Positions 1 to 64,000 of a stretch of DNA of 64,000 bases are shown in pieces (the stretch's first letter is position 1; each line of letters starts with the position of its first letter). The stretch spans positions 96,001 to 160,000 of the forward strand of contig NZ_DF976999.1 in NCBI RefSeq assembly GCF_001485475.2. The letters run 5' to 3'. Under the pieces are notes generated by a model. The model was not told the origin of the DNA. It saw only the letters and a program-made list of their open reading frames with translations, and did no database searches. The stretch is from Tepidanaerobacter syntrophicus (GTDB lineage Bacteria; Bacillota; Thermosediminibacteria; Thermosediminibacterales; Tepidanaerobacteraceae). Position numbers and translations under genes: made by a program.

Positions 1-43
1 CTTGGAGAGCATTGTTTCCATCAATCCTTGTTACCTTTCTCAC
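1..43 (-). CDS. Large serine recombinase (phage integrase), N-terminal fragment
   Basis: Only the first 14 codons are in the window. They start with GTG and read MRKVTRIDGNNALQ, preceded at 7 nt by a perfect GGAGGT site (51-56). This opening is typical of large serine recombinases of clostridial prophages, whose catalytic domain follows shortly after. The enzyme integrates and excises phage DNA at att sites. Its position beyond the lysis genes and a SHOCT-like ORF is the usual one at a prophage end. The rest of the gene is outside, so the assignment rests on the N-terminus and context. Confidence 0.65.
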   Translation of the reverse strand, partial: MRKVTRIDGNNALQ

Positions 44-104
44 TGTTTTCACCTCCTTTGGGCATGTGACATGTTACCTCTGTGTGCCGCTAATAGCAAG
101 CCAA

Positions 105-323
105 TTAGGCCATAAGCTGTGCATACATCGGCGAGAAAGTTTTGCGGTTCAACTTGTCGATTTTGTTGAATTCTTCTTCTGAAATCAGTCCCGCCTTAAG
201 CATCTTTTGCAGGATTTTATATGCCCGCCAGTAATCAACCTCTCTTTGAATTTCCTCCTGTGTTATCTTTGAATAGTTCGTTTCCTGCGGGTTATATGGT
301 AAATGATTAGCCGCCTCTATCAT
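105..323 (-). CDS. Small SHOCT-like protein upstream of the integrase
   Basis: A 72-residue protein started by ATG behind GGAGGTGCTTGA. The C-terminal half (LQKMLKAGLISEEEF, then KIDKLN and FSPMYAQLM) fits the short helical SHOCT-like family often encoded just before serine recombinases in clostridial mobile elements. No catalytic motif or membrane segment is visible. The gene lies between the late-operon terminator (347-370) and the integrase start, so it is probably transcribed with the integrase rather than with the lysis genes. Its function is not known; a role in integration is suggested by context only. Confidence 0.7.
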   Translation of the reverse strand: MIEAANHLPYNPQETNYSKITQEEIQREVDYWRAYKILQKMLKAGLISEEEFNKIDKLNRKTFSPMYAQLMA

Positions 324-346
324 TCAAGCACCTCCTATAAAAACTT

Positions 347-370
347 AGGACAGCCGCGATTGGCTGTCCT
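347..370 (-). terminator. Rho-independent terminator after the endolysin
   Basis: Nine-base-pair stem AGGACAGCC/GGCTGTCCT with a six-base loop, followed on the minus strand by AAGTTTTTAT. It lies directly downstream of the amidase stop and would end the late lysis transcript before the integrase-side genes. Confidence 0.75.
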
Positions 371-376
371 TTATCG

Positions 377-1381
377 TTATTCCGGCAATTTCAGAACTTG
401 TCCGGGGTAAATAGTATCTGAAGTCAGACCATTGAGTTTCTTAATCTCCGGATATCTTGTTCCTCTACCGAGTTCTTTTTCCGCTATTCTCCATAAGGTA
501 TCGCCTTTTTGCACTGTATAGGTTCTATTGCCCTTGTTATCAGGAATGCTGTTTACAATTACAAGGTTTTCTTTTGCTACCCAAGTGTTTATGCCTGCAA
601 TCTCTTGACCGCCGGATTTCTTAACCTTTTTGCCAAGCAAAACACATTCTTTGCCGCCTTTTATGACCGGCTTGCCTTTGTATAAAGTCTGTGTGACCCT
701 GTGGTAATAGTCATTTTTGACCCACGTTGGAACTTCCACACTGCCGGGGTAGTAATTCTTTACACTGACCTTAAACTCCACTATATCGCCAATTCCAATA
801 TCCGTATTGTTATCTGTGTTGTTCTCCAGTACTTTTTTCACTGCTTTGCGGAAGGTGTCCATACTCTCCCCATGCTTTGGGAACCAATGCATCACATCAG
901 CATGATTGCTGGCAATACCGAGCTTATATCCTTCGGAGTGGCAGATGATATCATTCTCATCAAGACCGTACTCTCTGCAGAGCATAACGCAGAGTTCAAC
1001 AGCATTCTGCCATGCTTTGCGGAAATAATCTTCCTGCTTTGCTGCATCATAACCCACCATCACCGCCCCGGATTTATACGAAAACCCAGCAGGCTCACAG
1101 ATTTCAAAGCCAATATGGGTATTGTTGGCTGCTCCTCCCGCATGCCACCCGCGATGATCCCAAGGCAAGTATTGCCAAACCTCTTTATCGTCTACAAAAG
1201 CGTGAACACATACCTGCCTGTTTATTTCACCGGCTTTGTAAGATTTGTTCCAACGGGAAAACCACTCAGCCGCCATTACACCCGGCACAGCTGTCGAATG
1301 TACCATGATTCCTTTAGGCGTGATTTTTCGACCAGCTGTATAGCAATCGTTTCGCGTCATGTATTTAGTAAAAAGCTTCAT
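377..1381 (-). CDS. Phage endolysin: N-acetylmuramoyl-L-alanine amidase with LysM domain
   Basis: 334 residues. The N-terminal ~190 residues form an amidase_2/PGRP-type domain: [12 protein letters not shown] carries the first metal-binding His, followed by GWHAGG and the later [16 protein letters not shown] segment with the remaining His/Asp ligands. A linker and an SH3-like middle region follow. The last ~45 residues are a LysM module ([19 protein letters not shown]) that binds peptidoglycan. It cleaves the amide bond between MurNAc and the stem peptide at host lysis. Its start overlaps the holin stop by four bases (ATGA), so the two are translationally coupled. No signal peptide is seen, consistent with holin-dependent export. 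Confidence 0.93.
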
Positions 1382-1797
1382 TTCTTTTCATCCTCCTCAT
1401 TTGAGCGGCCATGCAGTTGTTCCAATGCGTTCTTCAGCTTTTCAGGAATGGGCAGTCCTATATGTGCTGCATTCTCAAGAATTGAAACTCCTTCATTACT
1501 TAGGTAAAAGAAAATCACTGCTGTCCGAATTGCCCCGCCATTGCCGAGCACCTGGCTGTCGATGATGTGTCCTACTCCTACAAGTACAAAAATAAGCACT
1601 TTCTTAAAGATGCCCTTGGCCCCGACTTCACTCGAAAGCTTTCTGTCTACAACGGCACACATCACTCCGGTCACATAGTCAATGGCTACAAAAGCGATGA
1701 GTGCATATAAAAATCCATCCAGCCCTCCAAGAAACCAGCCAAGAAATCCGCCAATAGCAGTAAAAACCGCCTGTACCCAGTTCCATACTGTTTTCAT
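1378..1797 (-). CDS. Phage holin (phage_holin_4 / Cph1-like family)
   Basis: 139 residues with hydrophobic segments at about 10-30 ([17 protein letters not shown]), 30-50 ([20 protein letters not shown]) and 65-85 ([17 protein letters not shown]), and a charged C-terminus. The DYVTGV segment is characteristic of the Bacillus/Clostridium holin family 4. It would form membrane lesions that release the downstream amidase at the timed end of infection. The ATG follows GGAGG by a normal distance. It is the first gene after the hairpin at 1839-1864 and is coupled to the amidase. Confidence 0.9.
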
Positions 1798-1838
1798 TCT
1801 CTTAAACCTCCGTTCAACTTGAGTTTTGCATATAAAAA

Positions 1839-1864
1839 AGCGCCCTGCCTTAAAGCAAAGCGCT
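1839..1864 (-). terminator. Terminator between tail genes and the lysis cassette
   Basis: On the minus strand AGCGCTTTGC pairs with GCAGGGCGCT through ten pairs including G-U wobbles, with a six-base loop, followed by six T. It lies between the GH18 tail gene and the holin, so lysis genes may depend on read-through or antitermination of the late transcript. Confidence 0.7.
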
Positions 1865-1884
1865 GAATAAATAAAACTTCTAAA

Positions 1885-4353
1885 CTATATTTGCTTCGGA
1901 AGCGCCTCCCACAGCCGCATATCCTCCTGCCCAAGCGACCAGATGGCTATACCTCGCAGTTTCCACCGATAAGCCGCTTCATTTGCCCAGTAAACAAGGC
2001 TGTCTACATCCTGATAATACAGAATAGAAAAACCATCTGCATCTCCGAGGAAGAGACGGGATATCCAGATATTGATGTCTTTCGGTATAATCTTTACTTC
2101 ATAGTCATTACCGCAGGAAAGCGTCAAAAGCTGTGAGTGGAAAAAATCATAGTCCATCGAAATGTCCTCATTGCGAGTTATCGATTCCTCCACATCGCCA
2201 TTTACTGAAAACACCTGAAATTCATCATCCCACGTGACACCAGTGCGAGCAAGCCTGCCAAAGCTGGTTATAGTTCCATCCGGAAGTTCCACATCAAAAC
2301 GCTCGTATGGTTCATATACCCATGCATCGCCCAGTCTCAGTAGCTCGCATACCGTACGGTTGTCCGAGCAGTACCCTGCATAACCACTACCACCGATTAC
2401 ATTCACTGTGAAACGCAGGGTTGAAGCTGCACCAGAATATACTCTTACTTTATTGCCGCGTTTTCGCATCTCTATAGTATACATATTCGGATTAGCACGA
2501 AGATCGGCATCTGCAGTTTTTGAGAAACTGGTGGAGTAGCTACCAAGCAAGGAATTACCTTGATAAATCTCGACTCTTTGCGTGTCATAGTTTAAGCAGC
2601 AGAAAATATCGCCAAGGAATACCCCAGCCCGCCCGCTGCTATTTTGAGGGAAGGCCAGCCTTGCCCGGATATGAATATCGGAAAATCCGTCGTATTTCCA
2701 TGCAAGTTTTCCATATCCCTCAAGCTGGGAATATGGACGACTTTCTGTGCTATCTGGGTCCTGCCAAACATCCCATTCGCCATCCAGCACAGTCCAGTAG
2801 CTTTCAGGCAAGATGTTCCTGTCCCGAAAATCCTCATACCAAATAAGCGCCGAGTCGGGTTTTCTTCGCAACATTTCAAATGTCAGTTTAAAACCTCGAT
2901 CCGGCTCAACCATCACACCATTTACATCCTTGAACCGACGAGGAGAGAGCATAAAGCTGGCTTCACCGGCAAAGGGATACTCCGAAAATCCACTGCAAAC
3001 CCTAAAACCGTAAAACTGGACTCCCGGCACACCACCGCTTATGCTGACAGCATGCGTTCCCTCTTGGAGAAATACACCTTTTGCAAGTGTCAACCAGCAA
3101 ACTCTTCTCCAGTATGGCCACCATAAACGGTTCTCGCTGAAAGTCTTTGATTCACCATCAAGGGAAACGATAATCGCATTTTTGTCCCAGTAAGGAAAGC
3201 AAAGCTGTACTGCAATATCGTAATATCCCGCTTCTCTTATCTCAAAACGGTACTCTGCTGACGCCTGGTCATCTCCAAGTGAGGCCATCTCCTCAGTAAT
3301 AATGACATTTCCTTCGTATTCATCCGGAACTCCGTTCCTGTCAATATAAATGGTTCCGAACTCCGCTTTCTGCTCCTTGCCATAGCTTGTCAAATATCTT
3401 CGCCTGTTATAAACACCTTTTAGCAGCGGATATTCCCAGGATATAGCATCCCACCCTTCCATATAGTCATATACATGAGGAAGAGCCCAAGGTACTTTGT
3501 TATAGTCATCCCAGTAAGCCACAATTGGAATAAACGGCTGGGGCGGTGCATCGCCTGTGAAATTGTAAACCCCAGTCATCCAGTATTTTGCCGCATAGTA
3601 GGTATTAGACACTCCTCGATAGGTTATTCCAAGGTTTTCAGGTGTATCATGAATCCTCCAGTTCCAGCCATAAGCAGGCAACCCCATGAATATTTTGTCC
3701 GGTGACATAACGGAAACAGCATAATCATATATGCCCTCAAGCCAGTCACGAGGAGATACTGGGCCGGGAGCAGAACCCGCCCATGCCATGCCATAGCTCA
3801 TAATGGCGGCAGTATCGCAATAGTCGTTAAGATCGGCATAAACACACCAGTTTTCACCGCCCACCGAGCCTTGAACGCCGGTCATACCAGGCAGGCAGAT
3901 GTTGACAAGCTTTGTTGCATCATAAGACTTAACTGTATTGTATATATCACTAAATAGTGCATTCGCCGCATCCTTGTTTTCATAACCTCCACCGCGCTCA
4001 AGGTCAATATCTACCCCAGCGCACCATGGATACTTGTTCATTATTCGGATGATTTCAGTGAGAAACTTATCCTTTGCACCGTTTTCGTTGTTGCGAAGTG
4101 CAGTAAAAATATTGGCTATTCCATGATTCATAATTGTGAGCAGCCACTTAATATGAGGCCATTTCTGAATATACGGAAGCATGCTGCTGATGCTGGTACC
4201 GGTTTCAGTGATTGTACCTGTTGCGTCAACCTCAAAAGTAAAAATGCCTACCGTATCAAAGCGGTCGCCGTAGTCTCTAAGTGCTTCATACATTCGGGCA
4301 TTACCCATAAAACTCCACACCATGCAACGTTTGCCTTTTAAGAAATCCCTCAC
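1885..4353 (-). CDS. Tail-associated glycosyl hydrolase family 18 protein
   Basis: 822 residues. The N-terminal ~340 residues form a GH18 barrel: the catalytic DxDxE signature is intact at D115-I-D117-L-E119 (CAGVDIDLERGG), with the barrel-strand motifs FDTVGIFTF, AAIMSYGMAWAG and MGLPAYGWNWR. The middle (~350-470) resembles a jelly-roll carbohydrate-binding module, and ~490-690 is another beta-rich, concanavalin-like segment. GH18 enzymes cleave beta-1,4 linkages next to N-acetylglucosamine, so a tail protein of this kind may open or bind cell-wall polysaccharide at infection. The start overlaps the preceding gene by ATGA. The exact substrate cannot be read from sequence. Confidence 0.85.
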   Translation of the reverse strand: MRDFLKGKRCMVWSFMGNARMYEALRDYGDRFDTVGIFTFEVDATGTITETGTSISSMLPYIQKWPHIKWLLTIMNHGIANIFTALRNNENGAKDKFLTEIIRIMNKYPWCAGVDIDLERGGGYENKDAANALFSDIYNTVKSYDATKLVNICLPGMTGVQGSVGGENWCVYADLNDYCDTAAIMSYGMAWAGSAPGPVSPRDWLEGIYDYAVSVMSPDKIFMGLPAYGWNWRIHDTPENLGITYRGVSNTYYAAKYWMTGVYNFTGDAPPQPFIPIVAYWDDYNKVPWALPHVYDYMEGWDAISWEYPLLKGVYNRRRYLTSYGKEQKAEFGTIYIDRNGVPDEYEGNVIITEEMASLGDDQASAEYRFEIREAGYYDIAVQLCFPYWDKNAIIVSLDGESKTFSENRLWWPYWRRVCWLTLAKGVFLQEGTHAVSISGGVPGVQFYGFRVCSGFSEYPFAGEASFMLSPRRFKDVNGVMVEPDRGFKLTFEMLRRKPDSALIWYEDFRDRNILPESYWTVLDGEWDVWQDPDSTESRPYSQLEGYGKLAWKYDGFSDIHIRARLAFPQNSSGRAGVFLGDIFCCLNYDTQRVEIYQGNSLLGSYSTSFSKTADADLRANPNMYTIEMRKRGNKVRVYSGAASTLRFTVNVIGGSGYAGYCSDNRTVCELLRLGDAWVYEPYERFDVELPDGTITSFGRLARTGVTWDDEFQVFSVNGDVEESITRNEDISMDYDFFHSQLLTLSCGNDYEVKIIPKDINIWISRLFLGDADGFSILYYQDVDSLVYWANEAAYRWKLRGIAIWSLGQEDMRLWEALPKQI

Positions 4354-4925
4354 AACCGGTCACCGCCTTCCTGCATCTCCTGAAATTCAAAGAGCACCCG
4401 CGCCGATTTTCTCTCTTCCAGCTTCACTGTATGTTTGCTGTCCCATGCCGCAGAATATTGATAAAACCCATCCTTAGGAGTCTGACTTCCGTTTTTAAGG
4501 CATTGTCGGGTGGAAGCCTTGAGCGCCAGCTCATCGCCTGCATTAACCGGGTCAAGAAACTTTACCTTATGCGCACCCATACCTTGGGATAGTTCAATAC
4601 TCCCTGCGGCCATATCCTGTATAGGATAGATATAGCAGTCAAGACCAGCAGAAGTTTTGCCAAGGTTGAATAAGACTACAGTCTCCGCTGTTCGCACCAC
4701 ACCGTTATAATGCCGGGGCGGAACTGGCTGCCCATTTTCCTGCATCTTCGTAAGCATTTTACTCGTGTGGACGGTGTAGCCTGTCAATTGATCTCCTTCC
4801 TGAAGCTGCAGGTCGGTGAAATAGATTGATCCGGTGCAGTCGGAAATCTTAAGCGTCACAGTAACGCCCACCACATGCTTATTGCTTTTTGGTTGTATGG
4901 TTTCTGCAAACCTTGAAAACTGCAT
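4350..4925 (-). CDS. Phage tail (minor structural) protein
   Basis: 191 residues, not assigned to a named family. The N-terminal ~55 residues (IQPKSNKHVVGVTVTLKISD, then CTGSIYFTDLQLQEGD) clearly match the complete 64-residue product at 7131-7325, so the two are paralogues sharing a beta-rich module. The remaining ~130 residues are unique. It lies between the GH18 protein (ATGA overlap) and the tail tip genes, and is most likely a baseplate or fibre-attachment component. The erm cassette and an IS separate it from its paralogue, although in phage order the two would be adjacent. Confidence 0.7.
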   Translation of the reverse strand: MQFSRFAETIQPKSNKHVVGVTVTLKISDCTGSIYFTDLQLQEGDQLTGYTVHTSKMLTKMQENGQPVPPRHYNGVVRTAETVVLFNLGKTSAGLDCYIYPIQDMAAGSIELSQGMGAHKVKFLDPVNAGDELALKASTRQCLKNGSQTPKDGFYQYSAAWDSKHTVKLEERKSARVLFEFQEMQEGGDRL

Positions 4926-4944
4926 ATTTTTTCCTCCATACTAT

Positions 4945-4973
4945 TTGACAAACATAGGCATCAATGCTAAAAT
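4945..4973 (+). promoter_or_regulatory. Consensus sigma-A promoter of the erm cassette
   Basis: TTGACA (4945-4950), a 17-bp spacer and TAAAAT (4968-4973), with a start point expected near 4980. It points rightward, against all surrounding phage genes, towards the leader peptide and erm. It is the best-matching vegetative promoter that I noticed in the window. Confidence 0.85.
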
Positions 4974-5010
4974 ATAATTTGATTTTATATTTGGAGGCTA
5001 GTATACACCT

Positions 5011-5040
5011 ATGTATGGTATTTTTCGTATTCGTAAATAA
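5011..5040 (+). CDS. erm leader peptide MYGIFRIRK
   Basis: A nine-codon ORF (ATG to TAA) with GGAGG at 4993-4997, about 30 nt after the predicted transcript start. Short leader peptides upstream of erm genes stall the ribosome when a macrolide is bound. This one carries IF..I as in the ErmC leader and an R-I-R as in the R/K-x-R/K motif of ErmD/ErmK-type leaders. Codons 4-10 form the left arm of the long hairpin that follows, so a stalled ribosome would block that hairpin. It is too short for normal gene callers. Confidence 0.75.
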   Translation: MYGIFRIRK

Positions 5041-5112
5041 GGGTGCACTGAACGAAAGATAGCTCATAGCAGCGTCTTTGTTTTTGTGCACCTTTTTTCG
5101 ATTACGAAAAAC
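5021..5112 (+). promoter_or_regulatory. Terminator-type attenuator of erm
   Basis: Two arms of about 28 nt (5021-5048 and 5086-5112) are imperfectly complementary. Their core, GGTGCAC (5042-5048) with GTGCACC (5086-5092), is followed by six T (5093-5098), as in an intrinsic terminator. A smaller inner hairpin pairs GAAAGA with TCTTT. The left arm overlaps the leader-peptide codons. The right arm (CACCTTTTTTCG) is also nearly complementary to the erm ribosome site, so translational masking is possible too. The inferred behaviour is termination without drug and read-through when the leader ribosome stalls. Confidence 0.75.
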
Positions 5113-5113
5113 G

Positions 5114-6303
5114 GGCTTTGTAAAGTAAACATGAAAGATTAAGAAGGGAAATCAGCCAATTGCTTCAAGCGACGAGGAAAAGCTTGCGTTTGCTTCTGGC
5201 AGAAAGGTTTAGGCCCGCAACTTGTGCTGGGGTCAGACCGTCAAGAGCGGAATGAGGGCGGACAAAATTGTAAAAGAAGAGAAAAACCGCGATAAGATTG
5301 TTGGCGGAATCGAACGAGGCAAATCCCTGTTTGGTTTTGTACCACGCCTTGAATTGCTTGTTAAAGCATTCGATCAGGTTGTTGGTAATATCATCGCTGA
5401 AGCTCTGGACCCGGATATGTTTCACGCCAAGCACTGCTTTTACAGGAACTTTGTAAGCACTGTAGCGGTCGGTGACGATGGCTCCGGGTTTACCGAGATG
5501 TTTAACGGAATTAAGTAAGGAAAACGCCTGAGGGCTGTCCCTGTGCCTGGAAAGGTGGAAGCTGAGAACAAAGCGGGTTTCGCTGTCCACAATTAACCAG
5601 AGGTAATACTTCATGCCTCGGATTTTTACTACAGTTTCGTCCGCGTGCCATTCGTCGGAGTTGAAATTGAGCGTTGGCATCAGTTCAAGCGCGATGTTTT
5701 GAAACAAAGGCGCGAATTTCGTACACCAGTTACTGATAGTAGTGTGGGAAACCTGAATATTCATGACAGTACGCAGAATCAAAGCAATATTACGGAAAGA
5801 GTTTTTTCCCAGATAAAACATCGACAGTGCCGTCAGGATAACATGCACTGGATAACGCATCCGCTTGAAATCTGTTTTCCCGGACAGCTTCGACATGGAA
5901 GGTGCCGTAACGGCAGCCGGTTTCGGCACAAAAATGGAATGGCCGCACTTCTTGTCGCAGCATTGGTAGTTTGAGTAGTATTTGTGGTCATGGTGAAGGA
6001 ACATGGCTTTTCCGCAGACAGGGCAAGTCGGATAAGGACGCACGCGCGGCCTTCCGGGTTTGTCAGCCGCATGGGCATCCGGCGCAAATTGATGCCCGCA
6101 TACACGGCAAAGATATTTCTGGTTTCCATATTTATCTTTGCCATAACGATAAAAGTTTTGATGGTTGTTGCATTTCGGACAGCAAATCTGGTATGATTTT
6201 GTCATGAGGACTCGTCTCCTTTCGGGAGTACATTGTTTTGTGTCAAAACCATTGTACCAGAAGGGCTGACGAGTCCTCAACTTTCATTTAACTTTACAAT
6301 ACG
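5114..6303 (-). mobile_element. IS6/IS240-like insertion sequence with 8-bp target duplication
   Basis: 1,190 bp. The inner terminal repeat TTGTAAAGT is perfect at both ends (5118-5126; complement of 6291-6299), and similarity continues over ~20 bp towards ATGAAAG. Four unmatched bases lie outside each repeat. Identical 8-bp direct repeats GAAAAACG flank the element (5106-5113 and 6304-6311); 8 bp is the duplication size of the IS6 family. Removing the element and one repeat rejoins the attenuator directly to the erm ribosome site, so the insertion is recent relative to the cassette. Its single gene is on the minus strand. Confidence 0.85.
5165..6205 (-). CDS. DDE transposase with N-terminal zinc fingers
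   Basis: 346 residues from an ATG behind AAAGGAGACGAGTCCT. The N-terminus holds CxxC pairs (CCPKCNN, CRVCG, CPVCG, CCDKKCG) forming one or two zinc ribbons like those of InsA-type transposases. The DDE catalytic core follows: D189 in HADETVV, D246 in TDRYSAY and E279 in NLIECFNK. All three residues are present and the frame is open throughout, so the enzyme is probably functional. It catalyses cut or copy of the surrounding IS. An in-frame extension to 6280 lacks a ribosome site and was not used. Confidence 0.92.
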   Translation of the reverse strand: MTKSYQICCPKCNNHQNFYRYGKDKYGNQKYLCRVCGHQFAPDAHAADKPGRPRVRPYPTCPVCGKAMFLHHDHKYYSNYQCCDKKCGHSIFVPKPAAVTAPSMSKLSGKTDFKRMRYPVHVILTALSMFYLGKNSFRNIALILRTVMNIQVSHTTISNWCTKFAPLFQNIALELMPTLNFNSDEWHADETVVKIRGMKYYLWLIVDSETRFVLSFHLSRHRDSPQAFSLLNSVKHLGKPGAIVTDRYSAYKVPVKAVLGVKHIRVQSFSDDITNNLIECFNKQFKAWYKTKQGFASFDSANNLIAVFLFFYNFVRPHSALDGLTPAQVAGLNLSARSKRKLFLVA

Positions 6304-6328
6304 GAAAAACGAAAGAGGTGTATTTTTT

Positions 6329-7117
6329 ATGCCCCAAAATAGAAAAAAAGGGACAACTCCTCCCATTTGGGTATCTCAAAACTTTATGACGAGTTACAAA
6401 ATCATCAACAGAATTATTCGCAGAACAACCCTTAACAGGGATGATCATGTTATTGAAATTGGCCCGGGAAAGGGTCATATAACAGGAATCTTGATTCAAA
6501 AATGCCGGAAAGTTTCGGCAATCGAAATCGACGGCCGTTTATATAATAAATTGACAGCAAAATTCAAGGACGTCAAAAATATCCGTATATATCATCAGGA
6601 CTTTATGAAGTGGAAGCTTCCTAAATTTGAAAATTATAAGGTTTTTTCAAACATCCCCTTTTGCTTCACTACGGATATTATGCGAAAATTGACGGAATGC
6701 AAAAACGCACCTTCTGAAGCATGGCTTACCATGGAAAAAGGCGCAGCCAAACGTTTTATGGGTAAGCCTTCAGAATCATTGCATTCCCTGCTTATAAAGC
6801 CCAGGTTTGATTTGGATATTGCTTACTATTTCATCAGGGAAGATTTTCATCCCAAACCGGGCGTTGATGTAGTACTTCTTCATCTTAAGAAAAAGAGTCC
6901 GCCGGATATCCCCGCAAATCAGTGGTTTGCCTATGAACAATTTGTTTCAAAGGCACTAAAATATGGATTCCGCAGTCTTTTTACAAGCAAGCAATTATCT
7001 AGGGCATTCCGTCAGGCTGGTGTGCAAAATAAAAATATTACTCCTGCAGAGGTTCTTTATGTTCAATGGCTTTGCCTTTTCCGATGCTACTGGGAGCATG
7101 TGCTAGGCAGAAAATGA
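6329..7117 (+). CDS. erm: 23S rRNA (adenine-N6) methyltransferase, Erm family
   Basis: 262 residues, ATG behind AAAGAGGTG. The SAM-binding motif is VIEIGPGKGH (41-50), the acidic loop is AIEIDGRLY, and the catalytic motif is N108-I-P-F. The C-terminal segment with FVSKAL, YGFRSLFTSKQ and the final LGRK is typical of Erm rather than of KsgA/RsmA housekeeping dimethylases. Erm methylates A2058 of 23S rRNA and gives macrolide-lincosamide-streptogramin B resistance. It is the only plus-strand gene within the phage structural region. The upstream leader and attenuator support a resistance role. An IS now separates it from its promoter, so present expression is uncertain. Confidence 0.88.
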   Translation: MPQNRKKGTTPPIWVSQNFMTSYKIINRIIRRTTLNRDDHVIEIGPGKGHITGILIQKCRKVSAIEIDGRLYNKLTAKFKDVKNIRIYHQDFMKWKLPKFENYKVFSNIPFCFTTDIMRKLTECKNAPSEAWLTMEKGAAKRFMGKPSESLHSLLIKPRFDLDIAYYFIREDFHPKPGVDVVLLHLKKKSPPDIPANQWFAYEQFVSKALKYGFRSLFTSKQLSRAFRQAGVQNKNITPAEVLYVQWLCLFRCYWEHVLGRK

Positions 7118-7130
7118 TTTTAGTGGCTCA

Positions 7131-7325
7131 TTACCCGTCCAATGTCCACCGGATCTCGCACACATGCGCGACCCATCCGGTGGAAACCGAGCCGCCTTGA
7201 AGCAATAAATCCGTAAAGTAAACTGTGCCGGTGCAGTCAGTGACGCACAGCCTGATGGTGATAGACTTGACTCTGCTGATACTTTTGGGAGAAATACTGT
7301 GTGCAATCTGATTGAAATATGCCAT
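7131..7325 (-). CDS. Small tail protein, paralogue of the N-terminus of the gene at 4350
   Basis: 64 residues, starting MAYFNQIAHSISPKS. It parallels the first ~55 residues of the 191-residue tail protein: ISPKS/IQPKS, then CTGTVYFTDLLLQGG/CTGSIYFTDLQLQEG, then STGW/LTGY. The reading frame stops 13 bp beyond the erm stop on the opposite strand. It may be a complete small protein, or a longer one cut short when the erm cassette entered. It follows the large tail protein closely (10 bp), so it belongs to the same late transcript. Confidence 0.65.
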   Translation of the reverse strand: MAYFNQIAHSISPKSISRVKSITIRLCVTDCTGTVYFTDLLLQGGSVSTGWVAHVCEIRWTLDG

Positions 7326-7335
7326 ATCATCACCC

Positions 7336-9858
7336 TCAAATCAGGTCTATAAACCTTGTTTCCGTTGAACCGTCCTCGTATTCAATGACTATCTCAACAC
7401 CAACTTGGCCGTTTTCGCCCTTTTCAAGGTTTTCGGAAGCAATCTGCGCTGAAAATGTATAACTTTTACGTGTTGCTGGGTATACCGTCTGTGACAGACT
7501 CTTTGTCATACCAGGTATACCAACAGCCTTGAAGGAAGCCGTTCCCGAAACGCCGTTTTCGGTAACCACCTCAAAGCCGGAATTGACCCAGTAGGCAAAA
7601 CCATCATCCGCTCTGGAATTGCGCAGATGGTTGAATGGTACCATATCTTTAATTTCCTGACGGTTTATCAACTCTGCTGAGGACAGTGCATCCGCTGCCT
7701 TGTCCCACTGTGCTGAAGAATCGCCGAGTTCCCGCAGTTTAGTTGAAAGCTCGATCACTGTTTTCCAAGGCTCCTGCAAGTTGTACTGCCTACGCACAAC
7801 ACGTGTCTTTACCAAAAGGCCTAGTTCTTTATCGTCCACTGTAACAATATCACCCAGTTTCCATGCTTCGTGCTCATAACCGGTTAGCGCAGATAAATCC
7901 ATTGCAGACAGTACATAAGAAACGCGAGGCTTCGAATATTCTGCAAGCCGCATTTTTGCATATTCCAGCATCTGATACGGATTTGTAAACGACGAACAAT
8001 CAAGCGTCGACACCCTCACTTCACTGGAAAAAGTGTAATCTTCCACGTATTCCTTACCTCCATTAATTGAAGCGAAGGTCAATCCGTCCTTTCCATAAGC
8101 ATAGAGCCTTGTCACTAATTCACGTGTATCGACTACCCGCTGAATACTTTTCAAATTCTTTCTATATGAAAAAAGCGCTCCGCTGTCGGTACCACTAAAA
8201 GTCAAAAGGTGTACCTGGCGGTTGGCGCTGTCAAACACCAGATCGCCGCCATAAATATTCTGTACGGTGCGAAGGATGGATAAGGCATTTTTTTCTGTAC
8301 ACTGCCATGTTCTCTTCGTGCTAACAGTAACATTTCCTACTGTCCAGCCTGTACCCAAAAGTGCATATTGCATCGGAACATCTGCAGTATCTGCATTGAA
8401 TTCCCTAGGTACTTTTTCCGCACTGAAAGACAGATCATAAAACACCGCTTCAGCATATACTTGCGTAATAACACGCCCATCTTCACCTTTATTATCCGTT
8501 AAGGTACGGATCCGGTAAATGTCATTTACGATTTGCACTTGTTTTTCATTTTCCAGTGTGCTTCTTTTTGGATCATGGAACGGAAGCTTGAATTCCAGCG
8601 TATCCGCACCATTCACCTCACCAGTGACAATGATATCAAAGGCATTTTCAAGAACAGCTTCCCATGCTCCGTTTTTGTCCAAAATCACAGGACGGGCAAA
8701 GCCTAACTTCTCATATGGCGCTTTCGGTATGTCATGAAGCTGTATTTCCAGAAGTTTTGGCGTCCTCAACGGATCGCTGCTGGTAAGGGTAACACGGAAC
8801 CTGATATATTGCCGATTTGGCGATTGAAGTTCACCGCTGGTTCCCACAGCCTGCCATGCAGACCATTCTTCAAGATCATCGCTTGTGCTGGTCTCTACTA
8901 GAGACACTGAAGTAACACCTGCAGTATATTCGCTTGTCACAGCTACACGACCGCTGCCCGATAATGCACATGGAACCGCCCTTGTATAAAGTACGCCACT
9001 TGCAGGATACTCGCCATCTGTTGCTTTAAGGGTGACTGCGCCAGGCTCTGCCAAAGCATCTACATCCGAAGCCGCATCCCCACCGTTTGCATGCAAAGAC
9101 GACTTAAAATATAACAGCAAATCATCAGCTGTAAGCTGTGAGTCCGTTTCCAGAAACCAGTCGTCGAAGCCTCCGGCATAGTAGTAGGTATTTGCATGCA
9201 TCCCCATAATAATGTCTGCTATACATTCCCGATTCAGCTCTCCCGAAAAGGAACGCACAGGCGACACCCAGGTTGCCCCGTCGCTGCGATCGCATATGAT
9301 GTTCTGTACCTTTTTGTTGCTTACTTCAATGATGGAGGCGATAAAATACCAGCCGCCATTTTTCAAGGTAATGGTAGCCGTTTCACTCTGGTCGTAGATT
9401 AGTGTGCCGGAGGAGTTATACAACATAAGCCTAAGTCTCCCTTGATAAAGTGAAACATAAAAAATTGGCTGACCGGGTCCTTGGCGGGTATTGAATATGG
9501 GTATATATGTCTGGCCGACCGAATAGGTGGTAGGATTAATCCAACCTCCTACAACAATCTTTTCGCCCAGATTGCTAAAGAAACTCCCATCATTTTCTGC
9601 TATAAGATGGGTCTTTTCAGAAGTCGGGTTAACGATGTTTTGCCTGAAGTATCTTCCGAATCTTCCAGCAATAAGGTTTGCTGATGTCCCTGACCAGCCG
9701 GAGATGGTAAAATGTCTGCCATGTCCCGATGAATCCATAAGCTGAAGATTTTCGTCTGGTGTTTTTTCATTAAATCGCCATAAAGCAGACGTCCTTGATG
9801 TTACAGGAAACTCACCGGTAAAATCCTCTTGGCTCGTTAGAATTGATTTTATCGCCAT
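7336..9858 (-). CDS. Phage tail tip protein (Tal / tail endopeptidase-like) with LamG domain
   Basis: 840 residues. Residues ~25-235 look like a concanavalin-like LamG fold (TSALWRFNE, LMDSSGHGRHFTISGW, VVGGWINPTTYSVG). From ~385 the sequence matches the siphophage Gp37/Tal-type tail tip protein (TGEVNGADTLEFKLPFHDPK, VNDIYRIRTLTD, AEAVFYDLSFSAE), including the KNALSILRTVQNIYGGDLVF segment. Such proteins close the tail tube and contact the host surface; the LamG part is a likely carbohydrate-binding adhesin. It follows Dit with 4 bp between. The N-terminal placement of the lectin-like domain is unusual. Confidence 0.85.
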   Translation of the reverse strand: MAIKSILTSQEDFTGEFPVTSRTSALWRFNEKTPDENLQLMDSSGHGRHFTISGWSGTSANLIAGRFGRYFRQNIVNPTSEKTHLIAENDGSFFSNLGEKIVVGGWINPTTYSVGQTYIPIFNTRQGPGQPIFYVSLYQGRLRLMLYNSSGTLIYDQSETATITLKNGGWYFIASIIEVSNKKVQNIICDRSDGATWVSPVRSFSGELNRECIADIIMGMHANTYYYAGGFDDWFLETDSQLTADDLLLYFKSSLHANGGDAASDVDALAEPGAVTLKATDGEYPASGVLYTRAVPCALSGSGRVAVTSEYTAGVTSVSLVETSTSDDLEEWSAWQAVGTSGELQSPNRQYIRFRVTLTSSDPLRTPKLLEIQLHDIPKAPYEKLGFARPVILDKNGAWEAVLENAFDIIVTGEVNGADTLEFKLPFHDPKRSTLENEKQVQIVNDIYRIRTLTDNKGEDGRVITQVYAEAVFYDLSFSAEKVPREFNADTADVPMQYALLGTGWTVGNVTVSTKRTWQCTEKNALSILRTVQNIYGGDLVFDSANRQVHLLTFSGTDSGALFSYRKNLKSIQRVVDTRELVTRLYAYGKDGLTFASINGGKEYVEDYTFSSEVRVSTLDCSSFTNPYQMLEYAKMRLAEYSKPRVSYVLSAMDLSALTGYEHEAWKLGDIVTVDDKELGLLVKTRVVRRQYNLQEPWKTVIELSTKLRELGDSSAQWDKAADALSSAELINRQEIKDMVPFNHLRNSRADDGFAYWVNSGFEVVTENGVSGTASFKAVGIPGMTKSLSQTVYPATRKSYTFSAQIASENLEKGENGQVGVEIVIEYEDGSTETRFIDLI

Positions 9859-9862
9859 GTTA

Positions 9863-10636
9863 TCACCTCCATCTGCTTTTTGCCTGTATTTTTAACTCAG
9901 TAAAGGTCGCGTTTTCTGCGGCAATCTCAATATGATTAACACCTTTCCTGAGAATTGGAAAATTCAGATCCTGCAGGCTGGGAAGGCCATTTCTCAAGGT
10001 TCCGCCTGTTTCATCAATAACCTTAGCTGTTACCATGCCGGAGTCGACAATCAGAGTTTCACCTTCAGATAATGAGCCAACAATTCTCAATTCCTCGTCG
10101 TTCGTAATAAGCGAAATATAGCTTGATGAAGACGTTGATATCAAACCCTTCAAGAGATAAACCGGATTGGAATCCGCATTTCCTTTAACCCTCTCCAACT
10201 CATGCAGGCCTGTTTCAGAAAGAACAAATATCTCATCTTCCAACGCATAAGCATACGGGTCGGGACAAACAAACCGAAGTTCAAAGCTGCCCGCTGTCCG
10301 CAGTATCCGCTCACAGTCAACCGCTTCTGATAAGCGAGCTATGAAATATCGGTCGGGCAAATCATCTAGAACAAGTTGTTTAAGCCCGTTTTCCGGATTT
10401 AACCATTCAGCAACATTATCAAGAACCGATACAAGCTCGGCAAAACTGCGCTGGGGAAGCACACTGCAGCTAATTATTATGTTTCGTTCTGATATGTCGC
10501 AGCCAAAATCTGCAATACCTGCTTTGCCCGGCACAGTTTCAAAGGAATTGCGCAGGGCAGGGGAGACCTGCCATTTGGTAAGTCTTGCTCGTATTTTCAT
10601 ACTTTGCGACGATATTCCATTGTAGATAAATCCCAT
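9863..10636 (-). CDS. Distal tail protein (Dit)
   Basis: 257 residues behind GGAGGGAAGCAT. The order tape measure, this gene, tail tip is the one used for Dit in siphophages of Gram-positive hosts. The N-terminal half (SMKIRARLTKWQVSPALRN, VPGKAGIADFG, NIIISCSVLPQ) and a DLPDRYFIARLSEAVDCERI segment fit the phage tail component/SPP1 gp19.1 family. Dit forms the hexameric hub joining the tail tube to the tip. The C-terminal ~100 residues would form the second, galectin-like domain. No abnormality seen. Confidence 0.85.
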   Translation of the reverse strand: MGFIYNGISSQSMKIRARLTKWQVSPALRNSFETVPGKAGIADFGCDISERNIIISCSVLPQRSFAELVSVLDNVAEWLNPENGLKQLVLDDLPDRYFIARLSEAVDCERILRTAGSFELRFVCPDPYAYALEDEIFVLSETGLHELERVKGNADSNPVYLLKGLISTSSSSYISLITNDEELRIVGSLSEGETLIVDSGMVTAKVIDETGGTLRNGLPSLQDLNFPILRKGVNHIEIAAENATFTELKIQAKSRWR

Positions 10637-10649
10637 ATGCTTCCCTCCA

Positions 10650-12836
10650 TTATGCTGTTATAAAACGTCCCTGCGCCCTTGAACCTGTCTGCATCAGGTT
10701 ATATAACTCCTGTGAAATCCTACGTATGTCTTCTTCACCACGAACAATCATCTGCTGCACCACAACAAGCGGCCCAGAAGCTAAACCGCTAAATCCACCT
10801 CGTCCACTTACATTAATGTCAGGAGATATATTAAAATCTGTCGGCACTGCATTTTGCATATCGTCCGCCACTCTGGCCATAGCCTTGTCAAATCCCTCAC
10901 CAATACCCAGTGCCATATTGCCGCCAATACCTTCAAAAACAGTGGACGGAGATCTGATTCCAAGAAAATTCTTTACTCCATCAACAATACCGGAAAAGAA
11001 ACCGGAAACCTTATCCTTAATCCAGCTACCAAGGCTCTTAATACCTTCCCATATGCCTTTTACAATGTTCTTACCGATCTCAACCACCGAAACAACCGCC
11101 TTACCCAAACCTTCAATTATAGCCGCAATAATCTGAGGTAAGGACTTTACTAATTCTGGAATGGCTTTCACAAGCCCGGCAGCAAGCTGTACGATAAGCG
11201 TAATTCCTAATTCTATGATCTTCGGCATGTTGTTCGTCACAAATTCAATGATTGTTGTAATTATCCTCGGCAGTGCTTCAATTAGTTCTGGCAATGCATT
11301 TAAAAGTCCCTGCGCCAGTCCCTGAATCAATGTAAAAGCAGCTTCAAGGATTTTGTCCATATTATCCAGCAGCCCTTGCACAATGGTGATCACTGCTTGA
11401 ACTGCTGCTGGAATTAGCTCCGGTAATGCTTCTCCAAGCCCCATTACCAACGCTGTGATTAGCTGCACCGCTGCATCAATGAGTAAAGGTAGGTTATCAA
11501 TGAGTGCTCCGACAATGGTCATGACCGCATCTACTGCTGCTGGAATCAGCTCCGGCAGCAGGCTCAAGAGAGTTTGAAGCACCTGAGAGAACAATTCAGT
11601 TACAGTTTGCAACAGCACGGGAAGCAGATCTTTGACTGCTGAGATAATCGCACCGGTTGCCTCCGGCAGAGCGGCCACTATATTTTCCAAAACCGGTATG
11701 ATATTTTTAACTACAGCCTGAAAGGCATCCACAAGATTTTGTGTTAGGTTCGTCATATCAGCGTTCGCATTGCCAAGTCCTGCTATAAACGAACTTAGAG
11801 AGGCTTGTAAAAGACCAATAGAACCGCTGATGGTCTGGGTAGACTCTCTTGCGAAGTTGCCAGCATACTGTTCGGTTTTTTCAAAAAACATCTGCATGGC
11901 GATCTCGGCCTTTTCGGCATTGGTTGCGCTATTCCAGGCAAAATCCAGCCCTTTTGCAAGAGCATAAGCTTCGATGGTAGTGGCGTTCATGGCGACACCC
12001 AGATTATCCATCATGGTGAAGTTACCCTTGGCTGCGCCAGCGATGGATTCCATGGCAGTCTGCATGTCAATGCCCATAACCGAAGCCATATCTGCCGCCC
12101 GTTGCATGGCCTTCTCAGTAAGCTCCAGACTTTTTTGCTGATCGACACCAGCACCCTGAAACAGTGCGCCCATTTTGTTGGCGGTGGCAAGGTACTCGGA
12201 TTGGGACAAGCCCAGATTCTTGTAGGCTTCTTCTCCCGTTTTTTGGATACGTGCAGCATATTCTCCAAACACAGCTTCAGAACCGCCAAGGTTCTGCTCA
12301 AGCTCACCAAACTGCTCCACGACCTCTTTTCCCAGCTTGATGGCAGCCGCGCCCGCTGCGGCCGCTGCAGCACCCATAGCCGCGCCAACACCTTTAAGAA
12401 CGCTGCCCAGCTTCTCAAATTTCGAGCTGGATTTTTCGGCATTGTCTCCACTTTCCTTCAATTCGTCCCCAAGTTCATCTGCACTTTCAGCAGACTGTTC
12501 GAGTTCGCGCTCCATTTTGTTCAGCTCGGCTTTGGCGTTGTTGAGCTGTATCTGCCAGGACTGCGTCCGCTTGTCGGTTTCTCCGAAAGATGAGGCGGCA
12601 TTGGCAAGGGCTTTCTCCAAAGTAGCTATTTTTTCTTTCTGCAATTCGATCTCTTTGTTAAGCACCTTGTTTCTTGCAGTAACAGCTTCAACTGACTTAT
12701 CCTGCTTGTCGAACTGAGATGCGACCAGGTTCATTTCGCTACCCAGTACCTTAAAACTTTGGTTGATCTCACGAATGGCGTTTTTAAATTCCTTTTCGCC
12801 TTCAATCCCGATCTTCAGGCCAAAATTGTCTGCCAC
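10650..12836 (-). CDS. Tail tape measure protein
   Basis: 728 residues, GTG start after GGAGGCGGTTAT. The first ~130 residues are charged coiled coil. The middle (~125-330) carries the phage_TMP/TP901 core (AATANKMGALFQGAGVDQQ and NLGVAMNATTIEAYALAKGL). Residues ~380-600 consist of repeated hydrophobic helices built on LPELIPAAVDAV-, LPELIEALPRI- and IPELVKSLPQI-like units, typical of a tape measure that also reaches the host membrane. Its length sets tail length; at about 0.15 nm per residue this suggests a tail near 110 nm. Upstream are the two tail-chaperone frames. Confidence 0.95.
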   Translation of the reverse strand: MADNFGLKIGIEGEKEFKNAIREINQSFKVLGSEMNLVASQFDKQDKSVEAVTARNKVLNKEIELQKEKIATLEKALANAASSFGETDKRTQSWQIQLNNAKAELNKMERELEQSAESADELGDELKESGDNAEKSSSKFEKLGSVLKGVGAAMGAAAAAAGAAAIKLGKEVVEQFGELEQNLGGSEAVFGEYAARIQKTGEEAYKNLGLSQSEYLATANKMGALFQGAGVDQQKSLELTEKAMQRAADMASVMGIDMQTAMESIAGAAKGNFTMMDNLGVAMNATTIEAYALAKGLDFAWNSATNAEKAEIAMQMFFEKTEQYAGNFARESTQTISGSIGLLQASLSSFIAGLGNANADMTNLTQNLVDAFQAVVKNIIPVLENIVAALPEATGAIISAVKDLLPVLLQTVTELFSQVLQTLLSLLPELIPAAVDAVMTIVGALIDNLPLLIDAAVQLITALVMGLGEALPELIPAAVQAVITIVQGLLDNMDKILEAAFTLIQGLAQGLLNALPELIEALPRIITTIIEFVTNNMPKIIELGITLIVQLAAGLVKAIPELVKSLPQIIAAIIEGLGKAVVSVVEIGKNIVKGIWEGIKSLGSWIKDKVSGFFSGIVDGVKNFLGIRSPSTVFEGIGGNMALGIGEGFDKAMARVADDMQNAVPTDFNISPDINVSGRGGFSGLASGPLVVVQQMIVRGEEDIRRISQELYNLMQTGSRAQGRFITA

Positions 12837-12863
12837 ATAACCGCCTCCTTTCCTGCAAAATTT

Positions 12864-13055
12864 TTAAATTCCGTAAGGTATCACATCATCAATGGTAAGC
12901 ATACGCTTTGGTTTCGCCAGCCCTAAAAACTGCTTATGGCACTCCCATAAATCAAGCAGGTACCCAATAGGCATTAGCCATACTTCATCCTCTGAACGGT
13001 TGAGCTGAACAGTACCGTAATATAGAAGCCGAGTGAACAATTCCTCATCGCTCAC
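12864..13055 (-). CDS. Tail assembly chaperone, T-type frame reached by -1 frameshift
   Basis: 63 residues if started at the GTG overlapping the upstream stop, beginning (M)SDEELFTRLLYYGTV. It is more likely made as a C-terminal extension of the 13052-13438 product. A -1 slip at the A AAA AAC heptamer (13067-13073) reads HTGRV and then continues into this frame without a stop. In lambda-like tail operons such G/GT pairs act as chaperones on the tape measure. It sits directly before the tape measure gene, as expected. Confidence 0.8.
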   Translation of the reverse strand: MSDEELFTRLLYYGTVQLNRSEDEVWLMPIGYLLDLWECHKQFLGLAKPKRMLTIDDVIPYGI

Positions 13056-13438
13056 TCGGCCGGTGTGTTTTTTAAGTCATCCTCACTTTCAACGTTTCTT
13101 TTGGTACCCTTGAACATTGCTTCCATGATAGCGTCTTTATATGCTGCCAGTTCCAAGGGAGATGTGAGAAGTTCCACTGTCTCTTCAGTCAGGAGTTCAC
13201 GCTTATCCTGATTTTTGAGGTTGTGTATCAAAATGCTCTGGTTAGCCAGCAGTGTAATCAGCCATACCACTTCGTCAAGAGCCATCTCGAAGTTCTCGGT
13301 TTTCATCAGTTTCGTGCCGAGGTTTTCAAGACCGCCGTACCTTTTTGCAATCTCCTTTGTCGCTTTAGTGGTTAGAATAAGCTGATATTCTTCATCGCCG
13401 ATTTTGATAACTGCGCTTCTGTCATTATCCTGCATCAT
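13052..13438 (-). CDS. Tail assembly chaperone, G-type frame
   Basis: 128 residues, starting MMQDNDRSAVIKIGDEEYQL. It has the position (major tail protein, this gene, tape measure) and the helical, acidic character of Gp13/G-type tail chaperones. The extreme C-terminus is encoded by GAT GAC TTA AAA AAC, which holds a classic -1 slippery heptamer five codons before the TGA stop. Both the short and the frameshifted product would be made, in a ratio set by slippage. The start overlaps the major tail protein stop (ATGA). Confidence 0.82.
   Translation of the reverse strand: MMQDNDRSAVIKIGDEEYQLILTTKATKEIAKRYGGLENLGTKLMKTENFEMALDEVVWLITLLANQSILIHNLKNQDKRELLTEETVELLTSPLELAAYKDAIMEAMFKGTKRNVESEDDLKNTPAE
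13067..13073 (-). other. Programmed -1 frameshift site A AAA AAC
   Basis: In the zero frame TTA AAA AAC the heptamer has the X XXY YYZ form. The -1 frame is open and joins the next ORF, which begins at the overlapping stop. Frameshifting between the tail chaperone genes is conserved in long-tailed phages, and this heptamer is one of the most efficient known. Confidence 0.8.
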
Positions 13439-14034
13439 TCACTGCCTCCTCCCACAGCAAATACCGGCTCATAAACTTCCGTATACCAGCCGGTAATAGT
13501 TTCAGGCGATACACCGGGATCGTCTTCGCTGACCTCCGCCTTCCAAGGGTGCTTTCCCTGGCCATCTGGTTTGTTACGTCTCATGACTGTCCCTTCAATG
13601 GTGGGTGTCGAAAAGGTAATGCTATCACCTTTCGTTTGGAGATTTGTAGCCGGGATTCCGAATTTAACCCTGTAAAGCCAAAAATACCTGTACTTGCCGT
13701 TAGCTTTCTTGGCTCTAAAGCCGATTGCCACAGGCGCGCCACCATCCTCGCTGGTGGAAATCAGCACCTTATTGTCATCAAGGGTGGCTCCCGTCAAAAC
13801 CTCAGCAGCGTCTACTCCGATATCTGCAACACCAAGAGTCAGTGTGCCGCTTTGAAATTCCTTGACCACTTCTGCCGCCCCGTCGTCGGCATAAAGTGTC
13901 GCCTCTGCGAGCTCGACAGAAAGTTCTGCCGTAATAGCCTTAGCCAGCGGAACAGGCGTGTCGTATGTCTCTTCTCCGTTTTCATTCTCAGTTATTTTGG
14001 CATAATATAACCTGTCCAGTCCGATTGTGGCCAT
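13435..14034 (-). CDS. Major tail protein (phi13-type)
   Basis: 199 residues from the ATG spaced 9 nt after GGAGG. It begins MATIGLDRLYYAKITENENG and contains the beta-rich tube pattern ELSVELAEATLYADDGAAE, LTLGVADIGVDAAEVLTG and VAIGFRAKKANGKYRYFWLY, characteristic of the phi13-family major tail protein. It polymerises into the tail tube. An alternative ATG three codons upstream lies too close to the ribosome site. Downstream overlap with the chaperone gene is 4 bp. Confidence 0.9.
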   Translation of the reverse strand: MATIGLDRLYYAKITENENGEETYDTPVPLAKAITAELSVELAEATLYADDGAAEVVKEFQSGTLTLGVADIGVDAAEVLTGATLDDNKVLISTSEDGGAPVAIGFRAKKANGKYRYFWLYRVKFGIPATNLQTKGDSITFSTPTIEGTVMRRNKPDGQGKHPWKAEVSEDDPGVSPETITGWYTEVYEPVFAVGGGSE

Positions 14035-14039
14035 GTTTT

Positions 14040-14384
14040 TCATTCCTCCTTTACTTCATACTCTTTTACCACATCAATGGCATAGTGGTGATAGCCGGTA
14101 TCGTCCTCATGGCCTATATACCGCCTGTCGGTAATGGTAAAGCCTGCTTGAAGCAATGTGTTCACTATTTCGTTTTTACGGGCAGTGTAGTTTCCCTTGG
14201 TAAATAAAGACAACCTTACCTCCTGAGTTTCTACCTGAGGCCGGTTGTCTGCAAAAACTTCAAATGTATCTGTCATCGGAGTAATGACAAGGTACTCATC
14301 TGGCGGTACACCGCTAAATACCCCGGTTTCAATGGGGATACCCAAACCATCTAATAACGAGTTTAATTCTGACAATATGCTCAT
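14040..14384 (-). CDS. Tail terminator/completion-type protein
   Basis: 114 residues (MSILSELNSLLDGLGIPIET, EYLVITPMTDTFEVFADN, QEVRLSLFTKGNYTARKNEI). Length, order between the HK97 gp10-like protein and the major tail protein, and the strand pattern fit the DUF3168/tail terminator group that caps the tail tube and joins it to the head. No catalytic motif. The name is inferred mainly from gene order. Confidence 0.7.
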   Translation of the reverse strand: MSILSELNSLLDGLGIPIETGVFSGVPPDEYLVITPMTDTFEVFADNRPQVETQEVRLSLFTKGNYTARKNEIVNTLLQAGFTITDRRYIGHEDDTGYHHYAIDVVKEYEVKEE

Positions 14385-14812
14385 ATACGACCCAGCTCCT
14401 GTTCCAGTCTTGACTTCATTACTTCGATGCAGGACTTCCTTGTAGCTGATTTTGCCGGTTTCAAAAAGGGCCTTGGAGGCTGCCCGGACTTGCCATACTC
14501 AATAATATTAGCAATCTTCGCATTGCTTTCCCCATCCTTCCTTGGTTCAGTAAAGCCGATTTTTATGTTGTGGTTTCCATCCCTGTCCTGTTTGGCAGGA
14601 GAAAGTCCCAAAGCATTTACCAATTCACCGGTTGCTCTGGACGGATATTTAGTGCCGCTCCCGATAACTGACTGAAGATTGGACTTTACTTTTGAAAGAA
14701 CCACTTCCCCGCCTGCTTCCAGCACCTTAGGTATGATTTCGTCTGTTCTTTCTCCAAGTCTGGATAACTTGAGCAAGAACTCTTCCGGCATTTTAACTTC
14801 CACCTTAGCCAC
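14381..14812 (-). CDS. HK97 gp10-like head-tail joining protein
   Basis: 143 residues. KVEVKMPEEFLLKLSRLGER followed by IIPKVLEAGGEVVLSKVKSN and the C-terminal IIEYGKSGQPPRPFLKPA is the recognisable HK97 gp10 family pattern, the last part (F/YGxxxxPPRPFLxPA) being diagnostic. It helps connect the head to the tail. ATGA overlap with the next gene indicates translational coupling. Confidence 0.88.
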   Translation of the reverse strand: MAKVEVKMPEEFLLKLSRLGERTDEIIPKVLEAGGEVVLSKVKSNLQSVIGSGTKYPSRATGELVNALGLSPAKQDRDGNHNIKIGFTEPRKDGESNAKIANIIEYGKSGQPPRPFLKPAKSATRKSCIEVMKSRLEQELGRI

Positions 14813-14828
14813 GTTGCAGCTCCCCCTT

Positions 14829-15164
14829 TTATGCTTTGCTTGATTTCACTTTTTCCGCAAGCACCTCAATATACATTCCGCGTCCCTTCACATCCTCTAC
14901 ACTGATAATGTTGTACCTGCCATCGCTGCAAACGAGTACAAGATCTGTGGTAACTTCCAGGTTAGGTATCTTACGGAAGCGGAACAGGGCAGACGCCTGC
15001 GAAAACGCCGCCCTGTTTGCCCATTTTTCACTGCCATGCCTATCTTCCTTGTATGCCCTTACCGAAGCAAGAATGACATCATCTTTTTCAGTAAAACCCT
15101 CACTATCCTTAACCGGCTTGACTGAGATAATGTCCACGAAAGTTTTCATTTTCCCAAGGCCCAT
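14829..15164 (-). CDS. Head closure / head-tail adaptor (SPP1 gp16-like)
   Basis: 111 residues from the ATG two bases after the stop of the preceding connector gene. MGLGKMKTFVDIISVKPVKD, VRAYKEDRHGSEKWANRA and RFRKIPNLEVTTDLVLVCSD fit the phage head-tail adaptor family, which closes the portal channel. A TTG five codons upstream was rejected because it overlaps the previous gene and has no better ribosome site. Confidence 0.85.
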   Translation of the reverse strand: MGLGKMKTFVDIISVKPVKDSEGFTEKDDVILASVRAYKEDRHGSEKWANRAAFSQASALFRFRKIPNLEVTTDLVLVCSDGRYNIISVEDVKGRGMYIEVLAEKVKSSKA

Positions 15165-15166
15165 AT

Positions 15167-15475
15167 TTACACCTTCCAATCCCGGTCAAGCCACAACAAA
15201 AGGTTAACTGTATTCCATACCTGCTGTCCTGCCTGCACACTATCCCCAAAAAAGCCAGCCGTCGAGCCATCCCTGCTTTCATAAAAATGGCTCGACAGCA
15301 TAATGACAGCCTGCTCAGTAGTAGGCAGCATTGGGTTTTCGGCATAATATCCTTCCGGCTTTTTCTGGTAACTTTCTGCATAGGCCACTGCGGCTTTGAT
15401 ATACTCTTGTAAAAGTGCGTCATCTTCGCTGTGCTGCAATATGAGGTTTGCTTTAACCTTCTCCAAAAGCTCCAT
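15167..15475 (-). CDS. Head-tail connector (gp6-like / QLRG family)
   Basis: 102 residues from ATG behind GGAGGGCAGCGGC. MELLEKVKANLILQHSEDDA, LLQEYIKAAVAYAESYQ and VIMLSSHFYESRDGS match the phage gp6-like connector family (DNA packaging, head-tail connector), mostly helical. It follows the capsid gene and precedes the adaptor, the normal order. An ORF extension to 15496 overlaps the capsid stop and was not chosen. Confidence 0.85.
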   Translation of the reverse strand: MELLEKVKANLILQHSEDDALLQEYIKAAVAYAESYQKKPEGYYAENPMLPTTEQAVIMLSSHFYESRDGSTAGFFGDSVQAGQQVWNTVNLLLWLDRDWKV

Positions 15476-15495
15476 GCCGCTGCCCTCCGTTTTCA

Positions 15496-16698
15496 TTAAG
15501 CTGATTTCTGCTGCAGTATCTTGACTGCTTCAGACAGTACCAGCTTGCCATCTACACGCTGGGTTGCCATGAATCCTACCTGTCCGGTAGCAGCATACAG
15601 CTCATTGAGCCGCTTAAAAACCCTGCCTTGACGGTCTGCCACCCAGTAGTAGGAAAAATCACCAAATACAATTGTCTTTGCTCCGGCGGCAATGGCTGGC
15701 ATAAATGCAGAAGTTTTAACTGGACGATTGAGGATAGTATCCGGTGTTCCAGCAGTTACAGAAGGCTGCCAGAGATACTGACCGTTGTTGTCTTTGAGCT
15801 TCCTTATAGCTTTAATTGTCGAATCATTCATAATGAATACAGCGTTCCTGCGGTACGGAGACTTTAGGCTGTAGAACAAGTCCATGATCTCGTCAAGGGT
15901 AATGGCTGTTGCACTCGCCGCAGTTACTCCTATCTCGCCACCGCCGTTATCTGCCAAGATACCGGTTGGCTTGCCAGATCCGTCGCCGATAAAAAATGCT
16001 TCCTCCTCTTTTGCTCCGATTCGGCGGGCGAATTCTTTGGCTATATACTGCTCAAGGTTAAATACACTGTCGTTTAACAATTCCTCTGACACCTTGATCA
16101 TAGTAGCCAGCTTATATGCGCCGATGGATACCTGTGCAAAGGAGTCATCACTTTCCGGAATCTGACCTTCCTCATCCACCCAGGATGCAGTACCCTTGCT
16201 TGCCACCACAGGAATTTTCTTGTCGCCGCTGGACGTGGTAATAACATTGGCAATCTGCCTAAATATATTCTCCTCCTCCAGCGCTTCCACAAGAGTACGC
16301 TCAAAGTCGTCGGGGACAAGATATCCACCTTCGGTGTCCTCTCCAATCTGCAGCGCGTTATGCACGTCATATTTGCGCCTGCCGCGCATCATGTTCCAGA
16401 AAGACTGCCTGTACTCATCGCTGGCACGTCCGGTTTTCTCATTGTTGCCAGATATGGAAGTGGGTTTGTCTGTAATAGGAATATTCAACGGTTTTGACAG
16501 TTCCAAATCTATGGCAGCCTGACGCTCAAGACGTTCTATTTCTTTGCCCAGCGCAATAACGTCGGCTTCCATTTTTTCATAAGTCGCGGTATCCTCCGGT
16601 GAAAGCAGTCCGTCGTTCCCGCGTTTGCTGTCGAGGAAAGCTTTAGCAGCTTCCCATACTTTCGCGCGTTTTTCACGCAGTTCCAGTATTTTGCTCAT
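15496..16698 (-). CDS. Major capsid protein, HK97 fold
   Basis: 400 residues from ATG spaced 9 nt after AAGGAGG. The first ~100 residues are a charged coiled coil (LRE..AKVWEAAKAFLDSKRG), matching the HK97 delta/scaffold domain that the neighbouring protease removes. The body has HK97 landmarks: GGYLVPDDFERTLVEALEEE, the E-loop and N-terminal region with IPVVASKGTASWVDEEGQIP, LATMIKVSEELLNDS, then GDGSGKPTGIL. The P-domain and C-terminal MATQRVDGKLV complete it. Length is normal. Confidence 0.95.
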   Translation of the reverse strand: MSKILELREKRAKVWEAAKAFLDSKRGNDGLLSPEDTATYEKMEADVIALGKEIERLERQAAIDLELSKPLNIPITDKPTSISGNNEKTGRASDEYRQSFWNMMRGRRKYDVHNALQIGEDTEGGYLVPDDFERTLVEALEEENIFRQIANVITTSSGDKKIPVVASKGTASWVDEEGQIPESDDSFAQVSIGAYKLATMIKVSEELLNDSVFNLEQYIAKEFARRIGAKEEEAFFIGDGSGKPTGILADNGGGEIGVTAASATAITLDEIMDLFYSLKSPYRRNAVFIMNDSTIKAIRKLKDNNGQYLWQPSVTAGTPDTILNRPVKTSAFMPAIAAGAKTIVFGDFSYYWVADRQGRVFKRLNELYAATGQVGFMATQRVDGKLVLSEAVKILQQKSA

Positions 16699-16711
16699 AA
16701 TCAAATCCTCC

Positions 16712-17437
16712 TTATGGTTTTAATAAAAAAAGCCGCTTTTCAAGCGACTCAATCGGGGTCCCTTTTGGTTTTTCTTTTGGTTTAAGCTTTTGCAGGATGG
16801 AATTTGTCACTGCCTGCCTACTGAAGATCATTCCTCCTGATACTTCAAATTCGGATGGAAATGATTCATTTTCCATAAACAAGATACCATCGGCAAAGCC
16901 AAGTTCCACCGCTTTTCTTGCGTTAAACCAGCTTTCCGCGTCCATTAGGTGCGATATTTTTGCCCTGGAAAGTCCGGTTTTCAGTTCATAAGCGTTGATG
17001 ATGGATTCCTTTATTTCTTCCAGCATTGCGATAGCTTTCTCCATTTCTTCTGTATCACCGATGGCTATTGTCATAGGGTTGTGAATCATCATCATGCTGA
17101 CTGGTGACATAAAGACGTCACCTCCGGCCATAGCTATGACCGAAGCGGCGCTGGCTGCAATACCGTCAATCTTTACCGTCACTTTGCCTTTGTAATCCAT
17201 AAGCATGTTGTAAATTTGATTAGCTGCAAATATATCTCCGCCAGGGCTGTTGATCCAGATCGTTATATCACCCTCTCCGGACAACAGCTCTGATTTGAAC
17301 TGCTTGGGAGTTACTTCGTCTCCCAGCCAGCTTTCTTCAGCTATTGGGCCGTCAATATATAATGTCCGGCTGCCATCATCGTTTTGTATCCAGTTCCAGA
17401 AGCGGCGAACCGGTTTTGGTTTTTGCGATTTGTTCAA
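16712..17437 (-). CDS. Head maturation protease, ClpP-type serine protease
   Basis: 241 residues from a TTG (17435-17437) eight bases after GGAGGG. The longer ATG-started frame overlaps the portal gene by 119 bp and lacks a ribosome site. The fold is S14/ClpP: DITIWINSPGGDIFAANQIY, then GIAASAASVIAMAGG with the catalytic Ser (SAAS), then MMIHNPM with the catalytic His. It removes the capsid delta domain during head assembly. Overlap with the portal end (61 bp) is real and common in these phages. Confidence 0.9.
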   Translation of the reverse strand: MNKSQKPKPVRRFWNWIQNDDGSRTLYIDGPIAEESWLGDEVTPKQFKSELLSGEGDITIWINSPGGDIFAANQIYNMLMDYKGKVTVKIDGIAASAASVIAMAGGDVFMSPVSMMMIHNPMTIAIGDTEEMEKAIAMLEEIKESIINAYELKTGLSRAKISHLMDAESWFNARKAVELGFADGILFMENESFPSEFEVSGGMIFSRQAVTNSILQKLKPKEKPKGTPIESLEKRLFLLKP

Positions 17438-18698
17438 CTTTTGATCCCTCCGTTTCAGCATTGGTTTTACCTGCAAATGCACCTGCATCAGCAAGCTTAG
17501 TCATATTACCGTTGACAAGATATAGGTCGCCACCCAACTCTGCTGGTATCCGGTTCATATCCTCAAGTTCGCGGATATCATTTGCGCTCATCCAGCCGTT
17601 CTGGCGAGCTACAGCATAACCATTCATGCGGCTTGCATAATCACCGCGCAGAAGACCATCTACATTGAATTTGACAATGTATATCCGCTTCTCTGACGGT
17701 AAAAGCAGCGCTTTTTGGAGAGCCTGTTCCCAACGCACCACCCACGGGTCAAGCGTGTATTTAACAAATTCCAAAGATTGCTGTTCGATGTTTGAAAAGC
17801 TTGACTTTTCAAGATCTCCAACCATATGGGGAGGTACTCGGAATATCCGAGCAATTTCATTTATCTGAAACTTTCTTGTCTCTAAAAACTGTGCCTGTTC
17901 GGGTGGAATGCCGATTGGTTGAAACTTCATTCCCTCTTCCAGAACTGCAATGCGATGAGCATTGGCACTTCCTTGATAAACAGCATTCCAGCTTTCTCGC
18001 ACCTTTGCCGGATCCTTTAATACGCCGGGATGTTCCAGAACGCCACCCGGATTTGCTCCGTTGGCAAAAAAGGATGCACCATACTCCTCACAGGCAATAG
18101 CCATGCCTATGGCGTTCTTGGCCATAGCAATAGGGGAGTATCCGATCAGTCCGTCAAAACCGAGTCCCGGGATGTGAAGAACCTCATCACTTCGTAGGTA
18201 TATAAGGCCTGCTTTTGGATTAACCCTACTCTCATCGCTGTCGCGCCGATAAGTGTAAAACAGTTCTCCGTTTGGAGCCCTGTCTACCGTCATTTTGTTT
18301 GGCAAAAGTGGATAAAGCGCCAGCACTCGTCCGGAACCGTCCCTAATAATTTGAGCGTAAGCATTTCCCCATAAAAGAAGATGACTCATCAGTGTTTCTC
18401 GGAACACGAATGAAGTCATCTCAGGGTTTGGTTCGTCATGGAGTAAATAATAGAGCGGGTGGGTCAACGCTTTTTCTTTGCCACCGTCTTCTTTATAGCG
18501 GTACACATGAAGCGGAAGCCCGGCGATGGCTTCTGCAAGTATCCTTACACAGGCATACACTGCAGTTGTCTGCATAGCAGTCCGCTCATTGACAGTCTTT
18601 CCGCTGGATGTGCCGCCGAAGAAAAAGCTATATGCATTACCGAACAGGCTGTTTTTCGGCTTATCCCTTGCTTTGAACAAACGGGAAAATACACTCAT
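17376..18698 (-). CDS. Portal protein, HK97 family
   Basis: 440 residues. GGTSSGKTVNERTAMQTTAV, ACVRILAEAIAGLPLHVYR, LMSHLLLWGNAYAQIIRDG and the stem/clip region ending at MAKNAIGMAIACEEYG are standard for phage_portal/HK97 gp3. The IARIFRVPPHMVGDLEKSSF segment is also diagnostic. It forms the dodecameric DNA entry ring. Its start overlaps the terminase stop (ATGA). No defect seen. Confidence 0.95.
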   Translation of the reverse strand: MSVFSRLFKARDKPKNSLFGNAYSFFFGGTSSGKTVNERTAMQTTAVYACVRILAEAIAGLPLHVYRYKEDGGKEKALTHPLYYLLHDEPNPEMTSFVFRETLMSHLLLWGNAYAQIIRDGSGRVLALYPLLPNKMTVDRAPNGELFYTYRRDSDESRVNPKAGLIYLRSDEVLHIPGLGFDGLIGYSPIAMAKNAIGMAIACEEYGASFFANGANPGGVLEHPGVLKDPAKVRESWNAVYQGSANAHRIAVLEEGMKFQPIGIPPEQAQFLETRKFQINEIARIFRVPPHMVGDLEKSSFSNIEQQSLEFVKYTLDPWVVRWEQALQKALLLPSEKRIYIVKFNVDGLLRGDYASRMNGYAVARQNGWMSANDIRELEDMNRIPAELGGDLYLVNGNMTKLADAGAFAGKTNAETEGSKVEQIAKTKTGSPLLELDTKR

Positions 18699-20347
18699 AT
18701 AATCAACAGCCCCCTTTCATCATAAATTGATCCGTTGCGTTCATCCCCGTCATGCCTTAACGCGCGGTCAAGCGCCATAATTAACGCTACCGCACCATCT
18801 ATTCTCTCGGTGGATTTTTCTTTATCCGGCTTAATGTTTCCGGCGGGGTCGGTTTTGACATAGATATTGTCCATCATCCACCGCAGTACTGGATTACCAC
18901 CATGGGCGATGCGTTCTTCCAATGTCAGCTTCATCAACTCTTTTGTAGGCGGCGACATATCCTTGAAACCCTGACCGAATGGAACAACCGTAAACCCCAA
19001 AGCCTCGAGGTTTTGCGTCATCTGAATTGCGCCCCAGCGGTCAAAGGCTATTTCCTTAATGTTATATTTCATTCCGAGTTCCTCAATAAAGGTTTCGATA
19101 AAGCCATAATGCACGACGTTACCCTCAGTGGTATATAAAAAGCCTTGCCTCTCCCAGACATCATAAGGCACATGATCTCTCCGCACACGCTGATCAATAT
19201 TCTCCTCCGGTATCCAGAAAAAAGGTAGAATCTGATATTTATCAGATTCATCAAGCGGTGGAAACACCAGCACAAAGGCGGTAATATCGGTAGTAGATGA
19301 CAGGTCAAGTCCTCCGTAACAGGTTCTACCGCGCAATTTTTCTGCATCAACAGGAAACGCACACTTATCCCATTTATCCATTGGCATCCAGCGCACCGAT
19401 TGTTTCACCCACTGATTTAAGCGGAGCTGACGGAATAAATTTTCCTCTGCAGGATTTTGCTTGGCATTTTCACAAGCCACCCTCAATTTTTCGATGTCGA
19501 CTGTAATGCCCAGTGACGGGTTAACCTTTCTCCATACCTTTTCACTTGTCCAGTCATCGGTATCGGCTGCACTGTAGATAACAGGGTAGAAAGTCGGATC
19601 TATCTTACGTCCCTGAAGAATATCCTCAGCCTTTTGATGCACTTCCCAGCAGATGGAATTACGGTCGGTACCCGCAGTTGTAATCAGGAAAAACAGAGGC
19701 TGTTTTCTTGCATCGCCAGATCCGTGAAGCATTACATCATAAAGATCCCTGTTTGGCTGGGCATGAAGTTCGTCAAATACCACACCATGGACGTTTAGGC
19801 CATGTTTCGTATATGCCTCCGCTGAAAGCACCTGATAAAAACTGCCTAACGGTTTATAAACCAGCCGCTTCTGTGACAGCATTGGTTTAATTCGAGATTT
19901 TAATGCCGGACACTGTTCCACCATATCTACTGCAACATCGAAAACAATGGATGCCTGCTGACGGTCAGATGCACATCCGTAAACCTCGCCGCCATGCTCG
20001 AAATCACCGCAGGTAAGGTATAAAGCAATTGCCGCTGCAAGTTCGCTCTTACCCTGCTTTTTTGGAATTTCTATATAGGCAGTGTTAAACTGCCTGTATC
20101 CGTTAGGTTTCAAGATTCCGAATATATCCCGGACAATCTGTTCCTGCCAGTCAATTAATTCAAAAGGCATTCCATACCATTCACCCTTGGTATGCTTCAG
20201 GCAGTTTATAAAAGTAACAGCGGCATCCGCCGCTTCCTTGTCATATCGAGAACCTTCCGCCATAAACTTGGTTGGTTTATATCGTTTTAACTTCCGCAGC
20301 TTTGCCGCCTCCTTTCCTAAAATTGAGCAAGAAAAAAGGAACCTCAT
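18695..20347 (-). CDS. terL: Terminase large subunit
   Basis: 550 residues. The ATPase domain shows a Walker A-like IEIPKKQGKSELAAAIAL, VVFDELHAQPN as Walker B, and LITTAGTDRNS as motif C. The C-terminal nuclease contains GGLDLSSTTDITA with the first catalytic Asp, and AFDRWGAIQM and DKEKSTERIDGAVALIMALD with the others. It cuts and pumps phage DNA. The assigned ATG follows GGAGAGG; translation from a start nearer LRKLKRYKPTKFMAEGS is an alternative. Unlike most phages, the small subunit lies about 6 kb away. Confidence 0.95.
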   Translation of the reverse strand: MRFLFSCSILGKEAAKLRKLKRYKPTKFMAEGSRYDKEAADAAVTFINCLKHTKGEWYGMPFELIDWQEQIVRDIFGILKPNGYRQFNTAYIEIPKKQGKSELAAAIALYLTCGDFEHGGEVYGCASDRQQASIVFDVAVDMVEQCPALKSRIKPMLSQKRLVYKPLGSFYQVLSAEAYTKHGLNVHGVVFDELHAQPNRDLYDVMLHGSGDARKQPLFFLITTAGTDRNSICWEVHQKAEDILQGRKIDPTFYPVIYSAADTDDWTSEKVWRKVNPSLGITVDIEKLRVACENAKQNPAEENLFRQLRLNQWVKQSVRWMPMDKWDKCAFPVDAEKLRGRTCYGGLDLSSTTDITAFVLVFPPLDESDKYQILPFFWIPEENIDQRVRRDHVPYDVWERQGFLYTTEGNVVHYGFIETFIEELGMKYNIKEIAFDRWGAIQMTQNLEALGFTVVPFGQGFKDMSPPTKELMKLTLEERIAHGGNPVLRWMMDNIYVKTDPAGNIKPDKEKSTERIDGAVALIMALDRALRHDGDERNGSIYDERGLLII

Positions 20348-20401
20348 GGATGAAGTTCCTCTCCTTAGTGGATTTCTATGAAGCTTGTTACGTTATTACC
20401 G

Positions 20402-20596
20402 TTATCGTTTGCCTGTCAGGATAAACTCGGCATATTCTTTCTTGTGTTCATTAAGAAATACTACTAATTCATAAAACCCCATTTTATATGCCTCTTCCTG
20501 TACTCTTGGCAAGTCAAACATATTACAGGTACCGCTGTCCCGTATGGCCATAATCTGCCGATAAATCTTATCAGTTATCAGATTCTCGTTACCCAT
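20402..20596 (-). CDS. DUF5049 family protein
   Basis: 64 residues. Segments IYRQIMAIRDSGTCNMFDLP and MGFYELVVFLNEHKKEYAEF match the DUF5049 family of small phage proteins, which is often found just upstream of terminase in clostridial phages. It has no known activity and no membrane or metal motif. It follows the GGCT gene by three bases and is probably coupled to it. Confidence 0.8.
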   Translation of the reverse strand: MGNENLITDKIYRQIMAIRDSGTCNMFDLPRVQEEAYKMGFYELVVFLNEHKKEYAEFILTGKR

Positions 20597-20599
20597 GTC

Positions 20600-21067
20600 C
20601 TACACCTCTGACTTCTCTGCCGCTGAAATTGAATCTCTTACCGCTTTATTGAGAAATGAAATATCAAAACCCGCATCTATATAGCCCTGCCGAATCACCT
20701 CGTAATAGTAACGACCCGGTGCTCCCAAAGGTCTACCTTCATTCATGATATACACCATTGCGGGCACCCACTGCCCTTTGAAACGTACCTTAACCATTTC
20801 TTTCCGGTATAGATGCGGATAACCTTCATATCTGTCCAGCGCCTCCTCATCATTAGGCATGATTCTCCAGAGCAGTACTGGTACACTTTCACCTTTTTGC
20901 TTTTCTATTGTTGCTACTGCGCCACCATTCCCGCCTCTGAATAACAGCCGATATCCTGTGAGTTTTGCACTCCCCAGCACTTTTGCCGTCGGGCAGCGGT
21001 ATGCCATCTGCCTTAAGTTCAGATTGCTTCCGTATGCTAAATATATGGTTCCTTTTTCTTTGCTCAT
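20600..21067 (-). CDS. Gamma-glutamylcyclotransferase (GGCT) family protein
   Basis: 155 residues. The substrate loop is AYGSNLNLRQM (11-21) and the catalytic Glu is E81 in DRYEGYP, so the GGCT active site is intact. Enzymes of this fold release 5-oxoproline from gamma-glutamyl amides. In phage genomes they occur beside amidoligases, and comparative work by Iyer and colleagues proposed that the pair makes and removes amide tags on peptides. Here the amidoligase gene ends 61 bp upstream, after a strong hairpin (21095-21118). Target unknown. Confidence 0.88.
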   Translation of the reverse strand: MSKEKGTIYLAYGSNLNLRQMAYRCPTAKVLGSAKLTGYRLLFRGGNGGAVATIEKQKGESVPVLLWRIMPNDEEALDRYEGYPHLYRKEMVKVRFKGQWVPAMVYIMNEGRPLGAPGRYYYEVIRQGYIDAGFDISFLNKAVRDSISAAEKSEV

Positions 21068-21094
21068 CGTATCATCCTCCTTGTATTTAACAAG

Positions 21095-21118
21095 GCAGAG
21101 GCGGAGATCCGCCCCTGC
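21095..21118 (-). promoter_or_regulatory. GC-rich hairpin between amidoligase and GGCT genes
   Basis: GCAGGGGCGGA pairs with TCCGCCTCTGC over ten of eleven positions with a two-base loop. There is no T-tract after it, so it is more likely an mRNA processing or stability element than a terminator. Confidence 0.5.
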
Positions 21119-21128
21119 GCTTGTCTAT

Positions 21129-22028
21129 CTATGCTGCCCGAAACCGCCATGCTGCGTTACCATCAAGGTGTTTGCAAAGATGCTCCCGGCAGTTTTTGAA
21201 CTCATCACCAATAAGTCCTATGCGGTTGAGATATGTCCGCATGGCAAACTTCTCGTTTTCAACCTGCGGTTTCTTGCTGGAAGCGCATTTTTGGGTTAAC
21301 GCCTGATGGTTTAACGCAAGGGCAAGCACTATGTAGCTTCTGATTTTTCCCGCATGAAGTTCGCTGTTAAAGCCTCGAAGCTCAATTGTCCCATTGCCGT
21401 TAAAAAAGCTATGCAGGTTCAAAAAGTGGTACCTGCTATTATGGTAATGGGTGCTTCGGCTTTCGCTATAACCTTCGTACCAGATGCTCTCAATCGCCGC
21501 CATGGTTTTGGGCTTACGCCGATTCATCTTCTCAACCAGTGCCGCATCCATCTTTTTACAAAACCGCATCCTGTCCGGCTCAATCTGCAATGCTTTATAG
21601 AAAAGGTCATTCTTGCTGGCGATAATATTGATAAAATTGCGGATGCTTCGCGGTGTGTGGTCTGCCCCGTCTATATGGATATGAATTCCACAGCTTGTGT
21701 TTGCAAAACCTCCCGCCTTGCAAAGCCTTCTTATCAATTCCTGCAGGGTTTCAATGTCTTCGCGGTATGTCAGTATCGGACTTACCAACTCGACGCTATA
21801 TTCCCGGCCAGCCGCCACAATCCTGCCGTTTTCCTTTTTCTGAGTCCGGATGCTCCCGTCGCTCATGAATTTCCATATCCGTCCATCCGGTGCAATAACC
21901 TTATGGGTATCGTAATAATCTCCGCTGGATTCAATCCTCCCTCCAAGAAAAGCTGCTGCAGTTTTTGCCGCCTGTTTTCTTGTAATCCCCGTCAATTCTA
22001 CCTCGATTCCAAATCTCGTTGTAAGCAT
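21129..22028 (-). CDS. Phage amidoligase (Amidoligase_2, ATP-dependent carboxylate-amine ligase fold)
   Basis: 299 residues from ATG behind GAGGAAAAAGCGCA. The glutamine-synthetase-like core motifs are present: FGIEVELTG (6-14), REYSVELVSP, SCGIHIHIDG with metal-binding H115/H117 and D119, and HFLNLHSF plus GTIELRGFNSELHAGKI with further acidic and basic residues. Such enzymes ligate amines to carboxylates on peptides or proteins. The last ~45 residues (ENEKFAMRTYLNRIGLIGDE) recur in the neighbouring 22725-23417 product. Forms a group with GGCT downstream. Substrate not known. Confidence 0.88.
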   Translation of the reverse strand: MLTTRFGIEVELTGITRKQAAKTAAAFLGGRIESSGDYYDTHKVIAPDGRIWKFMSDGSIRTQKKENGRIVAAGREYSVELVSPILTYREDIETLQELIRRLCKAGGFANTSCGIHIHIDGADHTPRSIRNFINIIASKNDLFYKALQIEPDRMRFCKKMDAALVEKMNRRKPKTMAAIESIWYEGYSESRSTHYHNSRYHFLNLHSFFNGNGTIELRGFNSELHAGKIRSYIVLALALNHQALTQKCASSKKPQVENEKFAMRTYLNRIGLIGDEFKNCREHLCKHLDGNAAWRFRAA

Positions 22029-22058
22029 TGCGCTTTTTCCTCGCTTTCTCTGTGTTTT

Positions 22059-22110
22059 TTGCCCTTTGGCAGTGTACATTAGGCCATTGAAAACACAGGA
22101 TAGCAAGGCA
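22059..22110 (-). repeat. Conserved leader element, copy A, upstream of the amidoligase
   Basis: On the minus strand CCTTGCTATCC, exactly 16 nt, then TAATGTAC, followed by a small hairpin TGCC-AAAG-GGCA. The same two blocks with the same 16-nt gap precede the amidoligase-like gene (copy B, 23472-23527). Confidence 0.5.
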
Positions 22111-22169
22111 ATTCTGCGTGAGTTTTCACTGGATTTTGAACAATTTTACACATCTTGAATTGTGTACAT

Positions 22170-22400
22170 TTACAGCTTTCTGATCACATCTATACCATAG
22201 GCTACACCCAAAGAAGAACCGCAGTCCCAGTTGATATGAACGGTTCCGATATCATCCACGAAAGATACTGTTCCTTGGTCTCCCGGTTTCAGCTTAGAAT
22301 ACGGATCATCCATGCAGATAAGCTCAACACGTGTTCCCGGCGGATACTGCTCTTTAATGCGAAGGACTGTTTCTTTTGAAGGGAAGCCTCTTGCACTCAT
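22170..22400 (-). CDS. DUF4314 family protein
   Basis: 76 residues: YPPGTRVELICMDDPYSKLK, PGDQGTVSFVDDIGTVHINW and DCGSSLGVAYGIDVIRK. This is the small SH3-like beta-barrel known as DUF4314, found in many Firmicutes phages and conjugative elements. The fold suggests binding to a partner protein or nucleic acid; no catalytic residues are visible. Overlaps the upstream DUF6329-like gene by 4 bp. Confidence 0.82.
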   Translation of the reverse strand: MSARGFPSKETVLRIKEQYPPGTRVELICMDDPYSKLKPGDQGTVSFVDDIGTVHINWDCGSSLGVAYGIDVIRKL

Positions 22401-22732
22401 AGTTCGTCCTCCTCTCCATGATAATATGCGGCATACTTTGGGTAATCTCTACCATCCGGCATTACCAACACTCCATCAGACCGTCCCCGCTGCTTAACCA
22501 GCAAGCAAAGCCACACTCCATCCTCATTAATGTGACAAAGCCCTTTATTTTCCTCAATGAAAATGCGATCAACACATAGGTCGGCAACGAAGTTATCATA
22601 ATCAATCTTTGATAGCTCGATAGTTTTTACAACTACAAATCGTTTCCTCGTCTCATACCGATGCGGCACTTTTAAATCCTCTATCCTAAACGGATGCTTG
22701 ACAAAGAAGGCGGTGCTATGAAAATCATTCAT
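22397..22732 (-). CDS. DUF6329-like phage protein
   Basis: 111 residues from the ATG before NDFHSTAFFVKHPFRIED. The pattern RFVVVKTIELSKIDYDNFVA, ENKGLCHINEDGVWLCLLV and a final VMPDGRDYPKYAAYY fits a small phage family annotated DUF6329 that co-occurs with DUF4314 and amidoligase. It overlaps the end of the amidoligase-like gene by 8 bp. An ORF extension to 22825 would overlap by ~100 bp and was not used. Function unknown. Confidence 0.65.
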   Translation of the reverse strand: MNDFHSTAFFVKHPFRIEDLKVPHRYETRKRFVVVKTIELSKIDYDNFVADLCVDRIFIEENKGLCHINEDGVWLCLLVKQRGRSDGVLVMPDGRDYPKYAAYYHGEEDEL

Positions 22733-23417
22733 TTTCGTCCACCGCCTTTGCTCTGCCTTTCCTATACGCCCCGTTACCGGACAGCCTTGAAAGCAACACC
22801 TTGCGTTCAGTTTTGAAGTTATCACCTATAAAACCCAACCTAAGCAGGAAACAGCGAAAAGCATATTTTTCATTATCTGTTGGTTTTTCTTTTCGTAGTA
22901 CTCGCTTCTGTAATTTTGCCTGTTCTGCCATCTGCTTTGCCAGCGTTATATAGGTCTGCACTTCATCAGCATTTAAAGTCGCGTTCCAGAAAGGGAAGGA
23001 AATCTCATCATTTTCAGCTAAGACTACAAGTTCCCCCTCAATCAACATCGCCTTCTTTATCAATGTCTCTTTGCTGGCCAGCATATTATTAAGGTTTTCA
23101 AGGCTTGTCTCGCTAAAGCCCTCCAAAAAAAGAGTAATTGTCATGGTTCCCTCTGCTGATAAGCCCGCCATATTCAGCGCGTCAATAACAGAACGGATGG
23201 TTTTTATTTCATTGAGACTGATTTTCGGTGAGTGAACCACACTGTCCCTGTCAATCGTCCAACTGCCAGCAGATTTTTCGTCTTTAATCTCATACAAAAA
23301 CTCCGGTGCTCCGGCATAGCGCACCTGGCCTTCAAGGGCTTCAGCTATGACCGAGGCAATGGCTTTTCTCTCCTGACCGACAATCTTCTGTGAAAAGCGA
23401 AAGCTGTTATTGCTCAT
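22725..23417 (-). CDS. Degenerate amidoligase paralogue (probable pseudo-enzyme)
   Basis: 230 residues from ATG spaced 8 nt after GGGGAGG. The whole protein aligns with the neighbouring amidoligase: ENEKYAFRCFLLRLGFIGDN near the C-terminus, and LEGFSETSLENLNNMLASKE against DGADHTPRSIRNFINIIASK. The catalytic blocks are lost: FGIEVEL has become FRFSQKI, and HIHID has become TLFLE (95-99). The middle ~60 residues corresponding to the YHNSRYHFLNLHSF region are missing. The frame is intact, so it is retained as a protein, perhaps a regulatory or scaffold subunit. The function is inferred only. Confidence 0.7.
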   Translation of the reverse strand: MSNNSFRFSQKIVGQERKAIASVIAEALEGQVRYAGAPEFLYEIKDEKSAGSWTIDRDSVVHSPKISLNEIKTIRSVIDALNMAGLSAEGTMTITLFLEGFSETSLENLNNMLASKETLIKKAMLIEGELVVLAENDEISFPFWNATLNADEVQTYITLAKQMAEQAKLQKRVLRKEKPTDNEKYAFRCFLLRLGFIGDNFKTERKVLLSRLSGNGAYRKGRAKAVDENE

Positions 23418-23471
23418 GCCATACACCTCCCCTCAAATAAGCTAAAACATTTTTGATTCCCATAAAAAATC

Positions 23472-23527
23472 CCACCTTTCCTTTTTGGTGGAGTACATTA
23501 ACGCTCTGTTTTGAGGGGAAAGCAAGG
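23472..23527 (-). repeat. Conserved leader element, copy B, upstream of the amidoligase paralogue
   Basis: On the minus strand CCTTGCTTTCC, 16 nt, TAATGTAC, then a hairpin CCACC/GGTGG. The blocks and spacing are the same as in copy A. The hairpin sequence differs but the hairpin is conserved in position. Confidence 0.5.
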
Positions 23528-23533
23528 ACATTT

Positions 23534-24787
23534 TTAATCAATCTGTGTTTCCGCGTAAGGTATTTTTTCACTACCTGTTACCAAGAATACTGAATCTGCG
23601 CCAAATTGTGAAACATAGCGCTTTACAATCACATCGCAGTATTTCGAGTCAAGCTCCATCATAAAACAAACCCGCCCGGTCTGCTGTGCCGCAATCATTG
23701 TCGTACCAGAACCACCGAACAGGTCAAGAGTTAAATCTCCAATATGGGAACTATTGAGCATTGCCTTTGCTACAAGCGATACCGGCTTCATGGTAGGGTG
23801 CTCCTCCGATACTTTAGGACGGGGTATCTCCCAAACATCTGACTGTTTACGGTCTTTAAGCGGGCAAAGGCGTGTTCCTTCAAGCCAACCATACCAGATC
23901 GGCTCGTACTGGGTATGATAGTCCTTTCTTGATAGTACCAAGCTGTCTTTTTTCCATATAATTGTGCTCGACCAGTGATACCCTGCCTCCCGCATGACGT
24001 TCATCAAACTGCCCCATTCCTGAGCACTCATTACCACATAGGTCATGCATCCGGCTTCAGAAACCTCTTTCATGCATTTAAAAGCGCGCAATAAAAAAGC
24101 GCCGAATTCTTCGGTGCTCATATTGTCATTTAGAATTTGTCTTGGCTTCCAGCTTGGATGCCTGGTATCTGAACCGTAATCAACATTCCAGGGTGGGTCG
24201 GTGAAAACAAATCTCGCCTTTTGCCCATCCATCAGCTTTTGCACATCTGAAAGCAGTGTGCTGTCACCGCACATCAGACGGTGGCTGCCAAGTACCCATA
24301 TGTCGCCCTTTTTAGTGACCGGAATTTTAATCTCTGCAATTGCCTTTTCTGTATCGAAATTATCCTCTTTGACATTAGCGGTTGATTTATCACGGAACAA
24401 CTCATCAATTTCCGCAGCATCAAACCCGGTAAGAGAAACATCAAAGCCATCTTCATTTAAATCCATAAGCAGATCGGTCAAAAGCGGAATATCAAACTCA
24501 CCACTGATTTTATTCAGCGCGACATTGAGCGCCTTTTCCCGCTGTTCATCCAAATCAAGTACAACACAGTCGATCTCCTTATACCCCAAAGCTGTAAGTA
24601 CTTTATAACGCTGATGTCCGCCGACAATATTCCCGGTGCGTTTATTCCATATGACCGGCTCTACATATCCAAACTCTTCAATGGATCGGCGGAGTTTCTC
24701 GTATTCAGGATCGCCCGGTTTTAAGTCCTTCCGCGGATTATATTTAGATGGTTTTAGTTTTTCTGTTGGTATTTTCAGTATATCCAT
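23534..24787 (-). CDS. ParB-like domain fused to an N6-adenine-type DNA methyltransferase
   Basis: 417 residues. Residues 1-110 are a ParB/sulfiredoxin-like domain (YNPRKDLKPGDPEY, GYVEPVIWN and NIVGGHQR at 53-60). The methyltransferase follows with catalytic DPPW (RFVFTDPPWNVDYGS) before the SAM motif DLFGGSGTTMIAAQ, the order of the beta class. DPPW points to N6-adenine or N4-cytosine methylation. There is no restriction gene beside it, so it probably protects or marks phage DNA. Its ParB part is nearly the same as in the next gene, so the two arose by duplication. Confidence 0.9.
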   Translation of the reverse strand: MDILKIPTEKLKPSKYNPRKDLKPGDPEYEKLRRSIEEFGYVEPVIWNKRTGNIVGGHQRYKVLTALGYKEIDCVVLDLDEQREKALNVALNKISGEFDIPLLTDLLMDLNEDGFDVSLTGFDAAEIDELFRDKSTANVKEDNFDTEKAIAEIKIPVTKKGDIWVLGSHRLMCGDSTLLSDVQKLMDGQKARFVFTDPPWNVDYGSDTRHPSWKPRQILNDNMSTEEFGAFLLRAFKCMKEVSEAGCMTYVVMSAQEWGSLMNVMREAGYHWSSTIIWKKDSLVLSRKDYHTQYEPIWYGWLEGTRLCPLKDRKQSDVWEIPRPKVSEEHPTMKPVSLVAKAMLNSSHIGDLTLDLFGGSGTTMIAAQQTGRVCFMMELDSKYCDVIVKRYVSQFGADSVFLVTGSEKIPYAETQID

Positions 24788-24792
24788 AAATC

Positions 24793-26091
24793 TTAACCCT
24801 CCAGTTTGACGGCTTTTTCGCCGGTGAATTCCTCCCAGCGCTTAACAGCTAAATCACAGTAAACAGGGGATAACTCCATTGCGTAGCATTTACGCTCGGT
24901 CTGTTCAGCCGCAATTATAGTAGTGCCGCTGCCGGAGAACGGCTCAAGCACAATACCGCCTTTGTCGCTGTGCATTTTGATGCACCGCCATGGAAGCTCT
25001 ACAGGGAACATTGCAGGATGCTCCTTGTTTGCCCGGACAGTGGTCATCTCCCATATCCCGGCATAGCCCCATTTCTTGCGTTCTTCCTTTGTAAGCCGTT
25101 TCACAAATTTATAACTGTGTCCCGCAAAGGCTGAAAGCCATACATATTCCTGATCGTTATATTCCTCAGTCTCTCCTTTATTGCTGAAGGCTGAAATATA
25201 CTCATACTGCTGAACCGGCTTGTTTGAAACAAGATGATAAGGTCCTACGCCGAAATTTTGCCCTTGTTTCTTCCAAATGCGGATCCAGATAGGGCGGTAA
25301 CCATTGGCCAAAAACATATTCACACTGTAAACACTGGTGGGTTCAATAAACTGAGAGCCGGTGGCATAGAGATCACCTAAGTTCCAGCAGACAATATCTG
25401 CATACCTGCACAGGTTTCTAATCACTGGGCGTACTGTCTCGAACCATGGTTCAATCCCGGCCTTTTCATATTCTTTGCCTACCCCATATGGAGGGGAAGT
25501 CACTGCCATCTGTGCGTGACACCCTTCCATCAACTTCTCAAAATCCTCATCCTTAGTAGAGTCGCCGCACATCAAGCGATGATTCCCGAGAAGCCAGATA
25601 TCGCCCCGCTTCGTTACAGGCTCGCGCTGCACAATTTCCTCATGCGCTTTATCTATGTCAAAGCTGTCTTGTATCGCCTCTTTGGAGTACCATCGGTTAA
25701 GCAGTTCGTCTATTTCAGAAGCGTCAAACCCTGTAAGCGAAACATCAAATGCACCTGCGTCCAACTCAGCCATCAGTTCAGCCAGTTTATTCTCGTCCCA
25801 CTCTCCCTGAATCTTATTGAGGGCAAGATTAAGCGCTTTTTCTCTCTGCAGGTCAAGATCCACTACAACGCAATCTATCTCTGTCTGTCCCAAGTCCAGC
25901 AAAACCTTTAAGCGTTGATGCCCGCCTACCACATTACCTGTTTTTTGGTTCCAGATAACAGGCTCCACATAGCCAAATTCCTCTATTGACCGTTTTAGCT
26001 TTTCATATTCCTTATCGCCAGGTTTTAAATCCTTGCGCGGGTTGTATGCTGCTGGATTAAGTTTTTCAACAGATATTTTTTGTATGTTCAT
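24793..26091 (-). CDS. ParB-like domain fused to an N4-cytosine-type DNA methyltransferase
   Basis: 432 residues. The ParB-like N-terminus (YNPRKDLKPGDKEYEKLKRS, NVVGGHQRLKV) closely matches that of the gene at 23534. The catalytic motif is TSPPYGVG, a form usual for N4-cytosine enzymes, and the SAM motif is LEPFSGSGTTIIAAEQ. The target recognition region differs strongly from its neighbour, so the pair would methylate different sites. The start overlaps the small ORF at 26066-26248. An orphan methylase with no partner nuclease. Confidence 0.9.
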   Translation of the reverse strand: MNIQKISVEKLNPAAYNPRKDLKPGDKEYEKLKRSIEEFGYVEPVIWNQKTGNVVGGHQRLKVLLDLGQTEIDCVVVDLDLQREKALNLALNKIQGEWDENKLAELMAELDAGAFDVSLTGFDASEIDELLNRWYSKEAIQDSFDIDKAHEEIVQREPVTKRGDIWLLGNHRLMCGDSTKDEDFEKLMEGCHAQMAVTSPPYGVGKEYEKAGIEPWFETVRPVIRNLCRYADIVCWNLGDLYATGSQFIEPTSVYSVNMFLANGYRPIWIRIWKKQGQNFGVGPYHLVSNKPVQQYEYISAFSNKGETEEYNDQEYVWLSAFAGHSYKFVKRLTKEERKKWGYAGIWEMTTVRANKEHPAMFPVELPWRCIKMHSDKGGIVLEPFSGSGTTIIAAEQTERKCYAMELSPVYCDLAVKRWEEFTGEKAVKLEG

Positions 26092-26248
26092 GCTGCATTC
26101 TCCTGTTCAATATTTTCTTAAGACCCTTTTTTGCGCCCTCACAATCTCCGTTTATTACTTGTCCCCGCAGAGTCTTAAACTGCTGCTTCGTTAAATGGTC
26201 TTTATATTTTCTTAGTTCCCTAAGAAAGATTGAATTTGGTTTATGCAT
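26066..26248 (-). CDS. Small basic phage protein
   Basis: 60 residues (MHKPNSIFLRELRKYKDHLT, LTKQQFKTLRGQVINGDCEG). It starts at the TGATG junction with the TerS stop behind GGAGGGG, and overlaps the next methyltransferase by 26 bp. Similar small basic proteins occur at this position in other clostridial phages. It is mostly helical with many Lys/Arg. Function not known. Confidence 0.65.
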   Translation of the reverse strand: MHKPNSIFLRELRKYKDHLTKQQFKTLRGQVINGDCEGAKKGLKKILNRRMQHEHTKNIC

Positions 26249-26799
26249 CAGCCACCCCTCCTGGCTGTCAGTAGTTTTTCCATAACATCATCGTGGGGAG
26301 TAGCCCCCTTGTATTCGGTAGCACAGTTTTCCCGCACGACTTGATAAATTTGATACCACAGGTTATTGGCCTGTTTCATAAAGCTTTGACTCATAGCCAC
26401 ATAAGGTGACGGGATGGCATTGCCAGTCGTCGGATGCTTAGCAAGAAAGCCAAATTCAGTGATACATTCCTCGCACTGAATCCACCGCGCCACACTCTGG
26501 GCATATTGCTCTATAAGCTGCGCAGGGATAAGGTGAACACACCTGCGTTCCTTAAGCCACTGCCATGTTTTTTCGTATATTTCCACCGCCAGTGTTGTTT
26601 TTCCGTTCTTCTGCTTTGCAGCAAGATAATCCCTCGGTGGCGGCATGCTCTCTCCTTCCAGTTCTGCAGCATCCGTAAACTCCATTACCATGAGCTTTCG
26701 TCTGCCGGGATTTCCTTCCAAAATCTTATCCGCCAGAGGTTTTTTCTTCTGTCCTGCACCGATACGTGCCCCACCGCGGTTGGTACCGTCCTTTGCCAT
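26248..26799 (-). CDS. terS: Terminase small subunit, P27 family
   Basis: 183 residues from ATG after GAGGTG. The N-terminal GGARIGAGQKKKPLADKILE with NPGRRKL and the WLKERRCVHLIPAQLIEQYA helical block are typical of the P27-like terminase small subunits. The QYAQSVARWIQCEECI segment is the conserved core. It recognises the packaging site for TerL. HNH endonuclease and a repeat-rich region lie just upstream. A phage of the HNH-TerS type usually cuts at cos. Confidence 0.9.
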   Translation of the reverse strand: MAKDGTNRGGARIGAGQKKKPLADKILEGNPGRRKLMVMEFTDAAELEGESMPPPRDYLAAKQKNGKTTLAVEIYEKTWQWLKERRCVHLIPAQLIEQYAQSVARWIQCEECITEFGFLAKHPTTGNAIPSPYVAMSQSFMKQANNLWYQIYQVVRENCATEYKGATPHDDVMEKLLTARRGG

Positions 26800-26831
26800 A
26801 CACATCACCTCGATTCATGTAAAAATAAACA

Positions 26832-26918
26832 GGGGATATACCCCGTTTGAAACTGCGATTTTTCGCGCGTGACCCCCGCCCGTTGCACAAAACTGCTTCA
26901 CCAGAGATTTTGACCCCC
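26832..26918. other. Candidate cos / terminase recognition region
   Basis: The 110-bp gap between HNH and TerS holds a palindrome GGGGATATACCCC (26832-26844). It also holds two imperfect direct units about 40 bp apart, AAACTGC-N13-TGACCCCC (26850-26877) and AAACTGC-N14-TGACCCCC (26890-26918). The G/C-rich stretch CGCGCGTGACCCCCGCCCG is unlike the surroundings. This position and composition match cos sites of HNH-type siphophages. No cut position can be assigned. Confidence 0.5.
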
Positions 26919-27278
26919 CTACCGTCTTGCCCATCGTTCTCCTTCGCGAGCAGTGATCGATGAGTGACATTGTTTGCACAGGCTCATAAGGTTATTGTCT
27001 GCATTGGTTCCGCCTTTGGATAAAGGGATAATATGATGTACCTCTTCGGCTGGTGTAAGCCTTCCGTACTTTTGGCACTCCTCGCAAAGCGGATGCTCTG
27101 AGATATATCTGTCCCTGATGCGTTTCCATCTCCGGCCATAGCGTTTTCTTGTTTGGGGATCTCGTTCGTATTTGTTGTAATAAGCATCCATTTGCCTTTG
27201 ATGCATGTCGCAGTACCTTCCGTCCGTCAGTTCAGGACAGCCGGGAAAGGAGCAAGGCCTTTTTGGTTTTCTTGGCAT
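26919..27278 (-). CDS. HNH endonuclease
   Basis: 119 residues. CSFPGCPELTDGRYCDMHQR at the start gives one zinc-binding set. The nuclease core is LCEECQKYGRLTPAEEVHHI with IPLSKGG and LCKQCHSSITAREG, i.e. the CxxC...HH...N...H/CxxCH form of HNH. In HK97-like phages an HNH protein beside TerS is needed for cos cleavage. It lies at the upstream edge of the packaging genes and downstream of the late promoter at 27359-27403. Confidence 0.92.
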   Translation of the reverse strand: MPRKPKRPCSFPGCPELTDGRYCDMHQRQMDAYYNKYERDPQTRKRYGRRWKRIRDRYISEHPLCEECQKYGRLTPAEEVHHIIPLSKGGTNADNNLMSLCKQCHSSITAREGERWARR

Positions 27279-27305
27279 CTGGCCACCTCCTTTACGCGTA
27301 TAAAA

Positions 27306-27336
27306 AAGCCCTCACAGGTTCATCCCATGAAGGCTT
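27306..27336 (-). terminator. Terminator-like hairpin downstream of late promoter 2
   Basis: On the minus strand AAGCCTTCA pairs imperfectly with TGAGGGCTT, followed by six T. It lies ~25 bp after the predicted start of late transcription, so it could act as an attenuator or as an antitermination target before HNH. Confidence 0.6.
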
Positions 27337-27358
27337 ATCCATAACTTTTCACAATACC

Positions 27359-27403
27359 ATTATATTTGGTTTTTTACTGAATTTCATCTCATAAAAATCT
27401 CAT
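27359..27403 (-). promoter_or_regulatory. Late promoter 2 with tandem activator repeat
   Basis: ATGAGATTTTTATGAGATG (27385-27403), 20 nt, then TATAAT (27359-27364) and TGGTATTGTGAAAA. There is no -35 consensus; the tandem ATGAGAT repeat takes its place. The same 19 bp and the same 20-nt gap recur at 27722-27766. Both read leftward, this copy into HNH-TerS and the packaging and structural genes. Confidence 0.7.
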
Positions 27404-27411
27404 CTGGAATA

Positions 27412-27642
27412 CTAAACAGAACATTTACTTTTTGCCCATGGCATCCTGCCGTTATAATACTTATCTGAAATATATCTCTGCATATCGGGTGGTAAAGCTG
27501 CAAGCAAAAGATAAGCCTTTTTTCTATCTTCCTCTAACTCCTGGGTGCTTTTATAGAAGGAACATTTATCTTGCAAGCACTTGTGTACAGTCAGGATATT
27601 GCAGCCATTCCTTCCGTTACTGCCAAAACAATTATCGTACAT
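27412..27642 (-). CDS. Small Cys-containing phage protein between two late promoters
   Basis: 76 residues. The N-terminus has NCFGSNGRNGCNILTVHKCL with several Cys that could bind a metal, then a helical EELEEDRKKAYLL-type stretch (QELEEDRKKAYLLLAALPPD) and MQRYISDKYYNGRMPW. It starts behind GGGAGTG. Not recognised as a named family. Being flanked by two identical activator sites it may be the first late product, or a small regulator. Confidence 0.6.
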   Translation of the reverse strand: MYDNCFGSNGRNGCNILTVHKCLQDKCSFYKSTQELEEDRKKAYLLLAALPPDMQRYISDKYYNGRMPWAKSKCSV

Positions 27643-27674
27643 CTTTCTTCACTCCCGTTTTATGTCATAAGAAA

Positions 27675-27690
27675 AAGCCCCGAAGGGCTT
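27675..27690 (-). terminator. Terminator after late promoter 1
   Basis: AAGCCC-TTCG-GGGCTT stem-loop followed by TTTC on the minus strand, about 30 bp downstream of the TATAAT of late promoter 1. A UUCG tetraloop makes it very stable. Confidence 0.7.
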
Positions 27691-27721
27691 ATGCGTTTTA
27701 ATGTCATTTTTTCACGATATC

Positions 27722-27766
27722 ATTATATATTGGATACCTGTGTTTTACATCTCATAAAAATCTCAT
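27722..27766 (-). promoter_or_regulatory. Late promoter 1 with tandem activator repeat
   Basis: ATGAGATTTTTATGAGATG (27748-27766), 20 nt, TATAAT (27722-27727), then TGATATCGTGAAAA. It is placed just after the stop of the ArpU-like gene. Spacing and downstream GTGAAAA are the same as in late promoter 2. Confidence 0.7.
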
Positions 27767-27768
27767 TA

Positions 27769-28224
27769 CTACTTCCCGTATAAAAGCAGTGCCAGATGAT
27801 TAAGTGCCTTGTCCTTCCTGCGGTACACCTGTGCTCTTTCAAGAAACAGCTTCTCTCCGATGTTTGCTACAGCTTCTGTCTTGCTCACATCATTAACAAA
27901 AAATTCTGTCAGTATAAACTGTTCTTCCTCCGACAGGGTTTCCCAAGCAGGCTTGAACCACTCCATATATTCCAATGCCCGCCTGTAACGTTCTTTCAAC
28001 ACATCAATCTCGTCAAGGCAAGCAGCAAGGCGTTCTTCGCCGCTTTTGGGATTGTGTTTGCCCGGAACTCCGGTAATCTTTGCACTATGAGGGCTTGTCA
28101 TACGGGTTTCAATTTCATATATATCCTCATCACTGTGCTCGATAATGTACTGCATGCTGCTGTAATCTTTCAAAGCTTCAACAGCAGCCGCTTTTTTATC
28201 TAAATACTGCCATGCAATCAGCAT
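27769..28224 (-). CDS. ArpU/sigma-70 region 4-like late transcription regulator
   Basis: 151 residues from ATG behind GGAGGTGCGAT. The C-terminal ~60 residues (TLSEEEQFILTEFFVNDVSK, EAVANIGEKLFLERAQVYRR and KDKALNHLALLLYGK) are a sigma-70 region 4-type helix-turn-helix, as in ArpU/DUF1492 late regulators of Gram-positive phages. The N-terminal half is a helical, charged segment. Its position at the end of the early genes, immediately before two promoters with matching tandem sites, makes it the likely activator of the late operon. The long ORF to 28344 has no ribosome site. Confidence 0.75.
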   Translation of the reverse strand: MLIAWQYLDKKAAAVEALKDYSSMQYIIEHSDEDIYEIETRMTSPHSAKITGVPGKHNPKSGEERLAACLDEIDVLKERYRRALEYMEWFKPAWETLSEEEQFILTEFFVNDVSKTEAVANIGEKLFLERAQVYRRKDKALNHLALLLYGK

Positions 28225-28330
28225 ATCGCACCTCCAAAAAATCAAGATAAAAAACCTTGATCTTTGAAGCAGTATGCTTTTTTTCGTTGCTTTGCAGTGC
28301 TTGTTCCCTTGTTCGTTATGTCTTCGTTCT

Positions 28331-28618
28331 TTATAGAAGGCCATGCTTTTCCAGAATAACCTTCACCTCATCTACCGAATGAACAACCGCTGCCACTCCT
28401 CCGGCATTGAGGATTTTTTTGATGGTTGCTTCCTGCAGTTTTGTTGTCTTTCCCGATGGGGTTTTTACTTCAAAAGCTATAAACCGCCCATTTACACAGG
28501 CAATAATATCTGGTATCCCCGCTGTCCCGTACATACCACCATGTTCCTTCCAACAGAAACACCCCGGTACTGTCTTTAAGTACCGCAGTACTTTAGTCAC
28601 AATACTTCTTTCAGACAT
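28331..28618 (-). CDS. VRR-NUC domain nuclease
   Basis: 95 residues. The compact PD-(D/E)xK fold reads GCFCWKEHGGMYGTAGIPDI for the catalytic PD, FIAFEVKTPSGKTTKLQEAT for ExK, and AVVHSVDEVKVIL at the end. Stand-alone VRR-NUC proteins of phages act on branched DNA or in replication and packaging. The gene follows the iteron region and precedes the late regulator. Complete family length. Confidence 0.9.
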   Translation of the reverse strand: MSERSIVTKVLRYLKTVPGCFCWKEHGGMYGTAGIPDIIACVNGRFIAFEVKTPSGKTTKLQEATIKKILNAGGVAAVVHSVDEVKVILEKHGLL

Positions 28619-28639
28619 AACCGCTCATCCTCCAAAAAT

Positions 28640-28907
28640 GTTACCTTTTTCCCTCTTATAACCTCGTAACGTCCAAATAAGGCATCTCATAAATCAGCTT
28701 CCCAAGCGCTTTTCAGGATTTTGTTACCTTGTTACCTCTTTTTGGGGTAGGTGTATACACAAATATTTTTATTTTTATATTTTTTAGTCTTAAAAAAGCA
28801 ATGGTACTTTCGCGCGTATATATAAAGTTGAGGTAACAAAGGTAACATCGGTAACAAGTGGCTATTCATCAGCGTTTCTGGCGTTACCTTTTTGTTACCT
28901 TGTTACC
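28640..28907. repeat. GTTACC iteron field, candidate replication origin
   Basis: Nine exact GTTACC/GGTAAC hexamers occur in a 270-bp non-coding gap: one at 28640, two at 28723 and 28731, three inverted at 28832, 28841 and 28850 (9-bp steps), and three at 28883, 28894 and 28902. Most sit in longer TTGTTACCTT units. A very AT-rich tract (28761-28797) lies between clusters. Iterons plus an AT-rich unwinding region beside the primase-helicase gene suggest the phage origin. Regulatory use is also possible. Confidence 0.55.
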
Positions 28908-28917
28908 TTTTTCAATA

Positions 28918-31473
28918 CTAAAGAGGCTCAATATCTGTGATTTCAAAGCCGCTCACATCGCATCGCTCTTTCAATATCGAAAAATCAAGAGCCCACGCTT
29001 TCTTAGTTTCGTTCCCGAAACGCATCGTTTTATTGCTCTCTATAAAAAAGTCACTTTGCCTCAATTGCTTCAGAAACTGGTTATACGGAAGACATTCACC
29101 TGTGATTGCATAATCGCGTCTGTACTTGGTATAGCGGTCATATACATCACAGAAACGAATCCCGATAACCTTGCCATCTTTATCAAAAGTGTAGTCTTGA
29201 TTCGGAGCCAGTTTCATCCGGGCCATGATTTCCAGCGTCTGTTCTACGATGGTCTTGTTATTGCTGCCGCCATCCAGCAAGTACTCCTGCACACCGTTTT
29301 GAAGATATCGAATACATGCCCCTTTGTTAATGGGAAATACTTCAGCCCACGTTACATTAAGGAATTCACACAGTTTGTTTACTAGGCTCAATCCGGCATA
29401 GCAACAGGCGAGATTATTGACGATACGGGATGGAAACTCATCAGATATCTCTGACTTTGCCTCCTCATACCAATTCTCTGCCTCAACGGACGATACTCTG
29501 AGTGCTATATCCAGCAGGCTCCGACCGAAGCTGCCAAGCAGATCCGCTTTTGCACACAGCTTATAAAATGCTTGTCTATGGCTGGCTGGTTTTAAGTCCT
29601 TCTTGCTGAATAGCAATTCTATGCTCCGTTCTCTGATGGCCGCTTCATCCGGCGATTCCTCACCAGCTACAATAATAGGTGCCAACAGTTCATAAGTAAC
29701 AGCACTTTGATCCGCCCTACCGCGGACACCTTCATGGCCGTCATATGCATCTCGAAGATGGTTGTATAAGGCATTTAGCCTTAACTTATCTATCTTTGAC
29801 GGTTTGAACTCATCCATCAGCTGCGGTATCAGATTCGATGATGCAGATTCCTTCATCAGTGTAAATGCGGTAACCTGCGTAGCTGCGCGGATTTTGCTGC
29901 ACGAAAATACCGGCAGAATAACCCGCTCCAATGTATTACTTTTTCCGCTGCCTTGTTCTCCGACAAGCAATAAATGAGGAAACTTGATGCCTGATTTTTT
30001 AAGATGCGGTTTAATGAAGCATCCGGCCACCCAGGCCATTACTGATACCGTTTTTATGGGCTCGTTATAGCTGAGGAGCCATTCACCAAGCATAATAAGC
30101 TGTTCCTTTGTCAATGGTTCAAAGATTAGGATATCGGTTGTTATGCTTTTATACTTATCAAGCTGCACGATATCTTCAACAATGTTGCCTCCGGCTTCAA
30201 TGGCACCATCCGTTGAAACATATACCATCCGCCCGCCATGCTCATAAATTCCAAGAGCCTTGACCCCTGTTTTCCTTACCCACTCCATTTCAGATATATA
30301 ACCTTTCAGCAGTTCCAAATCTCCTTCTGAGCCAAAATAGCCTAAGGATATTGTCCGGCGGTTCAAGATATTTTTAAACTTTTGGATGTTATTGAAGTCG
30401 GTAGTCATAAATGTCTGGCGGTATATTTCATCGCGGATTGTAATAAGATCAGCAGTCATCTGCGTTTCATCTTCCGATACAATCATCTCCACCGGTTGAA
30501 TGATAAAATTTGTTATAGGATACACACTTTCGCCTCTGGTGCGGTAATACCTACCCTCATGTTCAAAGATAACTGACTCGCTTTCGCGGCTGTATACGTT
30601 CTCTGTGACTTCAATGGCCTTATCCAGTGTCTCCTGCCCATATGTTGCTCCACTTGCATGATGTACCGTATCCCACTTTTCCCGGAATAGCCCGGAATTT
30701 CTAAACAGCCTGTCCATCTGCTCTTTGTTTTTGCCTGACCAGAAAGCCAGCATACAGCAAAGGGCAAGGTCGGCTTCGGACTGGCTCGGATACCCTGCTT
30801 CCTGCCATTTTCCTTCCCATAGCAGATTAAATTCCTTATGGTTTTCGGCTGTCCGGGCTTTCTCCAGAATTTCTTCATCTGTAAGCGGCTCTAGCTTAAC
30901 CACCTTACTGTCTTTCTTGCTTTTTCCTCTCCGCTTTTTACTTTTGATATAATTCTCATGTATCCAGGCTAGAGCTCCATTATCTTCAGCAATGTAATCA
31001 GGAGTCCCTGGCAGTCGCTCGCCAGTCATTGTGAAGTATCTGCTGTGGGCATACATTTCAACGCCGGTTTTAGTGTTTTTATTGCCCTTGGCAGGCATCT
31101 CCCCTTTATAGAAAATATGAAGCCCAGTTCCTGAAGGGCTGATTTCCGTATAGGACGGAAACCGCTCAAGGATATCCTTGGCGGTATCGCTTAATTCCCC
31201 AGTGTTTTTGTCGCGGCAGTGATCTATGTCTATCCCTACTAAACCTCCGCTTTTTGCGAATACAAAACCTAATCCGGTATAGAGATATTGTTCTTTTGCC
31301 GCAATCGCATCGTCAAGGGTCGACCAGTCGTTTGGGTTAGTGCTTGAGGCTTTTCTACCGGTTAAGGGATTGTAAGGGATTTTACTGTCTCTTCCGTCCT
31401 TTGTGTTTGGTTCCAGACGCCAGCAGATCCATTGCTTCCGGTTTGCTAATTCTTTAGGGAATGAGATGCTCAC
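28918..31473 (-). CDS. Phage replication protein: primase-polymerase fused to helicase
   Basis: 851 residues, GTG start overlapping the previous stop. The N-terminal ~200 residues resemble an archaeo-eukaryotic primase/NrS-1 polymerase-like domain (ANRKQWICWRLEP, GFVFAKSGGLVGIDIDHCRD, SPSGTGLHIFYKGE). A long linker follows. The C-terminal half is a P-loop helicase with Walker A LLLVGEQGSGKSNTLERV, and LMDEFKPSKIDKLRLNALYN near the Walker B. It would start replication at an origin, probably the repeats directly downstream at 28640-28907. Intact in length. Confidence 0.82.
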   Translation of the reverse strand: MSISFPKELANRKQWICWRLEPNTKDGRDSKIPYNPLTGRKASSTNPNDWSTLDDAIAAKEQYLYTGLGFVFAKSGGLVGIDIDHCRDKNTGELSDTAKDILERFPSYTEISPSGTGLHIFYKGEMPAKGNKNTKTGVEMYAHSRYFTMTGERLPGTPDYIAEDNGALAWIHENYIKSKKRRGKSKKDSKVVKLEPLTDEEILEKARTAENHKEFNLLWEGKWQEAGYPSQSEADLALCCMLAFWSGKNKEQMDRLFRNSGLFREKWDTVHHASGATYGQETLDKAIEVTENVYSRESESVIFEHEGRYYRTRGESVYPITNFIIQPVEMIVSEDETQMTADLITIRDEIYRQTFMTTDFNNIQKFKNILNRRTISLGYFGSEGDLELLKGYISEMEWVRKTGVKALGIYEHGGRMVYVSTDGAIEAGGNIVEDIVQLDKYKSITTDILIFEPLTKEQLIMLGEWLLSYNEPIKTVSVMAWVAGCFIKPHLKKSGIKFPHLLLVGEQGSGKSNTLERVILPVFSCSKIRAATQVTAFTLMKESASSNLIPQLMDEFKPSKIDKLRLNALYNHLRDAYDGHEGVRGRADQSAVTYELLAPIIVAGEESPDEAAIRERSIELLFSKKDLKPASHRQAFYKLCAKADLLGSFGRSLLDIALRVSSVEAENWYEEAKSEISDEFPSRIVNNLACCYAGLSLVNKLCEFLNVTWAEVFPINKGACIRYLQNGVQEYLLDGGSNNKTIVEQTLEIMARMKLAPNQDYTFDKDGKVIGIRFCDVYDRYTKYRRDYAITGECLPYNQFLKQLRQSDFFIESNKTMRFGNETKKAWALDFSILKERCDVSGFEITDIEPL

Positions 31474-31895
31474 TTACACTGCACCTCCTCGCATCGTTCA
31501 TTAAAATACCGAATCGGAATGCTGCGCTGCTTTGCCTTTTCAATCTCAATGGACATCCCTTTAGTAATTTTTCTGCCAAATACCCACACTTCTGAGCACT
31601 TTGACATCAGTACCATGCCAAAGAACAATCCCAGATTTCTCATTTGTTCATCATCGTCATCCATAAACTGCGGAAACAAGAGGTGCGGAGCAATAGGTAT
31701 GCAATTCCTGCTCACTGCAAAGCGGCAGTACCCCTGAGCCTTACGGATATTACGTTCTATATCACCAGCATATGGGCTGCAGATAAATACCATCGGTCTG
31801 TAGGGCGCTTTCCTGGCCTCTCGCTCAATCCTAAGCAGTGCTTCATAGGGTGTGGGGTCGTAATATCCTTCCGCGTTAAACTTGCTGATACTCAT
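31470..31895 (-). CDS. DUF4406/DUF7768-like nucleoside deoxyribosyltransferase-fold protein
   Basis: 141 residues. PMVFICSPYAGDIERNIRKA, CIPIAPHLLFPQFMDDDDEQ and CSEVWVFGRKITKGMSIEIE form the Rossmann-like pattern of DUF4406-type proteins, related to nucleoside 2-deoxyribosyltransferases. The GMSIEIE acidic residues are the expected catalytic region. It may bind or salvage nucleotides during phage replication. Activity is inferred from the family. Confidence 0.78.
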   Translation of the reverse strand: MSISKFNAEGYYDPTPYEALLRIEREARKAPYRPMVFICSPYAGDIERNIRKAQGYCRFAVSRNCIPIAPHLLFPQFMDDDDEQMRNLGLFFGMVLMSKCSEVWVFGRKITKGMSIEIEKAKQRSIPIRYFNERCEEVQCK

Positions 31896-31910
31896 GGTAT
31901 TACCCCCTGC

Positions 31911-32732
31911 CTATGCGCTTTTTTGTTCACGTTCGATTACAGGCAATATACCTTTCTTGTTTTTGAGAAGGTCATAGATAAACAGCCTTCCTTTTTGTGT
32001 CCAATATGTGTGCATTACGCTTCTTTCTGCATCAATAGCATGGGTCTTGGATTGCGTGTATCCTTGATCGGCGTACTCCTGATATAAAAGCCAGCAGTTT
32101 CCCATTTTGTACTGTACTCCGAGCTCATGAAGCAGCTTATTGAAAGCGCGGCCAGACATTCCGTAATCCTTGGCAATCTTGCTGATCGGCACAAGGCTTT
32201 TATTTTGCAATATGAGATCATAATAGCTCGCTTTGGGCTTCAACTCACTGATAATCTGTTTGTTCTTTGCATTTTCTATTTCTAATGCTTTCCGTCTGTC
32301 GCGTTCTGCCTTCAGTTCAGAGAAAATCCTGATGCCATACTCCGGATTAGAAATCATCTCTTCGATAACTTTATCTGTAGCATAAACTCCATATTTTCTG
32401 ATCGTGGGCAGCACTTCATCAAAGACCCATCTTTCAAAGCGTTCAGCAGCAGGAAGTTTGCTACGTATAATGAGACGATATAGATTTCCCTCTGTAATAT
32501 AAGTCCGTTCAACATGCTGTTCAGTCGAGACACCATATTGATTTGTAGTTAAGGTGACCCCGTCGTGTTTCACGACCCCGTCTGGTTTGCAATGGCGTTG
32601 TATCGCATCACGAGGGTTACTATATCCCAGAATCCTCGCACAATCTGTTGCAGGGAAGTATTCCTTTCCATCAATAACGAGTACTTTAAGTTCTCCAAAT
32701 TCTGTATTCTTAAAAACCTGTAAATTAGTCAT
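31911..32732 (-). CDS. Phage antirepressor: BRO-N plus KilAC domains
   Basis: 273 residues. The N-terminal BRO domain reads MTNLQVFKNTEFGELKVLVI, ILGYSNPRDAIQRHCKPDGV and LPAAERFERWVFDEVLPTIR. The C-terminal KilAC domain reads ISKIAKDYGMSGRAFNKLLH with TQKGRLFIYDLLKNKKGILP. Such proteins interfere with the lysogenic repressor and switch on lytic growth. It lies between the DNA polymerase gene (4-bp gap) and the DUF4406 gene in the early transcript. Confidence 0.92.
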   Translation of the reverse strand: MTNLQVFKNTEFGELKVLVIDGKEYFPATDCARILGYSNPRDAIQRHCKPDGVVKHDGVTLTTNQYGVSTEQHVERTYITEGNLYRLIIRSKLPAAERFERWVFDEVLPTIRKYGVYATDKVIEEMISNPEYGIRIFSELKAERDRRKALEIENAKNKQIISELKPKASYYDLILQNKSLVPISKIAKDYGMSGRAFNKLLHELGVQYKMGNCWLLYQEYADQGYTQSKTHAIDAERSVMHTYWTQKGRLFIYDLLKNKKGILPVIEREQKSA

Positions 32733-32736
32733 AACA

Positions 32737-34659
32737 TCAATCCTCCATTTCTTTCATTTCTCCAAAATTTCTTCCTACCGAGGCCTCTGCCACGATAGGT
32801 ACATCAAATTCAGGGAAGGGTTGTGTTTCCATACACTCTTTTATAAAAACAACTGCTTCGTCCACCTTGTCTTCCGGTAATTCAAAAACCAGCTCGTCAT
32901 GTATCTGCAGCATAGGTTTCAGCCAAAGCCTTTCGGGAAGTCCACTGATGATGCGCCCACAGGCAAGCTTTAGAATATCTGCCGCTGTACCTTGAATAGG
33001 TGTATTTAATGCGCACCGCTCGGCAAAGGACTTCTTGCCCCAATCTGATGACCGAATTCCCAGCAAGTATCTTCGCCTGCCCAGCCATGTTTCTGTATAG
33101 CAGCTTTCAGCTGTACGCTTTTTAACTTCATCTTGCCATCGGACAAGACCGGGGTATCCGGATTTCAAGTTTTGAATGATGGTCTCACATTCGGACAAAG
33201 TTGGGTTCAGCCCAGCTTTAAATTTAAGTGTTCTCTGTAAGCCAGTAGGAAACAGGCCATAGAACACACCGAAATTGCAGTTTTTTGCAATGGTCCTGCG
33301 CTCTTTATAATGTGGAGCATTTTTGTCTGCTGCCTCTTCAAAAGGAATGCGGTAAATAACAGAAGTGGTCTGAGCATGGATATCACCGCCAGTACGATAG
33401 GTTTCCAGCATACGTTTGTCCCTGCAATAAAACGCTCCGACGCGCAGTTCTATCTGTGAAAAGTCAAGGGATAAAATAGCCTTTCCTTCCGGTGCAATAA
33501 TAAATTTCCGTACGCCTATTGGGTCATTGTCTTTCTGCGGACAATTCTGCATATTCGGGTTTCTTGACGCAAATCTGCCTGTCTCTGTCCCCAATGGTAT
33601 AAGGTCCGGATGAATCCTGCCGGTATCCTCATCAATAAATCGAAGATAACCGTCTATATAGGTGGATTTGAGTTTGCCCCATTTGCGGTACTCTTGCACC
33701 AGATCAAATAAGCGAGCAAGTTCAGGCCTGTTGGATTCACACCATCCTTTTAATAGGATCATGGTTTCATCATCGGCAGCTTCCTGATGTTTTGCGGTCG
33801 TTTTCATGACCGGAAGACCGAGATCCACAAAAAGATATTTTTTAAATGCTGAAGTTGAAGCATTTGCCCCAATCTCTACATTGCCGATAATTCCGGTAAT
33901 CTCTTTTCTGATACTGACAATCTTTTCTGCGGCTTCCGCTTGTTTCTTCAGCATGGCTGACTTATCCACCAATATGCCGTTATACTTCATTATCCCGACA
34001 TATACTGATGTAGGCGATTCTACCTCTTCCACAATAGTTCTGTGTTTGGGTAAAAATCTATCAAACCACTGATTGAAAACATGATACAAGCGAAGAGTGT
34101 AGTCGCTGTCAGCACAAGCGTAGCGGACAGTCTTCTCATCCTGAGGGTTCAATTCATCGAAAAACCGACCTTCAGTAACCGTTGAGAATTCTGTCATTTC
34201 TGCTTTGCAGAGTGCAGGCGCAAGCGTTTTAAGTCCGCTGTCAGCAAGACTTCTGAACTCCCACTTGCTTTTTAATGTAAGTTGTGATGCTGCAATCGTG
34301 TCATAGCAAGGCTTTTGAAGGACGATACCTCTTGCGTAAAGGAACATAGACTCAAAAGCCAGATTATGAGCAACTTTTATTACATCTTTTGATTCGAATA
34401 GTAATTTCAGATAATCCCATATTGCCGCCTGGTTCTCTGCATTTCGCCCGCTACGATGTTTAAGTGGAACATATATAGCAGTCCCTTCTGATACTGAAAA
34501 ACTGATCCCTGTAATATCTGCTTTATGAGCATCCAGAGCTGCACTTTTATCGTTCCTCCATTTATCGCGGGGTGACGTTTCAAAGTCGAAAGCAAATAGG
34601 ACAGTGTTTTTCAGATACTCTTTTATTTCAGACAGCATATAAACACATTTGTATCCCAT
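32737..34659 (-). CDS. Family A DNA polymerase with 3'-5' exonuclease domain
   Basis: 640 residues, ATG behind AAGGAGAACCGC. The N-terminal DEDD exonuclease has DFETSPRDKW and later YACADSDYTLRLYH. The polymerase motifs are A: ILSLDFSQIELRVGAFYCRD, B: RRTIAKNCNFGVFYGLFPTG and C: QIHDELVFELPE. There is no 5'-3' exonuclease domain, as in T7-type phage enzymes. It replicates the phage genome. No inactivating change seen. Confidence 0.96.
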   Translation of the reverse strand: MGYKCVYMLSEIKEYLKNTVLFAFDFETSPRDKWRNDKSAALDAHKADITGISFSVSEGTAIYVPLKHRSGRNAENQAAIWDYLKLLFESKDVIKVAHNLAFESMFLYARGIVLQKPCYDTIAASQLTLKSKWEFRSLADSGLKTLAPALCKAEMTEFSTVTEGRFFDELNPQDEKTVRYACADSDYTLRLYHVFNQWFDRFLPKHRTIVEEVESPTSVYVGIMKYNGILVDKSAMLKKQAEAAEKIVSIRKEITGIIGNVEIGANASTSAFKKYLFVDLGLPVMKTTAKHQEAADDETMILLKGWCESNRPELARLFDLVQEYRKWGKLKSTYIDGYLRFIDEDTGRIHPDLIPLGTETGRFASRNPNMQNCPQKDNDPIGVRKFIIAPEGKAILSLDFSQIELRVGAFYCRDKRMLETYRTGGDIHAQTTSVIYRIPFEEAADKNAPHYKERRTIAKNCNFGVFYGLFPTGLQRTLKFKAGLNPTLSECETIIQNLKSGYPGLVRWQDEVKKRTAESCYTETWLGRRRYLLGIRSSDWGKKSFAERCALNTPIQGTAADILKLACGRIISGLPERLWLKPMLQIHDELVFELPEDKVDEAVVFIKECMETQPFPEFDVPIVAEASVGRNFGEMKEMED

Positions 34660-34716
34660 GCGGTTCTCCTTTCCGCCCTATCGGAGATGGAAGTTACTCT
34701 CCGATAGGGCCTTTAA

Positions 34717-35469
34717 TCACTTAAGCGGCTCAGTAATTTCACCTGATTCAGGGTCTACATTTATTACCTCTTCACCGGCAGGTTCAGTGTCATGGCCGAC
34801 TCGGGTACTGAATGCTTTGACCTGCTCGGAAAGCTTGGATATCAACGCATATTCGTCGGCGGTCAGATCCCGATCTACAGCAAACTGAGCCTGTGAATAG
34901 GTGATACCGCTTGAATTGGTCGCCTTTTTCAAAGAAAAGCGAGTAACAACGCTGTTTGATTTTTTGCCTTTAGAAAGCAGCCTTTTGATGTAGCGGGAAA
35001 ACTCTTTCAACGATCCTGTTGGCAATGAGAGTATCAACGGGAAAATCTCCCCTTCACGCAGTACATATATCCTGCGGCGGTTCTTGCAGGCTTTGCTGCC
35101 GTTTTCCCCCGAACCAAACTGATTATATGGGCATTTGGCACAGCTTCCTCCGGGGTCTCCTTCGCCGGTTATACCATCAAAGCTTCCGCAATCCGGTGGG
35201 TTACTGCCTCCGGTATACTTGTCCTTGTAGTATGCATAAAGTGGATGATGATAAAGAATTACCGCTGAGAATTCTTTGACAGTATCAGGTTCTCCGGGAT
35301 TTTCCCCGGGTACTTCGAATACTGTGCTGCCTGCGGACGGGATTTTTATGCGTTCAAAAGTCATGTCAAGACCGTCAAGTTCTGATGCCATTGCCTCGTC
35401 AAGATTGAAATTAGCGAGCTGAAGAAAACCTGTATTTTCGTTAATAGTTACGAGTTCATTGTTTTTCAT
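34717..35469 (-). CDS. Cys-containing early phage protein, possible ssDNA-binding role
   Basis: 250 residues behind GGAGGTATAAAAGC. Not recognised with confidence. A central cluster CGSFDGITGEGDPGGSCAKC followed by NQFGSGENGSKACKNRRR supplies four Cys and could bind zinc. The flanks are beta-rich and the C-terminus acidic (EEVINVDPESGEITEPLK), as is common in ssDNA-binding proteins. It sits beside the DNA polymerase, where related phages carry DUF2815 single-strand binding proteins. The role is inferred from position and tail acidity. Confidence 0.6.
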   Translation of the reverse strand: MKNNELVTINENTGFLQLANFNLDEAMASELDGLDMTFERIKIPSAGSTVFEVPGENPGEPDTVKEFSAVILYHHPLYAYYKDKYTGGSNPPDCGSFDGITGEGDPGGSCAKCPYNQFGSGENGSKACKNRRRIYVLREGEIFPLILSLPTGSLKEFSRYIKRLLSKGKKSNSVVTRFSLKKATNSSGITYSQAQFAVDRDLTADEYALISKLSEQVKAFSTRVGHDTEPAGEEVINVDPESGEITEPLK

Positions 35470-35518
35470 GCTTTTATACCTCCGTAATTATGAATTTGGA
35501 ATGTAATCTATATCATTG

Positions 35519-35585
35519 TTCTTTGAAACATCGTTCTTCGAATCGTTATTCTTTGAACATTAATATTGGAGCATTGCTCTTTGAA
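35519..35585. repeat. TTCTTTGAA direct repeats
   Basis: TTCTTTGAA at 35519, TTCTTCGAA at 35534 and TTCTTTGAA at 35549 (15-bp steps), plus CTCTTTGAA at 35577. Each has a TTC-N3-GAA dyad. They fill the gap between two early genes, so an operator or a second iteron set is possible. Confidence 0.5.
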
Positions 35586-35590
35586 CCTAT

Positions 35591-36007
35591 TCACCTTGCT
35601 GCTTTCCGCACAGTTACTGTTGTCTTTTCGAAGACATTCACAAGGCCTTTCAGCCAGTCCGGAAGCTCGTCCCCATTCTCCGCAATCTGTTCTTTAACAA
35701 ATGCTGACAGGGAATTTGTATTGACTGTTTCATAGATGAGTTCTCCAAAGCCTTTACTGCGTAGTGCGTCAAACAGTTCCTCCTTCATGCCTGCGGCAGC
35801 ACTGGCTCTTGTTGTCGTTGAAAGGCAGAACATTGTTCCTGCTCTTGTGAAGTTTTGCGTCTCACTGCTGATCATCAGCTCAGACAGGCGGTATTCAACA
35901 TCGTCAATCTCTGCATTAATGCTTTTCAGTTCTTCTTCCGCGGCCTTTTTTGCATCGCGAAGCTCCTTAAGACGGTCAGCAAGTTCAAACATCGCATTAT
36001 TGCTCAC
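35591..36007 (-). CDS. Conserved early phage protein with N-terminal coiled coil
   Basis: 138 residues from GTG seven bases after GGAGGT; the longer ORF to 36031 has no ribosome site. Residues ~5-50 form a heptad-rich coiled coil (ELADRLKELRDAKKAAEEEL), followed by a beta segment (NFTRAGTMFCLSTTTRA) and an acidic helix. Similar proteins occur between SNF2 helicase and ssDNA-binding genes in clostridial phages. Function not known. It overlaps the SNF2 stop by 11 bp. Confidence 0.65.
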   Translation of the reverse strand: MSNNAMFELADRLKELRDAKKAAEEELKSINAEIDDVEYRLSELMISSETQNFTRAGTMFCLSTTTRASAAAGMKEELFDALRSKGFGELIYETVNTNSLSAFVKEQIAENGDELPDWLKGLVNVFEKTTVTVRKAAR

Positions 36008-37504
36008 AGCTTTCACCTCCCTCTGGGGCAAAAGGATTTGCTCCTTTGCGGTAGTCGTCTATCAGCATTTTTGCAAGATCTGCCTTATTGCGTAGGGCAG
36101 TCAGGATTTTTGAATCCACAGTACCCTTGGCAATAAGGTAGATATATGTGCAGCCATTCTTCTGTCCAACTCTATGGATGCGGGCCTTTGTCTGCTCGAA
36201 ATTCGACATGGAATAATCAAGGGAGTAAAATACCATTGTGCTTGCAGCAGTCAGCGTAATACCAAGTCCAGCGGTTGCAATCTGGCCTACAAACACCATG
36301 CAGTCGGGATCATATTGAAACCGGTTTACTTGTTCTTGGCGATCCTTAGTCGCACCATAAATACACGCATAGCCGATGTTTTTTTTCTCCAGCAACCTGC
36401 ATATAGCATGAATTTCAGGGATAAACCTTGCTATGACAACCAGCTTATGTCCTTCTTGAATACTGCTTTCAAGGATATCTTCAAGAGCTTTCAACTTGGC
36501 ATCACTGACTTGCTCGATTTTCCCACCGTCATCGCTTCCGATGAAGCCGCCGGTTAATTGCGAAAGACGAAGCAAGCGTGTCAGTATGTTTGTAGCTGTT
36601 ACTTCTCCTGCTGACAGCTCAGTATAGCTTTGTTTGACAAGCTCTTTATATTTCTTTAAAGTGACAGGCTCAAGCTCAATATGGCGAATAATATCGGTGG
36701 TTTCCGGCAAATCCAGACACTCCGCTTTGGTCGCCCGGAATGCAATGCTGTGAATCCTTTTCATCAAATCCTGTTCCATTGATTTTTTCAGCACTGGCGT
36801 ATGGTTGCCATAGCCGACCATGTTGAAATACCGGTTTCGGAATGCATAAAAGCTGTTGCCAAAGATGCGTGGATCGAGAAATTTATACTGGCTGAATACA
36901 TCTATGGCTTTGTTGGTTATAACCGTTCCTGTCAGTAGGAGCCGATACCGGGCAAGCAAGCCCAATCGGTGCATTGCTTTTGAAACCGCTGTATTATGAG
37001 TTTTAATTTTGTGTCCTTCATCGGCTATGATAAGGTCAGGATGCCAATTTGCCAGTTCCTTCTCCATTCTCCATGCGGATTCGTAGTTAACTACCACCAC
37101 ATGGACACCTTCACCAGTTAGAAACCTAAGCTGTTGAATTTTCTTTGATATCGTGCCATTAAGGACTATAAGCTGATATGGAAAATCCGCGAACCGTTTA
37201 AACTCATCCTCCCAGACTCCAAGTATGGAAAGCGGTGCAACTATCAGCACACGGTTTATTCTTCCTATAGCTTTCAATGCTCCTATAATGGCGATTGAGA
37301 CAAGAGTTTTCCCGGTGCTGTTCAGCCCATTTCCATCAGGAGCGCTGCACCCCATCCGGAAATGGCAGAAACACCACCACCCTTCAAAAGCCCAAATAGA
37401 CTGCAGATGAAATTGAAAGCACGAATCTGATGCTTATATGGTCTGCCCTTTATGGGCATTGGAATTATTGACAGCGTTTTTGCATTGTTCATAGAGTCTT
37501 GCAT
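35997..37504 (-). pseudogene. SNF2-family helicase broken by an 8-bp insertion in the Walker A motif
   Basis: Translation starts at 37504 (ATG behind GGAGGATATAAG) and reads MQDSMNNAKTLSIIPMPIKG, then AALLMEMG followed by TGA. The remaining ~440 residues continue in another frame from TGKTLVSIAIIGALKAIGR. Removing eight bases (complement of 37317-37324, TGAACAGC) restores MEMGTGKTLVSIA exactly. Downstream motifs are intact: DEAH-like ADEGHK, LLLTGT and QTKARIHRVGQKNG. It belongs to the phage SNF2/DEAD helicase found near the replication genes. A recent loss, or rescue by frameshifting, is possible. Confidence 0.85.
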
Positions 37505-37616
37505 CTTATATCCTCCATCCTTCAATTTTGAGGGTTGGCCAACTCTCTGACTTAATGCTACTTGAATTGTTAAAGCCTGTCCGGACATCTAAAGTCCATG
37601 ATTTTGGCAAAAAAAT

Positions 37617-37661
37617 AGCCATTATGCAGTAAGGTTTTTGCGCCTTTTTTGCATAATGGCT
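37617..37661. promoter_or_regulatory. Long hairpin upstream of the early operon
   Basis: Perfect 12-bp arms AGCCATTATGCA (37617-37628) and TGCATAATGGCT (37650-37661), with an inner AAGG/CCTT stem. On the minus strand it is followed by A then seven T, so it can terminate or attenuate leftward transcripts before the SNF2 gene. An operator role is the alternative. Confidence 0.55.
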
Positions 37662-37699
37662 TAAAATCTCATTATAATAGCCGGTTTAAAATATAAAAA

Positions 37700-37720
37700 G
37701 TTGGACTTCAGAAGTCCAAC
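37700..37720 (-). terminator. Bidirectional terminator after the ImmA-like gene
   Basis: Perfect 10-bp stem GTTGGACTTC/GAAGTCCAAC with a one-base centre. On the minus strand it is followed by TTTTTATATTTT, on the plus strand by AATTTTTTT. Confidence 0.85.
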
Positions 37721-37727
37721 AATTTTT

Positions 37728-39647
37728 TTAACTTATCATTTCTTTATATGCCTTTGCACAAAGAGGGGAAAGTCTCAAGGCTTCCAAAACTTCATTGCAT
37801 TCATATATTGAATGCCCTCTATACGAATGGATAAGCTTTTTATACGCCAATTGCTGTGGAGTGTTATTGAGAGTATATCCGGCAAGCCTTAATATCTCTT
37901 CACTGTATGTAGGGCTAAGCTCCAATCCGATGCAGATTGCAACAACGGTTTCTAAAGTTGGATTGTTAAGTTCATTATTTTTTATTCTGTCATATGTTTT
38001 TCCTGAAAGCAAAGTCTTTTCAATAAAAACAACCTTATTGTAGCCTTTCCTTTTGATATGTCCGTATACCGCTTGGGAAAATGTCTGGGTTGTACGGCTC
38101 AAATGCTGACCTTCTTCGACGAATTCTTCGTGAAACTTCTTTAGCTCTTCTGAACGATTAAATACTTCCATATTATGCTTGTCCGGGTTAAATGTCGGCA
38201 CTCTGTTATAATCCGGTGTAGCTTTACGGAACATTATAGAATCGAGGTATACTACAATGTCCATTTTGGAGGCTTTATTTAGCTTTAAATCAAACAGAAG
38301 ACAGCATTCATCTACATGCAGTTTTGCATAGTCTGTAAGATCAAGGCTTCCATTTTCTAACCTTTTAATGTATTTAGAGTCGTTAATAACGTAATGACCG
38401 TCAACATAAATAAAATTACCGCTGTCTATAATCTTTGCAAATTCAGGATTTGCATAGTATTCAAAAAATGAATCGCTTAGGCTAATACTATATGTTTGGT
38501 TTTTATGTAATGAGTCTGCCTTAAATGTATAATTGCTGATAAAATGGTCATCTACGTAGGTATATACACCTTCAACTTCCTTATATCCGAGGTCAAGCAT
38601 CCTTATTTTGGCTGCTATCCTTGACACCTGGAAGAAGTCAGCTAATTCATACACGACATTTTCCATTATATTTAACCTGTCGTGATTACCAAAAAGGAGC
38701 TCATTCTTTTTAATTAGCTCCTCAATCTTTTTAATGGTCATTGATTTAGGCATAAGGATGCGAGGTGCGATTCCGTTAGCATGCCATTCCATCCAGTCTT
38801 CTGGCGTCCATTGCTTTTTGTATTTAGTTGTTTCGTTTACCCTGCAGCTTATGAGTAAAGCATCGCTGTTATATGTCTTAACTAACTCATGGTATTTTCT
38901 ATGCTTATACCAGTGAACACACTCATGAATAATGGTATTGTTCATGCACCCTACGTTTCGCATGAAATACACATTAGGATCCACGAGAATTGTTCCTCTT
39001 GAAACTTCCAAAGGCTTATATGTTCTTTCATTTCTGTCGAAATATTCTATCGTACAATCTCCAAAAACTATTTGACCAAATATAGTGAAATGCTTTGTTA
39101 ACTGGATTTCCTTAACCTTAAGCCCCATTCTTTTCACTACTTCATCTACCGGAATAGGCATAGGAGTACTTAATGCTTCCGGGCAAAATTCACTTAGAAA
39201 CTCGGTAGCAACATCGTCAAACTGTTCCTTTTCTATAATTGGCACTAAATACTCAGACAGTCGGCCCAATTTGCTTTCTCTGTACTTGTTGTATATTGAA
39301 ACAGAGTTGATTTGAAAATTCTGAATTCCGTCATCAAGGTCAGCTCTGCAGGAGATACGGAACCATTGTTCTATACCATCAGTCTCGCGATTCCTTCGTA
39401 CTGTTTCTGCAATTTCAATTTCGGCAGAAACAATTACGTCAAATAAAATACTGTTACCTGGCGAGTCGGTTATATCTATCGTTATGATGTCAAAATCAGA
39501 TAATGCTGCTTCATCCGGTGATTGCACATGGTATGAGTTGGATTCAAGCTTATCCGGGTTGTCCTCTATATATTCAGACAATTCGTCAAAGAGATCATTG
39601 TAATACATGTTTGCAATAACATCTCTGAACGAGCTGACACTTGCCAT
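37728..39647 (-). CDS. ImmA/IrrE-type metallopeptidase with C-terminal XRE-like domain
   Basis: 639 residues behind GGGAGGTACGGT. The zinc-protease motif NTIIHECVHWYKH (HExxH) lies near residue 238. The C-terminal ~110 residues contain a Cro/CI-like helix-turn-helix (LLSGKTYDRIKNNELNNPTL, ETVVAICIGLELSPTYSEEI). ImmA/IrrE proteins cleave repressors to induce mobile elements; most are far shorter (~150-300 aa), so this long form carries an extra N-terminal ~160 and a middle ~200 residues of unknown role. It is divergent from the small XRE gene, sharing the palindrome at 39722-39765. Confidence 0.8.
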   Translation of the reverse strand: MASVSSFRDVIANMYYNDLFDELSEYIEDNPDKLESNSYHVQSPDEAALSDFDIITIDITDSPGNSILFDVIVSAEIEIAETVRRNRETDGIEQWFRISCRADLDDGIQNFQINSVSIYNKYRESKLGRLSEYLVPIIEKEQFDDVATEFLSEFCPEALSTPMPIPVDEVVKRMGLKVKEIQLTKHFTIFGQIVFGDCTIEYFDRNERTYKPLEVSRGTILVDPNVYFMRNVGCMNNTIIHECVHWYKHRKYHELVKTYNSDALLISCRVNETTKYKKQWTPEDWMEWHANGIAPRILMPKSMTIKKIEELIKKNELLFGNHDRLNIMENVVYELADFFQVSRIAAKIRMLDLGYKEVEGVYTYVDDHFISNYTFKADSLHKNQTYSISLSDSFFEYYANPEFAKIIDSGNFIYVDGHYVINDSKYIKRLENGSLDLTDYAKLHVDECCLLFDLKLNKASKMDIVVYLDSIMFRKATPDYNRVPTFNPDKHNMEVFNRSEELKKFHEEFVEEGQHLSRTTQTFSQAVYGHIKRKGYNKVVFIEKTLLSGKTYDRIKNNELNNPTLETVVAICIGLELSPTYSEEILRLAGYTLNNTPQQLAYKKLIHSYRGHSIYECNEVLEALRLSPLCAKAYKEMIS

Positions 39648-39702
39648 ACCGTACCTCCCTGATTACATATCATCATTCTAGACCAAATATTTTCTTATGT
39701 AA

Positions 39703-39730
39703 ATTATAACATAAATTGCGTAAAACACAA
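39703..39730 (-). promoter_or_regulatory. Promoter of the ImmA-like gene
   Basis: On the minus strand TTGTGT (39725-39730), a 16-bp spacer and TATAAT (39703-39708). The -35 lies inside the left arm of the palindrome, so binding there should block this promoter. Confidence 0.65.
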
Positions 39731-39765
39731 TAAAAATACGCGAGCTCAAATTTTTATTGTGTTTT
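39722..39765. promoter_or_regulatory. 16-bp-arm palindromic operator between divergent genes
   Basis: AAAACACAATAAAAAT (39722-39737) and its perfect complement (39750-39765), 12-nt centre with a GAGCTC core. It covers the -35 of the ImmA-like gene, and TTGGAC (39764-39769), a likely -35 of the XRE gene, overlaps the right arm. The expected ligand is the XRE protein. Confidence 0.7.
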
Positions 39766-39807
39766 GGACTACTTTATGGTATCTTTATATCGAGCGAGGT
39801 GACAATT

Positions 39808-40014
39808 ATGGCCGTAAGCTATAAAAAACTATGGAAACTCTTAATTGATAAAGATATGAAAAAGAAAGACTTAAGAGAAGCGGCTGGTATTAGTACATCT
39901 TCAATGGCAAAACTGGGTAAAAACGAAAATGTTACGACCGATGTGCTTGTGAAGATTTGCAAGGCATTAAAGTGTGATATTTCCGATATTATGGAGATTG
40001 AGCCAGATGAATAG
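39808..40014 (+). CDS. Small XRE-family transcriptional regulator
   Basis: 68 residues, ATG after GAGGTGACAATT. It is almost entirely one Cro/CI helix-turn-helix: KLWKLLIDKDMKKKDLREAA, ISTSSMAKLGKNENVTTDVL and KICKALKCDISDIMEIEPDE. Such YozG-like regulators often precede restriction-modification operons or act as element repressors. It is divergent from the ImmA-like gene and codirectional with mod-res. It probably binds the palindrome at its own promoter. Upstream ORF extension to 39757 runs into the promoter and was rejected. Confidence 0.88.
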   Translation: MAVSYKKLWKLLIDKDMKKKDLREAAGISTSSMAKLGKNENVTTDVLVKICKALKCDISDIMEIEPDE

Positions 40015-40115
40015 GTAGCAACAGCTTTTACTTAATAGTTAAGCAACAATGACGCTAATTGAATTATTATGAAAAAAACATAAATTAATAAAATTTTTAA
40101 AGTGAGGTTATAAAG

Positions 40116-41869
40116 ATGTATAATCAATTTTTTAATACTGTTCTTGAAGTACTAAAACAGGATCAACGTTTTTTTACTGATAACGGGGAATTGCTTCGCA
40201 ATTCCGTATACGAGGCAGCAATGCAAATGGATTCAAAACTCATTAAATTGCTTTTATCTAACGAAGAAACAAAAAAGCGCTTTTTTGCCGACGTTGAAGG
40301 TGTTCTCGTTTTTGATAAAGTCGGCTTCGGTTGGGTTATCAATAATAGGCAATTCTTGCCTGACTCATATACTCGTTATAAAAATAAAATTGGTCTTGTA
40401 AATAGCCGGGATGAGTACATATCTACCTCAAAGGATGTTGTACTCGTTTTCCCTTATAAAGACTGCGTTCTTGAAGGAGGACAAACGAAAGAAGATCAAA
40501 AGCGTGATGAGATATTCTATAATGAAACACTTGCACCGGATGAAGTGGACAGGCTTCTTTATCCTAAGGTGTTCACAAATGCAAAACGTTATACTGCTGA
40601 CGGAGAAGAATCGATTACAGAGTTTAAAGATACCGATAACCTTATAATTAAAGGTAACAATCTTCTTGCTATTGCTTCATTATTGAAAAGATATGAAGGC
40701 AGAGTAAATTGTATTTATATAGATCCGCCTTTTAATACAGGAAATGATAGCTTCAATTATAATGATAAATTTAGTCGTTCAACATGGCTTACATTTATGA
40801 AAAACCGATTGACTATTGCTCAGAAATTATTAACCAGGGACGCAATATATTTATACATATAGATGTAAATCAATCTCATTACTTAAAAGTGCTATGTGAT
40901 GAAATTTTGGGGGAAAATAATTTCGTAGAAGAATTAATCTGGGCATATGGTTCTCCATCTGGTGGAAGAGCTGCAACTCCTAAACCCGTTAATATTCATG
41001 ACTATATACTTCATTATTGTAAAGACTATCCTTCAAGAAAACAGTATAGAGTTTACACACCTTATAGTGAGAAATATATAGCAGATTGGTTTAAATATAA
41101 AGATGAAGATGGTCGAGTATATCAAAAACGTCAGCGTGGAAAAGATGAAAACGGTAATACAATTTGGGAAAAACAATATCTAGACGAAAGCAAAGGTATT
41201 CCATTGTCAACTGTATGGACAGATATAAAACAAGTATATGCCGATCCTCGTGCATATAAAGAAAATCAAGCTAAGCATACAGAAATCATTCGAGCCTTTA
41301 CTGGTGGGCAGAAACCAGAAGCGTTAATTAAGCGTATTCTAGAGATGTGCACAGATGAAGGAGATTTGGTCTTAGATTTCCATCTTGGTACTGGTACAAC
41401 AGCGTCGGTTGCACACAAAATGAATCGCCGATATATAGGTGTAGAACAAATGGACTATATAGATGAATTCGTAGTGAACAGATTAGTTGATGTTATTAAA
41501 GGCAATAATACTGGTATTTCCAAAGATGTTAACTGGCAAGGTGGCGGTTCTTTCGTATATTGTGAGCTTGCAAAGCTAAATCAAAATTTTGCTGACCGAA
41601 TACAAACTGCTGAAAATGATAAAGAGCTTGCTGATATTTGGCGTGAAATAAAAAAGACCGGTTTTATAAGTTGCTATGTAAATCCTAAAGACATTAATCC
41701 TGAAGCAGAGGATTTTAAATCTCTCTCATTTGAAGAAAAAAAGCGTTTATTTATGGAGCTACTAGATAAAAATCAACTTTACGTTAATTACTGTGATATT
41801 GATGATGAAGATTATAATATTTCAGACGCTGACAAGGCATTTACAAAAAGCTTTTACGAGGGGGTATAA
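40116..41869 (+). pseudogene. Type III restriction-modification DNA methyltransferase (Mod), one-base frameshift
   Basis: Both halves are clearly one beta-class methyltransferase of ~580 residues. The first frame carries the catalytic IYIDPPFNTGNDSFNYNDKF, and the second IFIHIDVNQSHYLKVLCDEI and the SAM motif VLDFHLGTGTTASV. The first frame ends at TAG (40860-40862). Inserting one G at about 40842 (GAC GGC instead of GAC GC) gives LLTRDGNIFIHID, the family consensus. No simple repeat lies there, so classical phase variation is unlikely. Sequencing error is possible. Without Mod the Res subunit should be inactive. The AT-rich codon use differs from the phage. Confidence 0.88.
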
Positions 41870-41871
41870 TA

Positions 41872-44466
41872 GTGTACCTATACGAGCAAATCGAACAAGC
41901 AAAGAATTTTGGAGCATACAAAGAATTACCAAAATACATTCCTGATAATCTGAATCCATCTTTTGAATTACGCCCGTATCAAAAAGATGCTTTTTGTAAT
42001 TTTATAACATATTTTGAAAATGAAGCACTTTGTAGAAAGCCAACACAGACACTTTTTCATATGGCAACCGGTAGTGGAAAAACGCTAATTATGGCAGGAC
42101 TTATGCTATATCTTTTTAAACAGGGATATAGAAATTTTCTATTTTTTGTAAATCTATCTAATATAGTACAAAAAACAAAAGAAAATTTCTTAAATCGTAC
42201 TTCATCGAAGTATCTTTTTGCTGATGAAATTAATATTGATGGAGAAAAAGTTAAAATTCGTGAAGTTAATAACTTCCAAGCAAGCGATCCGAATGCGATA
42301 AATATTTGCTTTACAACTATACAAGGGCTTCATTCAGATATATGGTTTGTCAAAGAAAACTCTGTTTCTATAGATGATTTTCGTGATAATAAAATAGTTC
42401 TTATATCGGACGAAGCCCACCATCTCAATGTTGATACTCGCCGCGGCAACAAAGAAGAAATTGAAAATTATAGGAGCTGGGAAAGTACAGTTAAGAGTAT
42501 TTTTGAAATGAACAATCAAAATGTATTACTCGAATTTACTGCAACATGTGACCTTGCAAACGAAAATATAAAACGCGAGTATGAGAACAAAATAATATTC
42601 GATTATCCTCTAAAAAAATTTAGAGACGATGGATACTCAAAGGAAATACGTACTATGCGTTCTGACATATCAATTATGGAACGAGCATTACAGGCGATAG
42701 TATTAAGTCAATACCGCTTAAAAATATTCGAAGATTTTCGCATAAGATGTAAACCAGTCGTTCTATTTAAGGCTAAGACTATTGCTGAAAGCAAAGCGTT
42801 TATGAAAGAGTTTATTGATACCATAAAAAATCTGAATGGTTCAGTACTAGAACGACTGGCAGATATTACGGAAATAGATACTATGAAAAAGGTTTATTCG
42901 TATTTTGAAAAAAACGGAATAACCTTTGAGCAATTAGCACAAGAACTAAAAGAAGCTTTTGGGGAGGATAAGTGTCTTTCAGTTAACGAAGATGCTGAGG
43001 CCGAAAAGAATCAAATAATTGTCAATTCGCTTGAAGATGCTAATAATCCTTACCGAGCAATTTTTGAAGTAAGAAAACTAGATGAAGGTTGGGATGTACT
43101 AAATTTGTTTGACATTGTACGTCTTTATGAAACTCGAGATGCCAAGAATGGCATCCCCGGGAAAACGACAATAGCAGAAGCACAGCTTATAGGACGAGGA
43201 GCAAGGTATTATCCGTTTAAGTTGGAAGAATGGCAGAATAAATATCAGCGAAAATTCGATAAAGATTTGGATCACCCCCTTCGCATCTGTGAGGAACTAT
43301 ATTATCATTGTCAAAACGAATCTCGTTATATTGCCGAATTATATAGGGCGCTAAAAGAGATTGGTATCGATATGGAAAACACAGTCACTAGAACATATAA
43401 ATTAAAGGATGAGTTTAAGGCAGATCCGCTTTATCAGCAAGGATATGTATTCTATAATGAAAGACTAATAAAAAGCAGATCAGAGGTTACCGGTCTTTCA
43501 CCTACTATACGCAATCATACATATGATGTTACTATTGCAACTGGACGAGCAGCTGAGGATACATTAATGTTAGGCGAAGAAGGAACAAAAGAGAGTTCGG
43601 TAACAACAACATACACTAAACATACATCTTTTGCTGAAATAGCGAGGATTAATTATTCGATTGTACATCGAGCTCTTCGTAAGTATGATGTGTTTAAGTT
43701 CAATAGACTAAAAAGCTATTTCCCACAATTAAAATCTATTAACCAATTTATCTTTGACGATAAGTATCTTGGAAATGTAAAAATAGATATTACATCAAGA
43801 TATGAGGATCCTTCACCTGCTATCCTTTATGTGGCTTGCGTCAATGTTTTGAAAAAAATAGCTACTTCAATCTCTAATATTGAAGAAACTTATGAAGGTT
43901 CTAAAACATTCATGGCAAAATATATTCGAGAGGTATTTAAAGATAAGCGGGTAAATTATACTAATCCTACCGATGGAGGCTTAGGTGTTTCACAAAACGA
44001 TAATACTGTTCCTATGGCCTGGAAGCTTGATTTATCTAAAGAAGATTGGTTTGTGTTTGAAGATAACTATGGAACATCGGAAGAAAAAGCATTTATTGCG
44101 TATTTTAAGCAGTATGTCGATAAACTAAAAGCTAAGTATGATAAAGTTTATCTAATACGAAATGAACGTCAATTAGCAATATATTCTTTTGATGGTGGTG
44201 AACGCTTCGAACCAGATTATCTATTATTTTTACATTCGCCTAAAGTTAATGGGTATGAGCAACTACAGATATTTATTGAGCCGAAAGGTACCCACCTTGT
44301 CAAAAATGATAGTTGGAAAGAAGATTTTTTATTGCAACTTGAGTCAAATGCGATTCCTATAGTTAAATTTGCAGACGACAATAATTACAGGATTTGGGGA
44401 TTCCATTTCTTTAACAGGGATTTAAGACGTAAAGAGTTTGATGAAGATATGAACCGACTTTTATAA
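41872..44466 (+). CDS. Type III restriction enzyme, Res subunit
   Basis: 864 residues, GTG start two bases after the mod stop, behind GAGGGGG. The SF2 helicase part has Walker A HMATGSGKTLIMAG, LISDEAHHLN and LIGRGARYYPF. The C-terminal PD-(D/E)xK nuclease is seen as FEPDYLLFLHS followed by LQIFIEPKG. With Mod it cleaves DNA that carries two unmethylated asymmetric sites. Full length and in frame, unlike the broken mod in front. Strongly AT-rich, like mod. Confidence 0.93.
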   Translation: MYLYEQIEQAKNFGAYKELPKYIPDNLNPSFELRPYQKDAFCNFITYFENEALCRKPTQTLFHMATGSGKTLIMAGLMLYLFKQGYRNFLFFVNLSNIVQKTKENFLNRTSSKYLFADEINIDGEKVKIREVNNFQASDPNAINICFTTIQGLHSDIWFVKENSVSIDDFRDNKIVLISDEAHHLNVDTRRGNKEEIENYRSWESTVKSIFEMNNQNVLLEFTATCDLANENIKREYENKIIFDYPLKKFRDDGYSKEIRTMRSDISIMERALQAIVLSQYRLKIFEDFRIRCKPVVLFKAKTIAESKAFMKEFIDTIKNLNGSVLERLADITEIDTMKKVYSYFEKNGITFEQLAQELKEAFGEDKCLSVNEDAEAEKNQIIVNSLEDANNPYRAIFEVRKLDEGWDVLNLFDIVRLYETRDAKNGIPGKTTIAEAQLIGRGARYYPFKLEEWQNKYQRKFDKDLDHPLRICEELYYHCQNESRYIAELYRALKEIGIDMENTVTRTYKLKDEFKADPLYQQGYVFYNERLIKSRSEVTGLSPTIRNHTYDVTIATGRAAEDTLMLGEEGTKESSVTTTYTKHTSFAEIARINYSIVHRALRKYDVFKFNRLKSYFPQLKSINQFIFDDKYLGNVKIDITSRYEDPSPAILYVACVNVLKKIATSISNIEETYEGSKTFMAKYIREVFKDKRVNYTNPTDGGLGVSQNDNTVPMAWKLDLSKEDWFVFEDNYGTSEEKAFIAYFKQYVDKLKAKYDKVYLIRNERQLAIYSFDGGERFEPDYLLFLHSPKVNGYEQLQIFIEPKGTHLVKNDSWKEDFLLQLESNAIPIVKFADDNNYRIWGFHFFNRDLRRKEFDEDMNRLL

Positions 44467-44529
44467 TATATCGCATTGATATAAGTTATTGATAAGTTTT
44501 TATTTGATTTACATCCATCCTGTATCCTC

Positions 44530-44552
44530 AACCCCCTATAAAAAAGGGGGTT
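44530..44552 (+). terminator. Hairpin downstream of res
   Basis: AACCCCC and GGGGGTT pair around a nine-base loop (TATAAAAAA). Only a short T-rich stretch follows, so it is a moderate terminator for the restriction operon. Confidence 0.5.
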
Positions 44553-44616
44553 ATCTAATCTGGTAACTCAACTATTAATTTTCAGGGTGGTTGATATGTT
44601 CCCGCAAACAATAAAA

Positions 44617-44689
44617 ATAAGGGTTTCCTGACATTGCCACATCCAGCAGATCGGCCTCGAGAAAAACTAAATGTCTGGAAACCCTTTAT
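44617..44689 (-). terminator. Long inverted repeat downstream of rlmD
   Basis: ATAAGGGTTTCCTGACATT (44617-44635) pairs with the segment at 44670-44689 over ~18 of 20 positions, with a 34-nt loop containing CTCGAG. On the minus strand TTATTTTTATT follows, fitting the rlmD terminator. It is also the border between the AT-rich restriction block and the host genes. Confidence 0.55.
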
Positions 44690-44708
44690 TTACAAGCTTT
44701 TCAGTTTT

Positions 44709-46088
44709 TTATTTCTCAACCTTTGACATCAATGTGACGCACTCAACGTGACTTGTCTGGGGAAACATATCTATAGGCTGAACTTTTTGTGTGATGTATC
44801 CATTATCTTCTAAGTAGCGAAGGTCTCTTGCCAAAGTTGCAGGGTTGCACGAAACGTATACTATTCTTTTTGGAGAAATTTCTACTATGGCTTCCAGTGC
44901 TTTTTGCTCACAGCCGCTGCGGGGCGGATCTGTGACTATAACATCCGGCCTTATACCTGCTTTGGCCATTTCAGGTAAAATCTTTTCTGCTGCTCCCTTT
45001 ATAAACTCAGTATTTTTAATATGGTTTATTGCAGCATTTACTTTAGCGTCTTCTACAGCTTGGGAAACTATTTCGATTCCATAAGCTTTTTTCGCTCTTT
45101 TGGCAAGAAGTAATGTAATGGTTCCTGTGCCGCAGTAAACATCGATGACCGTTTCATCTTTACCAATATTTGCGTATTCCATCACTTTGCTGTAAAGAAC
45201 TTCGGCCTGTATCGAATTTACCTGAAAGAACGAAACCGGCGATATTTGAAATTTTGTATCACATAAATACTCAAAAATATTAGGCTCGCCGTATAACAAA
45301 ATGTTCTCTTTTCCCATTATAATATTTGTTTTTTGAGTGTTTACATTGAAAATCAAGCTTTTAAAACCAGGTATTCTGCCTTTTAACATTTCTATTAATT
45401 TATCTGCAAAAGGAATCTTTCTGCCATTTACGGTAAGAATTACCATCACTTCTTTACTGTTAAAACCTACCCTAGCCCCTACATGTCTCAGCAGTCCCTC
45501 ATGCTTTGTTTCATCATAAACTGATATGTTATACTCTTTTATCCATTCCTTTGCAGCTAGCATAATATTATTTGCAATAGGGTGCTGAATCATGCAATTA
45601 TCTAGATCTACTATATCATGGCTTCTTTTTTTGTAAAAACCGATTATGGGCTTGCCATTTTGAAGTCCCACCGGGTACTGGGATTTGTTTCTGTAATACC
45701 AGGGCTGTTCCATTCCTATAGTGTCCAAAACTTCCGCGTTAATATGGCCGATTCGCCTAAGGCTGTCACTGACCTTCAATGTTTTAAATCGAAGCTGTCC
45801 CTCATATGTCAAATGCTGAAGGTCGCACCCGCCGCATTGGCTTATATATTTGCAGGGCGGGCTGCAGCGTTCCTTGGAAGGCTCCAATATTTGAATCGCT
45901 TCGGCAATTGCATAATCCTTCTTTACTTTATTTATTTTTGCGATACACTTTTCGCCTGTTATTGCTCCTTCCACAAATACGGTAAATTCTCCAACTTTCC
46001 CGATTCCCTGTCCTTCATGGGCCATCTTTTCAATTTCCAATTCTAAGTGGCTGCCAATTTCCAAAACAGGTCTGTTTTTTTCTTTCAC
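44709..46088 (-). CDS. rlmD: 23S rRNA (uracil-C5) methyltransferase, RlmD/RumA type
   Basis: 459 residues, GTG start behind GGAGGAG. A TRAM domain (LEIEKMAHEGQGIGKVGEFT) is followed by an iron-sulfur cluster set CSPPCKYISQCGGCDLQH. The SAM motif VIDVYCGTGTITLLLAK, DPPRSGC and the catalytic VYVSCNPATLARDL with its nucleophilic Cys complete the enzyme. It makes 5-methyluridine in 23S rRNA. Gram-positive homologues include RlmCD, so U747/U1939 specificity cannot be separated here. A host gene unconnected with the upstream block. Confidence 0.93.
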   Translation of the reverse strand: MKEKNRPVLEIGSHLELEIEKMAHEGQGIGKVGEFTVFVEGAITGEKCIAKINKVKKDYAIAEAIQILEPSKERCSPPCKYISQCGGCDLQHLTYEGQLRFKTLKVSDSLRRIGHINAEVLDTIGMEQPWYYRNKSQYPVGLQNGKPIIGFYKKRSHDIVDLDNCMIQHPIANNIMLAAKEWIKEYNISVYDETKHEGLLRHVGARVGFNSKEVMVILTVNGRKIPFADKLIEMLKGRIPGFKSLIFNVNTQKTNIIMGKENILLYGEPNIFEYLCDTKFQISPVSFFQVNSIQAEVLYSKVMEYANIGKDETVIDVYCGTGTITLLLAKRAKKAYGIEIVSQAVEDAKVNAAINHIKNTEFIKGAAEKILPEMAKAGIRPDVIVTDPPRSGCEQKALEAIVEISPKRIVYVSCNPATLARDLRYLEDNGYITQKVQPIDMFPQTSHVECVTLMSKVEK

Positions 46089-46304
46089 TTAATCTCCTCC
46101 GTTCTTGCAAAACCACAATTCTTTCATAAAGGTGTACGTTTGCTAAAATTTTCCGATGATATGGTTTTACTTGTATAATATTACACAATTAGATATAATT
46201 AGTAAAAAGATTACAATTTAACCAACTTCTCCTATAAAAAGCAAAAATTATTGAGATTTATATAAAAATTTAAATTATAACAATCAAACTAAGGGGGTTT
46301 TACC

Positions 46305-48362
46305 TTGAAATCAAAGCTCAAGTTTCCAAAGCTACCTAAAAAAGGCAAGACAGAGTCTAAAAAATTAAAGCTTGCCGAAACTAAAGTCAAAAGCAGCTTA
46401 AAAACCAAATTGGCAGTCTTTTTTATTGTTATGGCACTTATTCCTACGATATGCCTAGGTATTGTTGCAACACAGATAGCAGGAAATTCGGTAAAGGACG
46501 AGATACAAGAAAAAGCAAGTATAATTGTGGACAATCTTGCCCAAAACATCGACCTTTTTGTCGAACAAAATAAAAACCTTGTTTCTTTTGTTGCAAGTAC
46601 TAAAACATTAAGAAGTATGGACGAAACTCAAATTTCCCCATTCTTATATGATGTAACTCAACAAAATGCTCAGATTTTGCGCGTTTATGTGGCAAACGTC
46701 AAGGACAATAGTGTTTTTGCGATTCCTTACGCCACATTCCCTGAAGGCTTTAACGTAGCCAATGAGGAATGGTATAAAGGGGCTTTGGCGGTAAAAGGAA
46801 ATTACATATCAAATGTCAGAATAGATGAGCTATCCGGAAATTCTATAATATCTATTTCAAATATAGTCTTATCTGACACAGGCGAACCGGTAGGCGTTAT
46901 TTGCGCTGATGTGTCGCTGGTTAATTTGACTAGAACAGTAATGAACATGAAAATAGGAGATAACGGCTTTGCTTTTATTACCGATAAGGACGGTACTGTA
47001 ATTGCTCATAAAGATTATAAGATAGTTAAGGCACATGAAAATTACTCAAAGTATGATTTTGTAAAGAAAGCCTTAACCTCCGAAAAGGGCTTTATTACAT
47101 ATAAAAGCGATCAAGGCAAAGAGTATTTTATTGCATTTGGCAATTATAAGCTGCTTGGCTGGGGAATATTCGTGCAGCAGCCTGTATCAGAAGCCTTTGC
47201 CCCTGTTTCTGCTATCACTAAATCGGTTATAATTATATCATTAATCGTACTTATTGTCAGCTTGGCCCTAGGCATGTTTCTCGGCAATCTGATAACAAAA
47301 CCGATGCAGTCTTTGCTTAGAATAACGCAGAGTGTCACAAATAATGATCTTACGCAAACTGTAGCTCTCTCGGACAACAGTGAAATAGGCGCTCTTGCAC
47401 TTTTGTTTGACGCAATGACCTTGAACCTTAAAAAACTGGTGCAAGAGGTTATTCAAGCTGCGAAAAACCTTTCTGCTTCAGCATCTGAACTTGCCTCCGG
47501 CGCTGAGCAAAGTTCGCTGTCTGCACAGCAAGTGGCCGAGGCTATAGAACAAATCGCTATAGGTGCAAATGACCAGGCTAAAAAGCTGGAAGAAATATCT
47601 GAGGTTGTAAATGAACTGGTGATTTCCAACGGCAGAGTTGAGGAAAATGTCAATCTAACTGTAAAATCCGCTGAGAATATGGCGCAAAAGGCTCAGGAAA
47701 GTCAGCAAAAAATCCGTCAATCAACAAACAAAATGGATTCAATAAAAATCTCTGTAGATGAATCAAACAATATAATGAAAGAGTTGGATACAAGGCTTCA
47801 CGAAATAGGCAATATAACTAATATTATCCGAGAAATCGTTGATCAGACTAATCTATTGGCTCTTAATGCATCCATTGAAGCTGCCAGAGCAGGAGAACAC
47901 GGCCGCGGTTTTGCGGTGGTGGCAGATGAGGTAAGAAAGCTTGCTGAGCAGTCCGGAAAGGCGGCAAAAGAAATCTCTGACATAGTAAAAACTATACAAA
48001 CAAGCAGTAAAGTCGCTGTAGACTCAATGTCAAAAAGTAAGCGCGAAGTCGAGGAAGGACAAGAATTGATTCAAGATATCAACGAACATATCGATACTTT
48101 AATGGCAGAAATAGACAAGGTTACTAATCAGGCTAAAAACATTTCTGAAGAGCTTACTCAGCAGTATACCCATATTGATGGCATTGTCCGTATGATTTCA
48201 GACATATCCAGTATATCTCAGGAAACCGCTGCCGGAACTGAAGAGGTTTCTGCTTCTACCGAAGAACAGACTGCAACCATGGAAAATATATCGGCTGCAG
48301 CTCAAGACCTTGCAAAACTTGCTGATAACTTGTTAGCATTGGTAGGTAAATTTAAAGTATAA
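46305..48362 (+). CDS. Methyl-accepting chemotaxis protein with dCache sensor
   Basis: 685 residues, TTG start behind AAGGGGG. The N-terminus is strongly basic, followed by a membrane segment ([20 protein letters not shown]). The extracellular dCache domain spans ~60-290 ([40 protein letters not shown]). A second membrane segment is [20 protein letters not shown], then HAMP. The signalling domain has the hairpin tip [20 protein letters not shown] and [20 protein letters not shown]. It feeds CheA and flagellar motion; the ligand is unknown. Monocistronic, with a terminator after it. Confidence 0.95.
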
Positions 48363-48375
48363 ACTTAATTTTGAT

Positions 48376-48403
48376 AAAGCACCGGTATTTTTACCGGTGC
48401 TTT
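48376..48403. terminator. Bidirectional terminator between mcp and trmL
   Basis: AAAGCACCGGTA/TACCGGTGCTTT perfect 12-bp stem with a four-T loop, flanked by T-rich sequence on either strand. It ends both convergent genes. Confidence 0.9.
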
Positions 48404-48886
48404 TTATGCTTTCGATGGCCCTATGATTTTAAGGCCTTCAAATTTTAATTGTCTCAGTGCCTCATATACCACAATGGCGACAGAATTGGAAAGATTAAGA
48501 GACCTTGCCTCATCCGACATGGGTATTCTTACACATCTTTCCCAATTGGCCTGCAGGAGTTGCATAGGAAGGCCTGCCGTCTCTTTTCCAAACACAAGAT
48601 AAGAATTTGGCCCGTAAGTTACATCAGTATAGCATTTTTTTGCTTTTGTAGTTAAAAAATATTTGTCAGTGCCGTGGTTTTTCTCTTCAAACTCAGCATA
48701 ATTTTCATAATACTTTATATCCACAAGATGCCAGTAGTCAAGACCTGCTCGCTTTAAGTACTTATCCTCCAAGCTAAAACCTAAAGGCCCTACAAGGTGC
48801 AATACCGAATTTGTGGCAGCACATGTTCTTGCGATATTTCCGGTATTTTGAGGTATCTCAGGTTCAACCAATACTATATTCAGCAT
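48404..48886 (-). CDS. trmL: tRNA (cytidine/uridine-2'-O)-methyltransferase TrmL
   Basis: 160 residues with the SPOUT deep trefoil-knot motifs: PEIPQNTGNIARTCA, LVFGKETAGLP and RIPMSDEARSLNLSNSVAIV. Size and motifs fit the wobble-position 2'-O-methyltransferase of tRNA-Leu. The TAA lies within the stem of the shared terminator. Stops 17 bp from the histidinol-phosphatase gene, probably cotranscribed. Confidence 0.93.
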   Translation of the reverse strand: MLNIVLVEPEIPQNTGNIARTCAATNSVLHLVGPLGFSLEDKYLKRAGLDYWHLVDIKYYENYAEFEEKNHGTDKYFLTTKAKKCYTDVTYGPNSYLVFGKETAGLPMQLLQANWERCVRIPMSDEARSLNLSNSVAIVVYEALRQLKFEGLKIIGPSKA

Positions 48887-48903
48887 TAAAGTTTCATCTT
48901 CCT

Positions 48904-49728
48904 TTACGAAATATCAATAGTTTTTCTGATTCTTTTATCGAAATAACATAATTTATTATAGCCAAAACTCTTGGCAAATTCCAGGGCTTTATCGAAATCC
49001 CGGCCCACATCTTCCGGAATGTGCGCATCTGAATTAATTATTATGGGAACATCATATTTCTTAAAAAAGCTCATAAGTTCCGGCGATGGATAAATTTCTC
49101 CCACCGGTTTTCTAAGCCCGGCAGTGCTGACTTCCATACATATATCAGTATCTTTTGCTGTTTTTGCAAGTTCCTGGTACACCGGCGCCATATCTTTTGC
49201 TGCTCTATAGCCAAATACTTTGATTACATCAGGGTGGGCGATAAAATCAAAGATGCCGGATTTTACAGCCATAATAAGCACTGAAAAATAATCCTCATAT
49301 AATTTATTTACATCGGATTTTTCCCATATAGACTTTAGAAGGGGATGATCAAACCCAAAATCTCCCAGCCAATGCACAGAACCTATCACAAAGTCAAAGG
49401 GGTACGATTTTGAAAATTTGCGTATTTCCTTTTCATATTCCGGTACATAATCCAACTCTATGCCCAACTTTACCGGAAAGCCAGATTTTTTTGCTTCTTC
49501 TACTGCTTTTATATATTCTTCGATGCTTTCTGTCGCTTCTTTTTGTGTCCATTCTCCTCTAAAGCCCTCGCTTGCAAGTAAACTAACTGACTCCTTAAAT
49601 CTGTGGCCGTGTTCTGAGAAGCCTATTTCTACCACATTTCGCTTTTTACCCACTTCTACAAATTTCTGCATCCATTCAAGACTAAAGGGTCCATTTTCAA
49701 GATGCACATGAAAATCGCGAAATTCCAT
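48904..49728 (-). CDS. PHP-domain histidinol-phosphatase-like protein
   Basis: 274 residues. The metal-binding motifs of the PHP family are present: FRDFHVHLENGPFS, IGFSEHGHRFK, GIELDYVPEYE, DFVIGSVHWLGDFGF, FIAHPDVIKVFG and INSDAHIPEDVG. It matches HisJ/HisK-type histidinol-phosphate phosphatases, final steps of histidine synthesis. There are no other his genes nearby, so a different phosphoester substrate is possible. Confidence 0.82.
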   Translation of the reverse strand: MEFRDFHVHLENGPFSLEWMQKFVEVGKKRNVVEIGFSEHGHRFKESVSLLASEGFRGEWTQKEATESIEEYIKAVEEAKKSGFPVKLGIELDYVPEYEKEIRKFSKSYPFDFVIGSVHWLGDFGFDHPLLKSIWEKSDVNKLYEDYFSVLIMAVKSGIFDFIAHPDVIKVFGYRAAKDMAPVYQELAKTAKDTDICMEVSTAGLRKPVGEIYPSPELMSFFKKYDVPIIINSDAHIPEDVGRDFDKALEFAKSFGYNKLCYFDKRIRKTIDIS

Positions 49729-49856
49729 AATTTTCTCCTTTCATTGTCTCCGTGTTTTGCAGCATTTAAGCAACTATTATTATAACAAAAAAGAACCCAT
49801 TTAAATAGCTTGTTTGTTTGGGTATGCTATATGGCAAATTGTTCTGTTGTAAGAAG

Positions 49857-49892
49857 AAAAGGCTCGGTATCTTAAGATGCCGGGCCTTTTCT
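49857..49892 (-). terminator. Terminator after nhaC
   Basis: AAAAGGCCCGGCATC/GATACCGAGCCTTTT imperfect stem around TTAA; on the minus strand it is followed by CTTCTTACAACAG, a weak T-tract. It lies 36 bp after the antiporter stop. Confidence 0.6.
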
Positions 49893-49927
49893 TTATAGAA
49901 TATTTATTTTGCCTTGGTTTTCCCTTG

Positions 49928-51247
49928 CTAGACAGCTGCCTCGATTTTGTTATTTGCTTTTGCCTTTACCTTTGGAAATCCAAAAGCTATTGCAAGAAGC
50001 GCCGTAATGCCTAAAAGATAGGGATAATAGAGTGTGGGCATTATCTCAATAGGTGAAAGGCCGGACAGCTGGCCTGCTAAAAGCATTTGAGCTCCGTAAG
50101 GTATAATCCCCTGCCACACACAGGAAAAAATATCTAACATACTTGCGCTTCGCCGCGGATCCACACCATTTTCATCGGCAATCTGTTTTGCCATAGGACC
50201 CGTTATAACAATGGCTACTGTATTATTAGCAGTACAGATGTCTGCAACTGATACAAGAGCTGCAATACCAAGCTCTGCTCCTTTTACGCTCTTTATCTTG
50301 CTGCTGATAAGATTTAAAAGGTAGTCTATGCCGCCTTCTTTGGAAATCAAGGCCGCAAGACCTCCTATCAAAAGGGAAAGTATGAATATTTCCTGCATGG
50401 ATGTAAAACCTTCATAGATTTTTTGAGAGTATCCGATAAGAGTAAAGCTGCCTTCGGCAAGGCCTATTACTCCGCCTAATGCAATACCTATTATAAGGAC
50501 CAAGAAAACATTCATCCCGGCTAACGCAAGAACTAAAACCGATATGTACGGGATGATTTTTATAAAACTGTACTCTAAATCGGTAGGAATTTTTCCGCTT
50601 ACACCAAAAATCGTCATTACAACTATTGTTGCAATTGCCGCAGGTAAGGCTATTAAAAAGTTCATGATAAATTTGTCTCGCATCTCGCAGCCTTGAGTGC
50701 GAGTTGCAGCGATAGTTGTATCAGATATCATGGAAAGATTGTCGCCGAACATAGCTCCACCGACTACCGCTCCAACAGCTAAAGCTACCGGAAGCTGGGC
50801 CTTTACAGCCATTTCTACTGCAATGGGCGCCACCGCGCCTATAGTTCCCATAGATGTTCCCATGGCTGTTGCAACAAATGAGGCAATTATGAAAAGTCCG
50901 GGTAAAATGAGTCTGGGAGGTATAACTGAAAGTCCGAAATTTACAGTGGAATCCACGCCTTCCATGGCGCTTGCCACCGCAGAAAATCCACCGGCCAAAA
51001 GATAAATCATGCACATTATAATGATATTGCTTTCGCCTACGCCAGCCACAAATGTATCCATTTTTTCATCCATGGTGCCCTTGCAAACAATAAATGCAAC
51101 AATGATTCCAACAACGGCTGCGACAGGTGCAGGCAGCTGATAAAACGCAAAATCTACGCCCTTAGCATTAAAATACAAACCTGAGCCTAAAAATAATACT
51201 AAAAACACAACTAATGGCAGTAATGCTACCGGATTGCCTTTCTTCAT
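49928..51247 (-). CDS. nhaC: Na+/H+ antiporter, NhaC family
   Basis: 439 residues with about 11 hydrophobic segments. MGTSMGTIGAVAPIAVEMAV, GGAMFGDNLSMISDTTIAAT and AALVSVADICTANNTVAIVI are family hallmarks, the polar SDTT and DICTANNT stretches being the ion-path residues. It moves Na+ out against H+ across the membrane. It may instead exchange amino acids such as malate-lactate or methionine-linked substrates, as some NhaC proteins do. It lies 86 bp behind mgl with only a weak hairpin between, so it probably shares the sigma-54 transcript. Confidence 0.88.
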   Translation of the reverse strand: MKKGNPVALLPLVVFLVLFLGSGLYFNAKGVDFAFYQLPAPVAAVVGIIVAFIVCKGTMDEKMDTFVAGVGESNIIIMCMIYLLAGGFSAVASAMEGVDSTVNFGLSVIPPRLILPGLFIIASFVATAMGTSMGTIGAVAPIAVEMAVKAQLPVALAVGAVVGGAMFGDNLSMISDTTIAATRTQGCEMRDKFIMNFLIALPAAIATIVVMTIFGVSGKIPTDLEYSFIKIIPYISVLVLALAGMNVFLVLIIGIALGGVIGLAEGSFTLIGYSQKIYEGFTSMQEIFILSLLIGGLAALISKEGGIDYLLNLISSKIKSVKGAELGIAALVSVADICTANNTVAIVITGPMAKQIADENGVDPRRSASMLDIFSCVWQGIIPYGAQMLLAGQLSGLSPIEIMPTLYYPYLLGITALLAIAFGFPKVKAKANNKIEAAV

Positions 51248-51333
51248 TCATATCCTCCTTTTTGTAATTTATTTTAAATTTGCCGGCCCATAAGACCGGC
51301 AAACAAGATTATACCACAGTATCTGTTTTAATC

Positions 51334-52536
51334 CTACTTTGTTTGTTTTGCAACTTCATTTAATGCCTGATCTAAATCAGCAATTATATCCTCCACATCT
51401 TCAATACCTACAGAGAGTCTTACCTGACCGTCAGTAATTCCTGCCTTTAACCTTTCTTCACGAGGCACCGGTGAATGTGTCATGGAAGCCGGATGCTGAA
51501 TAAGTGAGTCAACGCATCCTAAGCTCACTGCAAGTGTTATCATTTTGACGCTATTCATCAGTACTTTGCCTGCTTCAAGACCGCCTTTTAGTTCAAAAGT
51601 TATCATTCCGCCAAATCCATCCATCTGCCGTTTGGCAAGTTCATATTGGGGATGTGAGGGAAGTCCGGGATAGTAAACTTTGTCTACTAAAGGATGATTT
51701 TCCAGGTATTCAGCTACTTTTTGCGCATTGGCGCAATGTCTGTCCATTCTTACTCCCAATGTCTTTATTCCCCTCATTAAAAGCCATGCGTCAAAAGGCG
51801 ATAAGATTCCGCCAAAATCCTTTAAGTAGGGTATGCGCATTGGATCCAATAATTCTTTAGGTCCCACTATAAGTCCTGCCAGCAAATCTCCGTGTCCGCC
51901 AAGGTATTTTGTGGCACTATGAACCACTACATCTACGCCATGCTCTATAGGTCTTTGCAGGTATGGAGACATAAATGTGTTGTCTGTTATAATATATGCG
52001 CCGTGTTTATGAGCTATTTCAGATGCGCCCTTAAGGTCTACCAGTTTCATAGTGGGGTTTGCCGGTGTCTCAACATAAACAACTTTTGTATTAGGCTTCA
52101 TGGCATTTTCGATATTTTCTAGTTTAGATGTATCCACCATTGTAACTTCAATGCCATACTGAGGTAAGATTTCGCTTATAAAGCTGTGAGTGCATCCATA
52201 CAGTGCATCTCCGGCTACAATATGATCGCTCTTTTTAAGCAGTGTTACAAGAGCAGTGGAAATTGCAGCCATTCCTGAGGCTGTTGCAATAGCCTCTTCT
52301 CCCCCCTCCAGGACTGCCACCTTTTTTTCCAGTTCGGAAATCGTGGGATTGCCAAGCCTTGTGTAAATATAGCCTTCCTCTTCCCCTGCAAATCTGCGGG
52401 CTCCCTGATCTACATCTTTAAACACAAAGGTGGATGTCTGATAAATCGGTGTTACATGAGCTCCTGTTACAGGACATGGTTTCTGGCCTGCATGAATAGC
52501 TTTTGTATTAAAGCCTTTTGTTTTTATGTTATTCAT
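51334..52536 (-). CDS. mgl: Methionine gamma-lyase (PLP-dependent)
   Basis: 400 residues from ATG behind GGGAGG. Cys/Met metabolism PLP fold: [28 protein letters not shown], and the PLP-binding Lys in [27 protein letters not shown] holds the Cys equivalent to Cys116 that favours methionine gamma-lyase over cystathionine enzymes. It turns methionine into methanethiol, 2-oxobutyrate and ammonia, an energy source for anaerobes. The sigma-54 promoter and neighbouring regulator suggest induction by an amino acid. An ORF extension to 52602 covers the promoter and was rejected. Confidence 0.88.
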
Positions 52537-52585
52537 AAGATAAGCCTCCCAAAAAATAAATTTATAATTTCTGACTATTATATTA

Positions 52586-52601
52586 TGCAAGACTTGTGCC
52601 A
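52586..52601 (-). promoter_or_regulatory. Sigma-54 (-24/-12) promoter of mgl-nhaC
   Basis: TGGCAC (52596-52601), five bases, TTGCA (52586-52590) on the minus strand, an exact match to the -24/-12 consensus. Transcription would start ~40 nt before the mgl ATG. The adjacent gene encodes a sigma-54 activator. Confidence 0.9.
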
Positions 52602-52611
52602 ATCATAAGAT

Positions 52612-52699
52612 GGTCATAATATGACCCTAATGGTAATTTTTTTAACCGTACATAAAAATATAACGGTAAAAATTTCTACCATTGGTAAATAATTTTACC
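52612..52699. promoter_or_regulatory. Upstream activator sites of the TyrR-like regulator
   Basis: Four dyads lie 10-110 bp upstream of the -24 box: GGTCATAATATGACC (52612-52626), GGTAA-N7-AACC type (52632-52646), GGTAAAAATTTCTACC (52665-52680) and GGTAAATAATTTTACC (52684-52699). The last two resemble TyrR boxes (TGTAAA-N6-TTTACA). Confidence 0.7.
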
Positions 52700-52700
52700 G

Positions 52701-54263
52701 TTAAAGTTCCTCATGATTAATATTGTACTGCTTTATTTTATTTATCACGGTTGCATGAGTTACGCCAAGGGCCTTTGCAGCTTTTCTTATACTCTTATGC
52801 TGTTTTAAAGCTTCTACTATTGCAATCTTTTCAGTCTCTGCTACGATATCCTTTAGAGTCCTCTGACTTTTTGAGTTTATTACGGCATTGCTTTTTAAGT
52901 CATCATGACGAAATAATAAATGCTGAGGTTCAATTCTATTATCGCACAAGTTTATAGCCCTTTCTATAACATTAGACAATTCCCTTATATTTCCGGGCCA
53001 TTCGTATTTTATTAAAAGCTCCATAGCCTCATCGCTTATGCCTTCCACTTTTTTACCCATTTTGTATGAAATCTTTTTGATAAATGCGTGAACCAATATA
53101 GGAATATCTTCTTTTCTCTCTCGCAGCGGAGGTATAACAAGGGGAATTACATTTAAACGGTAGTACAGGTCATCTCGGAATTGGCCATTTTTCATGAGTT
53201 CTTCTAAATTCCTGTTTGTGGCTGCTATAATTCTTACATCCACCGGTATCTCCTCGTTTGCCCCTACTTGCCTGATTTTGTTTTCTTGAAGAACCCGAAG
53301 AAGTTTTACCTGTAAATGGGTTGAAAGTTCTCCTATTTCATCTAAAAACAGAGTGCCTTTGTCCGCATATTTAAACAAGCCCTGCTTTCCGCCTTTTTTC
53401 GCACCTGTAAAAGCCCCTTCTTCATATCCGAAAAGCTCGCTTTCCAGCAGTGCATCAGGCAGGGCTGCACAGTTTACCGCAACAAACGGTTTGTCTCTTC
53501 TGGGGCTTGCCATGTGAATCGATCTTGCAAAAAGTTCCTTGCCGGTGCCGCTTTCTCCCCGTATCAGCACAGTAGAATCGCTCTTTGCCACCATCATTGC
53601 AAGTTCCTTTGCCTTAGTAATAGCCTCGCTTTTTCCTAAAATTTCATCAAACGTAATCATAGGGGTCTGAGTAAAATCGTGAATAAGCTCCATTACAGTT
53701 TCTATATCCTTCAATGATGCAACTGCGCCTATCGGCTTGCCTTCTTCGTCGAGAATGGGCCGGCCTGATGTGATATAGTGGCTCTTGAGCTTTTCGGTGT
53801 TTATAATCATCTCTTCGTTGTCATAGCTTTCTCCTGTAACTATGGTTTTCAGCATGGGGATATCGGGTGATATAAGGTCAGCGATATTTTTTCCCATAGC
53901 GTCTTTTGCTTTAATCTTGAGGATTTTTTCTGCCGCCGGGTTAAATGTTGTAATAATTCCCTTATCATCAACAGCAATTATCCCTTCTCCTGCCGCATCC
54001 AGCACTGCTTTTATATGTCTTTCCCGCCTTTCATGGGGCAAAAGTTCAACCTTCTTTACTTCGAGCACATCTTCTTCGGCCTGAAGCTGAGTTATTAGAT
54101 CAGATAGCGGTATCCGGAGACTGGAGTCTATCTTTATGCATACTAAGCCCGGGCTCACTTCTAAAGCCTTCAGGTTTACATCATATCGATAGAGTATTCT
54201 TAAAATATCTAAAGCCATGCCAATTCTGTCTCTTGTGTATATTTGAAGTCTTATGCTGCTCAA
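52701..54263 (-). CDS. Sigma-54-dependent TyrR-like transcriptional activator (ACT-PAS-AAA-HTH)
   Basis: 520 residues from a TTG behind GGAGGTGGGAAG. The first ~75 residues form an ACT-like domain ([20 protein letters not shown]), next a PAS domain ([20 protein letters not shown]). The AAA+ core has [17 protein letters not shown], the sigma-54 contact GAFTGA and [11 protein letters not shown]. The C-terminus is a Fis-type HTH ([20 protein letters not shown]). It should sense an amino acid through ACT and activate the -24/-12 promoter of mgl. The longer ORF to 54491 crosses the neighbouring terminator. Confidence 0.92.
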
Positions 54264-54300
54264 CTTCCCACCTCCGTCTTTTATTATATCACAAATAGAA

Positions 54301-54329
54301 AAAGCCCGGACTTTTAAAATCCAGGCTTT
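54301..54329 (-). terminator. Terminator of the zinc-ribbon gene
   Basis: AAAGCCTGGA pairs with TCCGGGCTTT (one G-U), loop ~9 nt, then TTCTATT on the minus strand. It separates the zinc-ribbon transcript from the TyrR-like regulator. Confidence 0.8.
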
Positions 54330-54339
54330 ACTTCCCCTA

Positions 54340-54648
54340 TTAATATCCGTTTTGGGCCGTATGATGGTTCTGGTAGCATTCGCTGCAGTATACGGGTCTA
54401 TCATTTCTGGGCTTAAAGGGAACTTGTGTGGTCGCTCCACAGTCGGCGCAAACTGCTTCATACATTTGTCTGTTCTGCTTTCTTTGGCCATTGCCGTTCA
54501 TTTTCTTTTTGCGTGCGTCGCGGCAGTCTTTGCATCTGATGGGTTCGTTCTCGAAACCCTTCTCTGCGTAAAATTCTTGTTCGCCTGCAGTGAAGACAAA
54601 TTCCTTGCCACACTCTTTACACACTAATGTTTTGTCCTGAAATGCCAT
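54340..54648 (-). CDS. Zinc-ribbon protein with four CxxC pairs
   Basis: 102 residues from ATG behind GAGGGG. It has two zinc ribbons: CKECGKEF with [11 protein letters not shown], and CADCG with CSEC. The [20 protein letters not shown] form is that of the zf-trcl/probable zinc-binding family of Firmicutes, of unknown function, in which the second ribbon often ends [14 protein letters not shown]. It probably binds RNA or a partner protein. An in-frame upstream extension of ~50 codons (to 54804) reads through a structured leader and lacks a ribosome site. Confidence 0.85.
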
Positions 54649-54679
54649 TAAAAAACCCCTCACTTTGAAAAGTTGTATT

Positions 54680-54800
54680 GGCATCTTAGCTGACCTGGTT
54701 TTTCCCCAAAACGCCGTATACTGCGAGTGGAACGCCACTCTGGGAGTCGTTTCGCCTACGGCCGTAGCATCGACTTTCAACCACAGACCTAAGTTATGCC
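54680..54800 (-). ncRNA. Structured 5' leader RNA of the zinc-ribbon gene (unassigned)
   Basis: A 121-nt element is closed by GGCAT/ATGCC and CTTAG/CTAAG, followed by TGGTT/AACCA. Inside are AGTCG/CGACT enclosing CTAC-GGCC-GTAG, and CCCA/TGGG enclosing the hairpin GAGTGG-CGTT-CCACTC. It begins at the predicted transcript start and ends ~30 nt before the gene. The GC content is well above its surroundings. A cis-regulatory RNA (riboswitch-like) is the first hypothesis; a leftover IS605/TnpB-type right end with an omega-RNA is the alternative. I do not recognise an Rfam family. Confidence 0.55.
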
Positions 54801-54809
54801 TCAAGCCTA

Positions 54810-54838
54810 ATTATAAACGCAATTCTTGAAAAAAGCAA
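54810..54838 (-). promoter_or_regulatory. Promoter of the leader RNA and zinc-ribbon gene
   Basis: TTGCTT (54833-54838), 17-bp spacer, TATAAT (54810-54815). The start point falls near 54803, next to the first paired base of the structured leader. Confidence 0.65.
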
Positions 54839-54870
54839 GAAAAATAATTTGTTATTCATACTTCGCCACT

Positions 54871-55317
54871 TTATTTTTTTGTGTCAATAAAAGCCCCGCC
54901 CCGCGAGGTTTTCCCGATAACTCCGTATCCTTTGAGAGCGCTTTTCATGCTATTTAAATTTTCAATATCATCTTTTAGTTTTAAGAACATCTTTTCAATA
55001 GAGCTTCGATTTTCATCATCAAGTTTTTTTATTTTTTTAAGCCATTCTCCTATAGTATTGTATAACTGCCTGATTTTAGGGTCTGAATGGTTGAGCATAT
55101 ACTCCCTCATAGCTGCGATATCGCCTTTAAAAAGCGCAGACAGGCGGCTGTCTGTAAGATCGATTTCACTTATAAGCTGCTGCCTGCCGCTCATGGCATT
55201 TAGCAAGTCTTCAGCATCGTCTTTTTGCAGTGCGCCGGAAATTTTCTCTGTGCTGCTATAAAGTTTTTTCATATAGCTTAATTTATCTTCAAGCAATTTC
55301 AATACATCTTTTTCCAT
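54871..55317 (-). CDS. FlgN-like flagellar export chaperone
   Basis: 148 residues, nearly all amphipathic helix (LLEDKLSYMKKLYSSTEKIS, LLNAMSGRQQLISEIDLTDS, IGEWLKKIKKLDDENRSSIE). Length, helical profile and its place after FliS fit a FlgN-type or FliT-like chaperone which keeps hook-filament junction or cap proteins unfolded before export. The exact partner cannot be read from sequence. Confidence 0.65.
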   Translation of the reverse strand: MEKDVLKLLEDKLSYMKKLYSSTEKISGALQKDDAEDLLNAMSGRQQLISEIDLTDSRLSALFKGDIAAMREYMLNHSDPKIRQLYNTIGEWLKKIKKLDDENRSSIEKMFLKLKDDIENLNSMKSALKGYGVIGKTSRGGAFIDTKK

Positions 55318-55347
55318 TGTATTTCTCCTGCTGCCTTTTTTGATAAA

Positions 55348-55728
55348 TCAGGCATTCTTTTTTAATCTAATGCAGGCTTCGCTCCATGTATCTTTTAAAT
55401 CTGTTAGCATTGACTCTACTGTATCGAGTATATTTACATCTTTCTTGATATTTGCTTCAATAAGCTGTCTATACAAAAAATCGTAGATTTTTACAAGGTC
55501 TTCTGACACTTCGTAGCTCATGTCAAGGCTTGCTTCAAGCTCGGCAATTATGTCCTCGGCTCTTGCAATATTGTAGTTGGCGCTCTCAATATCCTTTTCA
55601 TCCACGGCTTTTTTTGCAAGCCTTACAAATTTTATCGCTCCCTCAAACAGCATAATCATTAATCGTTCAGGAGAGGCTGACATTATGGAGTTATAACGGT
55701 ACTGTTGATAACCGTTGGCGTTTATCAT
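55348..55728 (-). CDS. fliS: Flagellar export chaperone FliS
   Basis: 126 residues. NGYQQYRYNSIMSASPERLM, IMLFEGAIKFVRLAKKAVDE and NYNIARAEDIIAELEASLD are the standard FliS pattern. It binds the C-terminus of flagellin and prevents early polymerisation. It lies directly after fliD, as usual. Confidence 0.95.
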   Translation of the reverse strand: MINANGYQQYRYNSIMSASPERLMIMLFEGAIKFVRLAKKAVDEKDIESANYNIARAEDIIAELEASLDMSYEVSEDLVKIYDFLYRQLIEANIKKDVNILDTVESMLTDLKDTWSEACIRLKKNA

Positions 55729-55759
55729 CTATAGACCCCCTTTGCATCTGCTATAAAAT

Positions 55760-57631
55760 CTAAGAGCTGCTGCCCGAATATGTTCCAAACTGCATACTTA
55801 TCCACATGCTCTGCTGGTTTGCATACTGGACGGCTTGTTCCATTGCGGTAAATTTGCTCCAGTAGCGATCTTCTGTCTGTTTCAGTTGTTCTTCTAATGC
55901 TGAAATACGGTCCTCTGTCTCGGTAATCTTTTTTCCAAGTACGCTGTCATCATATATCTGATATTCTCCGCCGCCGGCTTTTTGAGTAATATCATTTATA
56001 CCGCTCTTTAGTATATCATATACGCGGGTCGCAACTCCTTGGCTGCTGTAATTATCGCCTGAGCTGTTGAAAAGCTTTGTAATGCTGTCAGGATCTTGGG
56101 TGATAGCCGCTCGAAGTTTGTCCTCATCAACATATAGTTTGCCTTTTTCTTTCCAATTACTTGTGGTGATACCTATGGAAGAAAGAGAATTTAGACCTTT
56201 CGGCAGTCCTGCAACCGGTGTGGATACCGCCGAGCGAAGATTATTTACTATATTGTTTAATATCGAGTCAGATCTGAGGAGGCCGCTTTTCGCCTTTTCT
56301 TCCCACAGCTTTATCTCATCTTCACTCATGGCACTTCTTTGTTCTTGGGTAAGAGGAGTGTAATCTTTGTAGCGCTGCTCAGAAAGTTTTCCGTTTATTA
56401 AGTCGATGGTTTCGTTATAAAGGTCAACGTACTTTTTTATATTGTCTACTACGCTGTCCACATCATTTTCCAAATGAAAGGACGCGGTTTTGCCAACTTC
56501 CATGGTTTCTTTTAGGGTAAATCTCATACCTAAAGCAGTAAAATCATTTGTAGATTTTTCAACAATGGTGCCGTTTAAAACTATTCTGGCGTTTTCCCCT
56601 GAAGCCTCGGCTGCATTAAACCCGAGAGCCGTGAAAAATCCGCTGTCATCAGTTATTTCTACCTTTGCGCCAAGACTTGTTTCTTTTGATGATATTACAA
56701 GTTTGTCTGTTAGCGCATCGTAGCGTGCTGTAGCACCTAAATCCGCTGTTGTATTTATTTTATCAAGGATAGTCTGCAAGCTTGCATTAGAATCAAATTC
56801 AAAGGCTTTTCCGTTTATCTTAAAGGATATATTTGTATCTCCAATACTGCCTGATATCTGAGACTTTAGAGATGTGTTTAGATTTAGCGGGCTGTAAGCT
56901 GCGCCGTCGCTAAATCCGATCTTTGAAAGGGTTGTGTCATTTTCAACTGCATTTAAGGTTATCGGGACTTTGTTGTAGTTTTCTGCAGGTTGTAATGTAA
57001 GCTTATTATTCTGAATGTTTACCTGCACCCGCTTTATCCCGCTGATGGTATCTCCATTACTGTCGCCCTGCCAGCCGAAGGCTGTATTTATAGCCGCCTC
57101 CAGGTCTTGTGCCAGAGCCTTCATATCGTCGGCATTTGACGTGTCATATGTTCCGGCGTTTAGTTCAACAGTCTTTTTTACTCCATTTATTGTTACAGAA
57201 AATCTGCTGCCTTCTGTAATTTCTATCTGGCCGGAAAGCTCCTGTCCTGTTAATGGTTTTGCAAGGCCAGATGCGCTTTCAAGCTTTGCATAGCTTGCTA
57301 TCTGTTCAACTTTAACAGTATAATTTCCGGGAACGGCTGCGGCACCCGGCGCCACTGAAAAATACTTGCTAAAGTCTGCACCATCGTTCATTGTCCCTAC
57401 TGCTTTATATTTCAAATATGAACCTGCAAGCTTCATATTAAATGTGCTGTCGTAAAAGGACTTTAGCTTTAGGTTTATATCCCGGTAGTCTGATTTTTGC
57501 CATTCTAGAATTTGCTTTTGCTGGTAGAGTTTGTCGACTTTTGTCCTTTCAGCTTTCATCAGGTCTGATACAATTTGGTCTATGTCCATACCTGAGACCA
57601 AGCCGCCTATTCTCATTGAACTTGAGGCCAT
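55760..57631 (-). CDS. fliD: Flagellar hook-associated protein 2, filament cap FliD
   Basis: 623 residues from ATG behind GGAGGAGGTG. The N-terminal MRIGGLVSGMDIDQIVSDLM, RTKVDKLYQQKQILEWQKSD and the C-terminal region (GLNSLSSIGITTSNWKEKGK, LRAAITQDPDSITKLFNSSG) are FliD_N and FliD_C, with C-terminal heptads. FliD caps the growing filament. About 100 residues longer than many Firmicutes FliD, because of the central variable beta domain. Confidence 0.95.
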   Translation of the reverse strand: MASSSMRIGGLVSGMDIDQIVSDLMKAERTKVDKLYQQKQILEWQKSDYRDINLKLKSFYDSTFNMKLAGSYLKYKAVGTMNDGADFSKYFSVAPGAAAVPGNYTVKVEQIASYAKLESASGLAKPLTGQELSGQIEITEGSRFSVTINGVKKTVELNAGTYDTSNADDMKALAQDLEAAINTAFGWQGDSNGDTISGIKRVQVNIQNNKLTLQPAENYNKVPITLNAVENDTTLSKIGFSDGAAYSPLNLNTSLKSQISGSIGDTNISFKINGKAFEFDSNASLQTILDKINTTADLGATARYDALTDKLVISSKETSLGAKVEITDDSGFFTALGFNAAEASGENARIVLNGTIVEKSTNDFTALGMRFTLKETMEVGKTASFHLENDVDSVVDNIKKYVDLYNETIDLINGKLSEQRYKDYTPLTQEQRSAMSEDEIKLWEEKAKSGLLRSDSILNNIVNNLRSAVSTPVAGLPKGLNSLSSIGITTSNWKEKGKLYVDEDKLRAAITQDPDSITKLFNSSGDNYSSQGVATRVYDILKSGINDITQKAGGGEYQIYDDSVLGKKITETEDRISALEEQLKQTEDRYWSKFTAMEQAVQYANQQSMWISMQFGTYSGSSS

Positions 57632-57653
57632 TTTTCTCACCTCCTCCTAAGGC

Positions 57654-57980
57654 TTATGCCTTCTCATCTACTATAAGGCCTGCCTGTTTCCAGAGCCCCG
57701 CTAAAAGATCGAGGAACTTTTCCGGGGGAATCTCCGCTATTACGTCGCTGGTTATCCTGTCAACTATTCTAACCATCACTCTTTTGGTTCCGTCATGGAT
57801 TTTAAACTCCATTCGCGTAGATGTATATTCATTTGATAAACTTCTCAAGCTTTTTATGTCAAGCTCAAAATCCTTATTTTCCTGCCCGCCCCTAAGATCA
57901 GCAGCTTCTCCTGTGGTTTTTGAAAGGTTTTGTGCAAAGCTCATATCTATATTGCTAAAATAAGATGAATCTATCCTCAA
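57654..57980 (-). CDS. flaG: FlaG family flagellar protein
   Basis: 108 residues with the FlaG core LEFKIHDGT-like EFKIHDGTKRVMVRIVDRIT and SDVIAEIPPEKFLDLLAGLW near the C-terminus. It helps control filament length or assembly. It lies 13 bp before fliD and after the flagellin terminator hairpin. Confidence 0.9.
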   Translation of the reverse strand: MRIDSSYFSNIDMSFAQNLSKTTGEAADLRGGQENKDFELDIKSLRSLSNEYTSTRMEFKIHDGTKRVMVRIVDRITSDVIAEIPPEKFLDLLAGLWKQAGLIVDEKA

Positions 57981-58005
57981 ATAATATCACCCCGCATAAT
58001 ACACA

Positions 58006-58026
58006 GCCCGGCGGATTCCGCCGGGC
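58006..58026 (-). terminator. GC-rich terminator-like hairpin after flagellin
   Basis: GCCCGGCGG/CCGCCGGGC perfect nine-bp stem with a three-base loop, then TGTGTATTAT on the minus strand. Without a full T-run it may be a partial terminator that lowers expression of flaG-fliD relative to the filament. Confidence 0.65.
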
Positions 58027-58054
58027 ATGCAAGATTATAGAAATAATGCAGAGT

Positions 58055-59563
58055 TTAACCTAAAAGCTTAAGCACAGTCTGAGGAGCTGCATTAGCTTGA
58101 GCCAGCATAGCGGTTGCAGCCTGAGTCAGGATATTCTGCTTAGTGAATTCCATCATTTCCTTCGCCATATCCACATCACGGATACGGGATTCTGCAGCCT
58201 GCAGGTTTTCTGCAGATGCATCTAGGTTGTTGATGGTGTGCTCTAAACGGTTCTGCATAGCACCAAGTTTGGAGCGCTCGGCAGAAACCGTTTCAATAGC
58301 TTTATTTATTACTGTAATTGCCTTATCAGCCGCTGCCTGAGTGGATACATCAATACCCTTCGGTGCCACAGCCTCTATAATGTTGTTTGGATCGCTAACG
58401 TCAGCTGCCGCTGCTTCTACAGTAGTAATGTTAATAGTGCCGGCGGCTGCTGTCACATCAGATGTTTCAAATGTAAGGCCTTCAAAAGCGCCGGTTCCCG
58501 CAACACTTTTTGCCGAATCTGCAACAACTACTGTCTCAGTATTAGTGCCATCACTAAATGTTACAATTGTTTCATCTGGGTTTGCATCAGCACCACCTGC
58601 TAATTCAATAGTTCCGGCATTTACCAAACCCGACGCGGTAAATGTGCCGTCCAGCGAAAGCGATATACTGCTTAAAGACGTGTTTGCTCCTTGAATCGCT
58701 GTCTCAATAGCGCTAAGATCAGCCGGTGCTGCTGTTGCACTATTATCCCAATCTCCTGTTATGGTTACTGTCTTTGTAGTATCATCCCATGCTGCTGCTA
58801 AAGCGGCATCGCTATCATCTCCAAAAACAATTTTTACACCATTAAGGGCCGTCCCAACTGATCCGGCACTTGCTGTTATGGTACCATTTGCACCTGTTGT
58901 ACTAAGTGTCCCGGTAGCTTCGGTTCCTGTATTATCTGTTGCCGAAATTTCTATCGCGGCTCCGTTTACGATACCTGTGCCAAGTGTATCTCCAAGTTTT
59001 ACGGAAGATATATTTGTTGCTCCGCTTGCTATACTTGCTTCTACGCTGTCTCGAGCTACGCCTAATGAGTAAGCATCCATCGCATTTATACCTAGAGAAA
59101 TGTTCTGCCCTTCGTTTGCGCCGATATGGAACTTAATGTCTTTGATTCCGCCGTTTAAGAGCTTTTGTGTGTTAAATTCGGTATTATTAGAAATTCTTGT
59201 TATCTCAGCTGCCAATTGGTCGACTTCTTTTTGAATCTCGCCTCTGTCAACTTCGATGTTGGTATCGCTTGATGACTGAACGGCAAGTTCTCTCATCTTC
59301 TGCAGAATAGAGTGGGTTTCGTTAAGTCCGCCTTCTGCAGTCTGAATAAGGGAAATACCGTCTTGGGCATTCTTTGATGCCATATTAAGCCCTCTTATCT
59401 GTGCTCTCATCTTTTCAGAGATTGCAAGTCCTGCAGCATCGTCGCCGGCTCTGTTTATTCTATAACCGGATGACAATTTTTCAAGTGATTTCTGCATATT
59501 TGAATTGTTGATTGAAAGCTGGCGGTGAGTGTTTAGCGCCATAATGTTGTTGTTAATTCTCAT
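58055..59563 (-). CDS. hag: Flagellin with a large variable central domain
   Basis: 502 residues. The conserved D0/D1 ends are present: MRINNNIMALNTHRQLSINN, LSSGYRINRAGDDAAGLAIS at the N-terminus, and MQNRLEHTINNLDASAENLQ and QNILTQAATAMLAQANAAPQ at the C-terminus. Residues ~175-395 form a Thr/Ala/Gly/Asp-rich beta-domain with repeated strand patterns, about 220 residues more than the short Bacillus-type flagellin. It is almost lysine- and aromatic-poor. This exposed part is a usual site for O-glycosylation, and a glycosyltransferase gene lies directly upstream. Confidence 0.95.
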   Translation of the reverse strand: MRINNNIMALNTHRQLSINNSNMQKSLEKLSSGYRINRAGDDAAGLAISEKMRAQIRGLNMASKNAQDGISLIQTAEGGLNETHSILQKMRELAVQSSSDTNIEVDRGEIQKEVDQLAAEITRISNNTEFNTQKLLNGGIKDIKFHIGANEGQNISLGINAMDAYSLGVARDSVEASIASGATNISSVKLGDTLGTGIVNGAAIEISATDNTGTEATGTLSTTGANGTITASAGSVGTALNGVKIVFGDDSDAALAAAWDDTTKTVTITGDWDNSATAAPADLSAIETAIQGANTSLSSISLSLDGTFTASGLVNAGTIELAGGADANPDETIVTFSDGTNTETVVVADSAKSVAGTGAFEGLTFETSDVTAAAGTINITTVEAAAADVSDPNNIIEAVAPKGIDVSTQAAADKAITVINKAIETVSAERSKLGAMQNRLEHTINNLDASAENLQAAESRIRDVDMAKEMMEFTKQNILTQAATAMLAQANAAPQTVLKLLG

Positions 59564-59653
59564 TAATTATTCCTCCCTGATTTTTTATTTTCCCGCATCC
59601 CTGCAGGTAAATTTTTTTCGACCGGCCGGATCGAAATCATCTTTTCACTTTTA

Positions 59654-59680
59654 TTATCGGTAGATATGAAATAGAGTTAA
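59654..59680 (-). promoter_or_regulatory. Sigma-28 (SigD/FliA) promoter of flagellin
   Basis: On the minus strand TTAA (59677-59680), 15 bp, ACCGATAA (59654-59661), close to the TAAA-N15-GCCGATAA consensus. It lies ~90 bp before the flagellin ATG. The leader contains a CCGGCCGG-centred palindrome that may stabilise the mRNA. Confidence 0.8.
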
Positions 59681-59801
59681 TTTTGAAATTCGGCTTTTAT
59701 ATATCATTTTACACGTTTTACTTCATAAATCTCACAATTAGTATGTCATTTAGCTTTTTTGCGCTATTTTTCGCTTTGATACTTTGCGGTAACTAATTGT
59801 T

Positions 59802-61781
59802 TTACTGATAAATAGCTAAAAGTTCTTCCAGATTTATCTCCGGATATATTTCTTTTACAATCTCGCCGATTGATTCTGCTTCATCATTTTTATTCATAAT
59901 GGTATACAATTGGTATATCAGCATATAATTGTCAATATCTGTTTTATCTAAATTAAGCGCGTTTGAGGCCATGACAAGTGCATCATCATTCATTCCTTTT
60001 TCAATTGCTTTTTGTGCAAGATATCTGTAAACTCCCGGATCTTGGCAGTTGCGGTCTGCCGCTATAATATAGGCTTGAAGTGCTTGCTCCTCAAAACCCT
60101 TTTCCTGCATCATTTTACCGTATCTTGCATAGTCGTCTCTTCCAAAATCTATGTTGTAAATGTTTAGTGCATCATTTAGCAGTTCAAATTCATTTATTTT
60201 CAATAAGAAACTCAATAATTGGAAAAACGATTCTCTTATATCATCAAACTTTGCTCTCATATCGCCTATTAAACTCAAGAACAGTTTTTTATCTGCTGAA
60301 TCTTCCAGTTCCCACAATATGTCTTTTGCGCGATCAAGATTTTTTAGTATCATATAGCATAAGGATGTATAGTAAACTGACATACTTTTTGATTTACCGA
60401 ATTCTGCTTCAAAGCATTTCAAGGCATCTTCATATTTTTTTAGGCCCATGTATGCAATGCCCTTTAAATTATTTAATCCTCCAATTTCAACATTAATTTC
60501 TTCAAGATATTGCAGTACTACGTTGAATTCTCCAATATCCAAGTATAGTTGTGCCAATATAGCAAAGTTGTTAGAATTTGTTTTTTCCACGTACTTATCA
60601 AAGAATTCTCTTACCGCTTCAGGTGTTTCATTTTTAACAAGAATCTCGAAAAGTTTTTTGAAAACCTGACCGTATCCTGGTTTTATTACGAGCAGCTTGG
60701 TGTATTCTTTGACGGCATTATGCAGTTGGCCTAATTTTTCATAGCAAAAAGCGATCATATATCTTGCTTTGTAGCTTCCAGCGCCTGCTATAGTATTTGC
60801 AACTCCGCTGTATTCACCTATAGACAAACATTCTGTAAACATTTCAATAGCTTTTTGATACCGCTTTTGCTCCACGTATATGCTTGCCTCAAGAAATCTG
60901 AAATCCGGCAGTTGCGGGTATATTGATGCGGCCTGCTCAATAATATTTAGCGCCTGCTCATACTCCTTTAACTCAGTATGTGCAGATATTAGATATATTA
61001 ATGTTCTTATCATTAAAGATGAATTAGAAGATAAAGATTTTTGGGCAATCATTAAATGTTTAAGTGCTTTTTGATACTCTCTTGCATTGCAGTATTCTAC
61101 TCCTAGGTTGACATGCTGGAACATATCGTTGGGATGTTCTAAAAGATAATCTGAAATCATTTTTATATACCGCTGTGTCTTATTCTTTTCAATTCTTATT
61201 TCGCTCAAGTATCCATAGTGTAAGATTGTTACATCTGCTTTTTTAAATATAGGCTCACTGCCATCTGCCACGTTTTTTAAATTTTCATGAATAGGATATA
61301 CGTATTTTAGCTTTCCATTATTTCTAAATAACTTAAAATTATAGTGAATCTGGGCAAGATCGTCTGAAGCATTACTTCCGCTATAGTTTATAAATTTAAA
61401 TATATAAGCTTCTACGGTATCGTCGTTTAGCAAGGGCAGAATTTTTGCAACATCTTCCTTTTTAACTTCTTCATCCCCATCTAGGAACAATATCCAATCA
61501 GATTTGGCATGTTCTATAGCAGTATTTCGCGCTTTGCTGAAATCATCCTGCCACTTTTCGTGTATCACTTTTGCGCCAAGGCTTTCAGCTATCTCCACCG
61601 TCCTATCCTTTGAACCTGTATCCACCACCACAATCTCATCCACTATATCTTTAACGCTATTTATACATCGGGAAATATTCTTTTCTTCATCCTTTGTAAT
61701 GATGCAGAGTGAGAGGGTGGAAGGCTTTAGTTCGCTGTTTAATAAAGCCAACTGTTTCTTAATATCAGTATTTTCATTCAT
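59802..61781 (-). CDS. Glycosyltransferase family 2 with TPR repeats
   Basis: 659 residues. Residues ~15-120 are the GT2 nucleotide-sugar-binding core: LSLCIITKDEEKNISRCINS, EIVVVDTGSKDRT and LFLDGDEEVKKED with the DxD motif. From ~210 on TPR-like helices repeat (YQKALKHLMIAQKSL, YEQALNIIEQAAS, YQKAIEMFTECLS). This architecture occurs beside clostridial flagellin genes and glycosylates flagellin or cell-surface polymers. It is transcribed towards flagellin, with its own transcript. Confidence 0.88.
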   Translation of the reverse strand: MNENTDIKKQLALLNSELKPSTLSLCIITKDEEKNISRCINSVKDIVDEIVVVDTGSKDRTVEIAESLGAKVIHEKWQDDFSKARNTAIEHAKSDWILFLDGDEEVKKEDVAKILPLLNDDTVEAYIFKFINYSGSNASDDLAQIHYNFKLFRNNGKLKYVYPIHENLKNVADGSEPIFKKADVTILHYGYLSEIRIEKNKTQRYIKMISDYLLEHPNDMFQHVNLGVEYCNAREYQKALKHLMIAQKSLSSNSSLMIRTLIYLISAHTELKEYEQALNIIEQAASIYPQLPDFRFLEASIYVEQKRYQKAIEMFTECLSIGEYSGVANTIAGAGSYKARYMIAFCYEKLGQLHNAVKEYTKLLVIKPGYGQVFKKLFEILVKNETPEAVREFFDKYVEKTNSNNFAILAQLYLDIGEFNVVLQYLEEINVEIGGLNNLKGIAYMGLKKYEDALKCFEAEFGKSKSMSVYYTSLCYMILKNLDRAKDILWELEDSADKKLFLSLIGDMRAKFDDIRESFFQLLSFLLKINEFELLNDALNIYNIDFGRDDYARYGKMMQEKGFEEQALQAYIIAADRNCQDPGVYRYLAQKAIEKGMNDDALVMASNALNLDKTDIDNYMLIYQLYTIMNKNDEAESIGEIVKEIYPEINLEELLAIYQ

Positions 61782-61822
61782 ATACGCTGTCTCCCTAAAT
61801 AATTATTTAAGAGTTTATCAAG

Positions 61823-62020
61823 CTACTTATTTGCTTCAACAATATTATATAAGTATTCTTCCCATTTCTTCGCTATAATTTTTGCATCAAAATCCAGTGC
61901 TGTTTGCCTGCCTCGTTCCGATAATAATTTTCTTAATTTTCTGTTGGAGATTAATTCGATTATTCCATACGCTAAGGAATCAATATCTCCTGGTTCAACT
62001 AGTAACATTCTTATGTTAAA
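61823..62020 (-). pseudogene. C-terminal fragment of a GT4-type glycosyltransferase
   Basis: About 61 residues remain. VEPGDIDSLAYGIIELISNR, KLRKLLSERGRQTALDFDAK and the final KKWEEYLYNIV are the C-terminal donor-site helix region of a GT4 enzyme. A stop precedes it in frame and the N-terminal ~300 residues are missing. Its neighbour upstream is also gene debris. It probably belonged to the same surface-glycan cluster as the GT2-TPR gene. Confidence 0.75.
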
Positions 62021-62088
62021 TCTTCACGCAAGTAATGAGCATTTTTGTCTTCTACATAATGTGGCAGATGTAGCGCTTCTACGCTTTG

Positions 62089-62418
62089 TTATATTCCTTC
62101 CAAAAACCCAAGGTTTCTGTCTTCAAGAGTTCCTACGACGGCCGCTCTGTCTAAAAATGAATTTGAAATTTCGCAGCTTGTTTCCGGAAGAAGGGCGCAG
62201 CTGTGGCATGCGGCGTAATTTAGGGAAAAGGTGCCTTGGCCTTTCATATTAATGCAGAGCGGATCTAATGAACACCATTTTGCTTCTTCTAACATATTGT
62301 CTAATATTTCCTGAAAGCGCTCAGGCTCTCCTTGCCGGACAAGTCCCCCAAGGCTTCCTTCTGAGTCGGGGGAAGCTGTGTATATCAAAATGCCTGCCAT
62401 TTCCATATTCTCTTTCAT
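62089..62418 (-). pseudogene. DrmB/DUF1998 C-terminal remnant (DISARM-like defence)
   Basis: About 110 residues resembling the DUF1998 C-terminus of DrmB, the helicase-associated protein of DISARM antiphage systems: ASPDSEGSLGGLVRQGEPER, WCSLDPLCINMKGQGTFSLN and AACHSCALLPETSCEISNSF with its paired cysteines, then LDRAAVVG. Complete DrmB is usually over 500 residues and accompanied by DrmA, DrmC and a methylase; none of those is visible. Probably a decayed remnant. Confidence 0.78.
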
Positions 62419-62677
62419 ATTCTTTACAAGTCATGAGTTCCTGTATAGTCTTATTTTTTTCTTCTTCATCCAGCACCCTATAGTAATTAAAAAAAGCATT
62501 AACTCCAATATCATTAGGAAATTCAAAAACATATTTCATGCCTTTGCCTCTAGATTGTGTGTCACCTCTAAGTAAAAATTGAATTCCTTCCATCGCAGCT
62601 TCCGAATTATTTAAACCTAGCTTTGAATTTCGCTTGTATTTCTCAACCAATAAATCTAAATCCTGAATAGTTTTCAT
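62321..62677 (-). pseudogene. N-terminal fragment of an unrecognised protein joined to the DrmB remnant
   Basis: 118 residues in one frame. The first ~88 (MKTIQDLDLLVEKYKRNSKL, LLRGDTQSRGKGMKYVFEFP and FFNYYRVLDEEEKNKTIQEL) look like real coding sequence. From about CKEYEREYG on, the frame is only the shadow of the DrmB remnant. It was not recognised as a named family. It seems to be the beginning of a separate gene fused by deletion to the DrmB tail. Confidence 0.5.
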
Positions 62678-63054
62678 TATCTCCTACTCCTTTTCTATAC
62701 CAAAAAATACAAATATTTATATATTTCTACAATTATACCTAAAATCCTCCCTTGCAGTGAATATTTGAGGACGATCCATTTTTGGGGACGGAGGTGAATT
62801 ATTCATTGCACTTCGTTTCATGCGGAATGACATAAACCAGGGATTTTCCCAGGCACTGCGGCACACGAGAGGGACGAAAGTTTAATTCGCAAAGGTTTTT
62901 ATATGTGTATAAGCAAGTGCCTGACTCTGTGCTCCGCAGAAGTAAGAAGGAAAATCGCATAAGGTGGCGAATTTATATAGTTATAGTTAAAGTAAAAATT
63001 TAAAAAATTTATTTATAACTAAGCTACTAAATAATTAGCAGGGGGTTTCAACAA
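62678..63054. other. 377-bp non-coding stretch between debris and DUF262 gene
   Basis: No ORF worth reporting. It contains a TTTTTGGGGACGGAGGTG stretch (62777-62794) of the type seen near REP-associated transposase sites, and a later block with GGCGAATTTATATAG. The last ~100 bp are AT-rich and should contain the promoter of the DUF262 gene. No clear tRNA or terminator was seen. Confidence 0.4.
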
Positions 63055-64000
63055 ATGCCGACTATATTTCACAGTACATCGGAAATGTTAAAAAGTTTGC
63101 TTGATTCTGTGCAAGACGGAAGAACACAACTTCCGGATTTTCAAAGGGGTTGGGTGTGGGATAATGAACGGATTCGCAAATTGCTTGTAAGTGTTCTAAA
63201 GTCGTTTCCTATCGGAGCAGTTATGCTGCTTGAAACAGGAAACCCTGATGTAAGGTTTAAGCCTCGCTTAGTTGAGGGAGTCTGCTTACCGCAGCTGCCA
63301 GAACCTCAAAGGCTTATATTAGATGGACAGCAGCGCATAACATCTTTGTATCAAGCTCTTTACTTAGATGAGCCGGTTAAAACTACTGATGTTCGCGGAA
63401 AAGAAATCAGGAGATGGTATTATTTAGATATAAATATGGCAACAGATGTAAATTCAGATAAGGATGATGCTATAATTTCGCTGCCGGAGGACAAAATATT
63501 AAGGGGCAAGGGCAATGTAGTAATAGCTGATTTTTCAACTATGGAAAAAGAATGTGAAGCCGGACTGCTTCCAGTACATTATTTATTTAAACCTGATAAA
63601 CTTTTACAGTGGCAAAATCAATATTTTAGCATTGACATGTCCCAAGAACGCTCTTTGCGATGGAGTAAGTTCATGGCAGAGGCGTTTTCAGCATTTAATA
63701 ATTATCAATTACCGGTAATAACACTTTTGAATACAACACCAAAAGAAGCTGTATGCCAAGTATTTGAAAACGTAAACACCGGCGGTGTAACTTTGACGGT
63801 GTTTGAATTACTGACAGCTTCTTTTGCAGCAGATAATTTTTCACTAAGGGATGATTGGAAATTAAGATATGAAGGCAATCCAAGCAATAGTGAAGATGTT
63901 AAAGCATTTAAGAATAATCCTATTTTATCGATATTAGAAAATACAGATTTTCTGCAGACTATTGCGCTATTAGTAACTTATAATAGAAAGAAAGATAATC
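63055..64000 (+). CDS. DUF262/GmrSD-type nuclease or ParB-like NTPase, N-terminal part
   Basis: 315 residues to the window end with no stop. The DUF262 core is clear: LPDFQRGWVWDNERIRKLL, LILDGQQRITSLYQALY with the nucleotide-binding DGQQR, and VFENVNTGGVTLTVFELLTA. DUF262 proteins such as GmrS use NTP hydrolysis to cut glucosylated phage DNA or join other defence operons. The C-terminal GmrD-like HNH (DUF1524) would be outside. Next to a DISARM remnant, a defence role is likely. Confidence 0.85.
   Translation, partial: MPTIFHSTSEMLKSLLDSVQDGRTQLPDFQRGWVWDNERIRKLLVSVLKSFPIGAVMLLETGNPDVRFKPRLVEGVCLPQLPEPQRLILDGQQRITSLYQALYLDEPVKTTDVRGKEIRRWYYLDINMATDVNSDKDDAIISLPEDKILRGKGNVVIADFSTMEKECEAGLLPVHYLFKPDKLLQWQNQYFSIDMSQERSLRWSKFMAEAFSAFNNYQLPVITLLNTTPKEAVCQVFENVNTGGVTLTVFELLTASFAADNFSLRDDWKLRYEGNPSNSEDVKAFKNNPILSILENTDFLQTIALLVTYNRKKDN

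Follow-up and report, generated by a model that had tools for sequence, protein, structure and literature searches.

The window analysed here, a 64,000-nucleotide stretch of the Tepidanaerobacter syntrophicus genome, is prophage from position 1 to ~40 kb. Matches to PHROGs place terminase, portal, major head, major tail, tape measure, Dit, minor tail proteins and endolysin in this order on the minus strand, and the left flank of the prophage is partly N in the genome sequence. Within the tail operon, between the small open reading frame p64 and the tail protein tail191, lies a cassette on the opposite strand that comprises a promoter, a short leader, a terminator hairpin and an intact erm gene (Table 1). 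An IS6-family insertion sequence (IS) between two copies of a target-site duplication interrupts it. The plus strand downstream of erm, up to position 7400, is devoid of terminator-like sites.

The positions that a preliminary description of this DNA had assigned to the promoter, 9-codon leader, terminator, IS, repeats and intact erm were all confirmed. Its two measurements, an IS of 1,190 bp with GAAAAACG repeats and a spacing of 32 nt after removal, are exact: once the IS and one repeat are taken out, 15 + 17 nt separate the T-run from the erm ATG. It had also proposed a search for the same phage without the IS, and such phages, with erm uninterrupted at the p64/tail191 junction, are present in Tepidanaerobacter EBM-38, Syntrophomonas zehnderi and Thermoclostridium caenicola (L004, L005, L006). 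Joining the flanks of the IS by script reproduces the arrangement found in these three loci. The promoter region is kept in L004, L005, L006 and L012 and is recognisable in L009-L011.

Table 1. Features of the interrupted erm cassette and neighbouring tail genes, in window coordinates
Feature	Position	Strand	Details
Minor tail protein GH18tail, 822 aa	1885-4353	-	PHROG 3432, E 0
tail191, tail protein, 191 aa	4350-4925	-	One side of cassette; PHROG 12827, E 1e-90
erm-leader promoter	4945-4973	+	TTGACA (4945-4950)-17-TAAAAT (4968-4973), TG before -10; 11/12
Leader Shine-Dalgarno (SD) TTTGGAGG	4990-4997	+	GGAGG invariant across aligned loci
Anti-SD arm ATACACCT	5003-5010	+	Complementary to erm SD region AGGTGTAT (6316-6323); paired with it in MFE folds of uninterrupted loci
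Leader peptide MYGIFRIRK*	5011-5040 (ORF)	+	9 codons; R-X-R arrest-type motif at residues 6-8
Terminator hairpin	5041-5098	+	GGGTGCAC (5041-5048) / GTGCACC-T6 (5086-5098); arms covary between loci
3' arm CGATTACGAAAAACG	5099-5113	+	Partner of leader codons 5-8; covaries with leader between loci
Target-site duplication GAAAAACG, 8 bp	left 5106-5113, right 6304-6311	+	Flanks the IS
IS6-family element, 1,190 bp	5114-6303	-	Terminal sequences GGCTTTGTAAAG / CGTATTGTAAAG agree at 9/12
IS6-family transposase, N-terminal zinc ribbon	5165-6205	-	NF033587, 186 bits (cutoff 125); PF13610
erm SD region AGAGGTGTAT	6314-6323	+	AGAGGTGT invariant in 10 aligned loci
erm, 23S rRNA adenine-N6-methyltransferase, intact, 262 aa	6329-7117	+	
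p64, small tail-operon ORF	7131-7325	-	Other side of cassette; related to N-terminus of 4350-4925
Minor tail protein, 840 aa, phage-family marker	7336-9858	-	PHROG 3475, E 0; 80 IMG/VR relatives

Some other genes of the window stood out. Two adjacent, similar ParB-like/DNA methyltransferase fusion genes, judged by eye, lie in the prophage at 23534-24787 and 24793-26091. Type III restriction-modification-like genes occupy 40116-44466, and their methylase is split into overlapping frames (40116-40862 and 40784-41869) by a frameshift without an obvious repeat.

A deeply diverged Erm with a conserved attenuator

The Erm of the window scores 236 bits against the NCBIfam Erm model NF000499 (cutoff 212) and fails the KsgA model TIGR00755 (125 bits, cutoff 171). 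These profile scores rule out a misannotated KsgA, and the host genome (2.43 Mb) encodes a separate KsgA-like protein. The catalytic motifs read SQNF, EIGPGKGH and NIPF. Erm(T), Erm(B), Erm(C) and Erm(53) belong to the same NF000499 family and share the motifs SQNF, EIG.GKGH and NIPF/Y, but none of the named Erms compared shares more than 39% identity with the window Erm (35-38% for Erm(T), Erm(B) and Erm(53)), and its conserved C-terminal YVQWLCLFRCYWEHVL was not found in those four. A named Erm class usually needs 80% amino-acid identity, a level of which the window Erm, at no more than 38-39%, falls well short. Phylogenetically, it groups in a clostridial Erm clade (ultrafast bootstrap 96). 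By these profile and identity measures, the window erm is a new, deeply diverged Erm class, with methylation of A2058 as its predicted activity. The phage copies are under purifying selection, with a dN/dS of 0.11 against L004 and 0.15 against L005.

Damaged relatives of the gene are also found. Only remains of the two flanking tail genes accompany the erm of Acetivibrio straminisolvens (L012, 5546-7000), which has NIPS instead of NIPF; this copy thus appears to be a remnant of the phage cassette in decay. A truncated erm of 191 aa with an intact leader lies in an unrelated context at L013:601-1180, and erm-family fragments, mostly C-terminal, occur in unrelated contexts at L014:5505-5723, L015:6001-6240, L016:6001-6213 and L017:6001-6108.

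Upstream of erm, the RNA of positions 4982-5113 folds with a z-score of -5.7, and none of 200 shuffled sequences folds as well; uninterrupted loci likewise fold better than their shuffles (z = -3.1 to -6.9). An SD, a short leader with its stop, a terminator and the erm SD GAGGTGT are common to L004-L007, L009-L013, L116 and L118. Leaders upstream of Erms that are 57-97% identical to that of the window read MYGIFRIRK, MCGIFRIRK, MCSIFRIRK, MSGIFRTRQ, MCASIRIRK, MCTFVRIRR, MYASMRLRK, MFGIWFIRIR and MFGTSNRIRK. In the aligned loci, all leaders end in R-[ILT]-R followed by at most one residue, while their N-termini vary. Besides the window, 12 loci have a leader that ends with R-[ILMT]-R, and some of them encode Erms of no more than 26-31% identity. 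The preliminary description had pointed to two leader motifs, IF..I and R-I-R; the latter holds up as an R-X-R that is invariant at the C-terminus, and the former is not invariant. ErmC-type IFVI stalling as the main leader motif is ruled out, since R-X-R alone is invariant.

The pairing partners change together. Among eight mutually divergent loci, each terminator arm finds its best pairing partner within its own locus (exact permutation p = 5e-5), and so do the leader codons with the segment that follows the T-run (permutation p = 0.0008). RNAalifold, run on 10 sequences, recovers the terminator and the anti-SD stem with six pairs changed on both sides; it favours an alternative in which the T-run pairs with CGAAAGA. 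All uninterrupted loci that were folded show the erm SD paired in their MFE structures, and this pairing hardly varies, which places it beyond the reach of the covariation test. In L013, the anti-SD pairing is built from another leader segment. The conserved structure thus runs, by prediction, beyond the terminator to the erm SD, which puts the IS inside the attenuator. It had been described as lying exactly between attenuator and gene; on this reading, it cuts through the former.

A covariance model of the attenuator (R1) matched seven of 398 genomes of the phylum, and all matches lie upstream of erm. Two of the loci, found only via this RNA model (L136 and L137), have the leaders MGICFIRMR and MGIRFIRIR in the same leader-terminator-SD arrangement, upstream of Erms that are 26-31% identical to that of the window. 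Because the matches include such distant Erms, the model indicates that the leader-attenuator predates this Erm clade and, within the 398-genome sample, is specific to erm. Leader and hairpin, whose conservation in homologous cassettes the preliminary description had made the touchstone of its reading, both proved conserved, and by folding and covariation the leader-attenuator is a real, conserved switch. An Rfam search of the window returned no match, and a scan of IMG/VR for the leader sequence found none. One exact match to the 18-mer CGAAAGAGGTGTATTTTT (L139), near terL of a related erm-less phage, was rejected as about what chance would give in a collection of this size.

The closest parallel is tlrB (yxjB) of Bacillus subtilis, in which a leader-terminal RYR, its middle residue lying in the P site, stalls ribosomes that have bound tylosin; the stall blocks both termination and SD sequestration (PMC6851288). 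Both systems have a leader ending in R-X-R and a terminator right behind it, and a longer hairpin, which in tlrB masks the SD of a 23S rRNA methyltransferase gene, is predicted for the uninterrupted erm cassette. Because this modelled hairpin would sequester the ribosome-binding site of erm as well, the attenuator resembles the dual one of tlrB. The two differ in that tlrB is chromosomal and serves G748 methylation (RlmA-II family), whereas the window encodes an Erm carried as phage cargo.

With stalling geometry and pairing computed for the window and the mechanism modelled on the geometry of tlrB, the switch would work as follows. Without drug, ribosomes would complete the 9-codon leader and the terminator hairpin would halt most transcripts; in read-through transcripts, the extended hairpin, which pairs ATACACCT with the erm SD AGGTGTAT, would mask the erm start. 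A macrolide-bound ribosome would stall at R6-I7-R8, with its leading edge ~15 nt past the P site, near 5044, and thus over the base of the terminator 5' arm (5041-5048). It would also cover the part of the leader whose pairing partner follows the T-run. With the terminator 5' arm covered, transcription would go on and the erm SD would be released.

Another type of attenuator is known from ermK/ermD and mef(E)/msr(D), which combine a short +X+ leader with transcription attenuation; the leaders are MTASMRLR for mef(E) and MTHAMRLR for ermK (PMC4335068). The window attenuator could likewise be purely transcriptional, with the erm SD pairing incidental: its strong, covarying terminator with T-run comes straight after the leader stop, and its leader motif resembles the MRLR of ermK and mef(E); the leader of one relative reads MYASMRLRK. 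However, the SD pairing recurs in all uninterrupted MFE folds and is made from a different leader segment in L013. A purely transcriptional switch is therefore regarded as distinctly unlikely. In layout, the cassette differs from ermK and mef(E) in that its terminator arm starts right behind the leader stop and its structure is predicted to continue as far as the erm SD.

Two insertions that sever leader and gene

The element in the window is assigned to the IS6 family by a DDE transposase above the model cutoff, an 8-bp target duplication and terminal inverted repeats, and a search of the genome found no second copy. It parts the erm SD from the leader and terminator by 1.19 kb, which would abolish regulation of the gene; the leader retains its own terminator. 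The preliminary description had allowed that the IS either silences erm or frees it from induction. On the erm strand, the IS end bears no promoter-like sequence, with a best score of 7/12 against a median of ~8 for random 150-nt stretches, in a scan that could miss weak or non-sigma-70 promoters. The predicted transposase promoter faces away from erm. The IS thus probably leaves erm unregulated and weakly expressed or silent.

The alternative is constitutive expression from a promoter in the IS end or created by it. Loss of the ermC leader is known to give constitutive resistance (PMC10655708), and the insertion leaves the erm SD without its pairing partner, in a region (6250-6360) that folds no better than shuffles (z -0.2). 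A different IS end next to erm in another phage carries a promoter-like TTTACT-17-TATAAT. Against this stand the below-median promoter score at the IS6 end and the direction of the transposase promoter, away from erm. With no outward promoter visible there, silencing is favoured over constitutive expression: we lean towards a loss of erm expression and consider constitutive expression unlikely, with residual read-through making up the remainder.

The other promoter-like sequence belongs to a second insertion, in the complete genome G155 (L123 and L124 joined, about 19.1-20.7 kb). Here the loop of the attenuator hairpin has taken up an element that, judging by the look of its two ORFs, is of the IS3 type, which independently repeats the situation of the window. 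Promoter and leader are intact on one side, the 3' arm and erm lie on the other, and the TTTACT-17-TATAAT is at the erm-proximal end. Judged from these layouts, the leader is severed from erm twice, by different elements and at different points.

Attenuators split by an IS in both the window and G155, together with the degraded and truncated copies elsewhere (NIPS in L012, L013-L017), might mark the cassette as a relic, degenerating inside a prophage that is itself defective. However, erm is intact in the window and in other phages, the dN/dS values are those of a gene under constraint, and the tail genes are intact, making a relic very unlikely.

A cargo site in the tail operon

The genes that border the cassette, p64 and tail191, resemble each other at their N-termini (~40% identity), which makes them paralogues on either side of the site. 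Of 82 loci in which both genes are present, 69 have an empty junction and 13, including some near-duplicates, a filled one; the next junction, tail191/GH18tail, is filled in seven loci. Among the other cargo at p64/tail191 are DUF2971 (PDC-S31), PDC-S05, FRG (weak PDC-S15), PIN_12, CotH and an XRE regulator accompanied by a membrane protein (L049:4833-5939, L065:6407-7543, L069:2982-4040, L060:3560-4699, L050:10845-12977, L023:7532-8219 and L054:11003-11458), where PDC families are candidate defence systems only. Shedu SduA (E 7e-112) lies between tail191 and the next tail gene at L044:11406-12221 and in L045 and L088, with a divergent case in L061. The only cargo seen opposite to the tail strand is erm; the rest is on the tail strand, also in L102, where the locus is reversed. 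These gene arrangements mark the junction as a hotspot for cargo within the tail operon.

Two lineages of this phage family carry erm. Lineage A comprises the window, L004, L005 and L006, and lineage B comprises L008, L009 and G155. The gene occupies the same junction in the same orientation in both. L008 is a MAG labelled Pseudomonadota whose erm is 100% identical to a copy in a Bacillota MAG, and the bin label is probably wrong.

A single acquisition by the common ancestor of A and B, followed by co-divergence with the tail genes, would account for the shared junction and orientation and for the similar divergence of the Erms (63% identity) and the flanking proteins (63-73%); an AU test does not reject monophyly of the A and B genes (p = 0.097). 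However, the erm of lineage B shares more identity with one from Pelotomaculum that is not in a phage (77%) than with lineage A, the cassette boundaries of A are unlike those of B, and on each side there are relatives that lack erm, with an unoccupied site and tails of 98-99% identity. A single origin is thus rather doubtful, and independent acquisition by the two lineages is favoured as probable, though not proven.

Resistance genes on phages are reported to be rare (PMC9723715). Prophage Phi1207.3, a temperate siphovirus with the macrolide resistance genes mef(A)-msr(D) (PMC9927172), differs in carrying efflux and ABC-F genes in streptococci, whereas the window holds erm at a cargo site in a tail operon. 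Streptococcus suis phage records with erm(B) also place an erm in phage; their Erms are 34-36% identical and lie near record ends. Scans of IMG/VR for the erm protein found no viral contig that carries the window type. The preliminary description had called the placement unusual; it does lie as cargo in a tail operon, but it is no one-off, given the hotspot and the divergent erm at the same site in another lineage. Its central proposal, an erm unit with its own regulation carried as IS-split cargo in a prophage tail operon, is supported.

The gene lies amid phage genes, is missing in close relatives and has its own promoter, as expected of a moron; a downstream terminator of its own, a further moron trait, is not seen up to position 7400. 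Taken together, the evidence makes it very probable that erm is a lysogenic-conversion gene of a new Erm class, with its own promoter and dual attenuator, at a tail-operon cargo site of a clostridial tailed-phage family, and from this we infer stalling, induction, methylation and, in the window, silencing. The resistance gene here is regulated, structured cargo at a defined site in phages of distant host genera (Tepidanaerobacter, Syntrophomonas and Thermoclostridium). To the known Erms the cassette contributes a deeply diverged class, whose conserved attenuator escaped the Rfam search of the window. Versions with an empty site, an intact cassette and an IS-interrupted cassette form a natural series in which cost-free phage carriage of resistance, and the effect of an IS on a macrolide switch, may be followed.

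More tentatively, the p64/tail191 junction and its neighbour may form a general cargo dock of a widespread clostridial phage family, one that has repeatedly acquired genes from which the lysogen benefits. Most of these would be cargo other than erm, defence candidates included, but on at least two independent occasions the dock would have received an erm with a ribosome-sensing switch, which ISs have repeatedly rewired. If so, regulated macrolide resistance would have, outside the clinic, both a reservoir and a place of remodelling in these phages.

What the first reader, a model, noticed from the sequence alone, without database searches (positions are those of the whole stretch)
54649..54838. 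A 121-nt structured RNA at the start of the zinc-ribbon transcript
Six nested helices can be drawn by hand, closed by a two-part stem beginning at the predicted start site. The element is GC-rich amid AT-rich sequence and I cannot assign it to a known riboswitch class. It may sense a metal or other ligand to control a zinc-binding protein, or be a decayed TnpB/IS605-type right end.
Basis: partly seen in the sequence, partly recalled or inferred. Interest (0 to 1): 0.7.

Follow-up and report, generated by a model that had tools for sequence, protein, structure and literature searches.

The report
Miniature raiA (ModT) noncoding RNA
The structured RNA is a half-size version of raiA (ModT), an abundant bacterial noncoding RNA whose exact job is still unknown; one order of heat-loving bacteria carries only this stripped-down form, which shows which half of the molecule evolution keeps.

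Summary
The 121-nt structured RNA is real (window 54680-54800, minus strand) and is not an unassigned riboswitch. It is a shortened raiA motif RNA (Rfam RF03072, ModT). The match spans the model end to end at E = 7.5e-11 but scores 48 bits, below the curated cut-off of 101, so annotation misses it. The same short form (110-121 nt) occurs in 19 of 22 genomes of its order (Thermosediminibacterales). A pattern scan of 84,980 species genomes found it only in that order; other raiA RNAs in a 398-genome phylum sample are longer (165-308 nt; one partial match 145). Compared with published cryo-EM contacts, P1, the tight turn, P3, the A-rich bend and a weakened pseudoknot 1 are kept; P6-P8, pseudoknot 2 and the A57/A58 contact are gone in all 19. 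P4 and P5 show compensatory changes. The RNA has a SigA-type promoter and forms the leader of a zinc-protein gene; the same linkage, without terminator, follows 17 of 29 readable full-length raiA RNAs. Most likely it is still a trans-acting structured RNA, released from or co-made with the mRNA. Metal-riboswitch and IS605/TnpB-end readings are not supported.

The parts
54810..54838 (-). SigA-type promoter TTGCTT (54838-54833), 17-nt spacer, TATAAT (54815-54810)
   Evidence: CTTGC...TATAAT kept upstream of short and most full-length relatives
54680..54800 (-). mini-raiA RNA, 121 nt
   Evidence: RF03072 model 1-209, 48.2 bits, E 7.5e-11; own model R1 E 1e-36 (the model was built from these sequences)
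54796..54800 (-). P1a 5' strand GGCAU, pairs with 54684-54680 AUGCC
54789..54793 (-). P1b 5' strand CUUAG, pairs with 54689-54685 CUAAG
   Evidence: invariant
54779..54786 (-). P1c 5' strand CUGUGGUU, pairs with 54700-54690 AACCA-GGU-CAG (GGU is the J1b-1c side)
   Evidence: invariant except U-A/U-G at the end
54775..54778 (-). J1c-3a GAAA, part of the split GNRA-like turn of the cryo-EM structure
   Evidence: mapped to G20-A23 of PMC11751092
54746..54774 (-). P3: P3a GUCG/CGAC, A-rich internal loop I3a-3b, P3b GCU/GGC, loop ACGGCCGUA
   Evidence: A44 A45 kept in 19/19 short forms
54757..54762 (-). pseudoknot 1 strand GCCGUA in the P3 loop, pairs with 54718-54713 UACGGC
   Evidence: 4-6 pairs in short forms against 7 in the published structure
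54741..54745 (-). P4 5' strand UCCCA, pairs with 54708-54704 UGGGG
   Evidence: compensatory A-U/U-A and G-C/C-G next to invariant CCC/GGG
54725..54740 (-). P5 hairpin GAGUGG-CGUU-CCACUC
   Evidence: variable sequence, stem kept in relatives
54701..54703 (-). shortened J4-1c (AAA); the pseudoknot-2 bases C181/A182 are missing
   Evidence: CA absent in 19/19 short forms, present in 26/27 full-length
54656..54661 (-). ribosome-binding site GAGGGG followed by a U-run
   Evidence: the AAAGNGAGGGG...ATG context also follows full-length raiA
54340..54648 (-). gene for a 102-aa zinc protein (zf_Tbcl + zf_Tbcl_2)
   Evidence: P0001; Pfam 3.9e-26 and 1.6e-22, TIGR04272 7e-23

Best explanation
It is a size-reduced raiA (ModT) RNA, fixed in the order Thermosediminibacterales. 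Shown: homology, own promoter-like sequence, retained P1-P3 module and a weakened possible pseudoknot 1, covarying P4/P5, loss of P6-P8, pseudoknot 2 and the A57/A58 contact. Inferred: it is transcribed from the SigA-type promoter as the 5' part of the zinc-protein mRNA, its compact fold protects it so that it accumulates as a stable RNA of about 120 nt, and it acts in trans in the same general growth-transition role as full-length raiA/ModT through the conserved P1/J1b-1c-I3a-3b face. The lost arms, which in the cryo-EM structure buttress pseudoknot 1, would be accessory. The zinc gene simply shares the promoter.
For: Rfam match end to end. 19 of 22 order members carry one short copy each, plus a contig-edge fragment in one more. 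Strict short-spacing pattern in 84,980 species genomes: 13 hits, all placed in this order by title or by contig identity with an order genome. Other raiA RNAs in a 398-genome sample are 165-308 nt, one partial match 145. Between families P1-P3 is 87% identical although third codon positions of the next gene are 49% and P4-P5 44%. Compensatory pairs. Three lost features are present in 25, 26 and 23 of 27 full-length forms and in 0 of 19 short forms; A44/A45 is kept in 26/27 and 19/19. Trans action and stability of full-length ModT: PMC11706538. Structure contacts: PMC11751092.
Against: No expression data; trans action of the short form is untested. The leader position leaves a cis role open. 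Pseudoknot 1 rests mostly on an invariant GCCG/CGGC, with only one position changing on both sides and a mismatch in several sequences. One order member (G014) has lost the core yet keeps promoter and gene, so the RNA is not essential in every lineage.
Confidence: 0.8

Rival explanations
1. Cis-acting leader (riboswitch or RNA thermometer) that controls the zinc-protein gene.
For: Direct leader position; near-constant 41-50 nt from RNA core to start codon in short forms and 41-47 nt in the zinc-linked full forms measured; ribosome site close by; thermophilic hosts.
Against: No conserved terminator or ribosome-site-sequestering helix seen by inspection; in other lineages raiA RNA ends in its own terminator or is followed by other sequence; trans complementation excludes a cis role in C. 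difficile (PMC11706538).
Confidence: 0.12
2. A decaying raiA pseudogene kept only because its promoter drives the zinc gene.
For: Half the molecule is missing, pseudoknot 1 is weakened, and G014 has a ~75-nt remnant with promoter, P1-like stem and ribosome site but no core.
Against: P1-P3 core near-invariant across two families while third codon positions have diverged to 49% identity; compensatory changes in P4/P5. G014 shows what real decay looks like.
Confidence: 0.06
3. Right end of a TnpB/IS605-type element (omega-RNA-like).
Against: Single copy, same place before the same gene throughout the order, strong raiA match.
Confidence: 0.01
4. Part of an N-terminally extended zinc protein (154-aa open frame).
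For: The frame is open through the RNA in this genus (156-158 aa).
Against: Other order members have an open frame of only 105-116 aa; the ribosome site and the ATG at 54648 are conserved.
Confidence: 0.01

Closest known systems
raiA motif RNA / ModT (Rfam RF03072), full-length; C. acetobutylicum structures 9CXF and 9ELY, C. difficile ModT
   Same: P1 with GGU/CAG junction, GAAA turn, P3 with A-rich internal loop, possible P3-loop pseudoknot, P4/P5 in order; SigA-type promoter; one copy per genome
   Different: 110-121 nt instead of about 165-308; no P6-P8, no pseudoknot-2 bases, no A57/A58 element; pseudoknot 1 4-6 pairs instead of 7; scores below the Rfam cut-off
raiA variant 1 (short P6 stem-loop, 32% of sequences per PMC11751092)
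   Same: Also lacks the large P6-P8 domain
   Different: Variant 1 keeps a P6 stem; the short form has none and has also lost pseudoknot 2 and the P5-base A-minor element. Whether Soares et al. 2024 saw this form could not be checked (paper not held).

Membership tests
raiA motif RNA (RF03072) | Covariance model match at or above the curated gathering score (101.3 bits) | tested here: not met
   48.2 bits, E 7.5e-11; all order members 38.9-58.9 bits. Filed here as a derived, shortened homologue, not as a standard member.
raiA motif RNA (RF03072) | Conserved P1 (GGUCUGUGGUU / CCAGGUCAG) with J1b-1c | tested here: met
   invariant in 19/19
raiA motif RNA (RF03072) | P3 with bent A-rich internal loop and GAAA turn | tested here: met
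   19/19
raiA motif RNA (RF03072) | Pseudoknot 1 between P3 loop and pk-loop | tested here: inconclusive
   4-6 complementary bases in all; little covariation, some mismatches
raiA motif RNA (RF03072) | Pseudoknot 2 (C181/A182 with pk-loop) | tested here: not met
   bases absent in 19/19; present in 26/27 full-length
raiA motif RNA (RF03072) | P6 stem (variant 1) or P6-P8 domain (variant 2) | tested here: not met
   only about 4-6 nt between the pk-1 strand and P4
raiA motif RNA (RF03072) | Abundant, stable, acts in trans | not testable with these tools
   needs RNA-seq and genetics
Metal-sensing riboswitch | Expression platform (terminator or hidden ribosome site) conserved with the aptamer | tested here: not met
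   no such element in the spacer comparison, by inspection; ligand binding itself not testable here
IS605/TnpB right end | Link to tnpB/tnpA or repeated mobile copies | tested here: not met
   single copy, orthologous place in the order

The most novel reading that the evidence does not exclude
The P1-P3 module with a short pseudoknot is the self-sufficient functional core of raiA/ModT RNA, and about half of the published fold is dispensable; an entire order lives with a 110-121 nt version released from an mRNA leader.
Probability: 0.45. Interest if true: 0.65.

Novelty: new variant of a known kind. Interest (0 to 1): 0.5.

Why it matters
raiA/ModT is among the most conserved and abundant bacterial noncoding RNAs, its fold has been solved by several groups, and its molecular job is unknown. 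A natural deletion that removes P6-P8, pseudoknot 2 and the supports of pseudoknot 1, yet leaves P1-P3 nearly untouched over two bacterial families, points to the part that does the work and gives a small construct for pull-downs and structure. The genome of the window also lacks Spo0A and SpoIVA matches but keeps the RNA, while an order member with both genes has lost the RNA core, which suggests that the conserved role is not tied to sporulation. Annotation at the Rfam cut-off overlooks the whole clade.

Tried and rejected
Rfam at gathering score: nothing in the window. Folding energy z-scores: uninformative. The first covariation count on the plain MAFFT alignment blurred P4 and P1a by register shifts; redone segment by segment. 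Zinc protein as obligate RNA partner: rejected on co-occurrence, since zf_Tbcl is in 262 of 398 genomes and several raiA genomes lack it. A viral copy: none in viral contigs. The 2024 PNAS paper on raiA was not held.

Full report
Observation. On the minus strand the element runs from 54800 (GGCAU) to 54680 (AUGCC), exactly 121 nt, with TTGCTT-17-TATAAT just upstream. Thermodynamics alone does not mark it, and Rfam at its curated cut-offs finds nothing in the window.

Identity. With a permissive threshold, Rfam aligns the element end to end to raiA RNA, RF03072, at E = 7.5e-11 and 48.2 bits, half the gathering score, because it is about 117 nt long against 209 model positions. The genome has a single copy. 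Searching with the Rfam family finds the same short form in 19 of the 22 genomes of the order (110-121 nt), and full-length forms in neighbouring families of the same class. A pattern made of the two most conserved blocks with short spacing gives 13 hits in one genome each of 84,980 species. Eleven are titled Thermosediminibacter, Thermosediminibacteraceae, Tepidanaerobacter, Tepidanaerobacteraceae, Fervidicola, Thermovorax or Thermoanaerobacterales MAGs; two 'Bacillota' MAG contigs have lengths identical to those of order members G009 and G021. A model built from the short forms also picks up a contig-edge fragment in a further family member. In a sample of 398 genomes of the phylum all other matches are 165-308 nt long, apart from one partial match of 145 nt.

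Anatomy compared with the cryo-EM structure (PMC11751092; numbering checked by counting from U19 in aligned full-length loci). Kept: P1 with its GGU bulge, the GAAA turn, P3a/P3b, the A44/A45 loop. Pseudoknot 1 remains possible with 4-6 pairs (GCCGUA/UACGGC here) instead of 7. Lost in all 19: the GUAAGG element with A57/A58 (25/27 full forms have it), the J4-1c CA of pseudoknot 2 (26/27), the GCAUGG strand of the pk-loop (23/27) and P6-P8. P4 is supported by A-U/U-A and G-C/C-G exchanges between the two families and P5 by many exchanges. Between the two families the P1-P3 module is 87% identical, while P4-P5 is 44% and third codon positions of the first 40 codons of the next gene 49%. That points to purifying selection on the module.

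Decay for comparison. One order member, G014 (99% complete), has the same promoter, a P1-like stem and the same ribosome site before the zinc gene, but only about 75 nt between them and no conserved core. This is what loss looks like, and it suggests that the intact short forms are not simply drifting.

Context. The next gene encodes a 102-aa protein with zf_Tbcl and zf_Tbcl_2 (CxxC-x17-CxxC) domains. It directly follows the RNA in the order members with a short form and in 17 of 29 readable full-length loci, with similar spacing, the same type of ribosome-site context and no terminator; in the others the RNA is followed by a terminator or by other sequence. The synteny quoted in the held literature mentions comFC and the raiA gene (PMC11706538). 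The protein is not restricted to raiA-bearing genomes (262 of 398), so it is not an obligate partner. In this genome the raiA (HPF) gene is about 44 kb away.

Function. Full-length ModT in C. difficile is abundant, stable, acts in trans and affects transition to stationary phase, sporulation and c-di-GMP; a cis riboswitch role was ruled out there (PMC11706538). It is reasonable, but inferred, that the short form does the same basic job. The host of the window has no Spo0A_C or SpoIVA match at 99.95% completeness while keeping the RNA, and G014 keeps both genes while losing the RNA core. This double dissociation, though from single genomes, argues that the conserved role is broader than sporulation.

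Verdict. Real, conserved, and a size-reduced variant of a known RNA family, overlooked at the standard threshold. Whether the short form was already seen is open, because the main 2024 PNAS paper was not available.

Noticed in passing
whole genome G000: The genome of the window has no Spo0A_C or SpoIVA match although its genus mates G001 and G002 have both: probably a recent loss of sporulation.
   Followed up: partly
L063 (G014:C43), the ~170 nt upstream of the zinc gene: A ~75-nt remnant with promoter, P1-like stem and ribosome site where order relatives have mini-raiA.
   Followed up: partly
L003-L009, L075, L077, L078, L080-L082, L084, L085, L087, L089: Full-length raiA RNA followed closely (about 40-50 nt) by a zf_Tbcl zinc-protein gene, a linkage not found mentioned in the held papers.
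   Followed up: partly
window 54757-54765: The P3 loop of this genome, ACGGCCGUA, contains a self-complementary CGGCCG, unlike its relatives; it could in principle allow loop-loop dimers.
   Followed up: no
window 54871-57640: The RNA lies directly behind a flagellar gene block (fliD, fliS and a small fliT/flgN-like gene on the same strand).
   Followed up: no
window 52701-54282: Downstream of the zinc gene is a sigma-54-dependent regulator on the same strand; in several relatives a gene for a lipoprotein-like transport component follows instead.
   Followed up: no
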